Source: Thiomonas sp. FB-6 (lineage in GTDB: Bacteria > Pseudomonadota > Gammaproteobacteria > Burkholderiales > Burkholderiaceae_C). Taken from it: a DNA stretch of 56,826 nucleotides. A program made the position numbers and the translations under genes. This document shows positions 1-56,826 of the stretch, piece by piece. The notes under the pieces are model-generated. The model saw nothing but the letters and a program-made list of their open reading frames with translations, did no database searches and had not been told where the DNA came from. How positions within the stretch are numbered: the stretch's first letter is position 1; each line of letters opens with the position of its first letter. The stretch is taken from NCBI RefSeq assembly GCF_000377645.1, contig NZ_KB898489.1, positions 1-56,826 on the forward strand, read 5' to 3'.

Positions 1-2183
1 TCCACGCCCTCCAGGGCCAGGCGCGTGGGGTCGAGGCGGATGTCCAGCGCGTCGCCGGCGACGACGATGCCGCTGCGCACCTCGACGATGCCCTGCACCC
101 TGGAGATCGCCGCCGCGGTCTTGTGGGCCAGCGCCGCCAGCTGCCGCGGATTGTCGTCGAAGATCTTGATCTCCACCGGCTGCGGCACTGCGGTGAGGTC
201 ACCGACCAGGTCCTCCATGAGCTGAGCAGTGTCGATGGCAATCCCTGGAACACGGGCGTGAATGCGGGCTCGTACTTGATTGGCGACCTGCCAGATCGGC
301 TCGCGCGGCAGCGGCTTCAGGCGCACGAAGAAGTCGCCCGCGTTGGCGTGGGTGATGCCGCCGCCGAGTTGCAGCCCAGTGCGGCGTGAGAAGGTCTGCA
401 CCTGCGGTGTAGTGCGTAGGATGTCTTCGATTTGAGTGAGTAAACGGTCAGTTTCTGCCAACGAAGTGCCCGGAGGGGTCCTATAGTCGAGGACGAATCC
501 ACCTTCATCCATGCGAGGCAGGAAGCCGCTGCCCACCGCGTGGTAGGCAATCCAGCCGGCGGCCAGCAGCGGCACTACCCCGAACAGGGCCATCCAGGGC
601 TTGCGCAGTAGCGCCGGCAGCAGACGGGCGTAGCCGCGCTGGAAGGCGCCGAGCACGCGTCCATGCTCGCGCTGATGTTCGCGTGCGATGTCCTGCGCGC
701 TCAACAGTCGGTCGGCCAGCAGCGGCACGGCCAGCCAGGAGACGAAGAAGGAAATGACCAGCGACGCGGCCATGGTCAGCGCCAGCGCCTTGAAAAACGC
801 ACCGGTGACCCCCGACAAGAAGGCCAGGGGGATGAAGATCACCACGGTGGACGCGCTCGACCCCGCCAGTGGCTGGAAATACTCCATCGCCGCGCGCATC
901 ACCCCGCCGTGGCGCGCCGGCTCCCCCGGGGGGGCGGCGCCGCCGCCTTCGCCCAGGCGGCGCACGATGTGCTCGCTCATCACGATGGCGTCATCGATCA
1001 CCAGGCCCACCGCGGCGGCCATGCCCCCCAGGGTCATGATGTTGAAGCTCATGCCCAGCGCGTACAGCAGCACCACGGTGGCCGCCAGCACCGCCGGCAC
1101 CGTGACCATGGCGATCAGCGTGATCTTCAGGCTGCGCAGGAACAGCAGCAGCACGAGGCCGGCGAGCACCACGCCGATGAGAATGGCGTCGCGCACGCTC
1201 AGCGCCGAGTCGATGACCAGCTGGCTCTGGTCGTACCAGTTGGCCAGATGCACCCCGGCGGGCAGTTTGGTGGAGGCCAGCAGCTGGCGCACATCGCGGG
1301 CGATCTTCACGCTGTTGCCGCCGGGCTGCTGGTAGATGTTGAGCAGCACTGCGGGCTTGCCGTCGGCGGTGACGGTCGTCCATTGGGGCAGCGTGCCGCG
1401 TGCCACGGTGGCCACGTCGCGAAGGCGCACCACGCCGGTGGGCGTGGCCCGCAACACCAGGTCGCCGATCTGCCGGGCGTCGTGCAGGCGCGAGTCGGCC
1501 AGCGCCAGCAGCAGCTTGTAGCGGTCCTCCAGGTGGCCCAGCGCCTTGACCCCGTTGCCCCCCGACAGGGTGCGTTCGACCTCGCCCAGGCTGAGGTTCA
1601 GGGCCTGCAACCGCGCCGGGTCCACGATCACGTGGTATTCCTCCTGCCGGCCTCCCTGCACCTGCACGCGCCCGACGCCGCCCACGCCCGACAGCAGCGG
1701 GCGCAGGTCGAGCTGCGCCAGGTCGTACAGCTGTACCGGGCTCAGCGTGGAGGAGGTGAGGCTGTAGGCGATGATCGGATCCACCGTGGGGTCCATGCGC
1801 TTGCTGCGGATAGTGGTTCCCGGCGGCAGCATGGGCAGGACCTGGTTGGCGGCTTCGTTGACCTGCACCGCGGCCAGGCCCATGTTGCTGCCCCAGTGGA
1901 AGGTGACGTAGATGTCCGAGGATCCGCGGCTGGTCTCCGAGCGCACCGTGACCACGCCGGGCACGCGGCGGATGGCCTCCTCCAGCGGCTGCGTGGCCTG
2001 CAGCACCATCTGGCGCGTCGGGCGCACGCCGGCGTCCACCGACACCACGACCCGCGGGAAGCTCACGTTGGGGAACAGGCCCACCGGCAGCTTGAAGGCG
2101 GCCAGGATACCGCCGGCTGCCAGCAGCAGCACGAGGAACAGCACCGAGCGGCGATGCCGCTGCAACCACAGCGAGGCGTTCAT
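1..2183 (-). CDS. RND efflux pump inner-membrane subunit, 3' end outside the window
   Basis: This is the proton-driven inner-membrane pump of a tripartite efflux system of the AcrB/MdtB/CzcA superfamily. The reading frame is open from the ATG at 2183 to the left edge, giving about 727 of the roughly 1030 residues usual for the family. It begins MNASLWLQRHRR followed by a hydrophobic first membrane segment, then a periplasmic porter domain. The TM4 acidic pair D397-D398 (in GLVIDDAIV) is present, as expected for proton relay. The start overlaps the adaptor stop by four bases (ATGA), so the genes are translationally coupled. Substrate cannot be told from this fragment. The family call is firm; the subclass is open. 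Confidence 0.9.
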   Translation of the reverse strand, partial: MNASLWLQRHRRSVLFLVLLLAAGGILAAFKLPVGLFPNVSFPRVVVSVDAGVRPTRQMVLQATQPLEEAIRRVPGVVTVRSETSRGSSDIYVTFHWGSNMGLAAVQVNEAANQVLPMLPPGTTIRSKRMDPTVDPIIAYSLTSSTLSPVQLYDLAQLDLRPLLSGVGGVGRVQVQGGRQEEYHVIVDPARLQALNLSLGEVERTLSGGNGVKALGHLEDRYKLLLALADSRLHDARQIGDLVLRATPTGVVRLRDVATVARGTLPQWTTVTADGKPAVLLNIYQQPGGNSVKIARDVRQLLASTKLPAGVHLANWYDQSQLVIDSALSVRDAILIGVVLAGLVLLLFLRSLKITLIAMVTVPAVLAATVVLLYALGMSFNIMTLGGMAAAVGLVIDDAIVMSEHIVRRLGEGGGAAPPGEPARHGGVMRAAMEYFQPLAGSSASTVVIFIPLAFLSGVTGAFFKALALTMAASLVISFFVSWLAVPLLADRLLSAQDIAREHQREHGRVLGAFQRGYARLLPALLRKPWMALFGVVPLLAAGWIAYHAVGSGFLPRMDEGGFVLDYRTPPGTSLAETDRLLTQIEDILRTTPQVQTFSRRTGLQLGGGITHANAGDFFVRLKPLPREPIWQVANQVRARIHARVPGIAIDTAQLMEDLVGDLTAVPQPVEIKIFDDNPRQLAALAHKTAAAISRVQGIVEVRSGIVVAGDALDIRLDPTRLALEGV

Positions 2184-3295
2184 CGGGCCTGCCCCTGCGC
2201 GGTGTCAGCGCCGGCGCGCAGCGCCATGCCATCCTTCAGTTCGTAGTTGCCGAGCACGACCAGGGGCAGCGCGGGCTGCAGCGCGCCGGAGATGGCGCTG
2301 CGTTCACCCTCGTCGCCCTCCACCCGCACGGCCACGCGCCGGGCGTGCCCATGGTCGTCCTGGAACACGTAGGCCTGTCCGTCGGCGTCGCGCAGCACGG
2401 CCTGGCGCGGCACCAGCCAGCCGCTCCAGGCGTGCAGCGGCAGGCTGGCCTGCACGGCCAGCCCGGGCAGCAGCCAGCGTAGCGTGGCGCCCAGCGCCAG
2501 GCGCACCTCGACGCGTCCGCTGGCCGGGTCGACGCGTCCGGCCACGTCCAGCACGGTGGCCTGCACGCTCTGTGCGGGATCGAAAACCGAGGCCAGTTGC
2601 GCGACGGTGCCGGGAGCCAGCTCGGAGGCCTGCCGCGGGTCAACGCCCACGACTGCCTGCAGCCCGGCGCCCGGCGCCAGGCTGAGCGCCGTGCCCCCCG
2701 CGGCCAGTTGCATGCCCGGGGTAGCCTGCACGGATTGCACCAGTCCGTCGAAGGGTGCGCGTACGATCTCGCGCGCCTGATCCATCCCCTGGGCCTGCTG
2801 CGCGGCCAGCGTCGCGCGCGCATCGGCCAGGCTCTTGCGCGCTGCGTCCACCTGCGATTGCGTGGCCAGCTGCTGGCTCTGCAATTGCAGCAGCCTGCCC
2901 AGATCGGCCTTGGCGAAGCGCAGGGCCTCGCGGGCCTGCGCGTACCTAGCCTTGCCGGCCGGGGTGTTGTCGACCTCAAGCAGGACCTGGTCCCTCCGCA
3001 CGCCCTGGCCCGGGCGCACCAGCACGCGGCGCACGCGCACGGGGCGCGCGAAGTCCACACTCAAGGTGCCGCCGCTGGCCGTGCGCACGGTGCCTACGGC
3101 CTCCACGCTGCGCGTGAGCACCCCGCGTTGAAGCGCGGCCATGCGCACGAGGGCGCTGGGAGCCACGTCGGCCAGCGCGGGTGCGATGGTGGCGGCTGCA
3201 AGCGCCGCGGCGAGGATCAGGGCCCATCGTGTGTTGCCGGGCGGCAAGTCGCGAAGCCGCGGCGCGGTCGCGGTCGCAAAGGTGTGCAGGCTCAT
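2180..3295 (-). CDS. RND efflux periplasmic adaptor (membrane fusion protein)
   Basis: This 371-residue adaptor would bridge the pump and the outer-membrane channel. It has a hydrophobic N-terminal segment (about residues 25-42, ending ALADVAPS) that could be a signal peptide or anchor. A split lipoyl half-motif follows (GTVRTASGG, then VRRVLVRPGQGVRRDQVLLEVDN), then an alpha-helical hairpin rich in Ala, Gln and Leu (about 115-175), the returning lipoyl half (REIVRAPFDGLVQSV) and a beta-barrel region. Its ATG overlaps the stop of the upstream outer-membrane factor and its stop overlaps the pump start, so the three form one operon. Because the upstream factor is broken by an IS, transcription reaching this gene may be reduced or driven from within the element. 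Confidence 0.9.
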   Translation of the reverse strand: MSLHTFATATAPRLRDLPPGNTRWALILAAALAAATIAPALADVAPSALVRMAALQRGVLTRSVEAVGTVRTASGGTLSVDFARPVRVRRVLVRPGQGVRRDQVLLEVDNTPAGKARYAQAREALRFAKADLGRLLQLQSQQLATQSQVDAARKSLADARATLAAQQAQGMDQAREIVRAPFDGLVQSVQATPGMQLAAGGTALSLAPGAGLQAVVGVDPRQASELAPGTVAQLASVFDPAQSVQATVLDVAGRVDPASGRVEVRLALGATLRWLLPGLAVQASLPLHAWSGWLVPRQAVLRDADGQAYVFQDDHGHARRVAVRVEGDEGERSAISGALQPALPLVVLGNYELKDGMALRAGADTAQGQAR

Positions 3296-4314
3296 GATTT
3301 GAAGGGCGTGGGATCAGAGGAAGATGCGTTGGCGCCTCCGCGGTACAAGCCGGCGCCGGTGAGCAAGTCCAGGCTGACCGCCTGTTCGGCCTGCCGTTGT
3401 TCGACGTCCAACAGCGCCAGGCGCTGTTCGAGCAGGGCCAGTTGCTGAGATTGGGCCTGCGGCAGCGTGTAGCTACCGTCGGCCAGGGCCTGGCGCGCGG
3501 CGGAGGCGGCCGTGCGCAGCGCAGGCAGGCCGGCGCGCAGCGCGTCATGCTGCCGTCGCAGCAACGCCAGGTTAGCCAACGCCTGTTCGACGTCCGCCTG
3601 GGTCTGGTCCAGGCGCAGCTGGTAGGCATCGCGCAGATCACGGCGCGTGGCGCGGGCCATCGCGATGCGCCCGCGCGAACCGTTGAACAGCGGCAGGCGG
3701 AAGCTGACCCCGAAGCCGACGGTGTTCACGTTACTGACGTCCCGCGCGCGCCTCAGCCCTACGCTCACCGAGGGAAACTGCTGCAGCACGGCCTCGCGCA
3801 AGGACTCTTCCTGGCTGGCATATCCGGCGCGCAGCGCGAGCAGGTCGGGGCGGATGTCGGCCACACGCGCCAGCGCCGCACGGGCCTGCGCCGAGGCCTC
3901 GGGCGTGATCCCGGGCAGTCCAGCCAGGTGCAGCGGCACGCTAGGCGCGAGGCCGAGCAGCGAATGCAGGCTGGCTTGCAGACCTACGCGGCTTCGCTCG
4001 TCGGTTTCCAGGCGATGGCGCAGCGACTGCAGGCGCAGCAGTTGCACGTTGGCGTCGCCGCGCGGCAGGTTGCCTTGCGCCACGGCGGCGAGGCTGCGTC
4101 GCAGGCTGCGGCGTACCAGCGCCAGCTCGCGCAGTAGCAACCTACGGCGCGCCTGCAGTGCACTCAGTCGCACGTAGATCAGTTGCGCTTGCGAGGCGGT
4201 CTGCCATTCCTGCCACAGCAGGTCCAGGTTCACGCTGCGTACATGCTCGCGCGCCGCCGCTTCGGCGGCGGGTCGAGTGAGCAGGCTGCCGAGGTCGAAA
4301 CTCAGGCCGTAGCC
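3292..4314 (-). pseudogene. Outer-membrane efflux factor (TolC family), 3' part cut by an IS
   Basis: This is the C-terminal 340 codons of a TolC/CusC-type outer-membrane channel gene. The frame starts at GYGLSFDLGS, directly where the N-terminal part (5526-6008) stops, and contains long Ala/Leu/Arg/Gln-rich coiled-coil stretches and the repeat-type motif VGFGVSFRLPLFN of the second TolC half. Taking out the element and one copy of the GTAG duplication rejoins the two halves in frame as a 501-codon gene without any stop. The longer open frame reaching 4470 is partly IS sequence. As it stands no complete channel can be made. Confidence 0.85.
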
Positions 4315-4357
4315 GTAGTGACCTGCCCCGGGATTCTCGGACCAGCTGAAACTTGAG

Positions 4358-4651
4358 ATGATGGCTCCCGCCGACAAGGAGGGAGTGGTGAGGAAGAGCC
4401 GGTTCAGCGAAGAGAAGATGGTGTCGATCCTGCGGGAGGCCGACCGGGAGCCCGTGGGCGAGGTGGCCAAGCGACACGGGATCAGCGAGCAGACGATTTA
4501 CAACTGGCGGCGGCATTTCGGGTCCATGGACACGGCCGACGTCAAGAAGCTGCGGGAGCTCGAGCAGGAGAACGCCCGGCTGAAGAAGATGCTGGCCGAT
4601 CGGGACCTGGAGATCGACGTGATGAAGGAGATCGCCGCAAAAAAATGGTGA
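4358..4651 (+). CDS. IS3-family transposase OrfA
   Basis: OrfA (97 codons) is the DNA-binding part of the transposase. It shows the IS3 HTH_Tnp_1 pattern: KSRFSEEKMVSILREAD, then KRHGISEQTIYNWRR, and a leucine-zipper-like helix (ELEQENARLKKMLADRDLEID). The last codons lie in a run of seven A at 4639-4645, where the orfB frame begins. A second ATG lies directly after the first, so the exact start is uncertain by one codon. It is encoded on the strand opposite to the gene it interrupts. Confidence 0.9.
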   Translation: MMAPADKEGVVRKSRFSEEKMVSILREADREPVGEVAKRHGISEQTIYNWRRHFGSMDTADVKKLRELEQENARLKKMLADRDLEIDVMKEIAAKKW

Positions 4652-5499
4652 GCGCGCAGGCGCGTCGCGAGCAGGTCCGGTTCGCCGTTGGGCGGGGCCT
4701 GTCGCAGCGAAGGGCTTGCGCGCTGCTGTCGGTGGCGAGGTCGACCTTGAACTACATGTCGAAGATGCTGAAGAAGGATGTTGCAGCGCTGGGTGCGATG
4801 AGCGTGCTGTCGGCGCAGTACCCGCGCTTCGGGTATCGGCGCGTGCATGTCTTCATGGAGCGTCAGGGCTTCCAGATGGGCCATGGCCGGGCGTGGCGGC
4901 TGTGGAGCAAGGGCAATCTGCAGGTGCCGCGCAAGCGGCCCAGGAAGCGCGTGGCGGCAAGCCGGCCGCGACCCTGCATTCCGCGCGGGCCTGGCCAGGT
5001 CTGGGCCTACGACTTCGTGCACGACGCCTGCGCCAACGGACAGAAGATCAAATGTCTGACCGTGATCGACGAGTTCACCAAGGTCAGCCTGGCGATCGAT
5101 GTGGCCGGGTCGATCCGATCTGGGCGGGTGGTCGAGGTGCTGTCTCAGCTCGTCAGCGTCCACGGCGCGCCGAGGTATGTTCGGTCCGACAATGGTCCCG
5201 AGTTTGTCTCGCGGGCCATCCTGCGCTGGGCCAAGGCCGAGAACGTCGACCTGGCGCTGAGCGATCCGGGTAAGCCCTGGCAGAACGGTGTCGACGAGAG
5301 CTTCAACGGCAAGTTCCGGGACGAATGCCTGAGCCTGGAGTGGTTCAGGAATCGCACCGAGGCGAAGGTCGTCATCGAGCAATGGCGACGGCATTACAAC
5401 GAGGTTCAGCCGCACAGCAGTCTCCGCTACCGGACCCCGAACGAGTTCGTGCAGCAAGGGTATTCAACCGCGAAACAGGGGGCTGTCGTCCAGGAATGA
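4645..5499 (+). CDS. IS3-family transposase OrfB (DDE integrase)
   Basis: OrfB (284 residues) carries the rve/DDE integrase core. The first acidic residue lies in WAYDFVHDAC, the second in VRSDNGPEF and the glutamate in NGVDESFNGKFRDECL, giving the D, D(~60), 35-E pattern of IS3 elements. The C-terminal signature HYNEVQPHSSLRYRTPNEF is also typical. The frame is -1 relative to orfA and overlaps its end. The heptamer A-AAA-AAA at 4639-4645 is a classic slippery site, so the active enzyme is expected to be an OrfAB fusion made by -1 frameshifting. No stop or frameshift damages the gene. Confidence 0.93.
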   Translation: MVSAQARREQVRFAVGRGLSQRRACALLSVARSTLNYMSKMLKKDVAALGAMSVLSAQYPRFGYRRVHVFMERQGFQMGHGRAWRLWSKGNLQVPRKRPRKRVAASRPRPCIPRGPGQVWAYDFVHDACANGQKIKCLTVIDEFTKVSLAIDVAGSIRSGRVVEVLSQLVSVHGAPRYVRSDNGPEFVSRAILRWAKAENVDLALSDPGKPWQNGVDESFNGKFRDECLSLEWFRNRTEAKVVIEQWRRHYNEVQPHSSLRYRTPNEFVQQGYSTAKQGAVVQE

Positions 5500-5525
5500 G
5501 TGGTCCGACGAACCGTGGCAGGTCA

Positions 5526-5529
5526 GTAG
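5526..5529. repeat. Target-site duplication GTAG (right copy; left copy at 4315-4318)
   Basis: The four bases GTAG occur directly outside both ends of the IS (4315-4318 and 5526-5529). Removing the IS and one copy restores the reading frame of the interrupted gene, which independently confirms the element boundaries. Confidence 0.85.
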
Positions 5530-6008
5530 GCCATGCTGGTGGCGCCCGGACTGTGGCGCGGGAAGTCGCGCGAGGTGGAGAACTGCGGGTCGGGCAACAA
5601 TCCGGCGGCGAAGGCCTGGGCCTGCGCCACGCCCAGGCGGTCGCGCGCCAGACGAAGTTGCGGGTTGTCGAGCACGGCGAGCGCGGCCACCGCAGCCAAG
5701 GGCAAGGGCTGGTCGAGGTCGATGCGCTGGGCGGCCAGACGCGGCAGCGGGATGCGGGCGGTATCGACGCGTAGGGACCGCAGATGACGCGCTGAATCGG
5801 GCCGCTCGGCCAACGGCTGCGCGCGATAGCTGGCACAGCCGCCCAGCACGAGCAGCAAGGTGGCCAGGCTAGCGGCCCGGCTCAGGTGACGAGCCCGGTC
5901 GCGCTGGCTGCGCACCTCGCTGACGAAGGCCACGAGACTCGGCTGCGCGCGGGCTTGATTTAAGCGTGTCTGTACCGTAGGAAGATGGCGCATTTTCTGG
6001 TGTGGCAA
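5526..6008 (-). pseudogene. Outer-membrane efflux factor (TolC family), 5' part cut by an IS
   Basis: This is the N-terminal 161 codons of the interrupted channel gene. A lipoprotein signal is visible: a hydrophobic stretch ending in the lipobox LGGC, with Cys58 counted from the ATG at 6008. That start puts the signal unusually far from the N-terminus. The GTG at 5915 (27 residues before the Cys) would give a normal-length signal peptide and may be the true start, although no strong ribosome site is seen. Motifs such as ALAVLDNPQLRLARD and AGLLPDPQFS are typical of the first TolC helix. Translation now ends at a TGA formed by the IS edge (5523-5525). Confidence 0.85.
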
Positions 6009-6149
6009 TCGAGTGGAAGCTGGCGAAATGGCTCCGAGGCATTTCCTTCTTTACGAAAGAGTAGTTGCCAAGACTTAGCCTGCTATTAGCCTTGTTTGAG
6101 ATTCTGTTGGTACGGCCATACGACGAGCTGCGTCTGGGCACGCCGTGCA

Positions 6150-6470
6150 GGGAGGACGAGCGCGTGGCCGAGCTCATTTACAAGACGCGGCAAAACCATT
6201 CGAGCGCTGGCGCTCGACGCACTTGACCAAGTGCGCCGTCGCTCTCGAGGCCAAGACTTGCCCACCAGTGTGCATCGCCACCTCAAACGCCTCACCCATT
6301 TGCGGCTTCTGGAAACGTTGCGCGACTTCGTCGGCATGTACCTGAACCCTTCCGACAGCGCCCTGGTTCTGTGCGTCGTCGAGAAGATCCTGTGCCAGGC
6401 TCCGGAGCGCTTGCCGCCCCTGCCCTCCCTGGACCTGGACTTCGTCGAGGGCGTGACCGCACCTAGGTGC
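6150..6470 (+). pseudogene. Decayed IS630-family transposase fragment
   Basis: Short homology blocks lie in different frames, so this is a remnant. The clearest block is DFVGMYLNPSDSALVLCVVEK, matching the IS630 signature around the first catalytic aspartate (usual form VGLYLNPPDKALVLCVDEK). It is followed by a degenerate APERLPPLPSLDLDFVEGVT, and preceded by AELIYKTRQ in another frame. The catalytic Asp of CVDEK is Val here and both ends of the gene are missing. It lies in the gap upstream of the interrupted efflux operon and may have disturbed its promoter region. Confidence 0.6.
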
Positions 6471-6558
6471 ACCGCCAGTGCCGGGCGCCTAAGCCGCTGC
6501 TAAGGGAGGGTCTCTAGTCTCGCATAGACCAAGTCGAAGAAACTCAGCAGAGCGACCG

Positions 6559-7167
6559 ATGCGTACGACGAGTCTCAGCAAGATCCCTCCGATCGGCCTG
6601 TCCTTCTGGATCCTCAAGGTCCTCGCCACCACCCTTGGTGACCTGTCGGGGGACTTTCTGTCCGTCACGCTGCACTTGGGCTACTCGCTGGCTCTGGCCG
6701 CCGCCGTCTTGGCCATGTTGGTCCTGCTGGTCGCGAATATTCGCTCGCGCCGGCTTCGGCCTCTGCATTTCTGGGCCTTGATGGTCGCCATCTCGGCGGT
6801 CGGCGCCGAAATATCAGACACGCTTTCCCGGGGCTCCGGCTGGGGCACGGCCTTCACCGGACTCGTGCTGTTCGCCGGCCTCTTTGCCACCCTCTTGTCG
6901 TGGGGCATATGCCGCGGTCTGCCGGCGTTGGGGTTCATCGCCGACCGGCGCGATGAGGTCTGGTTCTGGGCGGCAGCGCTGCTGGGCAACAGCCTCGGCT
7001 CAGTGCTCGGCGATTGGCTGGGAGATCGCTGGGGCTTAGGGTTCGCAGCGACCAGCGCGCTGTACGCGGCACTCCTGGCCCTGCTCTGGTGGGGGCGCCA
7101 CACCACGCGCATCGACAGGCGCCTGCTGTTCTGGGCAGCCTTCGTACCGAGCCGTTTCCCGTTTTAG
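6559..7167 (+). CDS. COG4705-type membrane protein, C-terminally truncated paralog
   Basis: This 202-residue integral membrane protein has about six hydrophobic segments. It matches the protein at 9155-9916 along its length (FWILKVLATTLGDLSGD here, FWLVKIAATTLGETAGD there) and is known only as COG4705, function unknown. The two align up to LLFWAAF (ALFWAAF in the paralog); after that this copy reads VPSRFPF and stops, whereas the paralog continues TRPLGAVLGDF for about 50 more residues. The stop overlaps the stop of the convergent histidine kinase by three bases. It therefore appears to have lost its last membrane hairpin when the two genes were brought together. Function of the short form is unknown. 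Confidence 0.7.
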   Translation: MRTTSLSKIPPIGLSFWILKVLATTLGDLSGDFLSVTLHLGYSLALAAAVLAMLVLLVANIRSRRLRPLHFWALMVAISAVGAEISDTLSRGSGWGTAFTGLVLFAGLFATLLSWGICRGLPALGFIADRRDEVWFWAAALLGNSLGSVLGDWLGDRWGLGFAATSALYAALLALLWWGRHTTRIDRRLLFWAAFVPSRFPF

Positions 7168-8477
7168 GAAACATTCCCGCCGATTGCGCGCAAGCCGGGC
7201 AGATCGACGCGCACGACCAGCCCCTTGCGCCGATCGTCCCGATCGTGCAGCGAGATGTGCGCGCCGATGCGCCGTGCTGCCTCGCGTGCAATGGCCAGTC
7301 CAAGGCCGGTGCCTCCGATCTCCTGGCCCGCCAGGCGGTGGAAGGGCTTGAAGACCTCGTCACGCTCGCTCGGCTCCACCCCGGGGCCGCTGTCGATGAC
7401 CTCGCACCGCGCACCAGCGCCGAGCGTGGTGATTCGAAGCGTGACCTCGCCTCCCGCAGGGGTGTACTTCAGGGCATTGTCGATCGCATTGCCCAGGATG
7501 GCGCGCAGCAAGCGCGCGGAGCTGACGACGGACGGCACGTCGCCAGCCTCCATGCCCAGGTCGATTCCCCGCTGTCCGGCGACCGGGACATGCATCGCCA
7601 GCAGCTCGCGCCCCAGGGCCACGAGGTCGACGCTTTCGCGGGGCGCATCGGCGCTTTCGATGCGCGCCAGGTCGAGCAACTGCTCACTGAGCTTGCGCGC
7701 GCGTTCGATGCCCTGCTCCAGGGGCGCCAGGCGAAGCCGGGCTTCGTCGAGGGACTTCGCGTGACGCAGGTTGCGCGCCTGCAGGGCCAGCGCCGTCAAG
7801 GGCGAGCGCAGTTCATGGGCGGCGTCGGCGACGAAGCGCTGCTGCTGGCGCATCAGCTCGCGCGTGCGCCCGAGCAGTCCTTCGATGGCGTCGACAAAGG
7901 GCTGGATCTCCGCCGGCATGCCCCGCAACTCCAGTGCCGGTTCCTGCACGGTCTCGAGCGCTTCCAGGCGCCTTGCGGCGCGCACCACGGGCTCGAATTC
8001 CCGGCGCACCCCGCGACGGATCAGCCACACCAGCAAGGGCACCAGCAGCAACGACGGCAGCAGCGCGCGCAGCGCCCCGTTCCAGGCCAGCTCGTCGCGC
8101 GCATCGGTGGCCTGCGCGACCACTGCGGTGTAGGGCCCCTGCCGCTGGACGTACACGCGCATGCGGCCCGTGCGGGTGTCGACCGTGTGCAGCCTGGAAC
8201 GCATGGCCGATCCCAGCCATGCCGGTGCCGGATCGATGGGCAGCATCGACACGTGGATGCGCGAATCGTGGTCGTCGAGGCCCCCGCGCCCCGGGGCGGA
8301 CATTTCATGCCCGGGGTGCCGCAGCGCGAGCGCGGCGACCTGGCGCAGCATGTCGTCCTGCGATTCGCGCAGCTCGCGCCAGGCGAGCACGAACTGGGCC
8401 GCGGCCGCCAGCAGGCCGAGGCCGACGACGGCGACGCCCAGGTGCAGCACCAGTCGACGCTGGAAGGAGCTGTTCAT
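7164..8477 (-). CDS. Two-component sensor histidine kinase, QseC-like
   Basis: This 437-residue kinase starts at the ATG overlapping the regulator stop (ATGA). The first membrane segment is near residues 9-30, a periplasmic domain of about 120 residues follows, then a second membrane segment around 135-155 (ALLPSLLLVPLLVWLI). The H box is FVADAAHELRSPLTAL with the phospho-accepting His, the N box is ILGNAIDNALKYTPAGG, and the G boxes are DSGPGVEPSE and GGTGLGLAIA. All catalytic motifs are intact. It is the last gene of an operon with a PepSY protein, a COG4705 protein and an OmpR-type regulator. PepSY-linked QseBC-like systems often sense cations or envelope state; the ligand here is unknown. 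Confidence 0.93.
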   Translation of the reverse strand: MNSSFQRRLVLHLGVAVVGLGLLAAAAQFVLAWRELRESQDDMLRQVAALALRHPGHEMSAPGRGGLDDHDSRIHVSMLPIDPAPAWLGSAMRSRLHTVDTRTGRMRVYVQRQGPYTAVVAQATDARDELAWNGALRALLPSLLLVPLLVWLIRRGVRREFEPVVRAARRLEALETVQEPALELRGMPAEIQPFVDAIEGLLGRTRELMRQQQRFVADAAHELRSPLTALALQARNLRHAKSLDEARLRLAPLEQGIERARKLSEQLLDLARIESADAPRESVDLVALGRELLAMHVPVAGQRGIDLGMEAGDVPSVVSSARLLRAILGNAIDNALKYTPAGGEVTLRITTLGAGARCEVIDSGPGVEPSERDEVFKPFHRLAGQEIGGTGLGLAIAREAARRIGAHISLHDRDDRRKGLVVRVDLPGLRAIGGNVS

Positions 8478-9136
8478 CGCGCCTTGTCCACCATCCATCC
8501 CGCCCCGCGCACGTTCTTGATCACGTCGGCCCCGAGCTTCCTGCGCACGCCGTGGATCAGGAAGTCGACCGCGCTGCTCTCGACCTCCTCGTTCCAGCCG
8601 TACAGCCGGTCCTCGAGCTGGGCGCGGGTGAGGATGGTTCCCGGGCGCAGCAGCAGCGCGTGCAGCAGCGCGAATTCGCGCGCGGTCAGCACCACGCTCA
8701 GGTCGCCGCGCCGGGCCTCGCGGGTGGCGGGATCGAGCCGCACGTCGCCGTTGCCCAGTTCGGCGGCCGCCTGGCCGGACTGGCGGCGCACGACCGCGCG
8801 CATGCGCGCCAGCAGCTCGTCCATGTCGAAGGGCTTGACCACGTAGTCGTCGGCGCCGAGGTCGAGCCCGCGTACGCGGTCGGCGGCCGCGTCGCGGGCC
8901 GTGATCAACAGCACCGGCACGCGGTCACCCCGCTCGCGCAGGCGCTGCAGCACGCTGAGGCCGTCGCGCCCGGGAAGCCCGATGTCGAGCAGCATGATCT
9001 GGTGCTGGCCGTCGCGCAACACACGGTCGGCGGTTTCGCCGTCGCGCACCAGGTCGACCGCGTAGGCGGCGTCGCGCAACGCGACTTCGATCGCCGCGGC
9101 GATCATCGGATCGTCCTCGATCAGCAGCGCGCGCAT
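8474..9136 (-). CDS. OmpR-family response regulator, QseB/PmrA-like
   Basis: This 220-residue protein has a receiver domain (residues 1-115) with acidic pocket EDD, phospho-acceptor Asp in LLDIGLPG, Thr in LLITARD and the conserved Lys in DDYVVKPFD. A winged-helix DNA-binding domain follows (LTAREFALLHALLLRPGTIL and AVDFLIHGVRRKLG). It is coupled by a four-base overlap to the kinase downstream and lies 18 bp after the COG4705 gene. The direct repeat at 10383-10399 upstream of the operon is a plausible binding site, so autoregulation is likely. Confidence 0.94.
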   Translation of the reverse strand: MRALLIEDDPMIAAAIEVALRDAAYAVDLVRDGETADRVLRDGQHQIMLLDIGLPGRDGLSVLQRLRERGDRVPVLLITARDAAADRVRGLDLGADDYVVKPFDMDELLARMRAVVRRQSGQAAAELGNGDVRLDPATREARRGDLSVVLTAREFALLHALLLRPGTILTRAQLEDRLYGWNEEVESSAVDFLIHGVRRKLGADVIKNVRGAGWMVDKAR

Positions 9137-9154
9137 GAGGCCTTGCCCCGCGGC

Positions 9155-9916
9155 TCAGTGCGCGACGGCCGCCGCGCGCTGCGGCAGCAGGCGAAGCACC
9201 AGCACCATGGCCCCGAGCAGTGCGGCCGAAGCCGCGAAGCGGCTGAGCTCGAGCCCGCCGGAGGCGATCGGCTTGTCGAGGAAGTCCCCCAGCACGGCGC
9301 CCAGCGGGCGCGTCAGGATGAAGGCGGCCCAGAACAGCGCGGTGCGCGATGCGGCGGCGCGCCAGTACAACAGCGCGACCACGGCCAGCGCCGAGCCGAA
9401 CACCACGGCAGCTCCCTGGTAGCCCAGTCCCGCCGTGTCGGCGCTCCAGTCGCCCAGGGCGGTACCCAGGGTCTGCGAAAACATGATGGTCACCCAGTAG
9501 AACATTTCGGCCTTGCCCGATTGCACGCTGCCCACCGCGACACTGCCGGTGGAGCGCTGCCACAGCAGCAGCGAGGCGCCGAGCAGGGCCAGCAGCAGGC
9601 TGGTGCCGCCAGCGTAGCCGATGCCCAGGGAGCGATCGGCGAAATCCGCCAGGGTGGTGCCCACCGTGGTCGTGGCGATGATGGTCGACCAGTACAAAGC
9701 GGGGTGAAAGCGCCTGGCGCGCATCTGCGCGAAGACCAGTGCGGCGAACAGGGCCGCGAAGACTCCCGTGGCGGCTAGGTAGCCCAGGTGCAGGGACATC
9801 GAGACCGCGTCCCCGGCCGTCTCGCCGAGGGTCGTGGCGGCAATCTTGACCAGCCAGAAGCCCAAAGTGGCTTCGGGGACCTTGGCAAGGACGGATTCAA
9901 CGCTTGTGGTTTTCAT
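9155..9916 (-). CDS. COG4705 integral membrane protein, full-length
   Basis: This 253-residue protein has about seven to eight hydrophobic segments and two internal copies of a motif of the type ATTLGETAGD, TVGTTLADF, QTLGTALGDW and RPLGAVLGDF, suggesting a repeated helical-hairpin fold. COG4705 proteins are described only as predicted membrane-anchored proteins. It sits between the PepSY gene and the response regulator on the same strand, so it probably belongs to their envelope or cation response. The N-terminus MKTTSVESVLAKVPEATLGF fits the family, and the start is supported by the distance to the PepSY gene. Function is unknown. Confidence 0.85.
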   Translation of the reverse strand: MKTTSVESVLAKVPEATLGFWLVKIAATTLGETAGDAVSMSLHLGYLAATGVFAALFAALVFAQMRARRFHPALYWSTIIATTTVGTTLADFADRSLGIGYAGGTSLLLALLGASLLLWQRSTGSVAVGSVQSGKAEMFYWVTIMFSQTLGTALGDWSADTAGLGYQGAAVVFGSALAVVALLYWRAAASRTALFWAAFILTRPLGAVLGDFLDKPIASGGLELSRFAASAALLGAMVLVLRLLPQRAAAVAH

Positions 9917-9978
9917 GGATCGGTGGGTGATCGAGGCTGGGGAAGGGCCCCGGCGCCGGCCGGAGCCCTACCGGTTAC

Positions 9979-10293
9979 TCAGTCCTTGTTCGCTCCCTCG
10001 ACGCTGTCCTCGAGCACCTTGCCCGTCCTGGCGTCGACGCCGAGTTCCCGCTCGCCCTGTGGCGTCTTGAGGTCGAAGGAATAGCGCAGTCCGCTACCGC
10101 CCTTTTCACGTTCGAGCTCGCGATCGGTGATGGTCGCGCCGGGAACGGCCTTGAGGGCGATCTGCGAAGCCTGCTCCATGGTGACGGTCGCGTCCTTGGC
10201 ATATTTCTGGCCGTCGTAGGCATGCGCCGCGGTGGCGGCGATCAGGACCGCGCCCGCGGCGCCGACGATGACCAGGGGCTTGTGCAAGTTCAT
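9979..10293 (-). CDS. Secreted PepSY-domain protein
   Basis: The start is set at 10293 because AGGAG lies nine bases upstream; an upstream in-frame start at 10359 lacks such a site. The product is 104 residues: a signal peptide (MNLHKPLVIVGAAGAVLIAATAAHA), then one PepSY domain (MEQASQIALKAVPGATITDRELE, then RYSFDLKTPQGERELGVDARTGKVLED). Single PepSY proteins of this type are periplasmic, are usually genetically linked to QseBC/PmrAB-like two-component systems, and often respond to the regulator. It is the first gene of the four-gene minus-strand operon ending at 7164. Confidence 0.9.
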   Translation of the reverse strand: MNLHKPLVIVGAAGAVLIAATAAHAYDGQKYAKDATVTMEQASQIALKAVPGATITDRELEREKGGSGLRYSFDLKTPQGERELGVDARTGKVLEDSVEGANKD

Positions 10294-10382
10294 GGAAACA
10301 CTCCTGAGGATGATGGGCCCGGCGGCCCGGTGGCCGTGGGCAGCGTCGATGCGGCGCATGAGCAGGAGTGTGCGCGGGCAGG

Positions 10383-10399
10383 TTTAGCTCACATTTAGC
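10383..10399 (-). promoter_or_regulatory. Direct repeat TTTAGC-N5-TTTAGC, likely response-regulator site
   Basis: Two identical TTTAGC hexamers begin 11 bases apart (10383 and 10394), about 90-105 bp upstream of the PepSY start. An 11-bp period puts both on one DNA face, as expected for a tandem OmpR-family dimer. QseB/PmrA sites have the same layout (TTAA-type half-sites about 11 bp apart). The assignment to the regulator at 8474-9136 is inference. Confidence 0.5.
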
Positions 10400-10762
10400 G
10401 TGTGGCGCGTCGTCGTCCAATGCAACGATTTGGCGACCGCGGTCGGGCCTGATTCGTAAGCGTATGTCAGCCTCAGGCGACTTGTCGGGTCATGGCGACA
10501 CTGTAAAGCCGCGGAATTGCAAGGTTTGTCGCTTCAGCGGGCCACGTTTGTCCCGAATCGGCGACGCCTTAACCCCCGCGGCCCGGCATCGAGAGGACTC
10601 AAGCCTCCATCGCGGCCGGGCTCTTGCTGATAAACCATGGAGAACAAATGGGTATTTTCCTTTGGCACGCCCGTTGCATTGCGCTCGGCAGGGTCCGACG
10701 CCCGGACCCTGCGGCCACCAACGGCTGTGCCGCCTTGTACAAACCTTCAAGAGGAGTTTTCG
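10400..10762. other. Intergenic region between divergent genes, no gene supported
   Basis: I see no supported gene in this 363-bp stretch. Open frames here are GC-rich shadows without ribosome sites. The right end carries a strong GAGGAG ribosome site for the small ORF at 10763. Confidence 0.5.
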
Positions 10763-10915
10763 ATGACTGCTTCCCGCACATTCGCCCGCGTGATCGTCGC
10801 CGCCGCCGCACTGTCCGCGCTGGCCAGCCCGCTGCTTGCCAACGCCGCATCCATGGCCCACCACAACGGCAAGACCGGCGCCTCGGCGCAGCAGTCGAAA
10901 GCCGCGAAGAAGTAA
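10763..10915 (+). CDS. Small secreted protein, 50 residues, unknown function
   Basis: The start is the ATG at 10763, with GAGGAG at 10751-10756 as ribosome site; a longer frame from 10637 is rejected. The product has a signal peptide (MTASRTFARVIVAAAALSAL, cleavage probably after ANA) and leaves a short, basic, His/Lys/Ser-containing mature peptide ending QQSKAAKK. It is followed by a terminator-like hairpin, so it is probably a single-gene unit. Its position divergent from the PepSY/QseBC-like operon suggests membership in the same envelope-stress or cation regulon, but this is inference. Confidence 0.7.
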   Translation: MTASRTFARVIVAAAALSALASPLLANAASMAHHNGKTGASAQQSKAAKK

Positions 10916-10938
10916 TCGCAGGCGTGCCTCCCGCGAGG

Positions 10939-10967
10939 CCGGTGGCGTTTGGCGCCCCGGTCCTTTT
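10939..10967 (+). terminator. Probable rho-independent terminator
   Basis: CCGG-T-GGCG pairs with CGCC-CCGG across a five-base loop (10939-10960, one bulged T), followed by TCCTTTTC. It lies directly after the small secreted protein gene. Confidence 0.55.
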
Positions 10968-11046
10968 CATGGCCGCGCGCGGCGCCTGCTATGTCGACGC
11001 TAAGAATGGGCGGGAATACTCGGCGAGTCCCATACCCTGCTTGACG

Positions 11047-11649
11047 ATGCACGCGATCCAGAATCTCAATCACGCCCTGTTCCTGCTGCTCAATGCCGGC
11101 GCGACCACGCCACGCTGGTGGATCGACCTGGCGGTCTTCGTCGCCAATGACCTCGTCTACGGCGTGCCGGTGCTGCTGATCGGACTGTGGCTTGCAGGTG
11201 GTCCGTCGCGTCGCGGCGCCGCACTCCTGGCCTTTGCGATCGCCATGGCCGCGCTCGGAGCCAACCAGCTCATCGGACTCGCCTGGTACCAGCCTCGCCC
11301 CTTCGTGATCGGGCTGGGCCACACCTGGACCTCCCATGTGCCCGACGCTTCGTTTCCCAGCGACCATCTGACGCTTTTCACCTCCATCGGGCTGGGGCTG
11401 CTCTTCGGTGGGCTAAAACGCGTCGGCGCTGCGACCCTCGTCGTCGGACTGCTCGTCGGCTGGGCGCGGGTCTACGTCGGGCTGCACTTCCCGCTGGACA
11501 TGGCAGGGTCGTTGATGGTCGCGACCCTCTGCAGCGCCGTCATCGTGCCGCTGTGGCAGCGCATGGGGGTAGCCTGCACGACACGCCTCCAGAGCGTCTA
11601 CAGGCTGGTGCTGGCGCGCCCGATTGCCAGGGGCATCCTGCGCGCCTGA
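11047..11649 (+). CDS. PAP2-superfamily membrane phosphatase, undecaprenyl-diphosphatase (BcrC)-like
   Basis: This 200-residue protein has about five to six membrane segments and the three PAP2 motifs: a YQPRP element, FPSDH (PSDH in place of the more common PSGH) and ARVYVGLHFPLDMAGS. This set and the length match BcrC-type undecaprenyl pyrophosphate phosphatases, which recycle the C55 lipid carrier at the outer face of the inner membrane and give bacitracin resistance. The start at 11047 puts the first membrane helix (LNHALFLLLNAG) at the N-terminus; the upstream in-frame ATG at 10969 would add a non-conserved leader. A related domain is fused to the P-type ATPase at 14383-17571. Confidence 0.85.
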   Translation: MHAIQNLNHALFLLLNAGATTPRWWIDLAVFVANDLVYGVPVLLIGLWLAGGPSRRGAALLAFAIAMAALGANQLIGLAWYQPRPFVIGLGHTWTSHVPDASFPSDHLTLFTSIGLGLLFGGLKRVGAATLVVGLLVGWARVYVGLHFPLDMAGSLMVATLCSAVIVPLWQRMGVACTTRLQSVYRLVLARPIARGILRA

Positions 11650-11824
11650 CTCGAGCCGATCAGCAAGCTTCGAGCCCTCGCGCGCGTCGCCTGGGCGGAT
11701 GGCAAGGCGCAGCAGCCTCAGTCGAGGCTAAGTCATTCCTGGTAGGGTCTCGCCGCTTCCATCCCCGCACGGGCCGACCGTCCCCGTGGCCGTGCGTTGT
11801 TCTCCCGCTGGCTCAAGGCTCCGC

Positions 11825-12898
11825 ATGACATCCTCGATCTCCCGTCTTCTGTCTTGCCTCACACTTCTGGCATGCGTCGCTGGCACGGTGCAGGCAGCGC
11901 CCATTTCCCAGCAAGTTCGCACCATCCATGTGCTCGGCCATCCCTTGCGGAGTTTCGATATCGGCTACGCGCAGAACGGCGTGTACGCCTTCGCCGACCG
12001 CTCCAACCACGGCGTGGACCTGATCGATACACGTACCTTGCGATTCCTCGGCCGTGTGCCTGGCTTCGCAGGGCCGAGGAGCGGGGGCGAAGGCGGCCCG
12101 AACGGCGTGCTCATCGTGCATGGTAAGCAAATCTGGGCAGGCGACGGTTCCAGCCGAGTTCGCGTGGCGGATATCGCCTCGCGCCGCATCGTTGCCACCA
12201 TCTCGACCGGCGGCAAAAAGCGCGTGGACGAACTCGCATACGACGCGCGGGACCATCTGGTGATCGCTGCCAACAATGCCGACGATCCACCATTCCTCAG
12301 CTTCATCTCCACCCGCGCCCCCTACCGCGTTCGCGCTCGCCTGATGCTGCCCCAGGCCACCGGCGCACTGGAACAGCCGCTGTGGGATGTGCGCAGCGGC
12401 ATGGTGTACGTGGCCGTTCCGCAATTACACGGCATTGCGGCCCATGGAGGGGTTGCGGTGATCGACCCGCGCAGCGCACGCCTGGTGGACATGCACGAGT
12501 TGAGTCGATGCATGCCCGCGGGGCTGGCGCTCGGTCCTGGAGGCAAGCTGTTGGTCGGCTGCAGCGACGACGCGGTCGCTGCCGGCTTCAAGGCGAAGTC
12601 CCTGCTGATCGACCCCGCCTCCGGCAAGCTCCTGCGGACCTACGATCAAGTCGGCGGCTCCGACGAGGTCTGGTACGACCGCGCGCTTGGCGACTTCCTG
12701 CTCGCGGCCGTGGCCAACCCGGGTGGGCCGGTGCTGGGGGTGATCGACGCGCGCGATGGGCGCTGGATCGCCAACCTTCCGAGCGGCCGTCACGCCCATT
12801 CGGTGGCAGCGGATCCGATCAACGGACGCGCCTTCGTTCCGGTGGCTGCGGGCGACAGCGCCTGCGCCGGAGGTTGCGTGAAAGTGTACGGGAAGTGA
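11825..12898 (+). CDS. Secreted YncE-like beta-propeller protein
   Basis: The start is set at MTSSISRLLSCLTLLACVAG, which gives a proper signal peptide ending in VQAAP; an in-frame ATG 13 codons earlier adds only a polar leader. The mature protein (about 335 residues) contains repeated propeller blades of the YncE/YVTN type: GVDLIDTRTLRFLGRVP, VRVADIASRRIVATISTGG, GGVAVIDPRSARLVDM, SLLIDPASGKLLRTYD and LGVIDARDGRWIANLP. Such proteins are periplasmic and often accompany metal or redox functions; no ligand can be assigned. A CAGGCVK cysteine pair lies near the C-terminus (SACAGGCV), possibly a disulfide. Confidence 0.8.
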   Translation: MTSSISRLLSCLTLLACVAGTVQAAPISQQVRTIHVLGHPLRSFDIGYAQNGVYAFADRSNHGVDLIDTRTLRFLGRVPGFAGPRSGGEGGPNGVLIVHGKQIWAGDGSSRVRVADIASRRIVATISTGGKKRVDELAYDARDHLVIAANNADDPPFLSFISTRAPYRVRARLMLPQATGALEQPLWDVRSGMVYVAVPQLHGIAAHGGVAVIDPRSARLVDMHELSRCMPAGLALGPGGKLLVGCSDDAVAAGFKAKSLLIDPASGKLLRTYDQVGGSDEVWYDRALGDFLLAAVANPGGPVLGVIDARDGRWIANLPSGRHAHSVAADPINGRAFVPVAAGDSACAGGCVKVYGK

Positions 12899-12918
12899 TG
12901 GCCCTCTACGCCTGCACC

Positions 12919-13066
12919 TTGGAGTCGTCGTGACGCTGTTGCTCGTCGTTCAAGGATGCGGGCCATGAAGTGCAGGACGCGCGAGACGGTGCCAGCGAGC
13001 ACAGCGCACTGCCTGACCACGCCTACCAAATGGTCCTGGTGGACATCACTCTGCCGCGGCCCTGCC
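12919..13066 (+). pseudogene. Fragment of a response-regulator receiver domain
   Basis: One frame reads FKDAGHEVQDARDGASEHSA and then HAYQMVLVDITLPR, which is the middle of an OmpR-type receiver domain up to the phospho-acceptor region. Both ends are missing and no start or downstream DNA-binding domain is present. It is probably part of the same decayed two-component system as the kinase fragment at 13230-13427. Confidence 0.6.
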
Positions 13067-13229
13067 TCACAACCACATCGCCGCCGGCGCCTGCGCTCAG
13101 TATTCCAACCACCTCTCCGTCGAGCAGCCCTACAGCGGTCTTCCAGGCGTGGGGCCTAACAGCCCAGGCGGCAATTACGACAGTGACATCTAGAACCAGC
13201 GGGACCTCGCATTGTTCGCGCAGGACACC

Positions 13230-13427
13230 TGCAGCCCGACGAGTACCGTGCATGTCACGCCTGGGTTCGAGCCGTTTCCACGCTTGCATGGTAATCAGTT
13301 CGAAGGTATCGGACTGGGACTTGCCATTGCGCTGGAGGCGGCCAGGCGAATGGGTGGGAAACTTTCGCTGCATGACGGTCCCGATGGACGAGGTCTCTTG
13401 TTCCGCCTGGAACTTGTCCGAGGCTGA
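13230..13427 (+). pseudogene. C-terminal fragment of a sensor histidine kinase
   Basis: The frame reads FEPFPRLHGNQFEGIGLGLAIALEAARRMGGK and ends LSLHDGPDGRGLLFRLELVRG, the last 60-65 residues of an ATPase domain with its G2 box (GIGLGLAIA). The H and N boxes are absent. Between this and the receiver fragment lies a further open stretch reading HNHIAAGACAQYSNHLSVEQ that belongs to neither domain, so the region is a mosaic of gene debris. Confidence 0.6.
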
Positions 13428-13530
13428 ACTCGGCCTTCGGGTCAGGCCCCCAGGCACACGCATGCGCGGAATGTTGGCTATATTGTTCTGCGCCTGATGG
13501 CTGCCTGTGGCCATGCGTTCCTTCATCGAT

Positions 13531-14175
13531 TCATGGGCATGCTTCCAGAACGAAAACTCGCGCTGGCGGCACGTTGGCCCAGACTACATGGCTGGCGCGC
13601 TGCTCGAGGCCCGAGCATTCATGGCGCAGTCTGTCGCGCAGGTCGTAGCTGAACTGCACGGCGTGTCCGCCGCGGCGCAGCACTTTCTGCCATTGCGAAA
13701 CGATTTGCCGGGCATCAGCCTGTGGCAGCGACCGCAAGGGCAGGCTGGAAACGATAGCGTCGACTTTCGCTGCGGCAGGCAAGAGGTGCGCCAAGCGCAG
13801 CGCATCGCCATGCAGGACGTTGAGCGCGGGAAATCTGCGGCGCAAGTGCCGAACGAACTGCGAGGAGCGTTCCACGACCACGAGGCGATCCGCACGAATG
13901 CCGCCCTCCAACAAGGCCTTGGTCACGCACCCGGTCCCGGCGCCCAGTTCGATCACCAGCCCGTCGCCCGATCGCGGCACGCAGTCGGCCATTCGCCGTG
14001 CGAGGCGATCTGAACTCGGCCACACTGCGCCTACCTCCGCCGGATGGCGTATCCATTCGCGCAGAAAGATTGACGTGGCGCTGCTGCCCATGCCCGAGCG
14101 CAGACGCGCCAGCGCGGGAAGCGGTGCCGATTGGGTTCGACCCAGTCGGTCTGCAGGGGCTTCGGTGTCGTTCAT
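13531..14175 (-). CDS. SAM-dependent methyltransferase, phospholipid N-methyltransferase (PmtA)-like
   Basis: The start is taken at MNDTEAPADR (14175), giving 214 residues, close to the 190-210 usual for the COG3963 family. Motif I of the class I methyltransferase fold is LVIELGAGTGCVTKALLEGG, and the family pattern around GAVWPSSDRLARRMA and DAIVSSLPLRSLP is present. Relatives convert phosphatidylethanolamine to its N-methyl forms or act in rRNA or lipid methylation; the PmtA-type call rests on these motifs. It is divergent from the P-type ATPase-PAP2 gene, about 200 bp away, fitting a membrane-lipid neighbourhood. Confidence 0.75.
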   Translation of the reverse strand: MNDTEAPADRLGRTQSAPLPALARLRSGMGSSATSIFLREWIRHPAEVGAVWPSSDRLARRMADCVPRSGDGLVIELGAGTGCVTKALLEGGIRADRLVVVERSSQFVRHLRRRFPALNVLHGDALRLAHLLPAAAKVDAIVSSLPLRSLPQADARQIVSQWQKVLRRGGHAVQFSYDLRDRLRHECSGLEQRASHVVWANVPPARVFVLEACP

Positions 14176-14382
14176 GCGCTTGCGATCATGGATGGCGTGT
14201 CGGCAGGCTGAAGTATCCACAAACTGGCTTAGGGTAGACATAGCCAAGGCGTGGCAGCACGACGACGGGAGCATGCTGGATCAAGGCGGCGTCGCAACGG
14301 CTCGCGGACAATGCAACGCAGACGCAGTGTCGCGCTCCATGAAGAGGCGACAGAGCGGTGCTCCACACACGTCGAAGGGACC

Positions 14383-17300
14383 ATGATGTCGGCCCAACCG
14401 GATGAACTGCGCGTACCCGGCGGCTTGACCGATGCACAAGTCGCCGAGCGGATTGCACGCGGGCAGGCCAACCGCACGCGCTCGCGGCCCAGTCGAACGC
14501 TGCGGCAGATTGTCGCCGTGCACGTGTACACCCCCTTCAACGCACTGCTGGGCGCGCTGTGGTTGCTGGTCATCGCGGTGGGGACCTGGAAGGACGCCCT
14601 GTTCGGCGGGGTCATCGTGGTCAACGCCGCCATCGGCATCGCGCAGGAACTGCGCGCCAAGCGCACCCTGGATCGGCTGGCCCTGCAATCTGTGGCGCGC
14701 GCTCGCGTGTTGCGCGCCGGCGGCATGGTCGACCTTGCGCCCGAGGACATCGTGCAGGACGACCTGCTCGATCTGGGCGCGGGGGATCCAGTTCCCGTCG
14801 ACTGCACGGTGCTCGACGCCACGGACCTGGAGCTCGACGAATCCCTGCTCAGCGGCGAAGCGGATGCGGTGCCTCGCCGCGCGGGCGACACACTGCGCTC
14901 GGGAAGCCTGGTGGTTGGCGGGCGGGCGCGTTGTCGTGCCACCGCGGTGGGCGAGGCGGCATGGATCCAGGGCCTGCAGCGGCAGGCGAGGCGTTTCAAC
15001 CTCGCCCATTCCGAGTTGCGCGCGGGAATCGACCGCATCCTGCGCCTCGTGGGCTGGGCGCTGTTGCCAACCGCCACCTTGCTGTTCGTCACCCAGTTCG
15101 CACTCGGACTGCCCGCCGGCGCGGCGCTGCTGTATGGGGCCGCCGGCGTGGTCGCCATGGTGCCCCAGGGCCTGGTGCTGCTGAGCAGCCTCGCGCTGGC
15201 GGTGGGGGCGGTGCGGCTGTCGCGTCGGCACGCGCTGGTGCAGAACCTGGCCGCCACCGAGGCGCTGGCCCGGGTGGACGTGATCTGCCTGGACAAGACC
15301 GGCACCTTGACCGAGCGCGACTTGCGCGTGGCGCGCATTGAGATGCTCGCCCAGGAGCCATCGGCCTTGACTGCGCTGGCCGCATTGGCCGCCGCCGAGC
15401 CGCGGCCGAATGCCACGCTGCAGGCCATCGCCCAGCGCTGGCCCGCGCAACGCGGCGCGCCGGCGGTGGTGCGCAGTGTCGCGTTCTCCTCGGCACGTAA
15501 GTGGAGCGGCGGCGTGCTCGAAGGGCTCGGCACCTGGCTGCTTGGCGCTCCCGACGTGTTGCTGGCGAAGCACGGCTCGGTCGATTCGGCCCATCCCGTC
15601 TTGGCTCAAACCACCCAATGGGCGTCGGAGGGCTTTCGGGTGCTTTTGCTCGCGCGCGCTGCAGGTGAACCGGACGAGAGCCATCCGCCCATGGAAGTCC
15701 GGCTGGTGGCGCTTATCCTTCTGTCCGAACAGATCCGCGCCGACGCTCGATCGACGCTGAGCGATCTTGCCGGACAAGGTGTCGCGGTCCGGCTGATCTC
15801 CGGAGATCATCCGGCCACGGTCGGCGGTGTCGCGCGCGAGCTGGGCATCGGCGACGCCGCCCAGGTCGTCGACGCTTCAGGGCTCAGTGACGCCGAGCTT
15901 GCCGCAAGGGTGCCTGCGCACAGCGTGTTCGCGCGCACCTCGCCACGGCAGAAGGAGTTGATCGTCGGCGTCCTGCAGTCCGCGGGCCACCCGGTGGCCA
16001 TGGTCGGCGACGGGGTCAACGACATCCCTGCGCTCAAACGCGCCGACGTCGGCGTGGCGATGGGCGCGGGTACCCCCGCGTCGCGCGCGGTGGCGCAGTT
16101 GGTGCTCCTGGACAACCGATTCGCTGGCATGCCGGCGGTGATGGCCGAGGGTCGCCGTGTGGTGGGCAACATCGAACGCGTGGCCGTGCTGTTCCTGACC
16201 AAGAGCGTGTACGCCATGCTGCTGGCGCTTGCGGTCGGGGTGGCGGGAGTGGCTTTCCCCTTCCTGCCCAGGAATATTTCCCTGGTCGACGCGCTGACGC
16301 TGGGCATCCCCGCGTTCCTGCTGTCGCTGGAGCCCAACGGGCAGCGCCTGCGCCCGGGCTTTGTCGAGCGGGTGCTGCGGTTTGCGATTCCAGCCGGACT
16401 GTTCGTGGCCGCCGCGGCCTTTGCGGCCTTCGCTCTGGTGCGCGTGCAGGGCGGGGGGGCTCTGCCGCAAGCGCGCAGCGCGGCCACGTTGGTGCTGTTC
16501 GCGACCGCGCTGTGGGTGCTGGCACTGGCGGCAGCGCCCTTGCATGCCCGACGGGCCTGGCTGGTCGCCGCCATGGCCTTGGCCTTCCTCCCGACGCTAC
16601 TGGTACCCCAACTCCGGGAATTCTTCGCGCTGCGCAGCCTGTCGGGCGCCGCATGGCTGCAATGCGCGGCGATCGGCGCCGCCGCGATGGTGGCGTTGCA
16701 TTGGAGCCGCGCCGTAGCCCTGTCCATGCCCGAGCGCCGCGCGCGCAACCGTCGCTGGAACGGGCATGAGCTGTTGCGCTGGCTGGTCGGCGCCGACAGC
16801 CCGAAGGTGTTCCTCGCGGTCTCGGCGCTGTTGGTGGTCGGCGGCGCCTGGTTGTTCTTCGGCGTGCTGGAGGATGTGCTCAGCCATGATCCCCTGGTGC
16901 TGGTGGATGTGCAGGTCTTCCACCTTGCGCAGGCGCTGCGTGGCCCGACCACGGATCACCTGATGGTGGGCATCACCGAACTGGGCGACGCCGCCGTGCT
17001 GCTGCCCTTGATCGTGGCCACGCTCGCCTGGTTCGTGGCGCGCAGGCTGTGGCTGAGCGCGGCGTACTGGGTGGGGGCGGTCGGCGTGGCCCAGCTCCTG
17101 GCGCAGGTCATCAAGCTGGCGCTGCACAGGCCACGGCCGATGCCGCTGTACGCGGGCGCCCAGGCGTTTTCCTTTCCCAGCGACCACGCCGTCATGAGCG
17201 CCGTGGTCTACGGAATGCTGGCCTGGCTGTTGTTGCGGCGGGCCTCCCCGCGTTGGCAACGCGTGGGCGGTGCCGCAGCCATGACGCTGGTTCTGCTGAT

Positions 17301-17571
17301 CGGGCTATCGAGGGTGTACCTGGGAGCGCACTGGCTGTCGGACGTGCTGGGTGGCCTCGCCTTCGGGGTCGGCTGGGTCGCGCTGGCGGCGATGGCCTAC
17401 ACCTACCATTGCCGCGAGCGCTTGCAGGAACGCTGGCTGGCGATGCTGCTGCTCGGAATTTTCATGGCGGCCGCTGTTGTGCATGGGGTGCTGGACCATC
17501 GTAGGGATATGCAGCGTTATGCCCCGAGCGCAGTGCCGACCAGCCGGCCATTCGCGAGGGACTCGATTTGA
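14383..17571 (+). CDS. P-type cation ATPase (CtpE/Exp7-like) fused to a C-terminal PAP2 phosphatase domain
   Basis: This is one uninterrupted 1062-residue frame. The start at 14383 follows GAAGGGA. Residues about 20-790 form a P-type ATPase: a phosphorylation loop with DKTGTLT (Asp304), an actuator-domain motif [11 protein letters not shown], and the hinge GDGVND at 542-547. The segment [28 protein letters not shown]-like pattern (seen around 16255-16335) is typical of the CtpE/Exp7 branch, for which calcium transport has been proposed in mycobacteria. Residues about 840-1035 form a PAP2 phosphatase with all three motifs: KLALHRPRP (from Lys911), PSDH (932-935) and [12 protein letters not shown] (from Ser976). 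It is coupled by a four-base overlap (TTGA) to a DUF1232 gene. The fusion may couple ion transport to a lipid-phosphate reaction; this is inference. Confidence 0.88.
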
Positions 17572-17957
17572 ACAAACAGCGCACCAAGCTCGAGGTCATG
17601 CGCCAATGGGCTCGCACGCTCAAGATGGACGCGCACGCCCTGTGGCTCGCCGGGCGGGATCCGCGCACGCCCTGGTACGCCAAGGCGCTGGCTGTGGCGG
17701 TTGCGGCCTACGCGCTGTCGCCGCTGGACCTGATCCCGGATTTCATTCCGGTGCTCGGTTTGCTCGATGACCTACTCGTCGTGCCCCTGGGCATTGTGGT
17801 GGCGGTGCGTCTGATTCCGCCCGAAGTGATGGCCGAGCATCGCTGCGTGGCGGCAAGCGCGGGGGCACGGCCCGTCAGCCGGATTGCGGCAACGCTCATT
17901 GCGCTGACCTGGGTCGCCGCAGGCTTCGCGTTGCTTCGTGTATTGTGGGCGCGTTGA
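17568..17957 (+). CDS. DUF1232 (YkvA-type) membrane protein
   Basis: This 129-residue protein starts with TTG, overlapping the ATPase stop (TTGA) and preceded by GCGAGGGA. The DUF1232 signature is clear: [37 protein letters not shown] second hydrophobic segment lies near the C-terminus ([20 protein letters not shown]). Its biochemical role is unknown. Tight coupling to the ATPase-PAP2 gene suggests a shared membrane function. An internal ATG at 17598 is an alternative start but would leave the coupling unused. Confidence 0.85.
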
Positions 17958-18127
17958 TGGCTCTCCCGGCAGACCCCATTCAAGCCGCACACAGGGGCTG
18001 CGGGCGACCGAATTTGCATGAATCGCGCCGGTGAGGGGCGCGGTCGAGTAGCTACGCCAACACCGAGGCAGTCGGGTCCGCCTGGCCTGAATTCGCTTCA
18101 GCGATCTGCCACTTCCGGTACCTGCCG

Positions 18128-18934
18128 TCAGTGCCCCACCGGCGTGCTGGGAACCGCGTGATCACTTCTTGGCATGACGCCAGCGCGCCACGCGCTGCGG
18201 CCTGCGCGCACCGCAGCCGCGAATGCGCCGGCCATTTCGACCGGATCGCGTGCGCGCGAAACCGCCGAACACAGCAACACCGCGTCAAAGCCAAGTTCCA
18301 TCGCGTGTGCCGCGTGCGAAGGCGCGCCGATGCCGGCATCGATGATCAGCACGGCCTGTGGCAGGCTACGCCGCAGGTACTGCAGTGCGAACGGGTTGAG
18401 CAGGCCCTGCCCTGATCCGATGGGCGCGCCCCAGGGCATGAGCACCGAGCAGCCGGCGTCAAGCAGGCGCTTGCAGCTGACCACGTCGTCCGTGCAGTAA
18501 GGCCAGACGACGAACCCTTCACGCACCAACGTCCTGGCGGCCTCGACGAGTTCAACGGGATCGGGCTGCAGCGAACCGCGATCTCCGATCACCTCGAGCT
18601 TGATCCAGTGCGTGTCGAACAATTCGCGTGCCATCATCGCGGCGTTGACGGCGCTTCGCGCATCCGTGCAGCCGGCGGTGTTGGGGAGAAGGCGGGCTCC
18701 GACAGCTCGCACCGTCTCGCGCAAGGTCGGCACGAAAGAATCGGCCTCGCTGCCTTGCTGGATGCGCTGGATGCCGACGGTGACGATCTCGGCACCGCTG
18801 GCGACGATCGAAGCGCGCATGATCTGCGCCGACGCAAAGCTCGCACTGCCGAGCAGCAGCCTGCTGCGCAGCTGCGCAGCGTCGACTTCCCAGACGCCAT
18901 CCGCAGGAGAGAAGGGTTCACCCATGGTCTTCAT
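18128..18934 (-). CDS. thiG: Thiazole synthase
   Basis: ThiG builds the thiazole phosphate ring of thiamine from deoxyxylulose phosphate, dehydroglycine and ThiS thiocarboxylate. The 268-residue product starts at an ATG that overlaps the upstream stop (TGATG). Family motifs: NTAGCTDARSAV, HWIKLEVIGD with the Schiff-base lysine Lys112, MPWGAPIGSGQGLLNP, and IIDAGIGAPSHAAHAMELGFDAVL. All are intact, so the enzyme should be active. The usual partners ThiS, ThiE and ThiC are not in the neighbourhood; only the oxidase is. Confidence 0.9.
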   Translation of the reverse strand: MKTMGEPFSPADGVWEVDAAQLRSRLLLGSASFASAQIMRASIVASGAEIVTVGIQRIQQGSEADSFVPTLRETVRAVGARLLPNTAGCTDARSAVNAAMMARELFDTHWIKLEVIGDRGSLQPDPVELVEAARTLVREGFVVWPYCTDDVVSCKRLLDAGCSVLMPWGAPIGSGQGLLNPFALQYLRRSLPQAVLIIDAGIGAPSHAAHAMELGFDAVLLCSAVSRARDPVEMAGAFAAAVRAGRSAWRAGVMPRSDHAVPSTPVGH

Positions 18935-20190
18935 CAGGTTCCGAGAAAGTTGAAGCGAATCGGCGGGAGCCGGCCGTCCACCAGGTCGGCCAGCGCCGCT
19001 GCCGAACCACACGCCAAGGTCCACCCCAGGCTGCCGTGCCCGGTATTGAGATACAGGTTGCGCAAGCGGCTTCGACCAATCAGGGGAACGTTGCCGGGAG
19101 TCATCGGGCGCAATCCGGTCCACGAAATTGCTCGCGACGTGTCGGCGGCACCGGGGAACATCGCCTCGACGCGCGCGGTCATCGCGGCACAGCGGCGATC
19201 GTCGATGACGCGCGTCCATCCTCCGACTTCCGCCATGCCCGCCACCCGCAGCCGATCGCCTAGCCGCGAGAAAACCAGCTTGTTGCGCTCATCGGTCAGC
19301 GAGACCTTCCAGGCCGCAGCCGCATCGGCAACCGGCAGGGTCACCGAGTATCCCTTGACCGGATGAATGTGCACCACGAGCCCTGCAGTGCGCGCAAGCG
19401 GCACGCTCCAACTCCCACATGCGAGCACGTAGGCATCGGCCGTGATGCGCTCGAACCGGCCATCCGCGGCCGTCGATTCGACATGCGCGATTGCGTTACC
19501 GGACCGGCACAACGACGTCACCGTCTGGCCCAGCAGGAAATGCACGCCCTCGCGCGCGCAATGCGCGGCCAATTCGCGGGTGAATGCGCAGGCATCGCCC
19601 GATTCGTCATAGGCGGTGTACGTCGCGCCCACCAGCCGGGCTCGCATCGCGCGCAGAGCGGGCTCGATCGACAGCGCCTCCTCGACGTCGACCAGGCGTC
19701 GCTCGCAGCCGAGTTCCTGCATGCGCCGGGTGCACCGCGCAGCGGCGCGCAGGGCGGAGCTGCTTGCATACAGATGCAGGATGCCGCGGCGCTGCTGGTC
19801 ATAGCTCAGCGAGCGGCGTTCGCGAAGCGCGTGGAGCATGTCCCGGCTGTACATCCCGAGCTGCAGGATGTCGTGCATGTTGCGTTCGGTTCGCCACGGC
19901 ACGCATTCGCGCAGGAATCGCATGCACCAGGCCCATTGCCGGGGGTCGGCGCGCAGCCGCAGCCGAAGCGGCGCGTTGTCGCGGCCCAGCCATGCCAGCA
20001 ACTGGCGGGGCACCCCGGGGTTGGCCCAGGGTTCCGCCCCGCTGACCGAGATCTGTCCGCCGTTGGCATGGCTGGTCTGCGACGCGACATGCGCCTGTCG
20101 CTCGACCACGGTGACTTCGTGTCCTTGCTCGCGCAGAAAAAAGGCTGACGCGACGCCGACCACTCCGGCGCCGAGAACGACGATCCTCAT
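18934..20190 (-). CDS. FAD-dependent amino-acid oxidase/dehydrogenase (ThiO role; DadA-like sequence)
   Basis: This 418-residue flavoprotein starts at 20190 with GGAG upstream. The FAD-binding Rossmann motif is IVVLGAGVVGVASAFFL. The sequence is closer to D-amino-acid dehydrogenase DadA than to classical ThiO: SHANGGQISVSGAEPWANPG near the N-terminus and WTGLRPMTPGNVPLIG and NLYLNTGHGSLGWTLACGS at the C-terminus. Its one-base overlap with thiG suggests it supplies dehydroglycine for thiazole synthesis, the ThiO job. In an alternative frame just upstream (about 20187-20320) a short stretch reads IGVKIAAPAVLSNGAMGF and ends with an ATGA overlap; it may be the tail of a lost upstream gene. Confidence 0.8.
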   Translation of the reverse strand: MRIVVLGAGVVGVASAFFLREQGHEVTVVERQAHVASQTSHANGGQISVSGAEPWANPGVPRQLLAWLGRDNAPLRLRLRADPRQWAWCMRFLRECVPWRTERNMHDILQLGMYSRDMLHALRERRSLSYDQQRRGILHLYASSSALRAAARCTRRMQELGCERRLVDVEEALSIEPALRAMRARLVGATYTAYDESGDACAFTRELAAHCAREGVHFLLGQTVTSLCRSGNAIAHVESTAADGRFERITADAYVLACGSWSVPLARTAGLVVHIHPVKGYSVTLPVADAAAAWKVSLTDERNKLVFSRLGDRLRVAGMAEVGGWTRVIDDRRCAAMTARVEAMFPGAADTSRAISWTGLRPMTPGNVPLIGRSRLRNLYLNTGHGSLGWTLACGSAAALADLVDGRLPPIRFNFLGT

Positions 20191-20341
20191 GATGCTCCGT
20201 GACGGCGGGTCAAGCACTCGGCGCGTGCCGCGGCGGCCGCGCGTGACATGGCGTGCAGGAATCCCATGGCCCCATTGGAGAGCACCGCGGGCGCGGCGAT
20301 CTTGACACCGATCAAGGGTCTCGGCCGCCGGGCTGAGCGCT

Positions 20342-23300
20342 TCAGTTCCCAGCCTGCCGCTGGGAATCATCCTTTTGCACCTGGGCCACGAGCCACTGAA
20401 GCAGTTGCGCGGAGGCGGTGGCGACGTTCTGGCCGGCGTGGATCTGCGCGTGCCACGCGGCGGCCTCGGAGTGCTCCAGCCCCTGCTGCGCGAAGAAACC
20501 TGTCAGCGGGCAAGCCTCGACTGCGGAGGGATGTGGAGGCTTCACGCCATGCATGTACTGCCAGTGGTACGCGAGCGCACCGAGCACATGGCGGATCTGC
20601 CCGCCCGGAGCCGCGCGCGGACGGGCCTGCTTCCACTGGACGAGTTCCTCGGCCGGCATTGGGCGGCCCAGGCCGTAGCCCTGCCCCGAGCCCGCCCCGA
20701 GGACCGTCACGGCCTCGATCACCGCGTCGTCCTCCAGCCCCTCGGCAACCACCTCGAGCTCGAAGTCGCGCCCCATCTGGACGATCGTGCTGACCAGACT
20801 GAGCGTTTGTACGGGAAGACTGCGAATCTGCAGCAACAAGCTCTGGTCGATCTTGATGGCGTCGAACGGCAGCAGCGACAGGCGGCGCAGGCTGCTATAC
20901 CCCGAGCCGAGATCATCCATGGCCAGCTTCACGCCGAGCCGGCGCAACTGCTCGATCGCCTGGTCCTGTTCGCGCGTCTCGATCCCCTGACTCTCGAGGA
21001 TCTCAAGCGTCAGCCGGTGCGGGGCAATGCCGTGGTGGCGCAGGCTTCGGTCGACAACCTCCACACAGCCACCGTCGAGCAAGGTGCTGGGCGGCAGGTT
21101 CACGGAAATCGCAATCTCCATCCCCTGCGCATCCCAGCTCGCAAGGTGGCCCAGGGCCTGGTCGAGGCCCAGTGAGAACAATCGGTCGAGCTCGGCGCTG
21201 CCCAGCAAGGGGAGAAAGACCCCCGGTGCAATGACCACACCGTCCGGCATCACGAGTCGCGCCAACGCTTCGACCTTGACCAGGCGTCGGCTCTTCAGGT
21301 CGATCACGGGTTGTACGAACATGCGCAGGCCGCCGTTGAGCAGCTGATTCCGGTACTCGCGCGCCTGGTCCTGCGCGATGACGGGTGCAGGTGCCGCGCA
21401 CAGGCTCCAGATCTGCTCCCAGCGATGTTTGAGGCTACGCGAGAATTGCCGCATCAGATCTGATTCGAATTGATTCGGGTAGGCGCCGAACAGGCCGAGC
21501 ACCACCACCCCCTGCCCCGCCGCGTTGAGCACGGGGATGCTGATGGCCGAACGGATGGCGAGATTCTCCACGTGGGGGGCCCATCCCTGCCAGGCGGCAT
21601 ATCGTGTATCACGCACGAAAGATGCGGAGCTCTCGACCTGCAGCGAGCGCCAAGCCCGCGCTGTCAGTGCCTGCCCACGCTCGGATGTAGGGTCGAGCAC
21701 GGGCTCCCATCCTGGCTTTTGCAGCAGATCCGCAAGAGCGCGGGCCTGGGGCCCCGCGCTGCCCTCGACGGCGAACGCACCGTTGGATGTCAGGCGCAGC
21801 AGAAGGGTCGCCTGCATTCCGGGCAAGGCACTGAGCTCGGCGATGCCCGCGTGGCTCGCATCGACCCATAGTGAGCCTTGTGCCGGCAAGGGCGTAGCCA
21901 GCACGTCCAGGTAGGCTGCCGTGGTCAGCGCTCCCGCGTCGAGTTCGGCCTGGAAGTCTTCCTGCAGGCGCTCCTCGGCCGTGTGCAGAATGCTCAGACG
22001 TTCGCGCGCGCGCAAGGGAACGTGGTTCAGTTGCTCGGCAAGAAGCTTGCGGTAAAGGCCTTGCGCCCGCGACAGCCAGGCTCCACCTACGCCGCACAGC
22101 GCGTGAACCTGGCCGAGCCGTCGCGCGCGAGCCACTATAGCCTCGCGCGTTGTCTGAGGGTGGAGCAAAAAACCCAGGTGCGCGGCCTGCCGTCGCAGTA
22201 GCACCTGCATCTCCTGCTCCGTCAGGGTACGCAGGACCGCCTCGGGGGCTTCGTCGCGCTGCAATTCGCGATAGAACTTCTCGGCGAATGCCGTGCCTAC
22301 CTCGACGAAATGCACCTTGGCCTTGTCCAGCAAGCGTGCCGCCTCGGTCCCAAAGGGATCGTTGTCCTGCTCGCCTTCGAACAAACCAGCACCCGCTGAG
22401 CTCACGCGCCACCAACTGGAGCGGTCGTGCTTATGCTGCTTGCACTGATACATCGCGGCATCGGCTTGCCGGATGAGCGCATCGCTCTCCTTGGCATCGC
22501 CGGGAAAAATCGCGATACCCATGGTCATGCCGACTTCCGCGCGCTGTCCATGTCCGACGATGAACGGCGACTCTACGGCCTGATGCAGACGATCGAGCGC
22601 ACTGGCCAATTGATCTGCCAAATCTGGGGCGTCCAGATCGTCGAGAACAATGACAAATTCGTCACCACCCAGGCGAACCAGAAGGTCAGAGGCGCGCAAT
22701 CGCGATTGCAGACGCTCTGTCAGTGCACGCAACAGCGCGTCCCCAGCATCGTGCCCAAGCGTATCGTTCACCTGCTTGAAGTCATCCAGATCGAGCATCC
22801 CAACCGCCACGACATGGCCGCTGCGCTCGGCCCGGGCAAGCATTCGAGGTAGATCGTGATTCAGCGAACGACGATTGGCCAGTCCCGTCAGGGGGTCATG
22901 CAAGGACTCGAAGGCGATCCGCTGCTGCAGGGCGTCGCGCGCAGTGACATCGACCACGGTCCACACGACCAGGCGCTTTCCAACCTCGTAGGTCATGTTG
23001 GCGGAGAGGTCGCAGGCGATCAGATCTCCGCCCTGGCGAACGAGGGAGGCACTGGTGAGCTGGGCGGATCCGGTTTCGTACAGTTGTGGATAAAGCACCT
23101 TGACGCGGTCGAACGAGGCTTCGTCTGCATACAGCGCGCGCGTCTCGCGGCCTACGAGGTCTTGGACGTCCCGGTACCCCAGCATGGAAGCAAAGTGGGC
23201 GTTCGCGTCGACGATGCGTCGACCGCGCGTCATGACGATGCCCACAAGCGCATTGGTCAACAAGCTCTCTCGCAGCGCTCGATTACGCTTGTCCTCGGCC

Positions 23301-24283
23301 AGCAGGTCGATCCTGTCCAATCCGCTTGAGACATCCCGCGCGATCTGCTCGAGCAGATTGCGCAGGTCCGCGTCGAAGACATTCTCCTCCTCGTGGTAGA
23401 CGGCCAGCACCGCCCAGATCGTGCCCCTGCGAAACAAGGGTAGCGCGGCATTGGAGCGCAGCCCGAAGGCCCGCGCATGCTCGCGCCATGGCGCCAGGGT
23501 CGGCTCCGCTGCATAGGCATTGTTGAACTGTGCGTTGCCGTCGCGCCAGGCGCGGCCGACACTCCCTCGTCCACTGGGACTGCGTTCGTTGGTTGTGATT
23601 GCAACGGTCTCGACAGCCTCGATTCGCCCGGAAACGGCCAGGAATTCAAAACGGCCTTGCGCGTTCGGGCGCGCGACATAGGCTAGTGCGAGGTGCGCAT
23701 GCTGGGTTGCCAGGTCGCACATCGACTGGAGCAAATGGACTTCGTCTTCATGCACGCTGATCGCGTGATTGACGCTTGCGAGCAGGCTGTTGAATTCCAG
23801 CAATCGCCCTAGTCGACGCTCGGAACGTTGCCGATGGGCGACTTCCGACTGCAGCTGGCGAGCAAAGTCTTGCTCGCCATCCGTGCGCGGCCCTGCCGAG
23901 ACGCAATCCACCCCGACCGGCGCCTTAGCGTCGCGGATGGAGCCAAAGAAGTCGGACACCCGCTTTTGGTCGTCTCTGCGAGGGAACATCGTCAGAGTAG
24001 CCTTCCTCGCGCGCCCATCCGGGCCCCCGAGCTCCACTTGTCTCTGGTAGATATCACCAGGCGCGAGCGCGGCCAGGCGCCTCGCGAGCTCGGATTGCTC
24101 ATCCGTATCGCCCAAGGGCAGCCGCGCGCAACCGCGCTCGACATCCTCGCGCGTTATGCCCAGCATGTTCGCAAAGGCGCGATCAGCGTCGAGGATGCGT
24201 AGGGCCTGATCCGCGACGAAGAATGACTCGAGATCGTGCGCTTCACCGGTGAGCACGCTCAGCTTCGATGCTTCGAGGTCCAT
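20342..24283 (-). CDS. Multi-sensor c-di-GMP protein: PAS-GAF-PAS-GGDEF-globin-GAF-EAL
   Basis: The start at 24283 has AGGAGAAGG upstream; an in-frame ATG 64 codons earlier has none. The product is 1313 residues. Domain order, approximate: PAS 10-110; GAF 165-330; PAS 340-455; GGDEF 455-625 with intact RLGGDEF (motif 539-543); a protoglobin-type sensor 640-780 whose F-helix pattern GQVHALCGVGGAW carries the likely proximal haem His at 727; a second GAF 800-960; EAL 970-1210 with intact EALAR (1005-1007), MDDLGSGYSS and AEGLED; and a His/Cys-containing tail ending near 1313. Both catalytic motifs are intact, so synthesis and breakdown of c-di-GMP are possible, gated by oxygen or nitric oxide at the haem. 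No transmembrane segment is seen, so it is cytosolic. Confidence 0.88.
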   Translation of the reverse strand: MDLEASKLSVLTGEAHDLESFFVADQALRILDADRAFANMLGITREDVERGCARLPLGDTDEQSELARRLAALAPGDIYQRQVELGGPDGRARKATLTMFPRRDDQKRVSDFFGSIRDAKAPVGVDCVSAGPRTDGEQDFARQLQSEVAHRQRSERRLGRLLEFNSLLASVNHAISVHEDEVHLLQSMCDLATQHAHLALAYVARPNAQGRFEFLAVSGRIEAVETVAITTNERSPSGRGSVGRAWRDGNAQFNNAYAAEPTLAPWREHARAFGLRSNAALPLFRRGTIWAVLAVYHEEENVFDADLRNLLEQIARDVSSGLDRIDLLAEDKRNRALRESLLTNALVGIVMTRGRRIVDANAHFASMLGYRDVQDLVGRETRALYADEASFDRVKVLYPQLYETGSAQLTSASLVRQGGDLIACDLSANMTYEVGKRLVVWTVVDVTARDALQQRIAFESLHDPLTGLANRRSLNHDLPRMLARAERSGHVVAVGMLDLDDFKQVNDTLGHDAGDALLRALTERLQSRLRASDLLVRLGGDEFVIVLDDLDAPDLADQLASALDRLHQAVESPFIVGHGQRAEVGMTMGIAIFPGDAKESDALIRQADAAMYQCKQHKHDRSSWWRVSSAGAGLFEGEQDNDPFGTEAARLLDKAKVHFVEVGTAFAEKFYRELQRDEAPEAVLRTLTEQEMQVLLRRQAAHLGFLLHPQTTREAIVARARRLGQVHALCGVGGAWLSRAQGLYRKLLAEQLNHVPLRARERLSILHTAEERLQEDFQAELDAGALTTAAYLDVLATPLPAQGSLWVDASHAGIAELSALPGMQATLLLRLTSNGAFAVEGSAGPQARALADLLQKPGWEPVLDPTSERGQALTARAWRSLQVESSASFVRDTRYAAWQGWAPHVENLAIRSAISIPVLNAAGQGVVVLGLFGAYPNQFESDLMRQFSRSLKHRWEQIWSLCAAPAPVIAQDQAREYRNQLLNGGLRMFVQPVIDLKSRRLVKVEALARLVMPDGVVIAPGVFLPLLGSAELDRLFSLGLDQALGHLASWDAQGMEIAISVNLPPSTLLDGGCVEVVDRSLRHHGIAPHRLTLEILESQGIETREQDQAIEQLRRLGVKLAMDDLGSGYSSLRRLSLLPFDAIKIDQSLLLQIRSLPVQTLSLVSTIVQMGRDFELEVVAEGLEDDAVIEAVTVLGAGSGQGYGLGRPMPAEELVQWKQARPRAAPGGQIRHVLGALAYHWQYMHGVKPPHPSAVEACPLTGFFAQQGLEHSEAAAWHAQIHAGQNVATASAQLLQWLVAQVQKDDSQRQAGN

Positions 24284-24479
24284 CTGACCTTCTCCTGACG
24301 GTGCGCTCGCAATCCTGCGCTCTAGGTGCCGTGAAGTAGCGATCGTTCCAATCCAAGTTGGAGGTGCCCTATGCGTCCTCGACGAATCCCCATCCTGCGA
24401 AAGTCCTCTCATTGTGGCTCGCGCATCGCGTGCCTTCCATCGAATTTCGGCGCGAGGAGGCAGCAATTGCGACAAATGT

Positions 24480-24655
24480 CACGCCAATGCGTTTCCGAGT
24501 GATCTGGGCGATCCGACCAACGGCTCCAGAACAGGTCGATCACCGCGCCCAAGTAAAGCCACCCCTCGTCGCTGGCGATATAGATGACCAGCGCCACCGG
24601 CCCACGATATCGGCTTGGCCTCCTCGATCCCAGGGGCTGGCGGCTGAATGCGCCA
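24480..24655 (-). pseudogene. Decayed IS3-family transposase OrfB fragment
   Basis: The minus strand reads VALVIYIASDEGWLYLGAVI, matching the first-aspartate block of IS3 OrfB proteins (ADITYIATDEGWLYLAVVLD). PPAPGIEEAKPISWAG comes just before it in another frame. Frameshifts and missing ends make it a relic. It lies in the nrd upstream region, just before the FNR-like site. Confidence 0.6.
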
Positions 24656-24666
24656 GTAGAGAATGC

Positions 24667-24680
24667 TTGATGCAGAGCAA
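24667..24680 (+). promoter_or_regulatory. FNR-box-like site upstream of nrdD
   Basis: TTGAT-GCAG-AGCAA matches the FNR consensus TTGAT-N4-ATCAA at nine of ten positions. Its centre is about 51 bp upstream of the centre of the first NrdR palindrome. If it acts at -41.5, transcription would start near 24715. An FNR protein is encoded at 37396-38160. Confidence 0.45.
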
Positions 24681-24716
24681 AAGTCATGCGCGAGCCTGAG
24701 GATTGAGGAGTTTGCA

Positions 24717-24764
24717 ACACTAGCGCTAGTGTCTATGATTGCCATGAGCCACTAGATCTAGTGG
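24717..24764 (+). promoter_or_regulatory. Pair of NrdR boxes upstream of nrdD
   Basis: Two perfect 16-bp palindromes occur: ACACTAGCGCTAGTGT (24717-24732) and CCACTAGATCTAGTGG (24749-24764). Their centres are 32 bp apart, three helical turns. NrdR boxes (consensus ACACWATATATWGTGT) come as such pairs upstream of ribonucleotide reductase operons. The outer ACAC/GTGT-type bases match; the centre is more GC-rich than the consensus. They end 14 bp before the nrdD start, so binding would block initiation. Confidence 0.8.
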
Positions 24765-24777
24765 AATGGGAGCCCTG

Positions 24778-26793
24778 ATGTTCTCCGATGCGACGACCCC
24801 GACCCTCCATGTGATCAAGCGCGACGGCAGCCTGCGCTCCTTCGATGCGCACAAGATCGCCAGTGCGCTGGCGCGCGCGGGCCAGGCCGCCGGCGAGTTC
24901 GATGCCGCGCGGGCGCTGCAGTTGACCCGCGCCGGCGTGCTGCCGCGCCTGGCCGCGCTCGGAGCGCCGACACCGCATATCGAACAGATCCAGGACGCCG
25001 TGGAGGCCACGCTGTTCGATGCCGGCCACCGCGCGACGCTGCGTGCCTACATCGTCTACCGCGAGCAGCACCGCAAGCTGCGCGACGCGCGACGCAGTCT
25101 GGTCGACGTCGAGGCCTCGATGAACGAGTACCTGCAGCAGACGGATTGGCGGGTCAACGCCAATGCCAACCAGGGCTATTCGCTGGGCGGACTGATCCTC
25201 AACGTCTCCGGCAAGGTGGTGGCCAATTACTGGCTGGATCACGTCTACCCGCCCGAGATCGGCCAGGCCCACCGCGCCGCCGACATCCACATCCACGATC
25301 TGGACATGCTCAGCGGCTACTGCGCCGGATGGTCCCTGCGCACCTTGCTGCAGGAAGGGCTCAACGGCGTTCCTGGCAAGGTGGAATCGGGACCTCCGGA
25401 GCACCTGAGCAGCGCCGTCGGACAGATCGTCAACTTTCTCGGCACCATGCAGAACGAGTGGGCCGGGGCGCAGGCCTTCAGCTCCTTCGATACCTACCTC
25501 GCACCCTACGTGCGCAAGGACGGCCTGGACTACGCGCAGGTGCGCCAGTGCGTGCAGGAGCTGATCTACAACCTCAACGTGCCCTCGCGCTGGGGCACGC
25601 AGACACCCTTCACCAACCTGACCTTCGACTGGGTCTGCCCCGAGGACCTGCGCGAGCAGGTTCCGTGCATCGGCGGGCGCGAGATGCCCTTCCACTACGG
25701 CGAATTGCAGGCCGAGATGGACCTGATCAACCGCGCCTACATCGACGTGATGAGCGCCGGCGACGCCCGCGGCCGGGTGTTCACCTTTCCGATCCCCACC
25801 TACAACATCACCTCCGATTTCGACTGGGACAGCCCCAATGCGCGGGCGCTGTTCGAGATGACGGCGCGCTACGGCCTGCCGTACTTCCAGAACTTCATCA
25901 ACTCGGAACTCAGGCCCCACCAGATCCGCTCCATGTGCTGCCGCCTGCAGCTCGACCTGCGCGAGTTGCTCAAGCGCGGCAACGGCCTGTTCGGCTCGGC
26001 GGAACAGACCGGTTCGCTCGGGGTCGTCACGATCAATTGCGCGCGCCTGGGACATGTGCACGCGGGCGACGAAGCCGGCCTGTTCGCGCGCCTGGATGAG
26101 CTGCTGGAACTCGGGCGCCAGAGCCTGGAGATCAAACGCAAGGTGATCCAGCGCCTGATCGACCAGGGACTGTTCCCCTACACCCGGCGCTATCTGGGCA
26201 CCCTGCGCAACCACTTTTCCACCCTGGGCGTGAATGGCATCCACGAGATGATCCGCAACTTCACGCGGGACGCGCACGGCATCACCACCGACTCCGGTCA
26301 CGCGCTGGCGGCCCGGCTGCTGGATCACGTGCGCGCGCGCATGGTCGCCTTCCAGGAAGAGACCGGGCATCTGTACAACCTGGAGGCCACGCCGGCCGAA
26401 GGCACGACCTACCGCTTCGCCAAGGAAGACCGCAAGCGCTACCCCGGCATCCTGCAGGCGGGCACGGCGCGCAACCCCTACTACACCAATTCCTCGCAAT
26501 TGCCGGTGGACTTCACCGACGATCCCTTCGAGGCGCTGGAGCGCCAGGACGAGCTGCAGCGCAAGTACACCGGCGGCACCGTGCTGCACCTGTACATGCG
26601 CGAACGCCTGTCCGGCGCCGAGGCCTGCCGCGATCTGGTGCGGCGAGCGCTGACCCGCTTTCGCCTGCCCTACATCACCGTCACCCCGACCTTCTCGATC
26701 TGCCCCAGCCACGGCTACCTCGACGGACACCACGAGTTCTGTCCGAAGTGCGATGCCGAGATCCTGGCGCGCAAGCAGCGCCAGGCGGCCTGA
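24778..26793 (+). CDS. nrdD: Anaerobic (class III) ribonucleoside-triphosphate reductase, large part without the glycyl-radical segment
   Basis: NrdD reduces NTPs to dNTPs without oxygen. The start at 24778 follows GGGAG (24768-24772); an in-frame ATG at 24766 has no such site. The 672-residue product has an N-terminal ATP-cone domain (VIKRDGSLRSFDAHKIASAL), the barrel with active-site cysteine region RSMCCRLQ and TINCARLG, and a C-terminal zinc ribbon (ICPSHGYL, then FCPKCDAEIL). The glycyl-radical motif RVxGY expected after the zinc ribbon is missing: the gene ends in TGA (26791-26793) and the motif lies on the next small ORF in the same frame. Two NrdR boxes and an FNR-like site precede it. 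Confidence 0.92.
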   Translation: MFSDATTPTLHVIKRDGSLRSFDAHKIASALARAGQAAGEFDAARALQLTRAGVLPRLAALGAPTPHIEQIQDAVEATLFDAGHRATLRAYIVYREQHRKLRDARRSLVDVEASMNEYLQQTDWRVNANANQGYSLGGLILNVSGKVVANYWLDHVYPPEIGQAHRAADIHIHDLDMLSGYCAGWSLRTLLQEGLNGVPGKVESGPPEHLSSAVGQIVNFLGTMQNEWAGAQAFSSFDTYLAPYVRKDGLDYAQVRQCVQELIYNLNVPSRWGTQTPFTNLTFDWVCPEDLREQVPCIGGREMPFHYGELQAEMDLINRAYIDVMSAGDARGRVFTFPIPTYNITSDFDWDSPNARALFEMTARYGLPYFQNFINSELRPHQIRSMCCRLQLDLRELLKRGNGLFGSAEQTGSLGVVTINCARLGHVHAGDEAGLFARLDELLELGRQSLEIKRKVIQRLIDQGLFPYTRRYLGTLRNHFSTLGVNGIHEMIRNFTRDAHGITTDSGHALAARLLDHVRARMVAFQEETGHLYNLEATPAEGTTYRFAKEDRKRYPGILQAGTARNPYYTNSSQLPVDFTDDPFEALERQDELQRKYTGGTVLHLYMRERLSGAEACRDLVRRALTRFRLPYITVTPTFSICPSHGYLDGHHEFCPKCDAEILARKQRQAA

Positions 26794-26832
26794 GTCCATT
26801 GCCCGCCACAACCCGACCTGGAGATGACCACC

Positions 26833-27021
26833 ATGCCTGAAACCGCATCCACCGAAGCCGTCGCCGCCCCTGCCCTCAGCCTGCGCGACGAGGAGCGCCA
26901 GCGCTGCGAGGTGTGGACCCGCGTGATGGGCTACCACCGCCCGGTGGCCTCGTTCAACATCGGCAAGCGCGGCGAATTCGAGCAGCGCACCTGCTTCGAG
27001 CAAAACCCTTGCCGCGCCTGA
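26833..27021 (+). CDS. Separate glycyl-radical segment of class III ribonucleotide reductase
   Basis: This 62-residue ORF carries the radical motif of NrdD as its own polypeptide: RQRCEVWTRVMGYHRPVASF, with the likely radical Gly in RVMGY, then KRGEFEQRTCFEQ. It lies in the same frame as nrdD, separated by one TGA and ten codons. GGAG at 26820-26823 sits nine bases before the ATG at 26833, so it looks translated from its own ribosome site; an in-frame ATG at 26824 is too close to GGAG. Its stop overlaps the nrdG start (TGATG). An alanine-rich N-terminal arm (TEAVAAPALS) has no counterpart in one-piece NrdD. The two chains must associate for activity, unless the TGA is read through. Confidence 0.8.
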   Translation: MPETASTEAVAAPALSLRDEERQRCEVWTRVMGYHRPVASFNIGKRGEFEQRTCFEQNPCRA

Positions 27022-27734
27022 TGCCCGCCACGGCCACGGCGCATGCCGGGCCGCGCATCGGCGGCCTGACACCCTTCACGAGCATCGATTACCCCGGCAA
27101 GCTCAGCGCCGTGGTGTACCTGCTGGGCTGCCCCTGGCGCTGCGCCTACTGCCACAACCAGCACCTGCAGGCACGCGACGCGCCGGCGGGGCCGGCCTGG
27201 CCCGCGCTCAAGACCTGGCTGCGGGGCCGCCGCGGCCTGCTCGACGCGGTGGTGTTCAGCGGCGGCGAGCCGACCCTCGACGCGGCCCTGGGGCCGGCCA
27301 TGGACGAGGTGCGCGAACTAGGCTTCGCCACGGGGCTGCACAGCGCCGGCATGTATCCGCGCCGCCTTCGTGCCGTGCTGTCGCGCACGGACTGGGTGGG
27401 CCTGGACGTCAAGGCGCCGCTGGACGACGATGCGCTGCATGAGCGCATCACCGGTGTGGCTGGCGGTATCGATGCAGTGCGCGAAAGCCTGCGCGCGGTG
27501 CGCGAGGCCGGCATCGCGCATGAAGTTCGCACGACAGCGCATTCTTCCCTCCTTGACGACGCCGCCTTGCTGCGCCTGGCCGGCAGCGTGGCGAGCCTGG
27601 GAATCCAGCGATACGCGCTGCAACTGGCCCGTGCGACCGGTACGACGGCCCCACGGGCGTTGAACTACCCGGCACGCTCCACCGTCGCGCGCCTGCGGAC
27701 CATGTTCGCCCACTTCACGCTTCGAGCCGACTGA
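27021..27734 (+). CDS. nrdG: Radical-SAM activating enzyme of anaerobic ribonucleotide reductase
   Basis: NrdG uses S-adenosylmethionine and a [4Fe-4S] cluster to create the glycyl radical on NrdD. The 237-residue product has the radical-SAM motif CPWRCAYC (Cys37, Cys41, Cys44; CxxxCxxC), the glycine-rich element FSGGEPTLD, and WVGLDVKAPLDD. It resembles the longer NrdG form annotated as anaerobic ribonucleoside-triphosphate reductase activating protein. The start overlaps the stop of the glycyl-radical ORF, so nrdD, the radical ORF and nrdG form a tight operon. Confidence 0.9.
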   Translation: MPATATAHAGPRIGGLTPFTSIDYPGKLSAVVYLLGCPWRCAYCHNQHLQARDAPAGPAWPALKTWLRGRRGLLDAVVFSGGEPTLDAALGPAMDEVRELGFATGLHSAGMYPRRLRAVLSRTDWVGLDVKAPLDDDALHERITGVAGGIDAVRESLRAVREAGIAHEVRTTAHSSLLDDAALLRLAGSVASLGIQRYALQLARATGTTAPRALNYPARSTVARLRTMFAHFTLRAD

Positions 27735-27879
27735 CGCCCCGATCGCCTCCCCGCCCTCACCCGATGGCCCACACTCGACTCGCGAGCCGAAAAGGTGTCG
27801 ATAACATGCCCCAATCACTCGCGAGCCCGGTTACATTCCATGCGTGCAAGCTGCCGTCTCTCGGATCGGATACCGAACC

Positions 27880-28113
27880 ATGTCAACGTCCGTCATACAG
27901 CGTAAGTACAGAGGTCACACAATCTCCGTGCGCGTACGGTCAACGAAGCAAGGCCAGTGGACATGGTCCTACGCTATCGACGGTATTGGCTACGAGGATT
28001 GCGCGGATCGTCCCCAAAGCAGCTACGACGTCATGTTGAACGCAGCGATTGACGAGGGCAAGCAGCGCATCGATGCGTTCGAGGCGCACCACCAAGCAAG
28101 TATCCGGAGGTAG
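27880..28113 (+). CDS. Small conserved hypothetical protein, 77 residues
   Basis: The start at MSTSVIQRKYRGH gives a compact protein without signal peptide or membrane segment: YRGHTISVRVRSTKQGQW, then TWSYAIDGIGYEDCADRP and a helical end AIDEGKQRIDAFEAHH. I do not recognise the family. A second, stop-interrupted member occurs at 38157-38405 on the other strand (YGGHTIHVRVRSTQQG and DEGRRRIDAFE). The match of the two shows that this is a real protein-coding family. It follows nrdG after 145 bp and is probably transcribed separately. Confidence 0.65.
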   Translation: MSTSVIQRKYRGHTISVRVRSTKQGQWTWSYAIDGIGYEDCADRPQSSYDVMLNAAIDEGKQRIDAFEAHHQASIRR

Positions 28114-28455
28114 TGCTAGCCACCATGCGCATGCACCTGTAGGTCATCGCCAAGCTCTATCAGGCGATGGTCGAATACCCACGGCATGCGCGCGCTGGGC
28201 GCGCAATTGCACATGCACGCCGGTGAGTTCGTGCTCACTGCGCAAAACGCCACCGCCACAGGCGGTGTGCGCAAGCTGCCGCAACTGCTCGGGCGAATGC
28301 TGCAGATCTGCGTGGAGTGCCCCGCCACGTATCAGCTGGAGTGTGGCGCCTCGGGCGCAGATGCCGGGCCGGGTTCCCCGCTCGCCTCGCCCGGCAGGCA
28401 CGGCTGCACGTACTGCCGCGGACCTCTCAGGACGTCAGCGATGCGTTCCGCGTGG
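28114..28455. other. Gap without a supported gene
   Basis: Open frames on both strands (for example about 28186-28521 plus and 28144-28401 minus) lack ribosome sites, contradict each other and show no recognisable domain. The stretch GVRKLPQLLGRMLQI on the plus strand looks protein-like but is isolated. It may be decayed DNA. Confidence 0.4.
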
Positions 28456-31400
28456 TCACTGTGTCCGCTCCACCTCCTGCGGGAACCGCGCGAAGCGCAA
28501 CGCCAGAGTGGGCAGCACTAGAAGGGTCAGCGCGGTTGAGCTGAACAAGCCGCCGAGGATCACGATGGCCATCGGTCCTTCGATTTCCTGCCCAGGAAGA
28601 TGCGCGCCGATGACCAGCGGCAGCAGGCCCAGCGCCGTGACCGAAGCGGTCATCAGGATCGGCGTCAGCCGATTCGTGGCCCCGAGCCGTGCTGTTTCCC
28701 AGGACCAGGGCAGACCGTCCTCGGTGACCAGCGAGCGGTAGTGCGACAACAGCATGATCGCGTTGCGCAGCGTGATCCCGAACACGGTCACGAAACCGAC
28801 CGCTGCGCCCAGCGAGACCGGCAGACCTGCGATCCAGATGGCCGCGACGCCGCCCACCAGCGCGAAAGGCAGGTTGACCGCCAGAAGCGCTACCGTGCGG
28901 CCGTCGCGCAGCGCGATGACCAAGAGGCCGAGAATCGCCGCCAGCGCCAGCGCGAAGTCCAGCGCCAATTGCAGCCTGGCCTGTCCCGACGCCGCGGCTG
29001 TTCCGCCGATGCGCAGGTAGTCGCCCGACGCCAGGGGCAGGTGCGCAAGCCTGCGACGTGCCCGCGTCACGAACCGTCCCGCACTGCCGCTGACGTTGGC
29101 GGTGACGAGTTGCACTCGCTGCGCGCCGCGGTGCAGGATGAGCGACTGGCCGGAGCGCTCACGGATGGTCGCCAACGCGCCCAGCAGCACCACGGTACCG
29201 TCGCGGTTGACCAGTGGCACTTTGGCGATCGCTGTCGGATCCGAGCGCAGGGCGGGTGGAAGGACCACCACGATCGGCACCGACGCCCCGGCCGTGTAGA
29301 CACGCCCAACCGTACTGCCGCGGTAGCAGGTCTGGATGGCCTTCAGCACCTGCGCCGAGGTGAATCCGTAACGCGTCAGCGCGTCCCGATCGAGGACGAT
29401 CGAGAGCTCCGGAGTGCCCGGCGGAGCCTGCACGCGTACCCCGGCCGCGCCGGGGACACGGCGTAGAGCGTCGGCCACGCTCCGGGCATCAGCGTTCAGC
29501 GTGGAGAGATGGCGGCCATAGATCGTCACCACCACCGGCGCGGCTACGCCCGACAGCGTTTCGTGGATTCGCTCGGTGAGGAAGGTGTTCGCCCACCAGC
29601 GCACTCCCGGCGCGCCCCGGACAACCTCCAGGATGTGGCGCTCGGCGGCTGCGCTGTCCGCGTTGCCCTGGGTTGAAAGACCGACATCGATCTCAGCCTT
29701 GTTGGTCAGTGCGTTGCCGTTGGAGAGATGCGCGCGGCCGGCGTGCATCACGACATGAGCCACGTCGGGCAGGCCTTGCATGATCGCGACTGCCCGCTCG
29801 CCGATGCGCATGGTCGTGGCGAGCGAGGTGCCCGGCGCCGTCTGGAAGTGAACGATCAGATCGTTCTCGTTGAAGCGCGGCAAGAAGCTGGTGCGCAGCA
29901 GCGGCATACTGGCCAAGCCGCCGAGCACGAGCACGATCACCAGCACCCAGATGGGGCCGGGGCGCCGATGAACCGCGGCCAGCAGTCGGCCGTAGACGCG
30001 CTTGGCGCCGGCCACCACCGGGGGATCGGCCGGGTCGAGCCGCCGGTGGCCGAGCAGCAGCATGGCCAATGCCGGAGTGACCGTGAGCGCGACCGCCAGC
30101 GACGACAGGATGGCGAAGATGTAGGCCAGAGCCAGCGGCCCGAACAGACGCCCCGCCACGCCTGTCAGGCGCAGAATGGGCAGGAACACGATGACCACCG
30201 CGAAGGTCGCGAAGATTACCGCCTTGCGCACTTCCATGGTCGCGCGCAGCATGACCTCGTGGACGGGGCGTGGCAGCGCCAGGGCGCGGTTCTCGCGCAG
30301 GCGCCGATGGATGTTCTCCACCCCCACCACGGCGTCGTCCACCACTTCGCCCAGGGCAATCGCCAGGCCCCCGAGCGACAGGGTGTTCAGGCTGAATCCC
30401 AAGTGATCCAGCATCAGGGCAGCAGCCAGCAACGACAGCGGGATCGCCGCGAAGGAGACCACCGCCGTGCGCCAGTTGCGCAGCGCGAGGTACAGCACCA
30501 GCACGATCAGCACAGCGCCGATGGACAGCGAGTTACGCACGTCGCGCAGGGCGGTGTCGATGAAGGAAGCGGGACGCAGACCGTCGGGCTGGACCTCGAT
30601 GGCGTCGCGCTTGAAGGCGGGTGCCAGTGTCGCAAGCGCTCGGTCGAGCCCGTGGGTCACGGCTAGGGTATTGGCGCCGTATTGCGTACCCACGACCAGC
30701 AGCAGTCCCGGTTTGGTCCCTACCAGCGCGCCGCCGATGGCCGGTGGTGGCGCGGCCACCACGCGAGCGACCGCGCCCAGGGTCAGACTCTGGTGGGCGC
30801 GACGCAGCAGCAGACTGTTGCCCAATGCTTCGGGAGTCGTCGCCTGGCCGTGACTCATCAGGAACAGTTGCTGGTTAGGCGTGTCGACGACGCCGGCGCC
30901 GAGCACCCCGCTCGCCTCGGCCGCCGCCGCGGTGAGTTGGTTCAGCCCGATGTGCAGCTCGACGAGCTTGTCCGGATCGAACTGGGCCTGGAGCTGTTCG
31001 GGCTGCGCACCGAAGATCACCACCTTGGAAACGCCCGGTACGGCAAGCAGGGCCGGGCGTACGGTCCAGCGCGCGATCTGTGTCAACTGCATGAGCGACA
31101 GCTTGGAGGAGCTTAGCCCGATGGATAGCGCCACGCCGGTGGACGACTGTAGCGGCGCGATCACCGGCGTCGCTCCGGCAGGCAGCATGGCGGTCAGCGG
31201 TGCCACCCGTTGCGCCACGAGCTGCTGGTCGCGATAGACGTCCGTGCGGCCGCCGAACACCGCAGTGACCACCGACAGCCCTTCCATGGATTGCGAGCGC
31301 AGGTGCGCAAGCCCGGGGATGCCATTGACCGCATCCTCGACCGGCGTGGTCACGAGGGCCTCGATCTGGCGCGGAGCCAGCCCTGCCGCGTTGGTCACGA

Positions 31401-31548
31401 GGGTGACCGAGGGCTGCCCGAACTCCGGAAAGACGTCATACGGCGCATGGATCACCGCGACCACGCCCAGGAGCGTCAGCCCGAGCGCCGCGACCAGGAC
31501 CAGCCAGCGCAGGCGCAGGCAGAACTCGACGATGGCACGCATCAGCAC
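28456..31548 (-). CDS. CzcA/CusA-type RND efflux pump
   Basis: This 1030-residue pump is of full length. The N-terminus (MLMRAIVEFCLRLRWLVLVAALGL, then PEFGQPSVTLVTNAAGLAP) matches heavy-metal RND proteins of COG3696. The TM4 relay reads GEVVDDAVVGVEN (Asp404 and Asp405). Other membrane segments are present, including two sets of about six with two large periplasmic loops. It is the last gene of the operon RR-HK-TolC-adaptor-pump, six bases after the adaptor. Metal specificity (Cu/Ag, Co/Zn/Cd) cannot be decided; the CusA methionine ladder was not checked. Confidence 0.9.
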   Translation of the reverse strand: MLMRAIVEFCLRLRWLVLVAALGLTLLGVVAVIHAPYDVFPEFGQPSVTLVTNAAGLAPRQIEALVTTPVEDAVNGIPGLAHLRSQSMEGLSVVTAVFGGRTDVYRDQQLVAQRVAPLTAMLPAGATPVIAPLQSSTGVALSIGLSSSKLSLMQLTQIARWTVRPALLAVPGVSKVVIFGAQPEQLQAQFDPDKLVELHIGLNQLTAAAAEASGVLGAGVVDTPNQQLFLMSHGQATTPEALGNSLLLRRAHQSLTLGAVARVVAAPPPAIGGALVGTKPGLLLVVGTQYGANTLAVTHGLDRALATLAPAFKRDAIEVQPDGLRPASFIDTALRDVRNSLSIGAVLIVLVLYLALRNWRTAVVSFAAIPLSLLAAALMLDHLGFSLNTLSLGGLAIALGEVVDDAVVGVENIHRRLRENRALALPRPVHEVMLRATMEVRKAVIFATFAVVIVFLPILRLTGVAGRLFGPLALAYIFAILSSLAVALTVTPALAMLLLGHRRLDPADPPVVAGAKRVYGRLLAAVHRRPGPIWVLVIVLVLGGLASMPLLRTSFLPRFNENDLIVHFQTAPGTSLATTMRIGERAVAIMQGLPDVAHVVMHAGRAHLSNGNALTNKAEIDVGLSTQGNADSAAAERHILEVVRGAPGVRWWANTFLTERIHETLSGVAAPVVVTIYGRHLSTLNADARSVADALRRVPGAAGVRVQAPPGTPELSIVLDRDALTRYGFTSAQVLKAIQTCYRGSTVGRVYTAGASVPIVVVLPPALRSDPTAIAKVPLVNRDGTVVLLGALATIRERSGQSLILHRGAQRVQLVTANVSGSAGRFVTRARRRLAHLPLASGDYLRIGGTAAASGQARLQLALDFALALAAILGLLVIALRDGRTVALLAVNLPFALVGGVAAIWIAGLPVSLGAAVGFVTVFGITLRNAIMLLSHYRSLVTEDGLPWSWETARLGATNRLTPILMTASVTALGLLPLVIGAHLPGQEIEGPMAIVILGGLFSSTALTLLVLPTLALRFARFPQEVERTQ

Positions 31549-31554
31549 TCCCCT

Positions 31555-32562
31555 TCAATCGTCGTCTTCAGGCTTTGCCGCCCGGGTCTTCGTGGCCCCC
31601 GGAGGCGACTGTGACGCCGAGAACACGAGCGCCGCGCCGGAGACCACGATGCGCTGTCCGGGCTGCAGTGCCGCATCGCCTCCTTCGGCCAAGAAATACC
31701 CGCCCCCTGCGCGTGTGAGGGTCGGCACGGCGACCGGTACGAAGGTGCCGGGGGCGCTTTGCCGGTACACCAGCGCTTGCCCGTCGTGCCAGACCACCGC
31801 GGACGCGGGAATCAGGACCCCGGCCACCGTCCCATGCCCGCTGAGTGCGACCGTTAGTGGCGTGCCGATCGGCGCAGAGTCCTGAGTCGCCATGAGGTAG
31901 TACAGGCTGGGGCCCGCCACTCCCGCGACGGCGCGCGGCGCGCGGCCGACCAGGCGCAGGGCCACGCGCTTACCGTCGGGCGTGGACGCTCGTGGATCGA
32001 TCGATGCGGGCGGAAGCGATTGGCCCAGGGGCAGGCTCACCTCGACGATCTGCTCGGCACCGCGTTCCAGTTCGGGTAGTGGCGCGGTGCCCGAAGCTGC
32101 TGCCAGCCCAAGTTTGGCGCCCCAGTCGGTGCGGGCGCGGGCCAGCAGTTCGCCCAGTTGCGCCTGCGCGCTGGCTTGGGCTGCCTGGGCGACCAGCAGT
32201 TGGGACTGCGCCGCCTGGAAGGCCGCTTGCGAGATATTGTGCCGGGTACGGTACAAATCGGCCGCACGCGCGGCCTCGCTACGCTTCAGCGCGGTCACTG
32301 CCTGCGTCGACGCGAGCTTGCCACGCGCAGCGGCGATCTGCGCCGAAAGGCTGATCAAAGGGCCCGGGTCGAGGACCATGCCAAACGCGACCACGCTCGG
32401 TGCGCGTCGGGTCTGCTGCAACGCGACGGCACGGATCTCGCCCGCGAACATGGCCTTGGAGCCGAGTATCACTGTGGCGAGTGGCTGCGCGCCAGCAGTG
32501 CCCGCGCCGGCGATCGCGGCGGCCACCAGCGCGGCACACCTGAAGAAGGTCCTGAGCATCAT
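31555..32562 (-). CDS. RND efflux periplasmic adaptor, CusB/CzcB-like
   Basis: This 335-residue protein has a signal peptide (MMLRTFFRCAALVAAAIAGAGTAGAQ). An alpha hairpin follows (AAQSQLLVAQAAQASAQAQLGELLAR). The C-terminal part reads VLIPASAVVWHDGQALVYRQSAPGTFVPVAV, the usual end domain of adaptors. The first lipoyl half is short and little conserved, so it is a compact adaptor. The start overlaps the TolC-like stop by four bases (ATGA). A charged tail (AAKPEDDD) could bind metal, but this is weak. Confidence 0.85.
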   Translation of the reverse strand: MMLRTFFRCAALVAAAIAGAGTAGAQPLATVILGSKAMFAGEIRAVALQQTRRAPSVVAFGMVLDPGPLISLSAQIAAARGKLASTQAVTALKRSEAARAADLYRTRHNISQAAFQAAQSQLLVAQAAQASAQAQLGELLARARTDWGAKLGLAAASGTAPLPELERGAEQIVEVSLPLGQSLPPASIDPRASTPDGKRVALRLVGRAPRAVAGVAGPSLYYLMATQDSAPIGTPLTVALSGHGTVAGVLIPASAVVWHDGQALVYRQSAPGTFVPVAVPTLTRAGGGYFLAEGGDAALQPGQRIVVSGAALVFSASQSPPGATKTRAAKPEDDD

Positions 32563-33911
32563 GGACTCCGGTGGAAAACCAGGAAGGGGTGGTAGAGCGC
32601 CGCCTCGAGCTGCCCGAGCGCCCTGCGCACGTGCACGGACGCCGACAGCGCGCCCTGCTGCGCCTGCACGTCAACCAGTTCTGCGCCGAGCAGCCGAAGG
32701 CGTCCGATCTGGCCCGCGGTGAAGGCACGGCGTTGCCGGTCGAGCGCATCCGCAGCCGCCTCGCGCAGTTGGCGCGCACGGATCCGCTCCGACTCGCTGG
32801 CATGCCAGTCCGTGCGGGCCTGATCGATCTGCGCCAGCACCCTGGTCTGGGTCGCGGCAAACTCATCGGCGGCGACGCGCCGTGCGGCGCGCGCCCGGGC
32901 GATCGGACCCTGGTTCTGGTTGAGGATGGGCAACGGCAGGGAGATCGACAGGATGAACTTGTTATCGCCCTGGTCGTAGTGGTAGCCGGGGCCGATGTCG
33001 ATGGCGGGGTACTGCTGCGCGACCGCCAGGCGCAGCCCCGCCTCCGCGGCCGCGTAGTGGGCAAGGGCGGCCAGTACCTCGGGGCGCGAGGTGAGCGCCG
33101 AGTGAACCAGGGGGGCGAGGCGGCCCGGCTGCCGCGGATGGGCGATCCCGCGCATGTCGATTGCGATGCCCCTCAGCGCGGTACTCGGAAGGCCCAGTGC
33201 GGCGGCCAGGGCCGTGCGCCCTAGCTGGCTGGCGCGCCGGTCCGAAGCAAGCTGCAGTTCAGCCTCGTTGAAAGCGAGCGTCGCATTGGTCAAGGCCGCC
33301 GCCGAGACCATGCCGGCCCGGTAGCGTTGTTCGACCACGTCGCGGTAACGACCCGCGAGCGCAGCCCGCCGAGCCGCGAGCCTCGCCGCCTGCTGCGCCG
33401 ACCACAGGTCGAGCATGGCCGCGCTTACCTGAGCGCGGAGTTGCCAGGCGGTGACGGCGATGACATGCCGTGCCTGCTCGGTCTGGGCGCGCGCCTGCGC
33501 GATGCGAGCGGGACGCGCGCCGTAGGACTGGATCAGAAAGGTGACGACGGGGCCGACGGTCCACGGCGAAGCGGAGGTGCTGGTGTCATAGGTCGGCGCG
33601 AGTTGCAAGCTCGGGTTTGGCAGGGCCGCTGCCGTCGTCTCGCCTCCTTGGGCTTCACGCAGCCGAGCCTCGGCCAGCGGCATGTCGGGGCGTTCGTAGA
33701 CAGCCACCAGGGACAAGGTGCCGATGTTCCAGCGAGGTGGGCCGCCCTGGTGCAGTTGGGCCGCGAGGAAGCGCAGCAAACGGGGATCGGATAGCGTGCG
33801 CCGGGTCAACGCCTGCGCCATCTTCTCGGGATGGAGGGGGCGCGGCATGTAGCTCGCGCATCCGCCAAGCAGCGCGCAAACGAGCAAGGCGGCCGGCAGT
33901 CGGGTCTTCAT
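32559..33911 (-). CDS. TolC-family outer-membrane efflux lipoprotein
   Basis: The start at 33911 gives a 450-residue product with a lipoprotein signal: MKTRLPAALLVCALLGGCAS (lipobox LLGGC, Cys18). The OEP double repeat is visible: GETTAAALPNPSLQLAPTYD in the first half and AVAQQYPAIDIGPGYHYDQG with ILSISLPLPILNQNQG in the second. The long frame starting near 34208 extends over the kinase gene and is not real upstream of 33911. It is complete, unlike the broken homolog at 3292-6008, and could in principle serve that system as well. It begins 49 bp after the kinase gene. Confidence 0.9.
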   Translation of the reverse strand: MKTRLPAALLVCALLGGCASYMPRPLHPEKMAQALTRRTLSDPRLLRFLAAQLHQGGPPRWNIGTLSLVAVYERPDMPLAEARLREAQGGETTAAALPNPSLQLAPTYDTSTSASPWTVGPVVTFLIQSYGARPARIAQARAQTEQARHVIAVTAWQLRAQVSAAMLDLWSAQQAARLAARRAALAGRYRDVVEQRYRAGMVSAAALTNATLAFNEAELQLASDRRASQLGRTALAAALGLPSTALRGIAIDMRGIAHPRQPGRLAPLVHSALTSRPEVLAALAHYAAAEAGLRLAVAQQYPAIDIGPGYHYDQGDNKFILSISLPLPILNQNQGPIARARAARRVAADEFAATQTRVLAQIDQARTDWHASESERIRARQLREAAADALDRQRRAFTAGQIGRLRLLGAELVDVQAQQGALSASVHVRRALGQLEAALYHPFLVFHRSP

Positions 33912-33960
33912 CGCGTCTCGGGCCTCGGGAAAAGCCCTGATGCTAGAGACCCCTGTGTCG

Positions 33961-35256
33961 TCAATTTGTCGTCGGCCCGGCCGGCTGGTTCCCGCGCGGG
34001 TGCAGATCCAGGCGTACCTGCAGTTCACCCGCTTCGCCGTACACGTAGGCCAGACTCCAGCCCAGGCGCTCGCACAACTGCCGCACCAGGTACAGCCCGA
34101 TTCCGGCGCCGCGGGCGCGGCCGGCATCCGCCAGGGCCAGCGAGCGGTACAAACGCGCGACCGCGGCCGCGTCCAGCGCCTCGCCACGGCTGTCGATGCG
34201 GAACACACCTTCGCGCAGCCCGAGCTCCAGACACCCGGCCGGGGTGTGCTCGATGGCGTTGCGCAGCAGGTTGCCGAAGATCATCGCGGCGATGGCGGGA
34301 GCCACGTGCACCGAGGCCGGCTCGATCTCCCCCAGATCCAAGCTCAGCGGCCGGCCTTCCAGCAGCGGACGGTAGTCGGCGATCAGGCCCGGCAACCACT
34401 CATGCAGCGCAAGGGGCGCCACCGCAACAGCATTCGAAGACTCCTTGGCAAGCTGCAGCAGGGCAGCCAGGGTATCCCGCATCGCCTCGGTGGTGAGGCG
34501 GATGCGCTGCAGCGCCCGCCGCCCGTCACCCCTTAGCGTCTCTGACTCCAGCACCTGCGCCGCTCCCGCGATCACCGAGATGGGAGTGCGCAGCTCGTGG
34601 CTCGCGGTGTCGATGAATTCACGCTCCCGCAGCACGAAGCCGTCGAGGCGCTGCAGAAAGCCGTTGACGGCCGTCTCCAGCGCCTGGATCTCTTGCAACT
34701 GGTACCCGGGAGTCAGACGCGCATCACGCTGCGACGGGTCGAGTGCATGGACCGAGTCGACCAGACGAGATACAGGGCGCAGCAGCCGGCCGGCGAGCCA
34801 CCACGTGGCAACCATCAGCAGCCCCAGACCGATCGCGACGATAGCGTCGAGCAGGTAGGCCAGACGACGCTCCTGCGCTCGCTGCGCGGAGATGTCGATC
34901 AGCGCGGCCATGCGATGGCCTTGCACGTCGCGCACCAGCACCGCATAGGGCAGATCCTCCGGGTCGATGTCGTCGTACAGCCCCGGTCCGAGGCGGCGAA
35001 CCTCGGCCGGCAGACTTCGCGCAGCCAGGGAATCGAGGTCGATCAGACGCACCTTGGGAGGGTTCACATCGCCGGCCGGAAGGTGGGCGGCGCGCAAATC
35101 GCGCACCATCACGTCGCCGAGCAGGCTCATCCACACCAGTCGCTCATGGCGGTTGTTCAGGAAGCCGCCCACGGCGATCACGGCCGCGCTCAGCACCGCT
35201 GCGTACAGCAGCAGCCCGATGGTGATGCGGGCGCGCAGGCTATTCGTCTTCACCAT
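33961..35256 (-). CDS. Sensor histidine kinase of the metal-efflux operon
   Basis: The start at 35256 overlaps the response-regulator gene by 17 bases and gives 431 residues. Membrane segment 1 is about 10-30 (ITIGLLLYAAVLSAAVIAVGG). A periplasmic domain of about 110 residues follows, with segment 2 near 140-160. A HAMP-like linker is followed by the H box FIDTASHELRTPISVIAGA, the N box NLLRNAIEHTPAG and the G2 box GAGIGLYLVRQLC. The layout fits a metal- or envelope-sensing kinase of the CusS/CzcS type. The G1 region (FRIDSRGEALD) is degenerate compared with DxGxG, so ATP binding may be atypical. Confidence 0.9.
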   Translation of the reverse strand: MVKTNSLRARITIGLLLYAAVLSAAVIAVGGFLNNRHERLVWMSLLGDVMVRDLRAAHLPAGDVNPPKVRLIDLDSLAARSLPAEVRRLGPGLYDDIDPEDLPYAVLVRDVQGHRMAALIDISAQRAQERRLAYLLDAIVAIGLGLLMVATWWLAGRLLRPVSRLVDSVHALDPSQRDARLTPGYQLQEIQALETAVNGFLQRLDGFVLREREFIDTASHELRTPISVIAGAAQVLESETLRGDGRRALQRIRLTTEAMRDTLAALLQLAKESSNAVAVAPLALHEWLPGLIADYRPLLEGRPLSLDLGEIEPASVHVAPAIAAMIFGNLLRNAIEHTPAGCLELGLREGVFRIDSRGEALDAAAVARLYRSLALADAGRARGAGIGLYLVRQLCERLGWSLAYVYGEAGELQVRLDLHPRGNQPAGPTTN

Positions 35257-35941
35257 CGTCGGAGCCCTGCATCGCGGCCAGCCGATAGCCGACACGCGCA
35301 ACCGTGTGCAGCAGCTTGCATGCGAAAGGCGCGTCGATCGCCCGGCGCAGCAGGTGCATTTGCGAGCGCAGCAAGTCACGATCCGGCGGGTCGTCACCCC
35401 AGAGCGCGTCCTCCAGCCGATCCCGTGGCACGAGCGCAGGCGACGCACGCATCAGCACCTCCAGCAGGCGGCGGGTTGCCGGCTGCAGGGATATGGGTCG
35501 GTCTGCGCGCGTGACCTCAGCCTTGCGCAGGTCCAGCACCAGGTCGCAGACCTGCAGCCGGGTGTCGGCCACGCGACCGCTGGCGCGGCGGACCTGGGCG
35601 AGCAGCCGTGCCTCGAGCTCGGCCAGGTCGAAGGGCTTGACCAGATAGTCATCGGCACCGCCGTGCAGCGCCTCGACCTTGTCGGCGGTTTCCGCCCTGG
35701 CCGTGAGCATCAGCACGGGAACGTCCTTGCCCACGCTATGGCGCAGCGCCTGCAACAAGCTCACGCCGTCCATGCGCGGAAGCATCCAGTCCAGGACGAC
35801 CGCATCGTAGCGGTTGTCGGCTGCCAGGCGCAGGCCGGTGACGCCGTCGGGCGCGGCGTCCAGCACGTGGCCGCGCGCCTCGAAGTAGGCGAACAAATTG
35901 GCCACCAATGCGTGATTGTCTTCGACGACGAGCAACTTCAT
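35240..35941 (-). CDS. OmpR-family response regulator of the metal-efflux operon
   Basis: The start at 35941 gives 233 residues. The receiver domain has the acidic pair in VVEDN, the phospho-acceptor Asp in VVLDWMLPRMDG, Thr in LMLTARAE and Lys in DDYLVKPFD. The winged-helix domain is somewhat diverged (ISLQPATRRLLEVLMR, LRSQMHLLRRAID and VARVGYRLA). It heads the five-gene operon. An IS110-family transposase gene ends only about 175 bp upstream, so the natural promoter region is short or may have been altered. Confidence 0.92.
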   Translation of the reverse strand: MKLLVVEDNHALVANLFAYFEARGHVLDAAPDGVTGLRLAADNRYDAVVLDWMLPRMDGVSLLQALRHSVGKDVPVLMLTARAETADKVEALHGGADDYLVKPFDLAELEARLLAQVRRASGRVADTRLQVCDLVLDLRKAEVTRADRPISLQPATRRLLEVLMRASPALVPRDRLEDALWGDDPPDRDLLRSQMHLLRRAIDAPFACKLLHTVARVGYRLAAMQGSDDGEDE

Positions 35942-35962
35942 GGGGCGGTGGCGAGGGGTTGC

Positions 35963-35977
35963 GGCAGGCAGCCTGCC
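35963..35977. repeat. 7-1-7 inverted repeat before the response regulator
   Basis: GGCAGGC-A-GCCTGCC is a perfect inverted repeat 22 bp upstream of the regulator start. It could be an operator or an mRNA hairpin; GC-rich DNA makes chance occurrence possible. Confidence 0.3.
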
Positions 35978-36115
35978 CGGGAACCACGGGCCCGGCCAGA
36001 CGCCGGTCCGGGACTCGACATGGTAGCGGGCAAGAGGCTTGCGCCACTGGGCCAGAAACGCGTTCCTGTCGGAGGCCACGGCGCTTCGCCGGATCGATCT
36101 GCTGGGTGTCAGGAT

Positions 36116-37246
36116 TCAAACTGCTGCGCCTGGAGCCCTCATTGGGTGGGCGCTGGCGTTGCGGGGCACTGCCCAGACAAAGCCCGCAAGCTCGTGCGCG
36201 ACCGGCACGCAGACCTTGTTCAGCGTAACGCCGCGCGCGTGCAGCTTGGCGTAGCGCCCGGTTAGTCGCAGCTGCGCCTTCCAAGCGATGGCACGCGTGG
36301 ACTCAGGCAGATCCTCCTGCCTGCGCTGCGCCTGGTAGCCCACCCGGGGTTTGAATCGATAGCACCACACCGCCTCGGTCAGCAGTCTGCGCGCATGCGC
36401 GTTGCCGCTCTTGGTGATCGGCCCGCGGTTGACGCGATCATGGCTGGAGCGCTCGGAAGGCACCAGGCCCAGGTAACCCATGAGCTTGCGCGGGTGGTCG
36501 AAGCGCGCGATGTCGCCGATCTCCGCCACCAGCCCGATCGCGCTGACCGCGTCGATGCCGCGCAACGCGCACAGCGCCTTGACTACGCCCTCGAAGCGCC
36601 AGCCCTGGATGGCCTGCAGCAGCGCCAAGCTCAATCGTTCCACCCTGGCATCGCAGGCCTGTACGACCAAACAATACTCGGTGAAGGCGATCTGGCTGCC
36701 CGGCGCCTCGAAGCTCAAGGTTGCCAGCCAGCGCCCGAAGGTCTTGGTCCACGCCGTCTTGCCCGGATAGCGAATGTCGTGGCGCCGCAGGAATCCTCGC
36801 AACTGAAGCCGCGCCCTCGTTCGCGCCGTGACCGCATCCTCGCGCGCCCTGGACAGCTCCCGAATCGCCTCGTCGGCCGGCTCGGGAATCCAGATGGCCT
36901 TGAGCTCGCCGGCGCGCGACAACTCGGCCAGGCGCAGACAGTCACGCCGATCGGTCTTGACCCGATCCCCGGCGCGCCGCGGAATCAGCGACGGCGCGAT
37001 GATCTCGCACGCGTAACCCAGCCCCCGCAACTTGCGCTGTAGCCCGTAACCCGTCGGGCCGGCCTCGTAGACGATGTGCACATCGACCGGATCGCCCAGC
37101 GGCTGCAGCTTCTTGACCAGGCGGCCGACGTCGTGCGCGATCTCCCCCATCAGTCTCGCCGGCTCCCGCCCCGACAAGGCCCGCGCGATCGCGATCGTCT
37201 CCTTGTGAACGTCCAGCCCCACGTAAACCTTGCTACTCTCGTCCAT
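36116..37246 (-). CDS. IS110-family transposase
   Basis: The start at 37246 has GAGGAG seven bases upstream; a TTG at 37261 is not needed. The 376-residue product has the N-terminal DEDD (RuvC-like) domain (KVYVGLDVHKETIAIA, YEAGPTGYGLQRKL, KTDRRDCLRLAEL) and the C-terminal Transposase_20 domain (LCALRGIDAVSAIGLVAEIGDIARF, then GYLGLVPSERSS). Such recombinases use a bridge RNA encoded in the non-coding flank. Flanks of 130-170 bp on both sides are free of genes. The element ends were not determined because IS110 elements have no clear terminal inverted repeats. Confidence 0.9.
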   Translation of the reverse strand: MDESSKVYVGLDVHKETIAIARALSGREPARLMGEIAHDVGRLVKKLQPLGDPVDVHIVYEAGPTGYGLQRKLRGLGYACEIIAPSLIPRRAGDRVKTDRRDCLRLAELSRAGELKAIWIPEPADEAIRELSRAREDAVTARTRARLQLRGFLRRHDIRYPGKTAWTKTFGRWLATLSFEAPGSQIAFTEYCLVVQACDARVERLSLALLQAIQGWRFEGVVKALCALRGIDAVSAIGLVAEIGDIARFDHPRKLMGYLGLVPSERSSHDRVNRGPITKSGNAHARRLLTEAVWCYRFKPRVGYQAQRRQEDLPESTRAIAWKAQLRLTGRYAKLHARGVTLNKVCVPVAHELAGFVWAVPRNASAHPMRAPGAAV

Positions 37247-37296
37247 GGTCGGTCTCCTCAACAGGTGCTGATGACACGCTCACAGCATGTAGCTCG

Positions 37297-37310
37297 GCAC
37301 GCTTGCGTGC
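37297..37310. repeat. Hairpin in the upstream flank of the IS110 transposase
   Basis: GCACGC-TT-GCGTGC can fold into a six-bp stem with a two-base loop, about 50 bp upstream of the transposase start. It may be part of the element's bridge-RNA region; this is inference. Confidence 0.3.
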
Positions 37311-37395
37311 AACCTACGGAACGGAAGGAGATCGACCCCCGCCGACTTGCCTGTTGGCGACCATGATGACTAGAAAGTGGATCCCCGGGGGCACC

Positions 37396-38160
37396 ATGCA
37401 GGATTCGATTCGACCACTCTGCGCGACTTGCGCTCACCGCCCCTTGTGCCTTCCCTCCGGGCTGCCAGGGGAGGTGGAGAATGCAATGGCCGGCATTCTC
37501 ATCGAGGACCTGTTCGTGCTCAAGGGGGAAATGCTGTCGAAGCAGACGCGCGTGCCAGGCAAGCTCTTCGTCGTGCGCTCGGGGGCCTTCAAGTCGGAGG
37601 CATCCCTGAGCGTCGGCGCACGGCGTGTGCTCGGACTCCATGAAGCCGGTGACTTCATGAGCACGGAGCCCACACTCGGTGGCCTGCCCGACGCCGAGTG
37701 GGTCGCATTGCGGAACAGCGCCATATGCGTCGTCGACCCATGGAAGCTGCAGGCCTTGGCGGCGAATCACCCGGCGTTGGGGTCCTTCATCATGCGCATC
37801 ACGGCCGCTGCGCTGGTTCGAGCCCAGCAGACGTTGTTCGCGCTGGGCAGTCTGCACGCGTCGGGCCGTCTGGCGTGGTTTCTGCTGGATCTCTCGGAGC
37901 GCCGCCGGCGCAGAGGCCTGGATCCGTTTGCCCTATCCCTGCCGCTGACGGGGAAAGACATCGGCAACCATTTGGGTCTTCGTCCCGAGATGGTCAGCCG
38001 AGTATGGGGCGCCATGGTGCGTAGCGGCCTGATCTCGCGCCACGGCCAAGACGTCCAGATTCTCAACCTTGATCGCTTGGCAGCCCTGGCGTCGGGCCGC
38101 GACGCTGGAGCACGCGCGCGAACCGCAGCTGTCGAGCGACCAACGCGCGCGAAGCGTTAG
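37396..38160 (+). CDS. fnr: FNR-type oxygen-sensing transcription regulator
   Basis: The start at 37396 gives 254 residues. Cysteines at 9, 12, 18 and 111 have exactly the spacing of E. coli FNR (20, 23, 29 and 122), so an oxygen-labile [4Fe-4S] cluster is expected. The C-terminal Crp-type HTH (LTGKDIGNHLGLRPEMVSRVW) keeps the Glu and Ser-Arg contacts that read TTGAT half-sites. The upstream frame to 37303 has no conserved sequence. The IS110 element lies just before it and may influence its expression. A plausible target is the nrd operon (site at 24667-24680). The stop overlaps the tail of the convergent broken gene. Confidence 0.92.
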   Translation: MQDSIRPLCATCAHRPLCLPSGLPGEVENAMAGILIEDLFVLKGEMLSKQTRVPGKLFVVRSGAFKSEASLSVGARRVLGLHEAGDFMSTEPTLGGLPDAEWVALRNSAICVVDPWKLQALAANHPALGSFIMRITAAALVRAQQTLFALGSLHASGRLAWFLLDLSERRRRRGLDPFALSLPLTGKDIGNHLGLRPEMVSRVWGAMVRSGLISRHGQDVQILNLDRLAALASGRDAGARARTAAVERPTRAKR

Positions 38161-38405
38161 TCCGGACCGAACTGGCCATTCTCGACACGCTGGAGCGCCA
38201 CCTCGAAGGCATCGATGCGCCGCCTGCCTTCATCCATTGCAGCAGCCGGCATCTCGTCGTAGCTACTCCGCGGGCGGTCACCCGATTCCCGGTAGTCGAT
38301 GGTGTCGATCGGGTAAGACCATGTCTACATGCCTTGTTGGGTCGATCGCACACGCACGTGGATCGTGTGGCCGCCGTACTCGACTCGAATGCAATACTCC
38401 GGCAT
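38157..38405 (-). pseudogene. Small hypothetical protein gene interrupted by one TAG codon
   Basis: This is a second copy of the family seen at 27880-28113. The frame from the ATG at 38405 reads EYGGHTIHVRVRSTQQGM, then TAG (38325-38327), then TWSYPIDTIDYRES and DEGRRRIDAFEVALQ to a TAA at 38157-38159. In the intact relative the corresponding residues are QGQWTWSY, so the stop is at or near the Trp position. No other damage is visible. It could be a fresh pseudogene or depend on amber suppression. Confidence 0.65.
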
Positions 38406-38462
38406 GTATATAAGTCCAAAGTTGGCACGCCGCCTCGACGTTCCTGAACCGCTCGACTCTAC

Positions 38463-39089
38463 TCAACCGCCTTCCACCGCGCCTCCGTTGAACCCGTGGA
38501 AGTGCTGGTAAAGAGCCACGACGATCCCCGCCAGGCCGTCTGCAATGCGCTCATGCTCCTCATGGGTGAGGTGCATCCGCTTGAGTTCCTCCGCGCCTTC
38601 CTCCGTCCCGAAGAGAAATACGGGTCCGAGCAGATCCTTCAGGTCATTGGGAAGCCGCTCGAAGACATCCGTCTGCTGCTGCAAGCCAAAGATGAAGCCG
38701 TAGCACCAATCGTCAATGATCGAGATCCCGCTATGTTCATCTCCCGGCGCGGCATCCCCCACGTTGGGCTCTTGGACATACAGGAGCGGCGCGTAGTCCT
38801 GCGGGTTGCTGGCCAACGTCTGCTCCGTGTCATGCCAATGCTGAGCGATCAAGGAGACAAGTTCCTCAGCTTCACCTTCACTTTCGAATCTGATCTCTCG
38901 ATTTGTGCCGTCTTGATCCAACATGTATGGCAATACGTCACTCAGGTGGGGGCGATCGGGGCCGGCGAGCGCTGCCGCAATGAAGCCGTCGAGAGCTGAG
39001 ATGTCCAGCGCATTCTCTGGAGATGCGTCGCTCATGAGGAGCTCGGCGAGGCGTTCAAGGTCGGCGGCGGGGCCGCTGGCGGTCGTCAT
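38463..39089 (-). CDS. UPF0149 (YgfB/YecA) family protein
   Basis: The start at MTTASGPAADLERLAELL gives 208 residues, usual for the family. Typical features are the N-terminal helix pair (LERLAELLMSD and ALDISALDGFIAAALAGPD), the central W-C-Y-GF motif DDWCYGFIFGLQ, and an acidic C-terminus. UPF0149 proteins are small helical proteins of uncertain function; some carry a SEC-C metal-binding tail, which is absent here. It is a single gene, not coupled to neighbours. Confidence 0.8.
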   Translation of the reverse strand: MTTASGPAADLERLAELLMSDASPENALDISALDGFIAAALAGPDRPHLSDVLPYMLDQDGTNREIRFESEGEAEELVSLIAQHWHDTEQTLASNPQDYAPLLYVQEPNVGDAAPGDEHSGISIIDDWCYGFIFGLQQQTDVFERLPNDLKDLLGPVFLFGTEEGAEELKRMHLTHEEHERIADGLAGIVVALYQHFHGFNGGAVEGG

Positions 39090-39374
39090 GGCGCAAAAGT
39101 ACTGATGCGGCAGTGAGCATGGTTTTTGAGATTGTGGCACGAGTCCGGTTTCGTCTGAATTGAGCCGCTTGGCGCTGGACGCCTGCTTCGCCCACGGGTG
39201 GGTGGATGAAACCAGCCTCGATGAAACTTCATGTCGAGGAGGCTTTCTTCAAGAAGCTCACCATGCGCTCCTCGGCGTCACCACCACCTACTCGCCGGCG
39301 ACATAGGTGAGCGGAGGGCATTTGCGCTTGCGAACCGCCGCACCTAGGCCTCCTCTCGGACGCCATCCGGAGTC

Positions 39375-39803
39375 TCATCCAGACAACGGCGGTGTCCCAT
39401 CGGGGTCCACAATCTCGGTCAGCTCGCCAACTCGGAGATCCTCCCGGTCACGCGACCGCCGGCCGCTTCTCATGTTCGAGACACGGTAGGACTTGCTGAC
39501 CCTGCCGAAGGTGACGTGGACCACGTCGCCGTCGTTCGGTACCGGCTTCGTCGTTGTGAGCCAGAAGGTGCCATTGCCGGACACCCGAACTTTCGCATTG
39601 AGCGGGGTCGGATCGTGCTTGTTGATGTAAACCGAACAGTCCACAGCGCACTCATCGCTGCGATCCGCCTGCAGATCGCGCGCCTCGATCTTCGAGCCTT
39701 GCGACGGTGTACCCCCCACTGATCCTCTCCACCGGACTGCTGTGTCGATTGAACGTGGATCGTTCAATCGGCGTGTGTCACGCTTTCGGAAAGTTTGCGA
39801 CAT
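39375..39803 (-). CDS. Hypothetical protein, 142 residues, doubtful start
   Basis: The frame is open for 142 codons. The C-terminal two-thirds look protein-like: SVYINKHDPTPLNAKVRVS, then FWLTTTKPVPNDGDVVHVTF and SKSYRVSNMRSG. I recognise no family. A polar, beta-rich small domain is suggested by alternating hydrophobic residues. No good ribosome site precedes the ATG at 39803, so the true start may be internal. It lies among broken genes and may itself be partial. Confidence 0.4.
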   Translation of the reverse strand: MSQTFRKRDTRRLNDPRSIDTAVRWRGSVGGTPSQGSKIEARDLQADRSDECAVDCSVYINKHDPTPLNAKVRVSGNGTFWLTTTKPVPNDGDVVHVTFGRVSKSYRVSNMRSGRRSRDREDLRVGELTEIVDPDGTPPLSG

Positions 39804-39941
39804 CTCACGCCAGTTGTCGACCCGGGGACAGAGGCCTCGTCATACTCGGAAGCTATCCTGCTCACCCAGCCCTCAGATCGTGCCGATGGGCAGTGGAAGG
39901 CCCCGCCCGACCTCTCCAGGACAACCGAGGAAACACCGCCC

Positions 39942-40559
39942 ATGACGCTCTACGAGTTCACCCCCAGCAGATCCACGCGCGTGCGGTGGCTCCTCGAGGA
40001 ACTTGGCGTGTAGTTCGACGCGGTGCCTGTAGACCTCATGGCCGGCGAGCACAAGGGCGCCGGGTTCCTCAGCGTTAATCCGGCGGGAAAGGTGCCGGTA
40101 CTCGTTGACGGAGAGCTGGTTCTGACCGAGACGATGGCCATCGTGCTGTACCTGGCGGAGAAGGACGAGCAGCGGAGGTTTCTGCCGACCGATCGTGCGC
40201 AGAGAGCGCAGGTCTATCGCTGGCTTTCCTTCACCATCACCGAACTCGAGCAGCCGCTGTGGCGCATGCGCCGACACACGAAGCTGTACGCAGTCGAACG
40301 ACGGCTTGCGGCCGAGGTCGATCTTGCCCGCGAGGACTTTGCAGCCATGGCTCGCGTTCTGGAATCCCACATGCGTGAACGCCCGTTCGTCGCCGGCCCG
40401 ACCGTCTCGGTCGCCGATTTCGTGTTAGCCTGGACTCTCGACTGGGCCCACGCGAACGCGCTCCTCGAGCACAGCCCGAACCTGCTGGCGTATTTGGAGC
40501 GCATGTATCGCCGCGCGGCCGCGCCCTCGCGAATGCGTATCCCGAGCGCACCCAGTTGA
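39942..40559 (+). pseudogene. Glutathione S-transferase gene with one in-frame TAG
   Basis: The frame begins MTLYEFTPSRSTRVRWLLEELGV, then TAG (40011-40013), then continues FDAVPVDLMAGEHKGAGFLSVNPAGKVPVLVDG and a full alpha-helical GST C-domain to 40559. The N-terminal thioredoxin fold (Ser-Thr-Arg active site region, NPAGKVPVL and ETMAI motifs) and the C-domain (SVADFVLAWTLDWA) are otherwise intact, 205 codons in all. In relatives the residue after LGV is often Glu or Pro, so a GAG to TAG change would explain the stop. A GTG start at 40023 could give only a truncated protein without the glutathione-binding strand. Confidence 0.75.
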
Positions 40560-41100
40560 CCCGTAAGCGGCAAGTGGCTCGCCATGGCGCCGCAGGCATG
40601 CTCATCCATGCCGCGCCCAGTGGGATCCATCACCGAAGGGACGGATCGCGCCCGGCCCAGCAGCATGGTGAGATTTTCCAGGGGAGGGGCATGGACACGC
40701 AGCGGCCTGACCGAAGCACCGCCAACAGGTGATGTTGGATGAACGCTACACCTCAGGACACCTCGAAGAACGCCATCGCCAGTGCGCAATTTTCCTGCGC
40801 AGAACCACGCAGCGATGTCGAACGGTCAAGGCAATTCGACCGCAGGATCACACACTCCCGCGCTCGGCGCGTCGACACGCAGGACGCTGGAAGGCGCGCC
40901 GATGCTGGGTCCGCGGACAGCGCGAGCCAAGCCCCCAGGGAGACGGCCGGTGAAGCTTGCGAGGAAGAGGGGCGCGCACGTGTTTCGCGGATGCTATCAA
41001 CCGCGAAATAGTGTTTTCTGATCAAGCACTTGCGCCGCATCGATCGCTTCGCTACAGACCCTTGCTCAGCGCCGCCGAGCTGGTCATAATGGTCTGACCG
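40560..41100. other. Gap without a supported gene; contains one hairpin
   Basis: Competing short frames (40739-41011, 40782-41021 plus; 40753-41433 minus) have no recognisable domain. TTTCGCGG (40983-40990) and CCGCGAAA (41001-41008) form an eight-bp stem with a ten-base loop, followed by TAGTGTTTT, a weak terminator-like structure. Confidence 0.4.
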
Positions 41101-41241
41101 ATGCCCCTCGCTTTGAACACCCGCACCGCCATGCCTCCCCTGCAAAAGCTCACCATGCGCCCCAAAAGCGGGACCTGGAACCGCACCGTCCGTATCTACG
41201 GACGGCGGGGCGCGTGTGTGCGCGAGATGGCGATGAACTGA
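41101..41241 (+). CDS. Small basic hypothetical protein, 46 residues
   Basis: The ORF reads MPLALNTRTAMPPLQKLTMR, then PKSGTWNRTVRIYGRRGACV and ends REMAMN. It is basic and has no signal peptide. A strong terminator follows at 41261-41297, which supports an expressed unit. The family is not recognised, and initiation could also be at the internal ATG 11 codons in. It is the first possible gene of the accessory cassette. Confidence 0.4.
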   Translation: MPLALNTRTAMPPLQKLTMRPKSGTWNRTVRIYGRRGACVREMAMN

Positions 41242-41260
41242 CAGCCGAATCTCTCCCACC

Positions 41261-41297
41261 CACGAAGCCCCGCCAATCCGCGGGGCTTCGTGCTTTT
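41261..41297 (+). terminator. Rho-independent terminator
   Basis: CACGAAGCCCCGC (41261-41273) and GCGGGGCTTCGTG (41280-41292) form a perfect 13-bp stem with loop CAATCC, followed by CTTTTC. It ends any transcript from the left before the 41337 gene. Confidence 0.85.
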
Positions 41298-41336
41298 CGG
41301 CACCGGGCTCCGCGATCACACCACCAGGAGTCCACG

Positions 41337-41753
41337 ATGGCCGCCCTCGACGATCTGATCCAACGCCATCCACGCATCTTTCGCGGGGAGTTTCCCGCCA
41401 TTGCCTCCTGGCTGCCCGAAGGCTGGGCACCACTGGTCGAGGAACTCTTCGACGCCATCGAGGCCCTGCTCGATGACGGGCAGGCGATGCGCCTGGAGAT
41501 CCGCCAGATCAAGGAGAAGTTCGGCAGCTTGCGCGTGTACACGCAGCTGCACCCCAGTCCAGGGTCGGACGAGCTGTCCGAGGCGGACGTCGCCTTGCAC
41601 CGTCAGGTCATGCGCCTCGTGCAAGCGGCCGAGAAGCGCTCGTCGTTGCTGTGCGACGCCTGCGGAGCGCCGTCCGAGCTGCGCAGCTTTGCCGGCTGGA
41701 TGACCACGCGCTGCGATCGCTGCCTACCACCGCGCGATCCCCGCAGTCCCTGA
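41337..41753 (+). CDS. Hypothetical zinc-ribbon protein of a mobile-DNA family
   Basis: The ATG at 41337 has AGGAG six bases upstream. The 138-residue product has a helical N-terminal half (GWAPLVEELFDAIEALLDD), a signature RQIKEKFGSLRVYTQL and a C-terminal Cys4-type ribbon: LCDACGAPSELRSFAGWMTT, then RCDRC. I recall many unannotated phage and plasmid proteins with the same IKEKFG-LR and C..CG..G..GW..T.C layout, but no function is known to me. It begins the cassette with the AAA+ ATPase, 14 bp downstream. Confidence 0.7.
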   Translation: MAALDDLIQRHPRIFRGEFPAIASWLPEGWAPLVEELFDAIEALLDDGQAMRLEIRQIKEKFGSLRVYTQLHPSPGSDELSEADVALHRQVMRLVQAAEKRSSLLCDACGAPSELRSFAGWMTTRCDRCLPPRDPRSP

Positions 41754-41767
41754 CCCGGGAGACCGTC

Positions 41768-42949
41768 ATGCCGACTGACATTCGACGCCTTCCCCCCGGA
41801 TTCGCCCGAGCCGATTCCGGCCTGGTCGTGCCCGAGCAGGTGCTGCTCCAAGCCAAGGCGGCTGCGCGGGCCGAGGAACCGGAAGAGATGCCGGAGCTCC
41901 GGCCCGCGTACACGTCACCGGCGGTGCGCAGCCGCGCATGGGTCCAGGAAATGCTGGGCCTCGCGCGCCAGCAGAGGCCCCCCCGGGGCCCCACGCTCGA
42001 GCTCTTCACGATGGACGATCTCGAGCGTTGCCTGCGGCGCACCGCGGAAATGTCCGATCGCGAGCAGAAGGAGCGTGACCAACGCATGCTCGAGGCGGCC
42101 ATCCGCGGGGGCCGCTGGCGCCTGGTCGGGTTCGCCCAGCGCACGCTGTCGGCCGTCCTTGCGTTGCAAGAGGAGATGCCGCACCTGGCCAGCGTCGTCG
42201 GCCAGGTGACCAACCGCATTCGCCTGGCGCGTGCGGCAAGGAGGCCCGCGCGGCTGCCGCCCATGCTGCTGGTCGGCCCGCCGGGCGTAGGCAAGAGCCA
42301 TTTCGCGGAGCAGCTGGCCACGGCGCTGGGTGTCAGCGTGCACCGCCTGGCGATGGATGCGGTCCAGACCACGTCCGCGCTGGCCGGCAGCGACTCCCAT
42401 TGGTACAACAGCCGCACGGGCCTGGTCTTCGAAGCCTTGATCCACAGCGGCACAGCCAATCCGATCATCCTTCTGGATGAAGTGGACAAGGTTCGAGAGA
42501 ACTCGTCCTATCACCCGCTGTCGCCGCTGCATACGCTGCTCGAGCCGCTAACCGCCAAGCGATTTGCGGACCGGTGCATCGAGCTTCCGCTCGACGCCAG
42601 CCACATCGTGTGGGTGGCCACCGCCAACGAGGAGTCGGCGCTCGACGCTCCGCTGCGCTCGCGCTTCGCGATCCACCGCATCGGCGCACCGGACGCCGAG
42701 CAGGGGCTGCGGGTGGCCCGGGCCATCGTCGCGCAGGCATTGCGCGAGCTGCGGCTGCGCATCGCTGTGGACGGGGCTGCCCTTGGCCGCATGGCCGGGC
42801 TTGCACCCCGGGCGCAGCGTCAGGCGATCGAGGAGGCCTTCGGGGCGGCGCTGGCCCGCGGGGAGCGCGTCGTCAGGGAAGACGACATTCCACGGCCACC
42901 CGTGGCGCGATCGATGGGCTTTCTCGCGCAACGCGGGAGTGCGCCATGA
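41768..42949 (+). CDS. AAA+ ATPase, Lon-like ATPase domain
   Basis: This 393-residue ATPase starts at ATG 41768. After a charged N-terminal region (about 1-140) comes Walker A GPPGVGKS (170-177), a sensor/pore segment ending DSHWYNSRTGLVFEAL, Walker B ILLDEVDK (Asp237, Glu238), a sensor 1 VWVATANEE and an arginine-finger region LRSRFAIHRI. The ATPase domain resembles Lon, but the Lon substrate-binding N-domain and the Ser-Lys protease domain are absent. It is probably a remodelling ATPase acting on or with its neighbours. It is followed, with only a 36-codon ORF between, by two metallophosphoesterases. Confidence 0.85.
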   Translation: MPTDIRRLPPGFARADSGLVVPEQVLLQAKAAARAEEPEEMPELRPAYTSPAVRSRAWVQEMLGLARQQRPPRGPTLELFTMDDLERCLRRTAEMSDREQKERDQRMLEAAIRGGRWRLVGFAQRTLSAVLALQEEMPHLASVVGQVTNRIRLARAARRPARLPPMLLVGPPGVGKSHFAEQLATALGVSVHRLAMDAVQTTSALAGSDSHWYNSRTGLVFEALIHSGTANPIILLDEVDKVRENSSYHPLSPLHTLLEPLTAKRFADRCIELPLDASHIVWVATANEESALDAPLRSRFAIHRIGAPDAEQGLRVARAIVAQALRELRLRIAVDGAALGRMAGLAPRAQRQAIEEAFGAALARGERVVREDDIPRPPVARSMGFLAQRGSAP

Positions 42950-43056
42950 ACCGAGGAGACCAACGGTGGCCGCCATCGCGGCGCGCTACCAACTTCGGCG
43001 AAGGCGAGCTGCGAGCTGACGCCCGTTTCCCCCATGTTCTTGCGAAGGCCATCTGA
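42946..43056 (+). CDS. Possible 36-codon linker ORF
   Basis: ATG at 42946 overlaps the ATPase stop (ATGA), and the ORF ends two bases before the first phosphoesterase start. It encodes MNRGDQRWPPSRRATNFGEG and a short basic tail. The perfect fit between the two genes suggests translation, at least as a coupling element. No homology is seen. Confidence 0.35.
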   Translation: MNRGDQRWPPSRRATNFGEGELRADARFPHVLAKAI

Positions 43057-43058
43057 CC

Positions 43059-43829
43059 ATGCGAATCCACCTTCTCTCCGACATCCACCTCGACATCGAG
43101 ATCCCCGGCTACGCTTTCGAGCCCAGCGTGCTGGACGCCGACGTCACGATCCTGGCCGGCGACATCCATACGGGAGCGCGCGGCCTGGAGTGGGCGCGAC
43201 GTGTCTTCCCGGGACCGGTCCTGTACGTCCCAGGCAACCATGAGTTCTATGGCGGCCACATCGACTCGACGCTCTCGACGATGCGCGCGGCCAGTTGCGA
43301 GCGCGTGCGCTTCCTGGAAGGCGATGAAGTCGTCCTCGGGGGCGTGCGCTTCCTGGGCGCAACCGCCTGGACGGATTTCACCAGCACGGGCGACCGGGTC
43401 GCTGCCCGGGCCCAGGCGCTGGAGCAGATGAACGACTTCGGGCGCATCCGCGCGGGTGCGCCTATTTACCCGAGGTGGCTACACGTCGACGACGTGGAGA
43501 CCATCAACCAGCATACGAAGGCATGGCTGCGCGCCAGGCTGGCGGAGCCCTTTGCGGGTCCGACCTGCGTCATCACCCACCACGCACCGCTGCCTCCACC
43601 TCCCAAGAGCCGCCTACGCCGTAATGGCTCGGCCCATCATTGGCTCGCGGCGTATGTCAACGACTGGGAGGACCTCATGGGCCCGACGGTGGCCCTCTGG
43701 GTGCATGGCCACACCCATGAGGCCATGGATCGGATCTGCAAGGGCACGCGCGTCGTCTGCAACCCCGTGGGCTATCCCTTCGAGCGCACGGGCTACGCCG
43801 CCGACAAGATCCTCACGCTCGAAGTGTGA
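43059..43829 (+). CDS. Metallophosphoesterase, first of a tandem pair
   Basis: This 256-residue calcineurin-like phosphoesterase has all motifs: SDIHLD (Asp8, His10), LAGDIH (Asp35), YVPGNHEFYGG, THHAPLP and WVHGHTHEAMD. These place two metal ions for phosphomonoester or diester hydrolysis. There is no signal peptide, so it is cytosolic. It lies directly after the AAA+ gene. A paralog follows after 85 bp. Substrate is unknown; relatives include nucleotide phosphodiesterases and predicted DNA-repair-linked enzymes. Confidence 0.88.
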   Translation: MRIHLLSDIHLDIEIPGYAFEPSVLDADVTILAGDIHTGARGLEWARRVFPGPVLYVPGNHEFYGGHIDSTLSTMRAASCERVRFLEGDEVVLGGVRFLGATAWTDFTSTGDRVAARAQALEQMNDFGRIRAGAPIYPRWLHVDDVETINQHTKAWLRARLAEPFAGPTCVITHHAPLPPPPKSRLRRNGSAHHWLAAYVNDWEDLMGPTVALWVHGHTHEAMDRICKGTRVVCNPVGYPFERTGYAADKILTLEV

Positions 43830-43914
43830 CGTGCTGCGCAGCGGATCCGCACAAGGCCCCGCTGCCAACCCTCCGCCTTCGTTCGCCCCCTCATCCTGTT
43901 CAAGAGGACCTCTC

Positions 43915-44685
43915 ATGCGTATCCACCTTCTCTCGGACCTGCATCTGGAACTCAGTCCCAGCCGGCGCGCAGCCTTCAAGCCCGAGGTGCTCGACGCCGA
44001 CGTGACGGTGCTCGCCGGCGACATCGACAAGGGCCCGCGCGTGCTGGAGTGGGCGCGCAGCACCTTCCCCGGCCGCGTCCTGGTCGTGGCGGGCAACCAC
44101 GAGTACTACGGGGGCCACCTGCAGCGCACGACCCAGAAGATGCGCGCGGCCAGTTGCGAGCGCGTGCGCTTCCTCGAACGCGACGAAGTCGTGATCGACG
44201 GGGTGCGCTTCCTCGGGGGCACCTGCTGGACGGATTTCTCGTCGACGGGAAACCAAGGACTCGCCCGGTCCATCGCCACGCAATCGATGACCGACTATCG
44301 GCGCATCCGCGCGGGAAGCAACTTCCGGCACCTGACGACGGAGGACGTTCTGCAGGAGAACGGCGCCTTTCGGATCTGGCTGGAGGGGAAGCTGGCGGAG
44401 CCGTTCGCAGACAAGACGGTGGTCATCACGCACCACGCCCCGCTGCTGGACTACGCGTATGGGCCCAGCCTCGAGTTCATCGGGCAGCGCCATCCCCTGG
44501 ACGCTGCCTACGCGAACGACTGGGAGCACCTTGTGCGCCCGCCCGTGGTTGCGTGGCTGTACGGACACACGCATGTCGCGGTCGACCAGGTCGTCCACGG
44601 CGTGCGCCTGGTCTGCAATCCACTGGGCTACAGCATGGGGGATGACACGGGATTCGAACCTTCCAAGGTCCTTGCGATTCCGTGA
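43915..44685 (+). CDS. Metallophosphoesterase, second of a tandem pair
   Basis: This product is also 256 residues and is clearly paralogous to the preceding one: SDLHLE, LAGDIDKGPRVLEWA, VAGNHEYYGGH, the shared stretch MRAASCERVRFLE, THHAPLL and WLYGHTHVAVD. The copies differ in the middle (residues about 120-200), where substrate specificity is usually set, so the pair arose by duplication and then diverged. The start at 43915 follows AAGAGGACC. The coding unit appears to end here, and the mobile-element border region begins about 150 bp downstream. Confidence 0.88.
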   Translation: MRIHLLSDLHLELSPSRRAAFKPEVLDADVTVLAGDIDKGPRVLEWARSTFPGRVLVVAGNHEYYGGHLQRTTQKMRAASCERVRFLERDEVVIDGVRFLGGTCWTDFSSTGNQGLARSIATQSMTDYRRIRAGSNFRHLTTEDVLQENGAFRIWLEGKLAEPFADKTVVITHHAPLLDYAYGPSLEFIGQRHPLDAAYANDWEHLVRPPVVAWLYGHTHVAVDQVVHGVRLVCNPLGYSMGDDTGFEPSKVLAIP

Positions 44686-44837
44686 GGCTGGGGATCCCAT
44701 GCATCAAGCCATCTGCGTGCAACGCTTTGCATTCACCGGCTGCCAATCTCGTCCTCATCGCCCTCTTGCGCCCGAACTGGTCGCCCGATCCACCGCGACG
44801 GGTACCTGGACATTTCGCACGCGTAGGCATGTGGAGT

Positions 44838-44961
44838 GAAATTTTGTCGCGCCCCTCAACTCGAAGCGAATTGTTGTCGACCGTGGACGACAACAATTCC
44901 ATTGTTTATGGATGGCATTGCCTGTAAGCGGCTATTCAGCGGAAGCAGCCAATTTTTGTCG
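44838..44961. repeat. Cluster of AATTnTTGTCG-type repeats at the right border of the accessory region
   Basis: Three direct copies end in TTGTCG (AATTTTGTCG to 44850, AATTGTTGTCG to 44879, AATTTTTGTCG to 44961). One inverted copy CGACAACAATT lies at 44888-44898. The second and inverted copies form a perfect 12-8-12 inverted repeat (44868-44899). The last copy abuts the truncated gene at 44963. Repeated transposase-binding sites of this kind mark the ends of Tn7/Tn5053/Mu-type transposons. Confidence 0.5.
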
Positions 44962-44962
44962 A

Positions 44963-45529
44963 ACAGCTCACGCCGACCACCTCAGCGGCGGCCGCGCCCT
45001 GGCGCGCCGGGTGGATGCGCCCTACTGCCTGCACGAGGCGGCACGCGAGTTCGTGCAGTTCGACTTCGAGGCCCTGCGCGACCAGCAAGTGATCGGAGTG
45101 GGCAACGTGAGCGTGCGCGTGCTGCACACTCCCGGCCACACGCCCGACAGCATGTGCCTGCTGGTCACCGACAAGCGGCGCGGCGACGCGCCATGGTTCG
45201 TGCTCACCGGCGACACGCTGTTCGTCGGCGCCGTCGGCCGCCCGGACCTGGCCGGGCGCGAGCGCGAGATGGCGGGCAGCCTGTACGACTCGCTGCACGA
45301 GCGGCTGCTGAACCTTCCCGCCGAGCTGGAGATCTACCCTGGCCATCAGGCGGGCAGCGCCTGCGGCGCCGGGCTGTCCGGCAAGCCGGCGTCGACCCTG
45401 GCCTTCGAGAAACGCTTCAACCCGCTGCTCGGGCTGGCGCGCGAAGCCTTCATCGAGCAGCTGTGCGCCGAGATCCCGCCGCGCCCGGCCGACATGCAGC
45501 GGATCGTCGCCGCCAACGTGGCGGCATGA
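44963..45529 (+). pseudogene. 5'-truncated metallo-beta-lactamase-fold hydrolase (persulfide dioxygenase/glyoxalase II type)
   Basis: Family homology begins inside the metal motif: TAHADHLSGGRALARR, where relatives have THxHxDH, so the first metal-binding His and about 60 N-terminal residues are lost. The rest is intact: LHTPGHTPDSMCLLVTD, LTGDTLFVGAVGRPDL, and EIYPGHQAGSACGAG with the last metal His. The stretch GRPDL and the final CGAGLSGKP are characteristic of ETHE1/Blh-type sulfur enzymes. An ATG at 44912 in frame uses border DNA. It is followed by an MFS gene, probably once its operon partner. Confidence 0.75.
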
Positions 45530-45636
45530 GCGCTTCGCACGGCCGCTCCGAAGAAGCGCTCCCCCCCCCGGGGGGCGGCGCGAAGCGCCCGGGGGCACAT
45601 CCATGAGCGCTTCGCACGGCCGCTCCGAAGAAGCGC
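45526..45636 (+). repeat. 34-bp direct repeat spanning the MFS start codon
   Basis: The 34 bases starting ATGAGCGCTTCGCACGGC occur at 45526-45559 and again at 45603-45636. Between them lies a run CCCCCCCCCGGGGGGCGG. The first copy overlaps the stop of the upstream gene and would encode a 26-codon ORF starting MSASHGRSEEA; the second copy is the start of the MFS gene, with the same first 11 residues. Confidence 0.8.
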
Positions 45637-46925
45637 CGCACGACGCGTACCCCCAAGGCATCCGCGTCAACCTGCCGCAGTTCGTATGGCAGGCGGTGCA
45701 GGTATTTTTCGTCGGGCTGCTCATCGGCATGGAGCGCACCGTGCTGCCGGTGGTCGCGGCGCGCGATTTCGGCGTGCCCAAGACCTCCTTCCTGTACCTG
45801 CTGTCCTTCGTCATCTCCTTCGGGCTGGTCAAGGGGGCGCTGAACTTCGTCGCCGGGCGCCTGTCCGAGCGCATCGGGCGCAAGGCCGTGCTGGTGCTGG
45901 GCTGGCTCGCCGCCCTGCCCATCCCGCTGCTGATCTTTTTCGCACAGTCGTGGTGGTGGATCGTCGCCGCCAACCTGTTCCTGGGCATCAACCAGGGCTT
46001 CGCGTGGAGCATGACCGTCACCAGCAAGGTGGACATCACGCGCGCCGAGCAGCGGGGGCTGGCCACCGGCATCAACGAATTCGCCGGCTACGCCGCGGTG
46101 GGCCTGGCGGGCCTGGCCACCGCGTGGCTGGCCCAGCTGCTTGGGCCGCGCGAGGCCTTGCTGGGCTTCGCCAGCGTGGTGATCGCCGTCGCGTTGCTGA
46201 CCGCGGTGGCCTTCGTGCGCGAGACCCTGCCCTGGGCGCGAGCCGAGCGCCATCGCCATGCCAGCGGCATGCACACGGGCCTGCGACCGCGCTTCGCCGA
46301 CGGCCTGGCCGAGCACCCCACTTCGCGCCAGGTGTTCGCCTACGTGTCCTTCGGGCACCCCACCTTCTCGGCGTTGTGCCAGGCCGGCGTCGCCAACAAG
46401 GTCGCCGACACCCTGCTGTGGGTGCTGTTCCCGCTGTACCTGCACGGCCACGGGCTGGGCCTGGTGCAGGTCGGCTGGGTCACCGGGGTGTATGGGCTGA
46501 GCTGGGGCGCCTCGCAGCTGTGGACCGGTCCGCTGTCGGACCGCATCGGGCGCAAGCGCCCGGTGGTGGCCGGGCTGTGGCTGCTCGCCGCCGGCGTGGC
46601 CTGCGCGGTGCTGGTGCGCGGCTTCGCCGCCTGGCTGGCCAGCGCCGTGGTCATGGGGGTGGGCATGGCCCTGCTCTACCCGAACCTGATCGCCTCGGTG
46701 GCCGACATCGCCCACCCGAGCTGGCGCAGCTCGGCGCTGGGCACCTACCGCTACTGGCGCGACACCGGCTACGCCATCGGCGCGCTGGTGCTCGGGCTGG
46801 TCGCCCAGGCGCGCGGCGCCGTCGAGCCGGCCTTCTGGGTCAGCGCGGCATGGCTGCTGGCCTCCGGCCTGTGGGTGCTGCTGCGTGCGCAGGAAACCCA
46901 TCCGGGCCATCCTCCGGGGAGCTGA
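45603..46925 (+). CDS. MFS transporter
   Basis: This 440-residue protein has 12 predicted membrane segments and the loop motif GRLSERIGRKAV between helices 2 and 3, repeated as GPLSDRIGRKRP between helices 8 and 9. Substrate is not evident. The N-terminal 11 residues are encoded by the second copy of the 34-bp repeat, so the start at 45603 seems to be a duplicated initiation region. Its upstream neighbour is the truncated sulfur-type hydrolase, hinting at transport of a sulfur compound, but this is weak. Confidence 0.88.
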   Translation: MSASHGRSEEAPHDAYPQGIRVNLPQFVWQAVQVFFVGLLIGMERTVLPVVAARDFGVPKTSFLYLLSFVISFGLVKGALNFVAGRLSERIGRKAVLVLGWLAALPIPLLIFFAQSWWWIVAANLFLGINQGFAWSMTVTSKVDITRAEQRGLATGINEFAGYAAVGLAGLATAWLAQLLGPREALLGFASVVIAVALLTAVAFVRETLPWARAERHRHASGMHTGLRPRFADGLAEHPTSRQVFAYVSFGHPTFSALCQAGVANKVADTLLWVLFPLYLHGHGLGLVQVGWVTGVYGLSWGASQLWTGPLSDRIGRKRPVVAGLWLLAAGVACAVLVRGFAAWLASAVVMGVGMALLYPNLIASVADIAHPSWRSSALGTYRYWRDTGYAIGALVLGLVAQARGAVEPAFWVSAAWLLASGLWVLLRAQETHPGHPPGS

Positions 46926-46991
46926 GCCCGCGCAGGTCCGCGCCGCGCGTGCCCATTGACCCCATTTTCCCCACCTGCCACGCGGGATTTC

Positions 46992-49900
46992 TCACGCCGC
47001 CCCTGCCGCCGATGCCTGACGCGCCAGCTGCTTGCGCCGCCAGTGCAGGTACAGCGCCGGGATCAGGTTGGTCGAGCGCAACGCGCTCCACAGCAGGCCG
47101 CCGAGGATCACCACCGCCAGGCCCTGCTCGGGCGCGGCGCCCTGGCCCAGGCCCAGCGCGGTCGGCAGCATGCCCAGCATCGCGGCGGCCGCGGTCAGCA
47201 CGATGGGCCTGAAGCGCACCTGGATGGCCTCGCGCACGGCCTGCTCCAGCGGCATGCCGGCGTTCTCGTTGGCGCGCGCGCGGTCGAGCAGCACGATGGA
47301 GTGGCGCAGGCCGATGCCCACCAGGGTGAGAAAGCCGATCATGCCGGTGGCGTTGAGCCCCACGCCGCTGAGCACCAGCGCCACCGTGCCGCCGGTCAGC
47401 GCCAGCGGGATCTCCAGCAGCAGGATGCCGGGAATCAGCAGCCCTTCGAACTGCAGCAGCAGGATGCCCACCATGATGGCGAAGGCCGCCAGGGTCGCCA
47501 ACAGCAGGCCGAGCGCGGCCTGCTCGAGCTCGGCGGCGAGTCCGCCGAAGGCGATGCGGTAGCCGGGCGCAAGCGCAAGGCCGCGCAGCGCCCGGCGCGC
47601 CTGGGCCTCGGTGCTGCCCAGCGGCCCCGTGGGCGTGGCCAGGATGTCCAGTGCGCGCGCACCCTCGATGTGGCGGATCTGGTTGGGCGTCGGCACGAGC
47701 TGCAGGCGCGCCAGCTCGCCCAGCGGGGTCCAGGCGCCCTCGCCGGTGCGAATCGGCAGCGACGCCAGTTGGCGAACCGAGCGCTGCGGGGCGTCGGCCA
47801 GGCGCAGGTACAGCGCCAGCGGCACGTTGCCGTCGGGCACGCGGCTGATCACCTTGCCGCCGATCAGCGCGTCGAGCTGCGCGTACAGAGAACCCGGCGT
47901 CAGCCCGTGCGCCGCCAGCGCCGCGGTGCTGGGCTCGATGCTCAGCTGCGTGACCGGGTAGGCGTCGTTGTCGAACACGTCGGCCAGGGCCGGAACCCGG
48001 CGCAGGCGTGCCGTGATCCGCTCGGCGATGGCGCGCAGCTCGGGCACCTGCTGGCCGAACACGTGGATCACGAAGGGCTGCGGCAGGCCCGACAGGCTCT
48101 CGCCCAGGCGCTCGATGGTGGGCGTGTCCACCGCCAGTTGCACCCCCGGCAGGGCGGACTCGCGCTGAATGCGCTGCCCGATGGCGTCCAGCGCGTTGAC
48201 GCTCACCCCGGGCTTGAGCGCCACCTGGATCTCACCGGCGTAGGCCGGCTCGGTGTAGGTGGTCGACGCCGACGAGCCGATGCGCGCGTAGACATGCGCC
48301 ACCGCGGGGTCGAGCAGCAGGCGTTGCGAGATGTGGCGCACCGCCGCGCGGGTGTCGAGCAGCGAGGCCCCGGGCGGCAGCGTGAAGGATTCCAGCAGTG
48401 CGCCTTCGTTGGGCAGCGGCAGGAAGTTGATCGGCACCAGCACCAGCCCGAGCAGGCTGAGCAGCAACACGGCGAAGGTCAGCGCCAGGCTGGTGCGGGG
48501 GGCGCGGGCGACCCAGTCGAACAGATGCCCGTTGGCGCGCTGCAGCCATTGCATCAGGCGCCGGCCGCCGCCGGCCCTGCCGCCCGCGCGCGCGCCGAGA
48601 AAGCCCAGCCCCAGGGGAATCAGGGTCAGCGACACGAGCAGCGACGCCAGCAGCGCCAGGATCATCGCCAGCGAGAAGGGGATGAAAAACAGCCCCACGA
48701 TGCCCCCGACGAACAGCAGGGGCACGTAGATGGCCACGTTGGTCAGCGTGCCGGTGATGTCGGGCACGACGATGCCGCGCAGCCCGGCCCACACGCCCTG
48801 CCAGTGCGCGTCACCCGCCTCCCAGCGATGGTGGATGCTCTCGAGCACGATGATGGCGTCGTCGGCGAGCAGCCCGACCGCCACCGTCAACGCGCCGAAG
48901 GTCATCAGGTTCAGGCTCTGCCCGAAGGCGTGCAACGCGGCAATGGCGATGGCCAGCGACAGCGGAATGCTCAAGGCCAGCACGAACACCCCCCACCCTG
49001 CCCCCAGCACCCAGAACAGCAGGGCCACCGCCAGCAGGGCGCCGATCAGCAGGTTGCGCCCGAGATCGGTGCCGACGATGCCCACCAGATGCCCCTGGTC
49101 GTAGGTGCGCACCCAGCGCACCTCCGGCGGCAGTTCGTGCAGGCTTTGCTCCAGCGCGGCCTGCACGGCGCGCGTGACCACACGTGTCGAAGCTCCCGGC
49201 TGCTTGATCACGGTCACGGCCACGCTGGGCCGGCCGTCCAGGCTCACCGCGTTGTGCGTGGGCATGGCCGCGCGTTCGACCCGCGCCAGCGCGCGCAGCG
49301 GGATCGGGCCGCGCGGCGTGGCCACCGGAATCGCCTCGAGCTGCCCGATGTGCACCGGCAGCTTGCGCGCCTCGATGAGCACGTCGTTGTGCCCCAGCGT
49401 CAGGTAGCCGGCAGGCGCGAGCAGCACCTGCGCCTTCACAGCCTGCTCGATGGCGTCTACGCCGACGTCGTAACGGCGCATCGCGCCCAGATCGGGCTGG
49501 ATCCACAGCGCCTCGTCGCCGGCGCCGTACACGTGCACGAACTGCACGCCGGGGATCGCGCGCAAGGCCGGCGCGATCCCGGACTGCACCAGGCGCTGCA
49601 CCCGGGCCGGCGCGATACCGGTCGGGATCCGCGCCGTGTAGTCGGCCACCTCGTTGATGGCGTTGCCCATGATCTGGGCCAGCGGATGCGCCTGCGACGG
49701 CAGGCGCGCGCGGGCGCGGTCGATGGCGCTGCCCACGGCCAGCAGATCCGCCTGGGCGCTGCTGCCCTGGCCGAAGCGCACGTCGATCTCGACCGTGCCG
49801 TTGCCCATCACCGAGCGCACGCTGCGCAGGCCGGGCAGGCTCAGGATCTGCCCCTCCAGCGGCTGCACCACCAGGTGCTCGAGCTCGGTGGCGGTGGTGC

Positions 49901-50066
49901 CGGGAAGGTGCGCGGTGACGCTGATCTGCGGGAAGTCGAAGCTCGGCAGCACCTCCACGGGCGTGTGCACGAAGGCATCGATGGCCCAGACCAGCACCAC
50001 GCCCAGCACCAGAAGCCACAGCACCTTGCGCCGCAACAGGCGCGGTACAGAAACGTCGGAGGCCAT
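46992..50066 (-). CDS. RND efflux pump of a BlaI/M56-linked operon
   Basis: This 1024-residue pump is full length. It starts MASDVSVPRLLRRKVLWLLV and has the porter signature FPQISVTAHLPGTTATELEHLV and the TM4 acidic pair in LLADDAIIVLESIHHRWE (Asp402, Asp403). The C-terminal helices carry the motif GLRHSIVLLDRARANENAG. It resembles metal/multidrug RND proteins, but not closely CusA. It lies six bases after the adaptor and closes the operon. No outer-membrane factor gene is in the operon, so it must use one encoded elsewhere. Confidence 0.9.
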   Translation of the reverse strand: MASDVSVPRLLRRKVLWLLVLGVVLVWAIDAFVHTPVEVLPSFDFPQISVTAHLPGTTATELEHLVVQPLEGQILSLPGLRSVRSVMGNGTVEIDVRFGQGSSAQADLLAVGSAIDRARARLPSQAHPLAQIMGNAINEVADYTARIPTGIAPARVQRLVQSGIAPALRAIPGVQFVHVYGAGDEALWIQPDLGAMRRYDVGVDAIEQAVKAQVLLAPAGYLTLGHNDVLIEARKLPVHIGQLEAIPVATPRGPIPLRALARVERAAMPTHNAVSLDGRPSVAVTVIKQPGASTRVVTRAVQAALEQSLHELPPEVRWVRTYDQGHLVGIVGTDLGRNLLIGALLAVALLFWVLGAGWGVFVLALSIPLSLAIAIAALHAFGQSLNLMTFGALTVAVGLLADDAIIVLESIHHRWEAGDAHWQGVWAGLRGIVVPDITGTLTNVAIYVPLLFVGGIVGLFFIPFSLAMILALLASLLVSLTLIPLGLGFLGARAGGRAGGGRRLMQWLQRANGHLFDWVARAPRTSLALTFAVLLLSLLGLVLVPINFLPLPNEGALLESFTLPPGASLLDTRAAVRHISQRLLLDPAVAHVYARIGSSASTTYTEPAYAGEIQVALKPGVSVNALDAIGQRIQRESALPGVQLAVDTPTIERLGESLSGLPQPFVIHVFGQQVPELRAIAERITARLRRVPALADVFDNDAYPVTQLSIEPSTAALAAHGLTPGSLYAQLDALIGGKVISRVPDGNVPLALYLRLADAPQRSVRQLASLPIRTGEGAWTPLGELARLQLVPTPNQIRHIEGARALDILATPTGPLGSTEAQARRALRGLALAPGYRIAFGGLAAELEQAALGLLLATLAAFAIMVGILLLQFEGLLIPGILLLEIPLALTGGTVALVLSGVGLNATGMIGFLTLVGIGLRHSIVLLDRARANENAGMPLEQAVREAIQVRFRPIVLTAAAAMLGMLPTALGLGQGAAPEQGLAVVILGGLLWSALRSTNLIPALYLHWRRKQLARQASAAGAA

Positions 50067-50072
50067 CGCGGG

Positions 50073-51146
50073 TCAATCCGGCGGCGTGTAATGGGCGGCG
50101 ATGCCGCGGTGGTAGTCGAGGAAGGCGTCGGTCACCACCACGTGCTGCCCCGCGGACAGGCCGGAGGAGATCGCGGTCCACCAGCCATGCGCCGGCCCCG
50201 GCACCACCTGGCGCGGCTGCTCGCCCGTGGGCGTATGCACCAGCACCCACCAGTGTCCGCGGTCGAGGATCAAGGCCTGCGTGGGCACCAGCACCATGCG
50301 CCGCGCCGGGCCCTGGAGCAGCACGGATCCCCACTGACCGTTGATCCATCCGGGCGGCGGATTCGGGCCGGCGGGCACCAGGCCGATGCGCGTGCCGCCA
50401 TCGCTGGCCAACGCGGGAGAGATCGCGGCGATCCTGACGGCCGCGGGCGTCCCCTGCCCGGAAGGCGTGAAACGTCCCGTCATGCCCACGTGCAGGCGCG
50501 CGGCACCCGCGCCGTAGACCTGCGCGCGAAGCCACAGCCCGCCGGCGGGCTGCAGCGTGGCGATGGCCTGTCCGGCGCCAAGCTGCTCCCCATTCGCGGC
50601 CTGCACTGCGAGCACGGTCGCGGCCACTGGCGCGCGCACGTTTCGCAGGCTGCGCGCCGCCTGCAGCGCGGCGGCCGCGGTGCGCGCCGCGGCCTGCGCC
50701 GACGTCAGTTCGGCCCGCACGGCATCGAGCGCCTGCCGGGTGGAAAGCTGGGCACCGACCTGGCGAACTTCGAGGGCCAGGGCCTTGCCGGCCGCCGATG
50801 CGCGCGCCTGGGCGGCTCGCAGTTGCTGCTCCCGGGCGACCAGCAGCGCGCGCATGCGGGGCCCCGCCATGCGCGCCAGGGTTTCGCCTGCCTGCACCTT
50901 GCTGCCCGGCACGATGCGCAGGCCGCTCAGCGTGCCGGCCTCGGCCGTGCGTACGCGCACGGTGGCGATCGGCTCCACCTGGCCGTAAGCGCGCAGGCTT
51001 TCCGGAACCGTCTGCGCATGCACCGTGACCCAGCCCGGGGCGGGCGTGCCGGCGCGCGCCGCGATACCCGGCAGCGCGAGCGCGGCGCACAGCGCCGCTG
51101 CCGCGCCGAGGCCCCGCGCCCGGCGCCTCGGGCTCAGGCCTTCCAT
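50073..51146 (-). CDS. RND efflux periplasmic adaptor of the BlaI/M56 operon
   Basis: The start at 51146 overlaps the M56 peptidase gene by 13 bases and gives 357 residues. A signal peptide is present (RGLGAAAALCAALALPGIAARAG). The lipoyl halves are LSGLRIVPGSKVQAGETLARMAG and RNVRAPVAATVLAVQAANGEQLGAGQ, separated by an Ala-rich coiled coil (about 110-175). A beta-barrel and a C-terminal domain (VLVPTQALILDRGHWWVLVH) follow. All landmarks of an adaptor are seen. The coupling to a peptidase-type sensor gene is unusual for RND systems. Confidence 0.88.
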   Translation of the reverse strand: MEGLSPRRRARGLGAAAALCAALALPGIAARAGTPAPGWVTVHAQTVPESLRAYGQVEPIATVRVRTAEAGTLSGLRIVPGSKVQAGETLARMAGPRMRALLVAREQQLRAAQARASAAGKALALEVRQVGAQLSTRQALDAVRAELTSAQAAARTAAAALQAARSLRNVRAPVAATVLAVQAANGEQLGAGQAIATLQPAGGLWLRAQVYGAGAARLHVGMTGRFTPSGQGTPAAVRIAAISPALASDGGTRIGLVPAGPNPPPGWINGQWGSVLLQGPARRMVLVPTQALILDRGHWWVLVHTPTGEQPRQVVPGPAHGWWTAISSGLSAGQHVVVTDAFLDYHRGIAAHYTPPD

Positions 51147-52030
51147 GTCCACAGCAGGAAGGGGTGGAGAACGTCGTTGCCGTAGGCCACGCCCAGGGCG
51201 AGCACCGCGCACGACAGCAAGAGCAGCAGCGCCAGCGCGGCGGGCGCCCGCGAGGGCGCGCTCTCGCCGGCCCCGCGCTCCTGGGGCCGCGCCGCGAGCA
51301 GGCGCTCGACGCGCCGCGACAGCGAGTTCGCGTCGCCCAGCAGCGCGGCCTGGCCGCCGGGCAGCCATGCGCGACCAGGGGGTGGCGGAGCGCGGCGCGC
51401 GTGGCGAGCCGCGGCGACCACCGCCGCGGCCAGATCGGTACCCGAGGCTCCATGGCGCAGGGCCTCGTCATCGCGGGCCTGCTCCAGCAGTTCCAGCCAG
51501 GAGCGCAAGCGCCGATGCGCCCAGGGCCAGGGCCATTGCAGGTCGACGGCCAGTTGCGCCAGCCACAGGCGCAAGGGGTCCCGATGCCGTGCATGCGCGC
51601 GCTCGTGTTCCAGCGCGGCGTGGATGACTCCCTCGTCCAGCGTGCGGGCGAGATAGGGGTCGAACACCACGCGGGGGCGCAGGAAGCCGACGGTGCAGAT
51701 GGGCAGTTCCAGCGGTTGGCGCACCAGCACCCACAGCGCGCGCAACGCGGCACGCAGTGCCAGGGCGGCGAAGGGCAGGCTGGCACCGATGATCATGCCG
51801 TGATCGAAGCGGGTCCTCACCGGATCGGGCTCGCGCAAGGCCCAGCCGCACAGCCATACGCCTACGAGCAGCACCGGGAGCACCGGCATCCACAGCCGGC
51901 GCCACGCGGCGCGTTCGGCCACGGAGGGCGATGCATCCAGCGGCGCGCGCCAGGGAAGCAGCGCCAGCGGTTGCAGCACGAGCCCGCCGAACAGCAGGAT
52001 CAGCAGGGTCAGAAGGGTTTCACGCCCCAT
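51134..52030 (-). CDS. M56-family membrane metallopeptidase (BlaR1/MecR1-like, no sensor domain)
   Basis: The start at 52030 gives 298 residues. Membrane segments are near 6-27, 46-64, 77-104 and at the C-terminus (ALALLLLLSCAVLALGVAYG). The zinc-peptidase motif HERAH is at 142-146, followed by RHRDPL and the Glu-containing helix LLEQARDDEALR typical of M56. In BlaR1 an extracytoplasmic penicillin-binding domain follows; it is absent here, so the signal must differ. The gene overlaps blaI-like upstream (11 bases) and the adaptor downstream, so it should cleave or inactivate that repressor. Confidence 0.85.
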   Translation of the reverse strand: MGRETLLTLLILLFGGLVLQPLALLPWRAPLDASPSVAERAAWRRLWMPVLPVLLVGVWLCGWALREPDPVRTRFDHGMIIGASLPFAALALRAALRALWVLVRQPLELPICTVGFLRPRVVFDPYLARTLDEGVIHAALEHERAHARHRDPLRLWLAQLAVDLQWPWPWAHRRLRSWLELLEQARDDEALRHGASGTDLAAAVVAAARHARRAPPPPGRAWLPGGQAALLGDANSLSRRVERLLAARPQERGAGESAPSRAPAALALLLLLSCAVLALGVAYGNDVLHPFLLWTWKA

Positions 52031-52415
52031 GGTCCCTCTCCTTCCTGGCCTGGATGGCGCTTTCGAGTGCATCGAGCAAGGCCGGGTCGATCTCGTCGAT
52101 CGCATCGACCAGCGCGGCCACCGCCGGGCGCGGGCCCGGCCCCAGGAACCGGCTCATCAGCTGCCGCGCCCTGGCCCGCTCGACGACGTTGCGCTCGATC
52201 AGCGGCGTATAGACAAAGCCGCCGCCCTCGCGGTTGCGCTCGACCAGGCCCTTGTCGCGCAGGCGATCCACGACCTTGGCGGTGGTGGTGTAGACCAGGC
52301 CTTCGGGCTCGCCGGCGCGTTCGTGCAGTTCACGCACCGACGCACGACGCAGCTCCCAGAGGGTTCGCAGCACCGCGTACTCGAGGCTGTCGGCGGGAAG
52401 GCGGAAGTTCGGCAC
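52020..52415 (-). CDS. BlaI/MecI/CopY-family repressor
   Basis: The product is 131 residues, starting with GTG at 52415 (the ORF has no ATG that fits). The winged-helix domain (LPADSLEYAVLRTLWELRRA, SVRELHERAG, and YTTTAKVVDRLRDKGLVERN) matches BlaI/CopY. A dimerisation tail of about 55 residues follows. The BlaI protease site Asn-Phe is not recognisable. It heads the operon of repressor, peptidase, adaptor and pump. A TACGAC-ATCG-GTCGTA operator-like palindrome lies 11 bases upstream of the start, so autoregulation is expected. Confidence 0.9.
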   Translation of the reverse strand: MPNFRLPADSLEYAVLRTLWELRRASVRELHERAGEPEGLVYTTTAKVVDRLRDKGLVERNREGGGFVYTPLIERNVVERARARQLMSRFLGPGPRPAVAALVDAIDEIDPALLDALESAIQARKERDHGA

Positions 52416-52425
52416 GGCCTCAGCT

Positions 52426-52441
52426 TACGACATCGGTCGTA
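52426..52441 (-). promoter_or_regulatory. Operator-like inverted repeat before the BlaI-type gene
   Basis: TACGAC-ATCG-GTCGTA is a perfect 6-4-6 palindrome. BlaI, MecI and CopY bind TACA/TGTA-type palindromes. Located 11 bp upstream of the start, binding would block initiation. Assignment is by position and shape. Confidence 0.6.
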
Positions 52442-52678
52442 CCGGTTGCAACTCCGGCCGGCCGTGCGCGAGGGCAAGTACCTGGTCAGGCCTTCCTCGC
52501 CGCGCGCGGCCGCGGCCTGCGCCCTTTCTGCGTGACCATCGACCAGCAAGCCCAGGACTACCTGCCCCACGCCTTCGGGCGCCACCGCTTCGCCATCGTG
52601 CGCAACGCGGCCGAACGGCCCCAGCGCCTGACCCTGCTGTACGCTCAGCTGGCCCGACCTTCGATATGCTGAGCCCCC

Positions 52679-53134
52679 ATGCGACTGACCACGATGACCG
52701 ACTATGCGCTGCGTATGCTGATGTACGTGGCGCAGCGCCCGGAGCGCCTGTGCACCATCGCCGAGGTGGCCACGGCCCACGCGATCTCCGAGACCCACCT
52801 GATGAAGATCACCCAGGTGCTCGGCCAGCGCGGCTGGCTCGAGACGATGCGCGGCAAGGGCGGCGGCATCCGCCTGGCGCGCGCTCCCGCGGACATCAAC
52901 GTGGGGGCGGTGGTGCGCGACGTCGAGCCCGACTTCTACCTGGTCGAGTGCATGGGGGTGGACGACCACTGCAAGCTCACCCGAGGCTGCCGCCTGACCG
53001 GTGTGATCAACGGCGCTTTGGGAAGCTTCCTGGGGCACCTGGACGGTTTCACCCTGGCCGACCTGCTGCCCCCCGCGCCGGGGCAGGAAGTGGCGGTGGC
53101 GCCGCCGGCGCGCAGGCGAGCCCCTCGGGCCTGA
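52679..53134 (+). CDS. nsrR: Rrf2-family nitric-oxide-sensing regulator
   Basis: The 151-residue product is NsrR: MRLTTMTDYALRMLMYVAQR and the recognition helix region AISETHLMKITQVLGQRGWL with RGKGGGIRLAR. Cluster ligands are Cys91, Cys98 and Cys104 in ECMGVDDHCKLTRGCRL, the same spacing as in gonococcal NsrR (90, 97, 103). The [2Fe-2S]/[4Fe-4S] cluster is nitrosylated by NO, which releases DNA. The basic, proline-rich tail is longer than usual. A matching operator occurs at 53179-53201 before the downstream DUF2249 gene. Confidence 0.92.
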   Translation: MRLTTMTDYALRMLMYVAQRPERLCTIAEVATAHAISETHLMKITQVLGQRGWLETMRGKGGGIRLARAPADINVGAVVRDVEPDFYLVECMGVDDHCKLTRGCRLTGVINGALGSFLGHLDGFTLADLLPPAPGQEVAVAPPARRRAPRA

Positions 53135-53155
53135 GGCGCGCACCGGGTCGGCATC

Positions 53156-53201
53156 TTGACATCGCCGTCGCGCGCTTTAAGATGCATTAACTGTCGATCT
53201 T
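53156..53201 (+). promoter_or_regulatory. Promoter with NsrR box before the DUF2249 gene
   Basis: TTGACA (53156-53161) is followed after 16 bp by TAAGAT (53178-53183), a plausible sigma-70 promoter. The 23-bp segment 53179-53201 begins AAGATGCATT and ends ATCTT, matching the NsrR consensus (AAGATGYATTTNAAATRCATCTT) in the left half fully and in the outer right half. It overlaps the -10, so NsrR should repress. Confidence 0.7.
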
Positions 53202-53250
53202 ATAGCCGGGCTTGCGGCCCGGCATCCACCCCTGCCATCGAGGCCATCCC

Positions 53251-53508
53251 ATGAGCACCCCGCACCTGCACCTGCGTCCCGACGCCATCTATCCCTTCGA
53301 CGCGCGGGGCATCGCCAAGCGCTTCCGCCACGCCGCCATCTTCGGCGCCCTCGACGCGCTGCATCCGGGCGAGACCATGCGTTTCGTCAACGACCACGAT
53401 CCCTTGCCGCTGCTGCAGCAGATGCAGGCCCATTTCGGCGAGAGCGTCGAAGTGGCCTACCGCCAGCGCGATGCCGAGGGCGTGGTGATCGACTTCGTCA
53501 AGCGCTGA
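53251..53508 (+). CDS. DUF2249 protein
   Basis: This 85-residue soluble protein has the DUF2249 signature: LRPDAIYPFDARGIAKRFRH, ALHPGETMRFVNDHDPLPLL and VEVAYRQRDAEGVVIDFVKR. Such proteins are often found with NO-detoxification and denitrification genes and are common NsrR targets. The NsrR box and the adjacent nsrR gene support that role here. The molecular function is unknown; the fold is thought to resemble small TusA-type sulfur or redox carriers. Confidence 0.85.
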   Translation: MSTPHLHLRPDAIYPFDARGIAKRFRHAAIFGALDALHPGETMRFVNDHDPLPLLQQMQAHFGESVEVAYRQRDAEGVVIDFVKR

Positions 53509-53526
53509 ACCCGGCGCGAGCCGGCC

Positions 53527-54057
53527 TCACTGCATCACGAAGCCGGAGAAGTACACACCGCTGATCGGCGGCGTCGCCGGCTTGCCCGGGGTCGCCGGCT
53601 CGGCGCTGAGCAGGATCTGGTTCACCTTGGCAAGCACGCCCGCGCGCAGCTTGTCGCGCGTGGCGTCCTGGGTCACGGTCGCGGCCTGCTGGGCGGCGAG
53701 GATGTTCAGGATGGCGCTGCGGATCTCCGGCATCAGCGCCGTGACCTGCTCGTCCACCTTCGGGTCCTGGGCCTTGAGGTCGATGGTCACCTGCACGTAG
53801 TGCACCTGTCCGTCGGTGCTCTGCACATTGGTCACGAAGGGCTGCAGGCTGATGAAATGGGCTGGCTTGGGCGCCGCCGCGACGGGCTTGGCGGGGTTCT
53901 TGGCCGCTTTCTCGTGGATCAGGAACCACCACGCGGCCCCGCCGCCGGCGCCCAGCAGCAGCACCAGCACGACCACGATGATCACGATGAGTTTGCCCTT
54001 GCCGGACTTTTTCGCCGGCGCTTCGTCCTTGTCTTTCTCTTTTGCCTTGGTAGCCAT
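53527..54057 (-). CDS. fliL: Flagellar basal-body protein FliL
   Basis: The product (176 residues) has the FliL layout: short charged cytosolic start (KAKEKDKDEAPAKKSGKGK), one membrane helix (residues about 23-45: LIVIIVVVLVLLLGAGGGAAW) and a periplasmic stomatin-like domain (FISLQPFVTNVQSTDGQVHYVQVTIDLKAQ), ending VYFSGFVMQ. FliL surrounds the stator and supports motor torque. It is normally followed by fliM and fliN, but here it faces away from DUF2249, next to a diguanylate cyclase and cheY. Confidence 0.88.
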   Translation of the reverse strand: MATKAKEKDKDEAPAKKSGKGKLIVIIVVVLVLLLGAGGGAAWWFLIHEKAAKNPAKPVAAAPKPAHFISLQPFVTNVQSTDGQVHYVQVTIDLKAQDPKVDEQVTALMPEIRSAILNILAAQQAATVTQDATRDKLRAGVLAKVNQILLSAEPATPGKPATPPISGVYFSGFVMQ

Positions 54058-54136
54058 GGTGTGCGGGGGAAATCGGGATCAGGAAACGGAATCGGTCAGG
54101 AAATCGAGGCAATGTCGCCCAGACGCGGCGGGCGCG

Positions 54137-55876
54137 TCAAGGCTGCGTTTGCGGGGGAAGCGCGAGTTCGACGCGGTCGCGCCCGGATGTCTTGGCCTGC
54201 AGCAGGGCCTTGTCCACGCGCGCGTAGGTGGCCTCCAGCGCCTCGCCGGGCTCCCAGCGCCCCACGCCGGCACTGAAATGCGCGCGGATGCCGGCCGGTT
54301 GCTGCGGGTGCGCGAAGCGCCGCGCATTGAAGCTGCTTTGCGCGCGCTGCACCGCGGCAGCGGCGCCCTGCTCGTCCTCGCCGGGCAGCAGCAGCAGGAA
54401 TTCCTCGCCGCCGATGCGGGCGATCACGTCGGTCGGGCGCAGTTCGGCCCGCAGCACCTGCACCAGCTCGCGCAACACGGCGTCGCCCGTGTCGTGGCCG
54501 TACTTGTCGTTGATGCGCTTGAAGAAATCCAGATCCACCATGGACAGGCTCAGGGCCTCGCCGCTGCGCGAGGCGCGCGCGGCTTCGCGCCGGAAGGCCA
54601 CCTCCAGTCCGCGGCGGTTGAGCGCGCCGGTCAGCGGATCCTGCTGGATCAGATCGCTGAGCTGCTCCAGTTCGGCCTCCAGCGTGCGCGCCCGGCTGCG
54701 GGCCTGCTGCAGCTGTTCCTGCGCCTCGGCGAAGGACACCCGCAGCTGGCGCGTGTCCTCCAGCATCTGCTGGCTTTGCGCGAGGATGCCCTGCACCACC
54801 GACTTGGCGCGCTGCGCCTCGCCCGATTCCTCGAGATCGTGCATGCCCGCGCGCAGGCGCTCGCCGTAGCGTTCGCTGCTTTCCACGTAGGTGCCCAGGC
54901 TGCGCACCACCATGTCGATGAGCTCGCGCGCCAGCGAGCGCGCGTCGTCGGTGGCCTTTTGCATCACGCCCTGGCGCAGCAGCAGGTCCTTCAGGCCGTG
55001 CACCGCCTGCTCCAGGCGGCGCGGGTCCAGGGGTTCGTGCAGCACCCCGTGCAAGGCCGCCACCTGCCCCTGGATCCAGTGCTGGGGAGCGAACAGTTCG
55101 GCCACGTTGTCCAGCAGCATGCGCACCGCTTCCAGCATGCGCGTGCGCGAGGCGGCGGCGTCTGCGTGCCAGTGCTCGCAGGCGTCCCAGAGTCTTTGCG
55201 CCTGCGCGGTCAGGCCCGTGGCGGCGTCCTGCAGCTCCGCGGCGTCCTCGAGCAGCGCACGCGCCTGCACCTGGATCGCCGGCTGCTCCACGTAGGCCTG
55301 CTCGGCCATGCGCACGGCATCCAGCCAAAGGCGCTTCCAGGCCCCCGCATGTCCGGCCGCGGGAGCCGGCGCCTCGCTGGGCGGCGGGGGCGCCGGGCGC
55401 TCGCGCAGCGCGGTCCAGCGCTCGGTGGTGGTGCGCAGCAGCTGCAGCGCCTGCAGCGCGTCGTCGGTCGCCTCCAGGCCCTGCAGGGCCTGCAGCTTCT
55501 GCACCCGCGACAAGCCGGCCTGCGAGCGCTCCCATTCGCGCACGAAACGGGCTACCGCGGCGCCGAGCCCGCTGGCCTGGTTGGGGTCGAAGGGGGTCTC
55601 CAGCTGCCCCCACAGCATGCGCACCACCTGCTCCCAGTCGCCCTGGGACACGGCGGCGCGCAACTGCGGCGCCCATTCCTGCAGCCCCAGCGAGGATCGC
55701 TCCAGGCGCTTCAGGAGTTCGCCGGCGCCCGGCGGCAGGCTGCCCGGCGGGGACACCGCCATGTAGGCGCGCCGGTATTGCTCGGGCGTGGGTTCGATGC
55801 CCTGCTCGGCCAGCCGGCGCAGCGCGGCACGGGCGATGGAGGCGGGAGAAGGTGCGGACGTCGGCGGCGGGGGCAT
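54137..55876 (-). CDS. Diguanylate cyclase (GGEEF) with a long helical N-terminal region
   Basis: The start at 55876 (ATG) is preferred; the frame also opens from a TTG at 55924. The product is 579 residues. The first 400 residues are soluble and largely alpha-helical (LRRLAEQGIEPTPEQYRRAY and later a coiled coil EAQEQLQQARSRARTLEAEL). The C-terminal GGDEF domain begins DLIQQDPLTGALNRRGLEVA and carries the active variant ARIGGEEFLLLLPG, with DFFKRINDKYGHDTGD upstream. c-di-GMP made here, beside fliL and cheY, likely controls motility. The N-terminal part resembles proteins near flagellar genes of other betaproteobacteria. Confidence 0.85.
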   Translation of the reverse strand: MPPPPTSAPSPASIARAALRRLAEQGIEPTPEQYRRAYMAVSPPGSLPPGAGELLKRLERSSLGLQEWAPQLRAAVSQGDWEQVVRMLWGQLETPFDPNQASGLGAAVARFVREWERSQAGLSRVQKLQALQGLEATDDALQALQLLRTTTERWTALRERPAPPPPSEAPAPAAGHAGAWKRLWLDAVRMAEQAYVEQPAIQVQARALLEDAAELQDAATGLTAQAQRLWDACEHWHADAAASRTRMLEAVRMLLDNVAELFAPQHWIQGQVAALHGVLHEPLDPRRLEQAVHGLKDLLLRQGVMQKATDDARSLARELIDMVVRSLGTYVESSERYGERLRAGMHDLEESGEAQRAKSVVQGILAQSQQMLEDTRQLRVSFAEAQEQLQQARSRARTLEAELEQLSDLIQQDPLTGALNRRGLEVAFRREAARASRSGEALSLSMVDLDFFKRINDKYGHDTGDAVLRELVQVLRAELRPTDVIARIGGEEFLLLLPGEDEQGAAAAVQRAQSSFNARRFAHPQQPAGIRAHFSAGVGRWEPGEALEATYARVDKALLQAKTSGRDRVELALPPQTQP

Positions 55877-56247
55877 CGGCAGGCCGAGATTGGGCGCGAG
55901 CGGGTCGGAGTTCAGGAAAAGCAAGAGGACATGCGCCTGCAGCGGCGCGCCACGCCATTATTTCAGGTTGGCGGCGCCGTGGGCGCTGGATTCGGCGAGT
56001 TCGTCGCGAGGCACCCCGCCGCGGCCGCCGGATCTTGCGCCCTGCCCCGCCCGGTGGTACGTACAATGCGCGATTTCGGCCGCCCACGGCCGCGCCCGCG
56101 TGCGCCACGCGAGGTGGGCTGCCGGCAGCGGCGCGGATGGACGGCGGGACGATGGCGTGACACAAGGGGACGCGGCGGGGCTTCAGATTCACGCTGCGGT
56201 GTCGTTAAGAAACGCGATGACAGCGTACACAACCACAAGGTGCGGGA
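55877..56247. other. Divergent intergenic region, nothing recognisable
   Basis: This 371-bp stretch separates the diguanylate cyclase from cheY, which diverge. No gene and no clear sigma-28 promoter were seen. Promoters for both should be here. Confidence 0.4.
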
Positions 56248-56646
56248 TTGAAATTCCTGGTTGTTGATGATTTCCCGACCATGCGGCGCATCGTGCGCGG
56301 CCTGCTCATGCAGACCGGGCACGTGACGGGCACGATCGACGAGGCCGAGGACGGGGTGCAGGCCCTCAAGCGCATCCAGGCCGGAGGCATCGAGTTCGTG
56401 GTGACCGACTGGAACATGCCCAACATGCAGGGCATCGACCTGCTGCGCGAGATCCGCGCCAGCGAGGACCCCGGCATCCGCGGCCTGCCGGTGCTGATGG
56501 TCACGGCCGAGGCGAAGAAGGAGAACATCCTGGCGGCCGCGCAGGCGGGGGTCAACGGCTACATCGTCAAGCCCTTCCCGGCCGACGCGCTCAAGGCCAA
56601 GATCGACGGCATCCTGCACCGGCTGCAGGGCGGGGGGCGGCCATGA
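56248..56646 (+). CDS. cheY: Chemotaxis response regulator CheY
   Basis: The start is TTG at 56248; the frame has no ATG near it. The 132-residue single-domain receiver closely matches E. coli Che[40 protein letters not shown] with the phospho-acceptor Asp, [20 protein letters not shown] and [15 protein letters not shown]. Phospho-CheY binds the flagellar switch and changes rotation. The stop overlaps the start of the next gene (ATGA), so cheY and the cheZ-like gene are coupled. Confidence 0.95.
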
Positions 56647-56826
56647 GCAGCCCACCGGACGCGCAGGCCTCGGGCCAGGCGCTGCACAACCTGCGCGAGG
56701 CCGACGCGCTGCTCACCCAGGGCGTGCAGCGCATCCTGCACGCCTCCAGCGACCTGCCCGGGGCCAGCCACCCGCTGCAGGAGGTGCTGCACCTGAGCGA
56801 GCAGCAGGCCATGCTGACCCTGGAGG
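56643..56826 (+). CDS. cheZ: Probable CheY phosphatase CheZ, 3' end outside the window
   Basis: The frame is open from the ATG (overlapping the cheY stop) to the right edge, 61 codons. It reads [20 protein letters not shown] and then [11 protein letters not shown], a helical sequence. CheZ directly follows cheY in many proteobacteria, and the helical bundle fits; the catalytic Asp/Gln region lies beyond the window. The call rests mostly on gene order. Confidence 0.55.

Follow-up and report, generated by a model that had tools for sequence, protein, structure and literature searches.

Where does the class III (anaerobic) ribonucleotide reductase (RNR) of Thiomonas sp. FB-6 carry its radical glycine? 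The question arises from the 56,826-nucleotide stretch of DNA that we analyzed as a whole (the window), in which a large nrdD gene, a 62-residue open reading frame (ORF) and nrdG lie consecutively on the + strand (Table 1). An earlier note, made from the letters alone, had read the large NrdD as ending after its zinc ribbon at a TGA, with the motif RVMGY, which should hold the radical glycine, on the small ORF in the same frame; it left a choice between two assembling chains and partial read-through of the TGA. The reading itself was borne out. The large chain terminates just past the zinc-ribbon motif, its C-terminal end being ...HHEFCPKCDAEILARKQRQAA followed by the TGA, and the small ORF with RVMGY lies in the same frame with no further stop between.

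Table 1. Coordinates of the nrdD-nrdG region in the window
Feature	Position	Strand	Basis and remarks
NrdR-like box 1, palindrome ACACTAGCGCTAGTGT	24717..24732		pattern derived from the sites after the fact; differs at 4 positions from the NrdR consensus used
NrdR-like box 2, palindrome CCACTAGATCTAGTGG	24749..24764		16 bp from box 1; differs at 4 positions from the NrdR consensus used
Alternative start of nrdD large chain (ATG)	24766	+	would yield 675 aa
nrdD large chain, 671 aa	24778..26793	+	ATP cone, catalytic barrel, zinc ribbon, without glycyl-radical segment; Pfam and NCBIfam, class III RNR structures by sequence
Zinc-ribbon motif CPSHGYLDGHHEFCPKC, near large-chain end	26701..26751	+	read in sequence; putative ligand role by homology
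TGA stop of nrdD large chain	26791..26793	+	
GGAG, likely ribosome site of small gene	26820..26823	+	read in sequence; start flagged +39 after stop
Small chain, 62 aa, predicted glycyl-radical subunit (WTRVMGYHRPVASFN)	26833..27021	+	Pfam NRDD 531-561; conserved in relatives
Gly33 codon, presumed radical glycine	26929..26931	+	position in RVMGY; putative radical by homology
nrdG, radical SAM activase, 237 aa	27021..27734	+	NCBIfam NrdG2

The small gene has its own GGAG, as the note had claimed, and its stop (27019-27021) overlaps the ATG of nrdG (27021-27023) in the TGATG that the note had pointed out. The distance given there, ten codons beyond the TGA, holds for the ATG at 26824, which the GGAG abuts, and not for the likelier start; the spacing is better for ATG 26833, and since this is the right distance from the GGAG, the small protein probably begins there, 13 codons past the TGA, and has 62 amino acids. 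An antisense ORF of 779 codons also spans nrdD (window 24733-27072, minus strand); given the 68% G+C, it is most likely a chance reading frame.

Together, the two chains cover one known protein profile. The large chain matches positions 2-529 of the 562 in Pfam NRDD (PF13597; E 1.4e-172, 575.7 bits) and stops there, so that its C-terminus does not include the glycyl-radical motif, and the small chain, which has the motif, matches positions 531-561 (E 3.7e-7). In NCBIfam PRK08270 (684 positions), the large chain corresponds to 4-659 and the small chain to 649-683. The large chain has an ATP cone (PF03477, 70.5 bits) and matches solved class III RNR structures by sequence, and the nrdG product scores 183.1 bits against NrdG2 (TIGR02495; cut-off 131.15). 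For the small protein, NRDD is the sole Pfam match at E up to 1, a search in which no pyruvate formate-lyase (PFL)-type glycine radical domain was found on it. The genome that the window comes from (99.71% complete) has one match to the small protein and two NRDD matches, which are these two pieces; thus, our small-protein and NRDD searches found no second NrdD-type glycyl-radical segment in this genome.

Is this arrangement peculiar to one genome? We surveyed the class with the NRDD profile, which favors neither the split nor the one-piece form. Among 370 genomes, 39 were NRDD positive: in 30 the large piece stopped near position 530 and the small piece was separate, 7 had a one-piece form (branch lengths in the tree mark three of these as remote NrdD types), and 2 had a fragment only or a weak match. 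The stop between the pieces was read in sequence for 10 of the 30 (the window, L128, L130, L133, L237, L238, and L240-L243), and the other split genomes were taken from the match table. Matches to the small protein occur in 22 of the 150 family genomes, and each of these 22 has the large gene in the retrieved stretch. The split is therefore more than chance (22/22 family genomes, 30/39 class genomes). The split large piece was accompanied by a small piece in 30/30 class genomes and stood alone in none. This pairing, and the location of RVMGY on the small chain, argue against the idea that the large chain is active by itself, through some other hydrogen-abstracting route, with the small protein being regulatory; we regard that as highly unlikely.

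Searches with the small protein as the query, which favors split forms, extend the picture. In a phylum sample, 17 of 398 genomes matched: 12 with an adjacent large gene, 3 with a one-piece form, 1 taken as a chance match, and 1 (G482) without an adjacent large gene. The G482 locus (L125) had been a candidate adjacent split and was rejected, as its stretch has no large gene; the sole large piece and sole small piece of this genome are 9.5 kb apart on the same contig. Small-protein matches at L023 and L139 were taken as chance, there being no NRDD match at the place of L023. Our 84 public loci (80 among the matches listed plus four plasmid regions, again with a query that favors the split form) include 67 that, among the matches listed, carry a split tag and have the large gene within the stretch, though in L148 it is on the opposite strand. 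Another 16, among the matches listed, have no large gene in the stretch, and two of these (L168 and L214) lie at contig ends with nrdG following. The remaining tag, a "fused" L180, is false, since a different frame is open there. The split public loci include bins labeled Acidobacteria, Actinobacteria, and Omnitrophica. Altogether, the two-piece arrangement is real and widespread and is not an error.

Public annotation already contains the small ORF. It is called "nrdD" in C. necator H16, Bradyrhizobium, Sulfuricurvum, and Thiothrix, and "hypothetical protein" in a Paracoccus record. A 1999 study of the C. necator enzyme reportedly found that nrdD and nrdG were needed for anaerobic growth. The annotation of plasmid pHG1 shows the small ORF, despite the listing of NrdD and NrdG from pHG1 as an ordinary pair in the sections of PMC3019208 at hand. 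In excerpts of PMC12284477, the P. aeruginosa NrdD is given as 76 kDa, which would fit the split length. Several variants turned up in these searches. A 0.9-Mb genome (G384; L239/L136) has a split NrdD with a small chain reading SRSMGFIRP, in which Phe replaces Tyr after the glycine. The large NrdD of G674 (L238) contains an intein-like insert, CVDAETECLT...KTFVTGN, between GTQ and TPFTN, and in G908, as in G674, the NRDD match is in two parts within one frame. A one-piece-type NrdD exists beside the split one in 5 of 14 public genomes (L162, L165, L173, L174, and L197, in G919, G926, G922, G927, and G924, respectively); it is partial in G922 and broken in G924.

It is tempting to take the in-frame ORF of the window, with no other stop before it, as a sign that the TGA is partly read through, so that a full-length NrdD is the working enzyme and the small ORF goes unused by itself. 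Of the 103 rows in which we compared frames and stops, 98 are split loci and three are one-piece forms; L018 has a broken frame, and L221 (tagged "FUSED 205") is treated as another. To enter the table, a locus had to show both hits on the same strand, and its large match had to extend to residue 640 or beyond. Most rows have, ahead of the small gene, an ATG accompanied by a sequence resembling a ribosome site. Across the 98 split loci, some of whose rows are near copies of one another, the large gene ends in TGA (50), TAA (32), or TAG (16), and the small gene is in frame in 33 and in the other two frames in 30 and 35; further stops separate the pieces in 8 of the 33 in-frame loci. The earlier note had looked to relatives for the same split with a conserved TGA: the split recurs, but the TGA is not conserved. 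Because the frames are evenly spread over the 98 loci, the in-frame placement in the window is about a one-in-three event. Since both the stop codon and the frame vary, and the G482 pieces are 9.5 kb apart, read-through is, judged by these loci, not the general mechanism. Stand-alone copies of the small gene without a large gene nearby, conserved as protein, also speak against it, and we consider it very improbable.

A sequencing error at the TGA, which the note had weighed, is excluded because relatives show the same split. More broadly, a sequencing or assembly error, or a pseudogene, would mean that NrdD is broken in the window genome. The stop itself is the one observation in favor; against it are the same border in relatives across families and phyla, the start signal of the small gene, and constraint at the protein level, and we give this explanation practically no weight. 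The constraint comes from aligning the small-ORF family, a check that the note had proposed. In 223 aligned cores, a set that includes repeat loci and a few one-piece forms, entropy is 1.29-1.44 bits at third codon positions versus 0.35-0.55 bits at the first two, and the excess of third-position variability is alike in the bacterial and viral sets. By this measure, the small chain is conserved as a protein. We had also considered the cysteine in ERQxCE, invariant in 20 sequences, as a mark of the detached form; this was dropped, as the cysteine is also present in one-piece L224, L225, L228, and L229.

The evolutionary history was examined in a quick tree of large chains, with SH-aLRT support only; its 85 rows are 73 split and 12 fused, two of the fused rows being second copies of the same genes. 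The split or fused state requires four changes on this tree. Fused Actinomyces and Acidiphilium plasmid forms nest within an otherwise split group of 44 rows (support 95, inner forks 84-91); the deep order is unsafe, with several very long outgroup branches. These one-piece forms are likely re-fusions, which, if the tree is right, argues that the pieces work together. The two-chain option of the earlier note has thus gained on several sides: complementary profile coverage, conserved pairing in 30/30 genomes, separated pieces in G482, and protein-level constraint. With a high degree of confidence, we predict that the window encodes a two-subunit class III RNR.

How might such an enzyme work? 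In glycyl radical enzymes, as described in the parts of PMC4493059, PMC8683613, and PMC3019208 consulted, the activase takes a hydrogen from the glycine and the radical acts via a cysteine in the barrel; the same parts describe how oxygen cuts the chain at the glycine. In the window, the large chain would contribute the ATP cone, catalytic barrel, and zinc ribbon, and the 62-residue chain would supply the glycyl-radical segment found at the C-terminus of one-piece enzymes. The small chain would dock at the site of the C-terminal loop of one-piece NrdD, NrdG would abstract hydrogen from its Gly33, and the glycyl radical would generate a thiyl radical in the large chain. If the mechanism is as in one-piece relatives, the radical must pass between chains, because the barrel belongs to one chain and the glycine to the other. 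For a read-through chain from a Nitrosomonadales locus, an AlphaFold model shows the class III RNR fold (36 best PDB rows) with a mean pLDDT of 69.9; from residue 711 on, glycine included, pLDDT is about 30, and docking of the small segment was not seen in this model, which has no confidence around the glycine.

One-piece NrdD (PF13597, PRK08270) resembles the window in its ATP cone, barrel, zinc ribbon, glycyl motif, and adjacent nrdG, but it has the glycyl segment on the same chain, whereas the window has a second, separately translated chain. Other known systems resemble it in part. YfiD/GrcA and T4 Y06I, the spare parts of PFL, are likewise small free-standing proteins with the glycyl-radical segment of a larger enzyme, occurring in bacterial and phage versions, with oxygen damage as the likely reason (sections of PMC8683613 at hand). 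However, YfiD/GrcA is a PFL-type back-up for a complete chain whose enzyme has its own radical glycine; the small chain of the window is NrdD type and would be the only source of a radical glycine for a large chain that has no glycyl segment; any rescue role is conjectural. NrdJa/NrdJb of Pseudomonas aeruginosa, a split class II RNR, also consists of two polypeptides, but it belongs to another RNR class and, in the portions of PMC4520616 and PMC4860495 consulted, has no known detachable radical-carrying part. Phage nrdD genes can be in pieces as well; the examples in the excerpt of PMC3653736 are breaks in single phages, several of them by introns or homing endonucleases, and do not share a conserved subunit border at the glycyl segment, unlike the window.

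A detached radical chain raises a further possibility, which is exchange. An oxygen cut at the glycine would cost only the small chain (about 7 kDa), and a fresh one could replace it; additional stand-alone genes and phage copies could supply the pool. Taken as a whole, a two-subunit class III RNR whose small chain would carry the glycyl radical, with exchange as an added conjecture, is the best explanation, and we think it quite probable. Whether the small chain is an exchangeable part is, by itself, an even question. The conjecture gains from copies of the small gene that stand alone, some of them behind NrdR-like boxes, and from copies in phages; these suggest a spare-part system analogous to YfiD/GrcA.

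The stand-alone copies come from public genomes. All 14 examined have a split pair, and small genes beyond this pair, between one and three per genome, are present in 13; this is not a rate, as 12 were picked for a known stand-alone locus (one of the other two also has an extra copy). Three extra copies adjoin phage integrases (L145, L164, and L181), and others adjoin genes such as those for Clp ATPase, topoisomerase, or prolyl-tRNA synthetase. In Magnetospirillum fulvum (L208:4971-8257), a stand-alone small gene immediately precedes class I nrdA- and nrdB-like genes, with the split NrdD pair elsewhere in the genome. A second small copy in G788 (L236) is near a RecT-like gene, suggesting a prophage.

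Some of these genes may be under NrdR control. Two palindromes, 16 bp apart, lie just upstream of nrdD in the window, and we scored them against what we take to be the NrdR consensus. The box pattern, derived from the sites after the fact, was not matched as often in any of 100 shuffles, and a genome-wide search found only these two sites and no other RNR gene with the pattern. NrdR box pairs in three bacteria are spaced 15-16 bp apart in the sections of PMC12051234 at hand. We call the palindromes NrdR-like, and NrdR is a candidate regulator of the window operon. Under a loose rule (31 bases start to start), double boxes precede 5 of 15 stand-alone small genes and 29 of 51 large genes, compared with none of 78 viral loci; random stretches drawn from the same loci had them in 49 of 2640 cases. 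The five boxed stand-alone copies are from related rumen Alphaproteobacteria and are not independent, with differing neighborhoods; the three copies beside integrases have no box pair. A boxed extra copy shares 42 of 43 core residues with the operonic copy in one genome and 39 of 43 in another.

The small gene also occurs in phages. An IMG/VR scan gave 139 stretches encoding a relative, of which 80 were kept; one of these loci (L030) has the large piece in the retrieved stretch. Of 27 whole phage records among the 80, 26 lack a large piece (one record shows a further 15-bit match); a radical SAM match is present in 5, and a NrdG-like gene is absent from 22. IMG/VR records are mostly fragments, and absence from a record does not prove absence from the phage. 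Five of nine contigs inspected have clear phage neighbors, such as head-tail adaptor, head assembly, replication initiation, helicase, clamp loader, integrase, and virion or lysis genes. The small protein had no match at 1e-5 in 50,697 GenBank phage records, and a phage-type query gave two weak matches (E 0.04). In PHROG, the small protein matches positions 117-157 of the 179 in phrog_4132 (function unknown; E 4e-8), a family that may share this radical segment within a longer protein.

These copies can be read in another way, in which the enzyme is an obligate two-chain form, a frozen gene fission whose small chain never leaves the complex. The copies in phages and outside the operon would then be strays or do another job, e.g., slowing host dNTP synthesis as an NrdG decoy substrate. 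Extra copies are indeed rare in the unbiased surveys (1/30 split genomes of the class, G788; 0/22 in the family), a second small-protein match in G127 was chance, and the small-protein search found no extra copy in the window's own genome. The phage contigs, too, mostly lack NrdD (26/27) and NrdG-like genes (22/27), so the effect of the phage protein must fall on host proteins, whether helpful or harmful. Against this, the NrdR-like boxes before five stand-alone copies, together with a sequence nearly that of the operonic chain, speak for a shared role. We consider a fixed two-chain enzyme a serious alternative, if a somewhat improbable one. The fullest form of the exchange proposal, an exchangeable radical subunit in Proteobacteria with NrdR-controlled spares and prophage refill, in which phages would sustain or revive host anaerobic dNTP synthesis, is one that we put forward tentatively, at a little short of even chances.

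In the parts consulted, RNR surveys (PMC3653736, PMC9531940, PMC4390871, PMC9669993, PMC2795772, and PMC3019208) make no mention of a split NrdD, and a literature search on spare parts and split NrdD, covering titles and the beginnings of abstracts, found no description of the split. This two-chain variant of a known enzyme is apparently undescribed as such in the literature searched. Class III RNR appears there, in the portions at hand, as one catalytic chain with a C-terminal glycyl radical, yet 30 of 39 class genomes have two pieces. To omit the small ORF would be to study such an enzyme without its radical site. The validated spare parts are YfiD and Y06I alone, according to the sections of PMC8683613 at hand, which consider others possible for glycyl radical enzymes; a free radical-bearing subunit makes that question directly testable. 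The phage copies suggest that viruses, too, use the radical subunit. If the proposal is true, pyruvate formate-lyase would be joined by a second glycyl radical enzyme with a spare-part system, namely NrdD with its exchangeable subunit.
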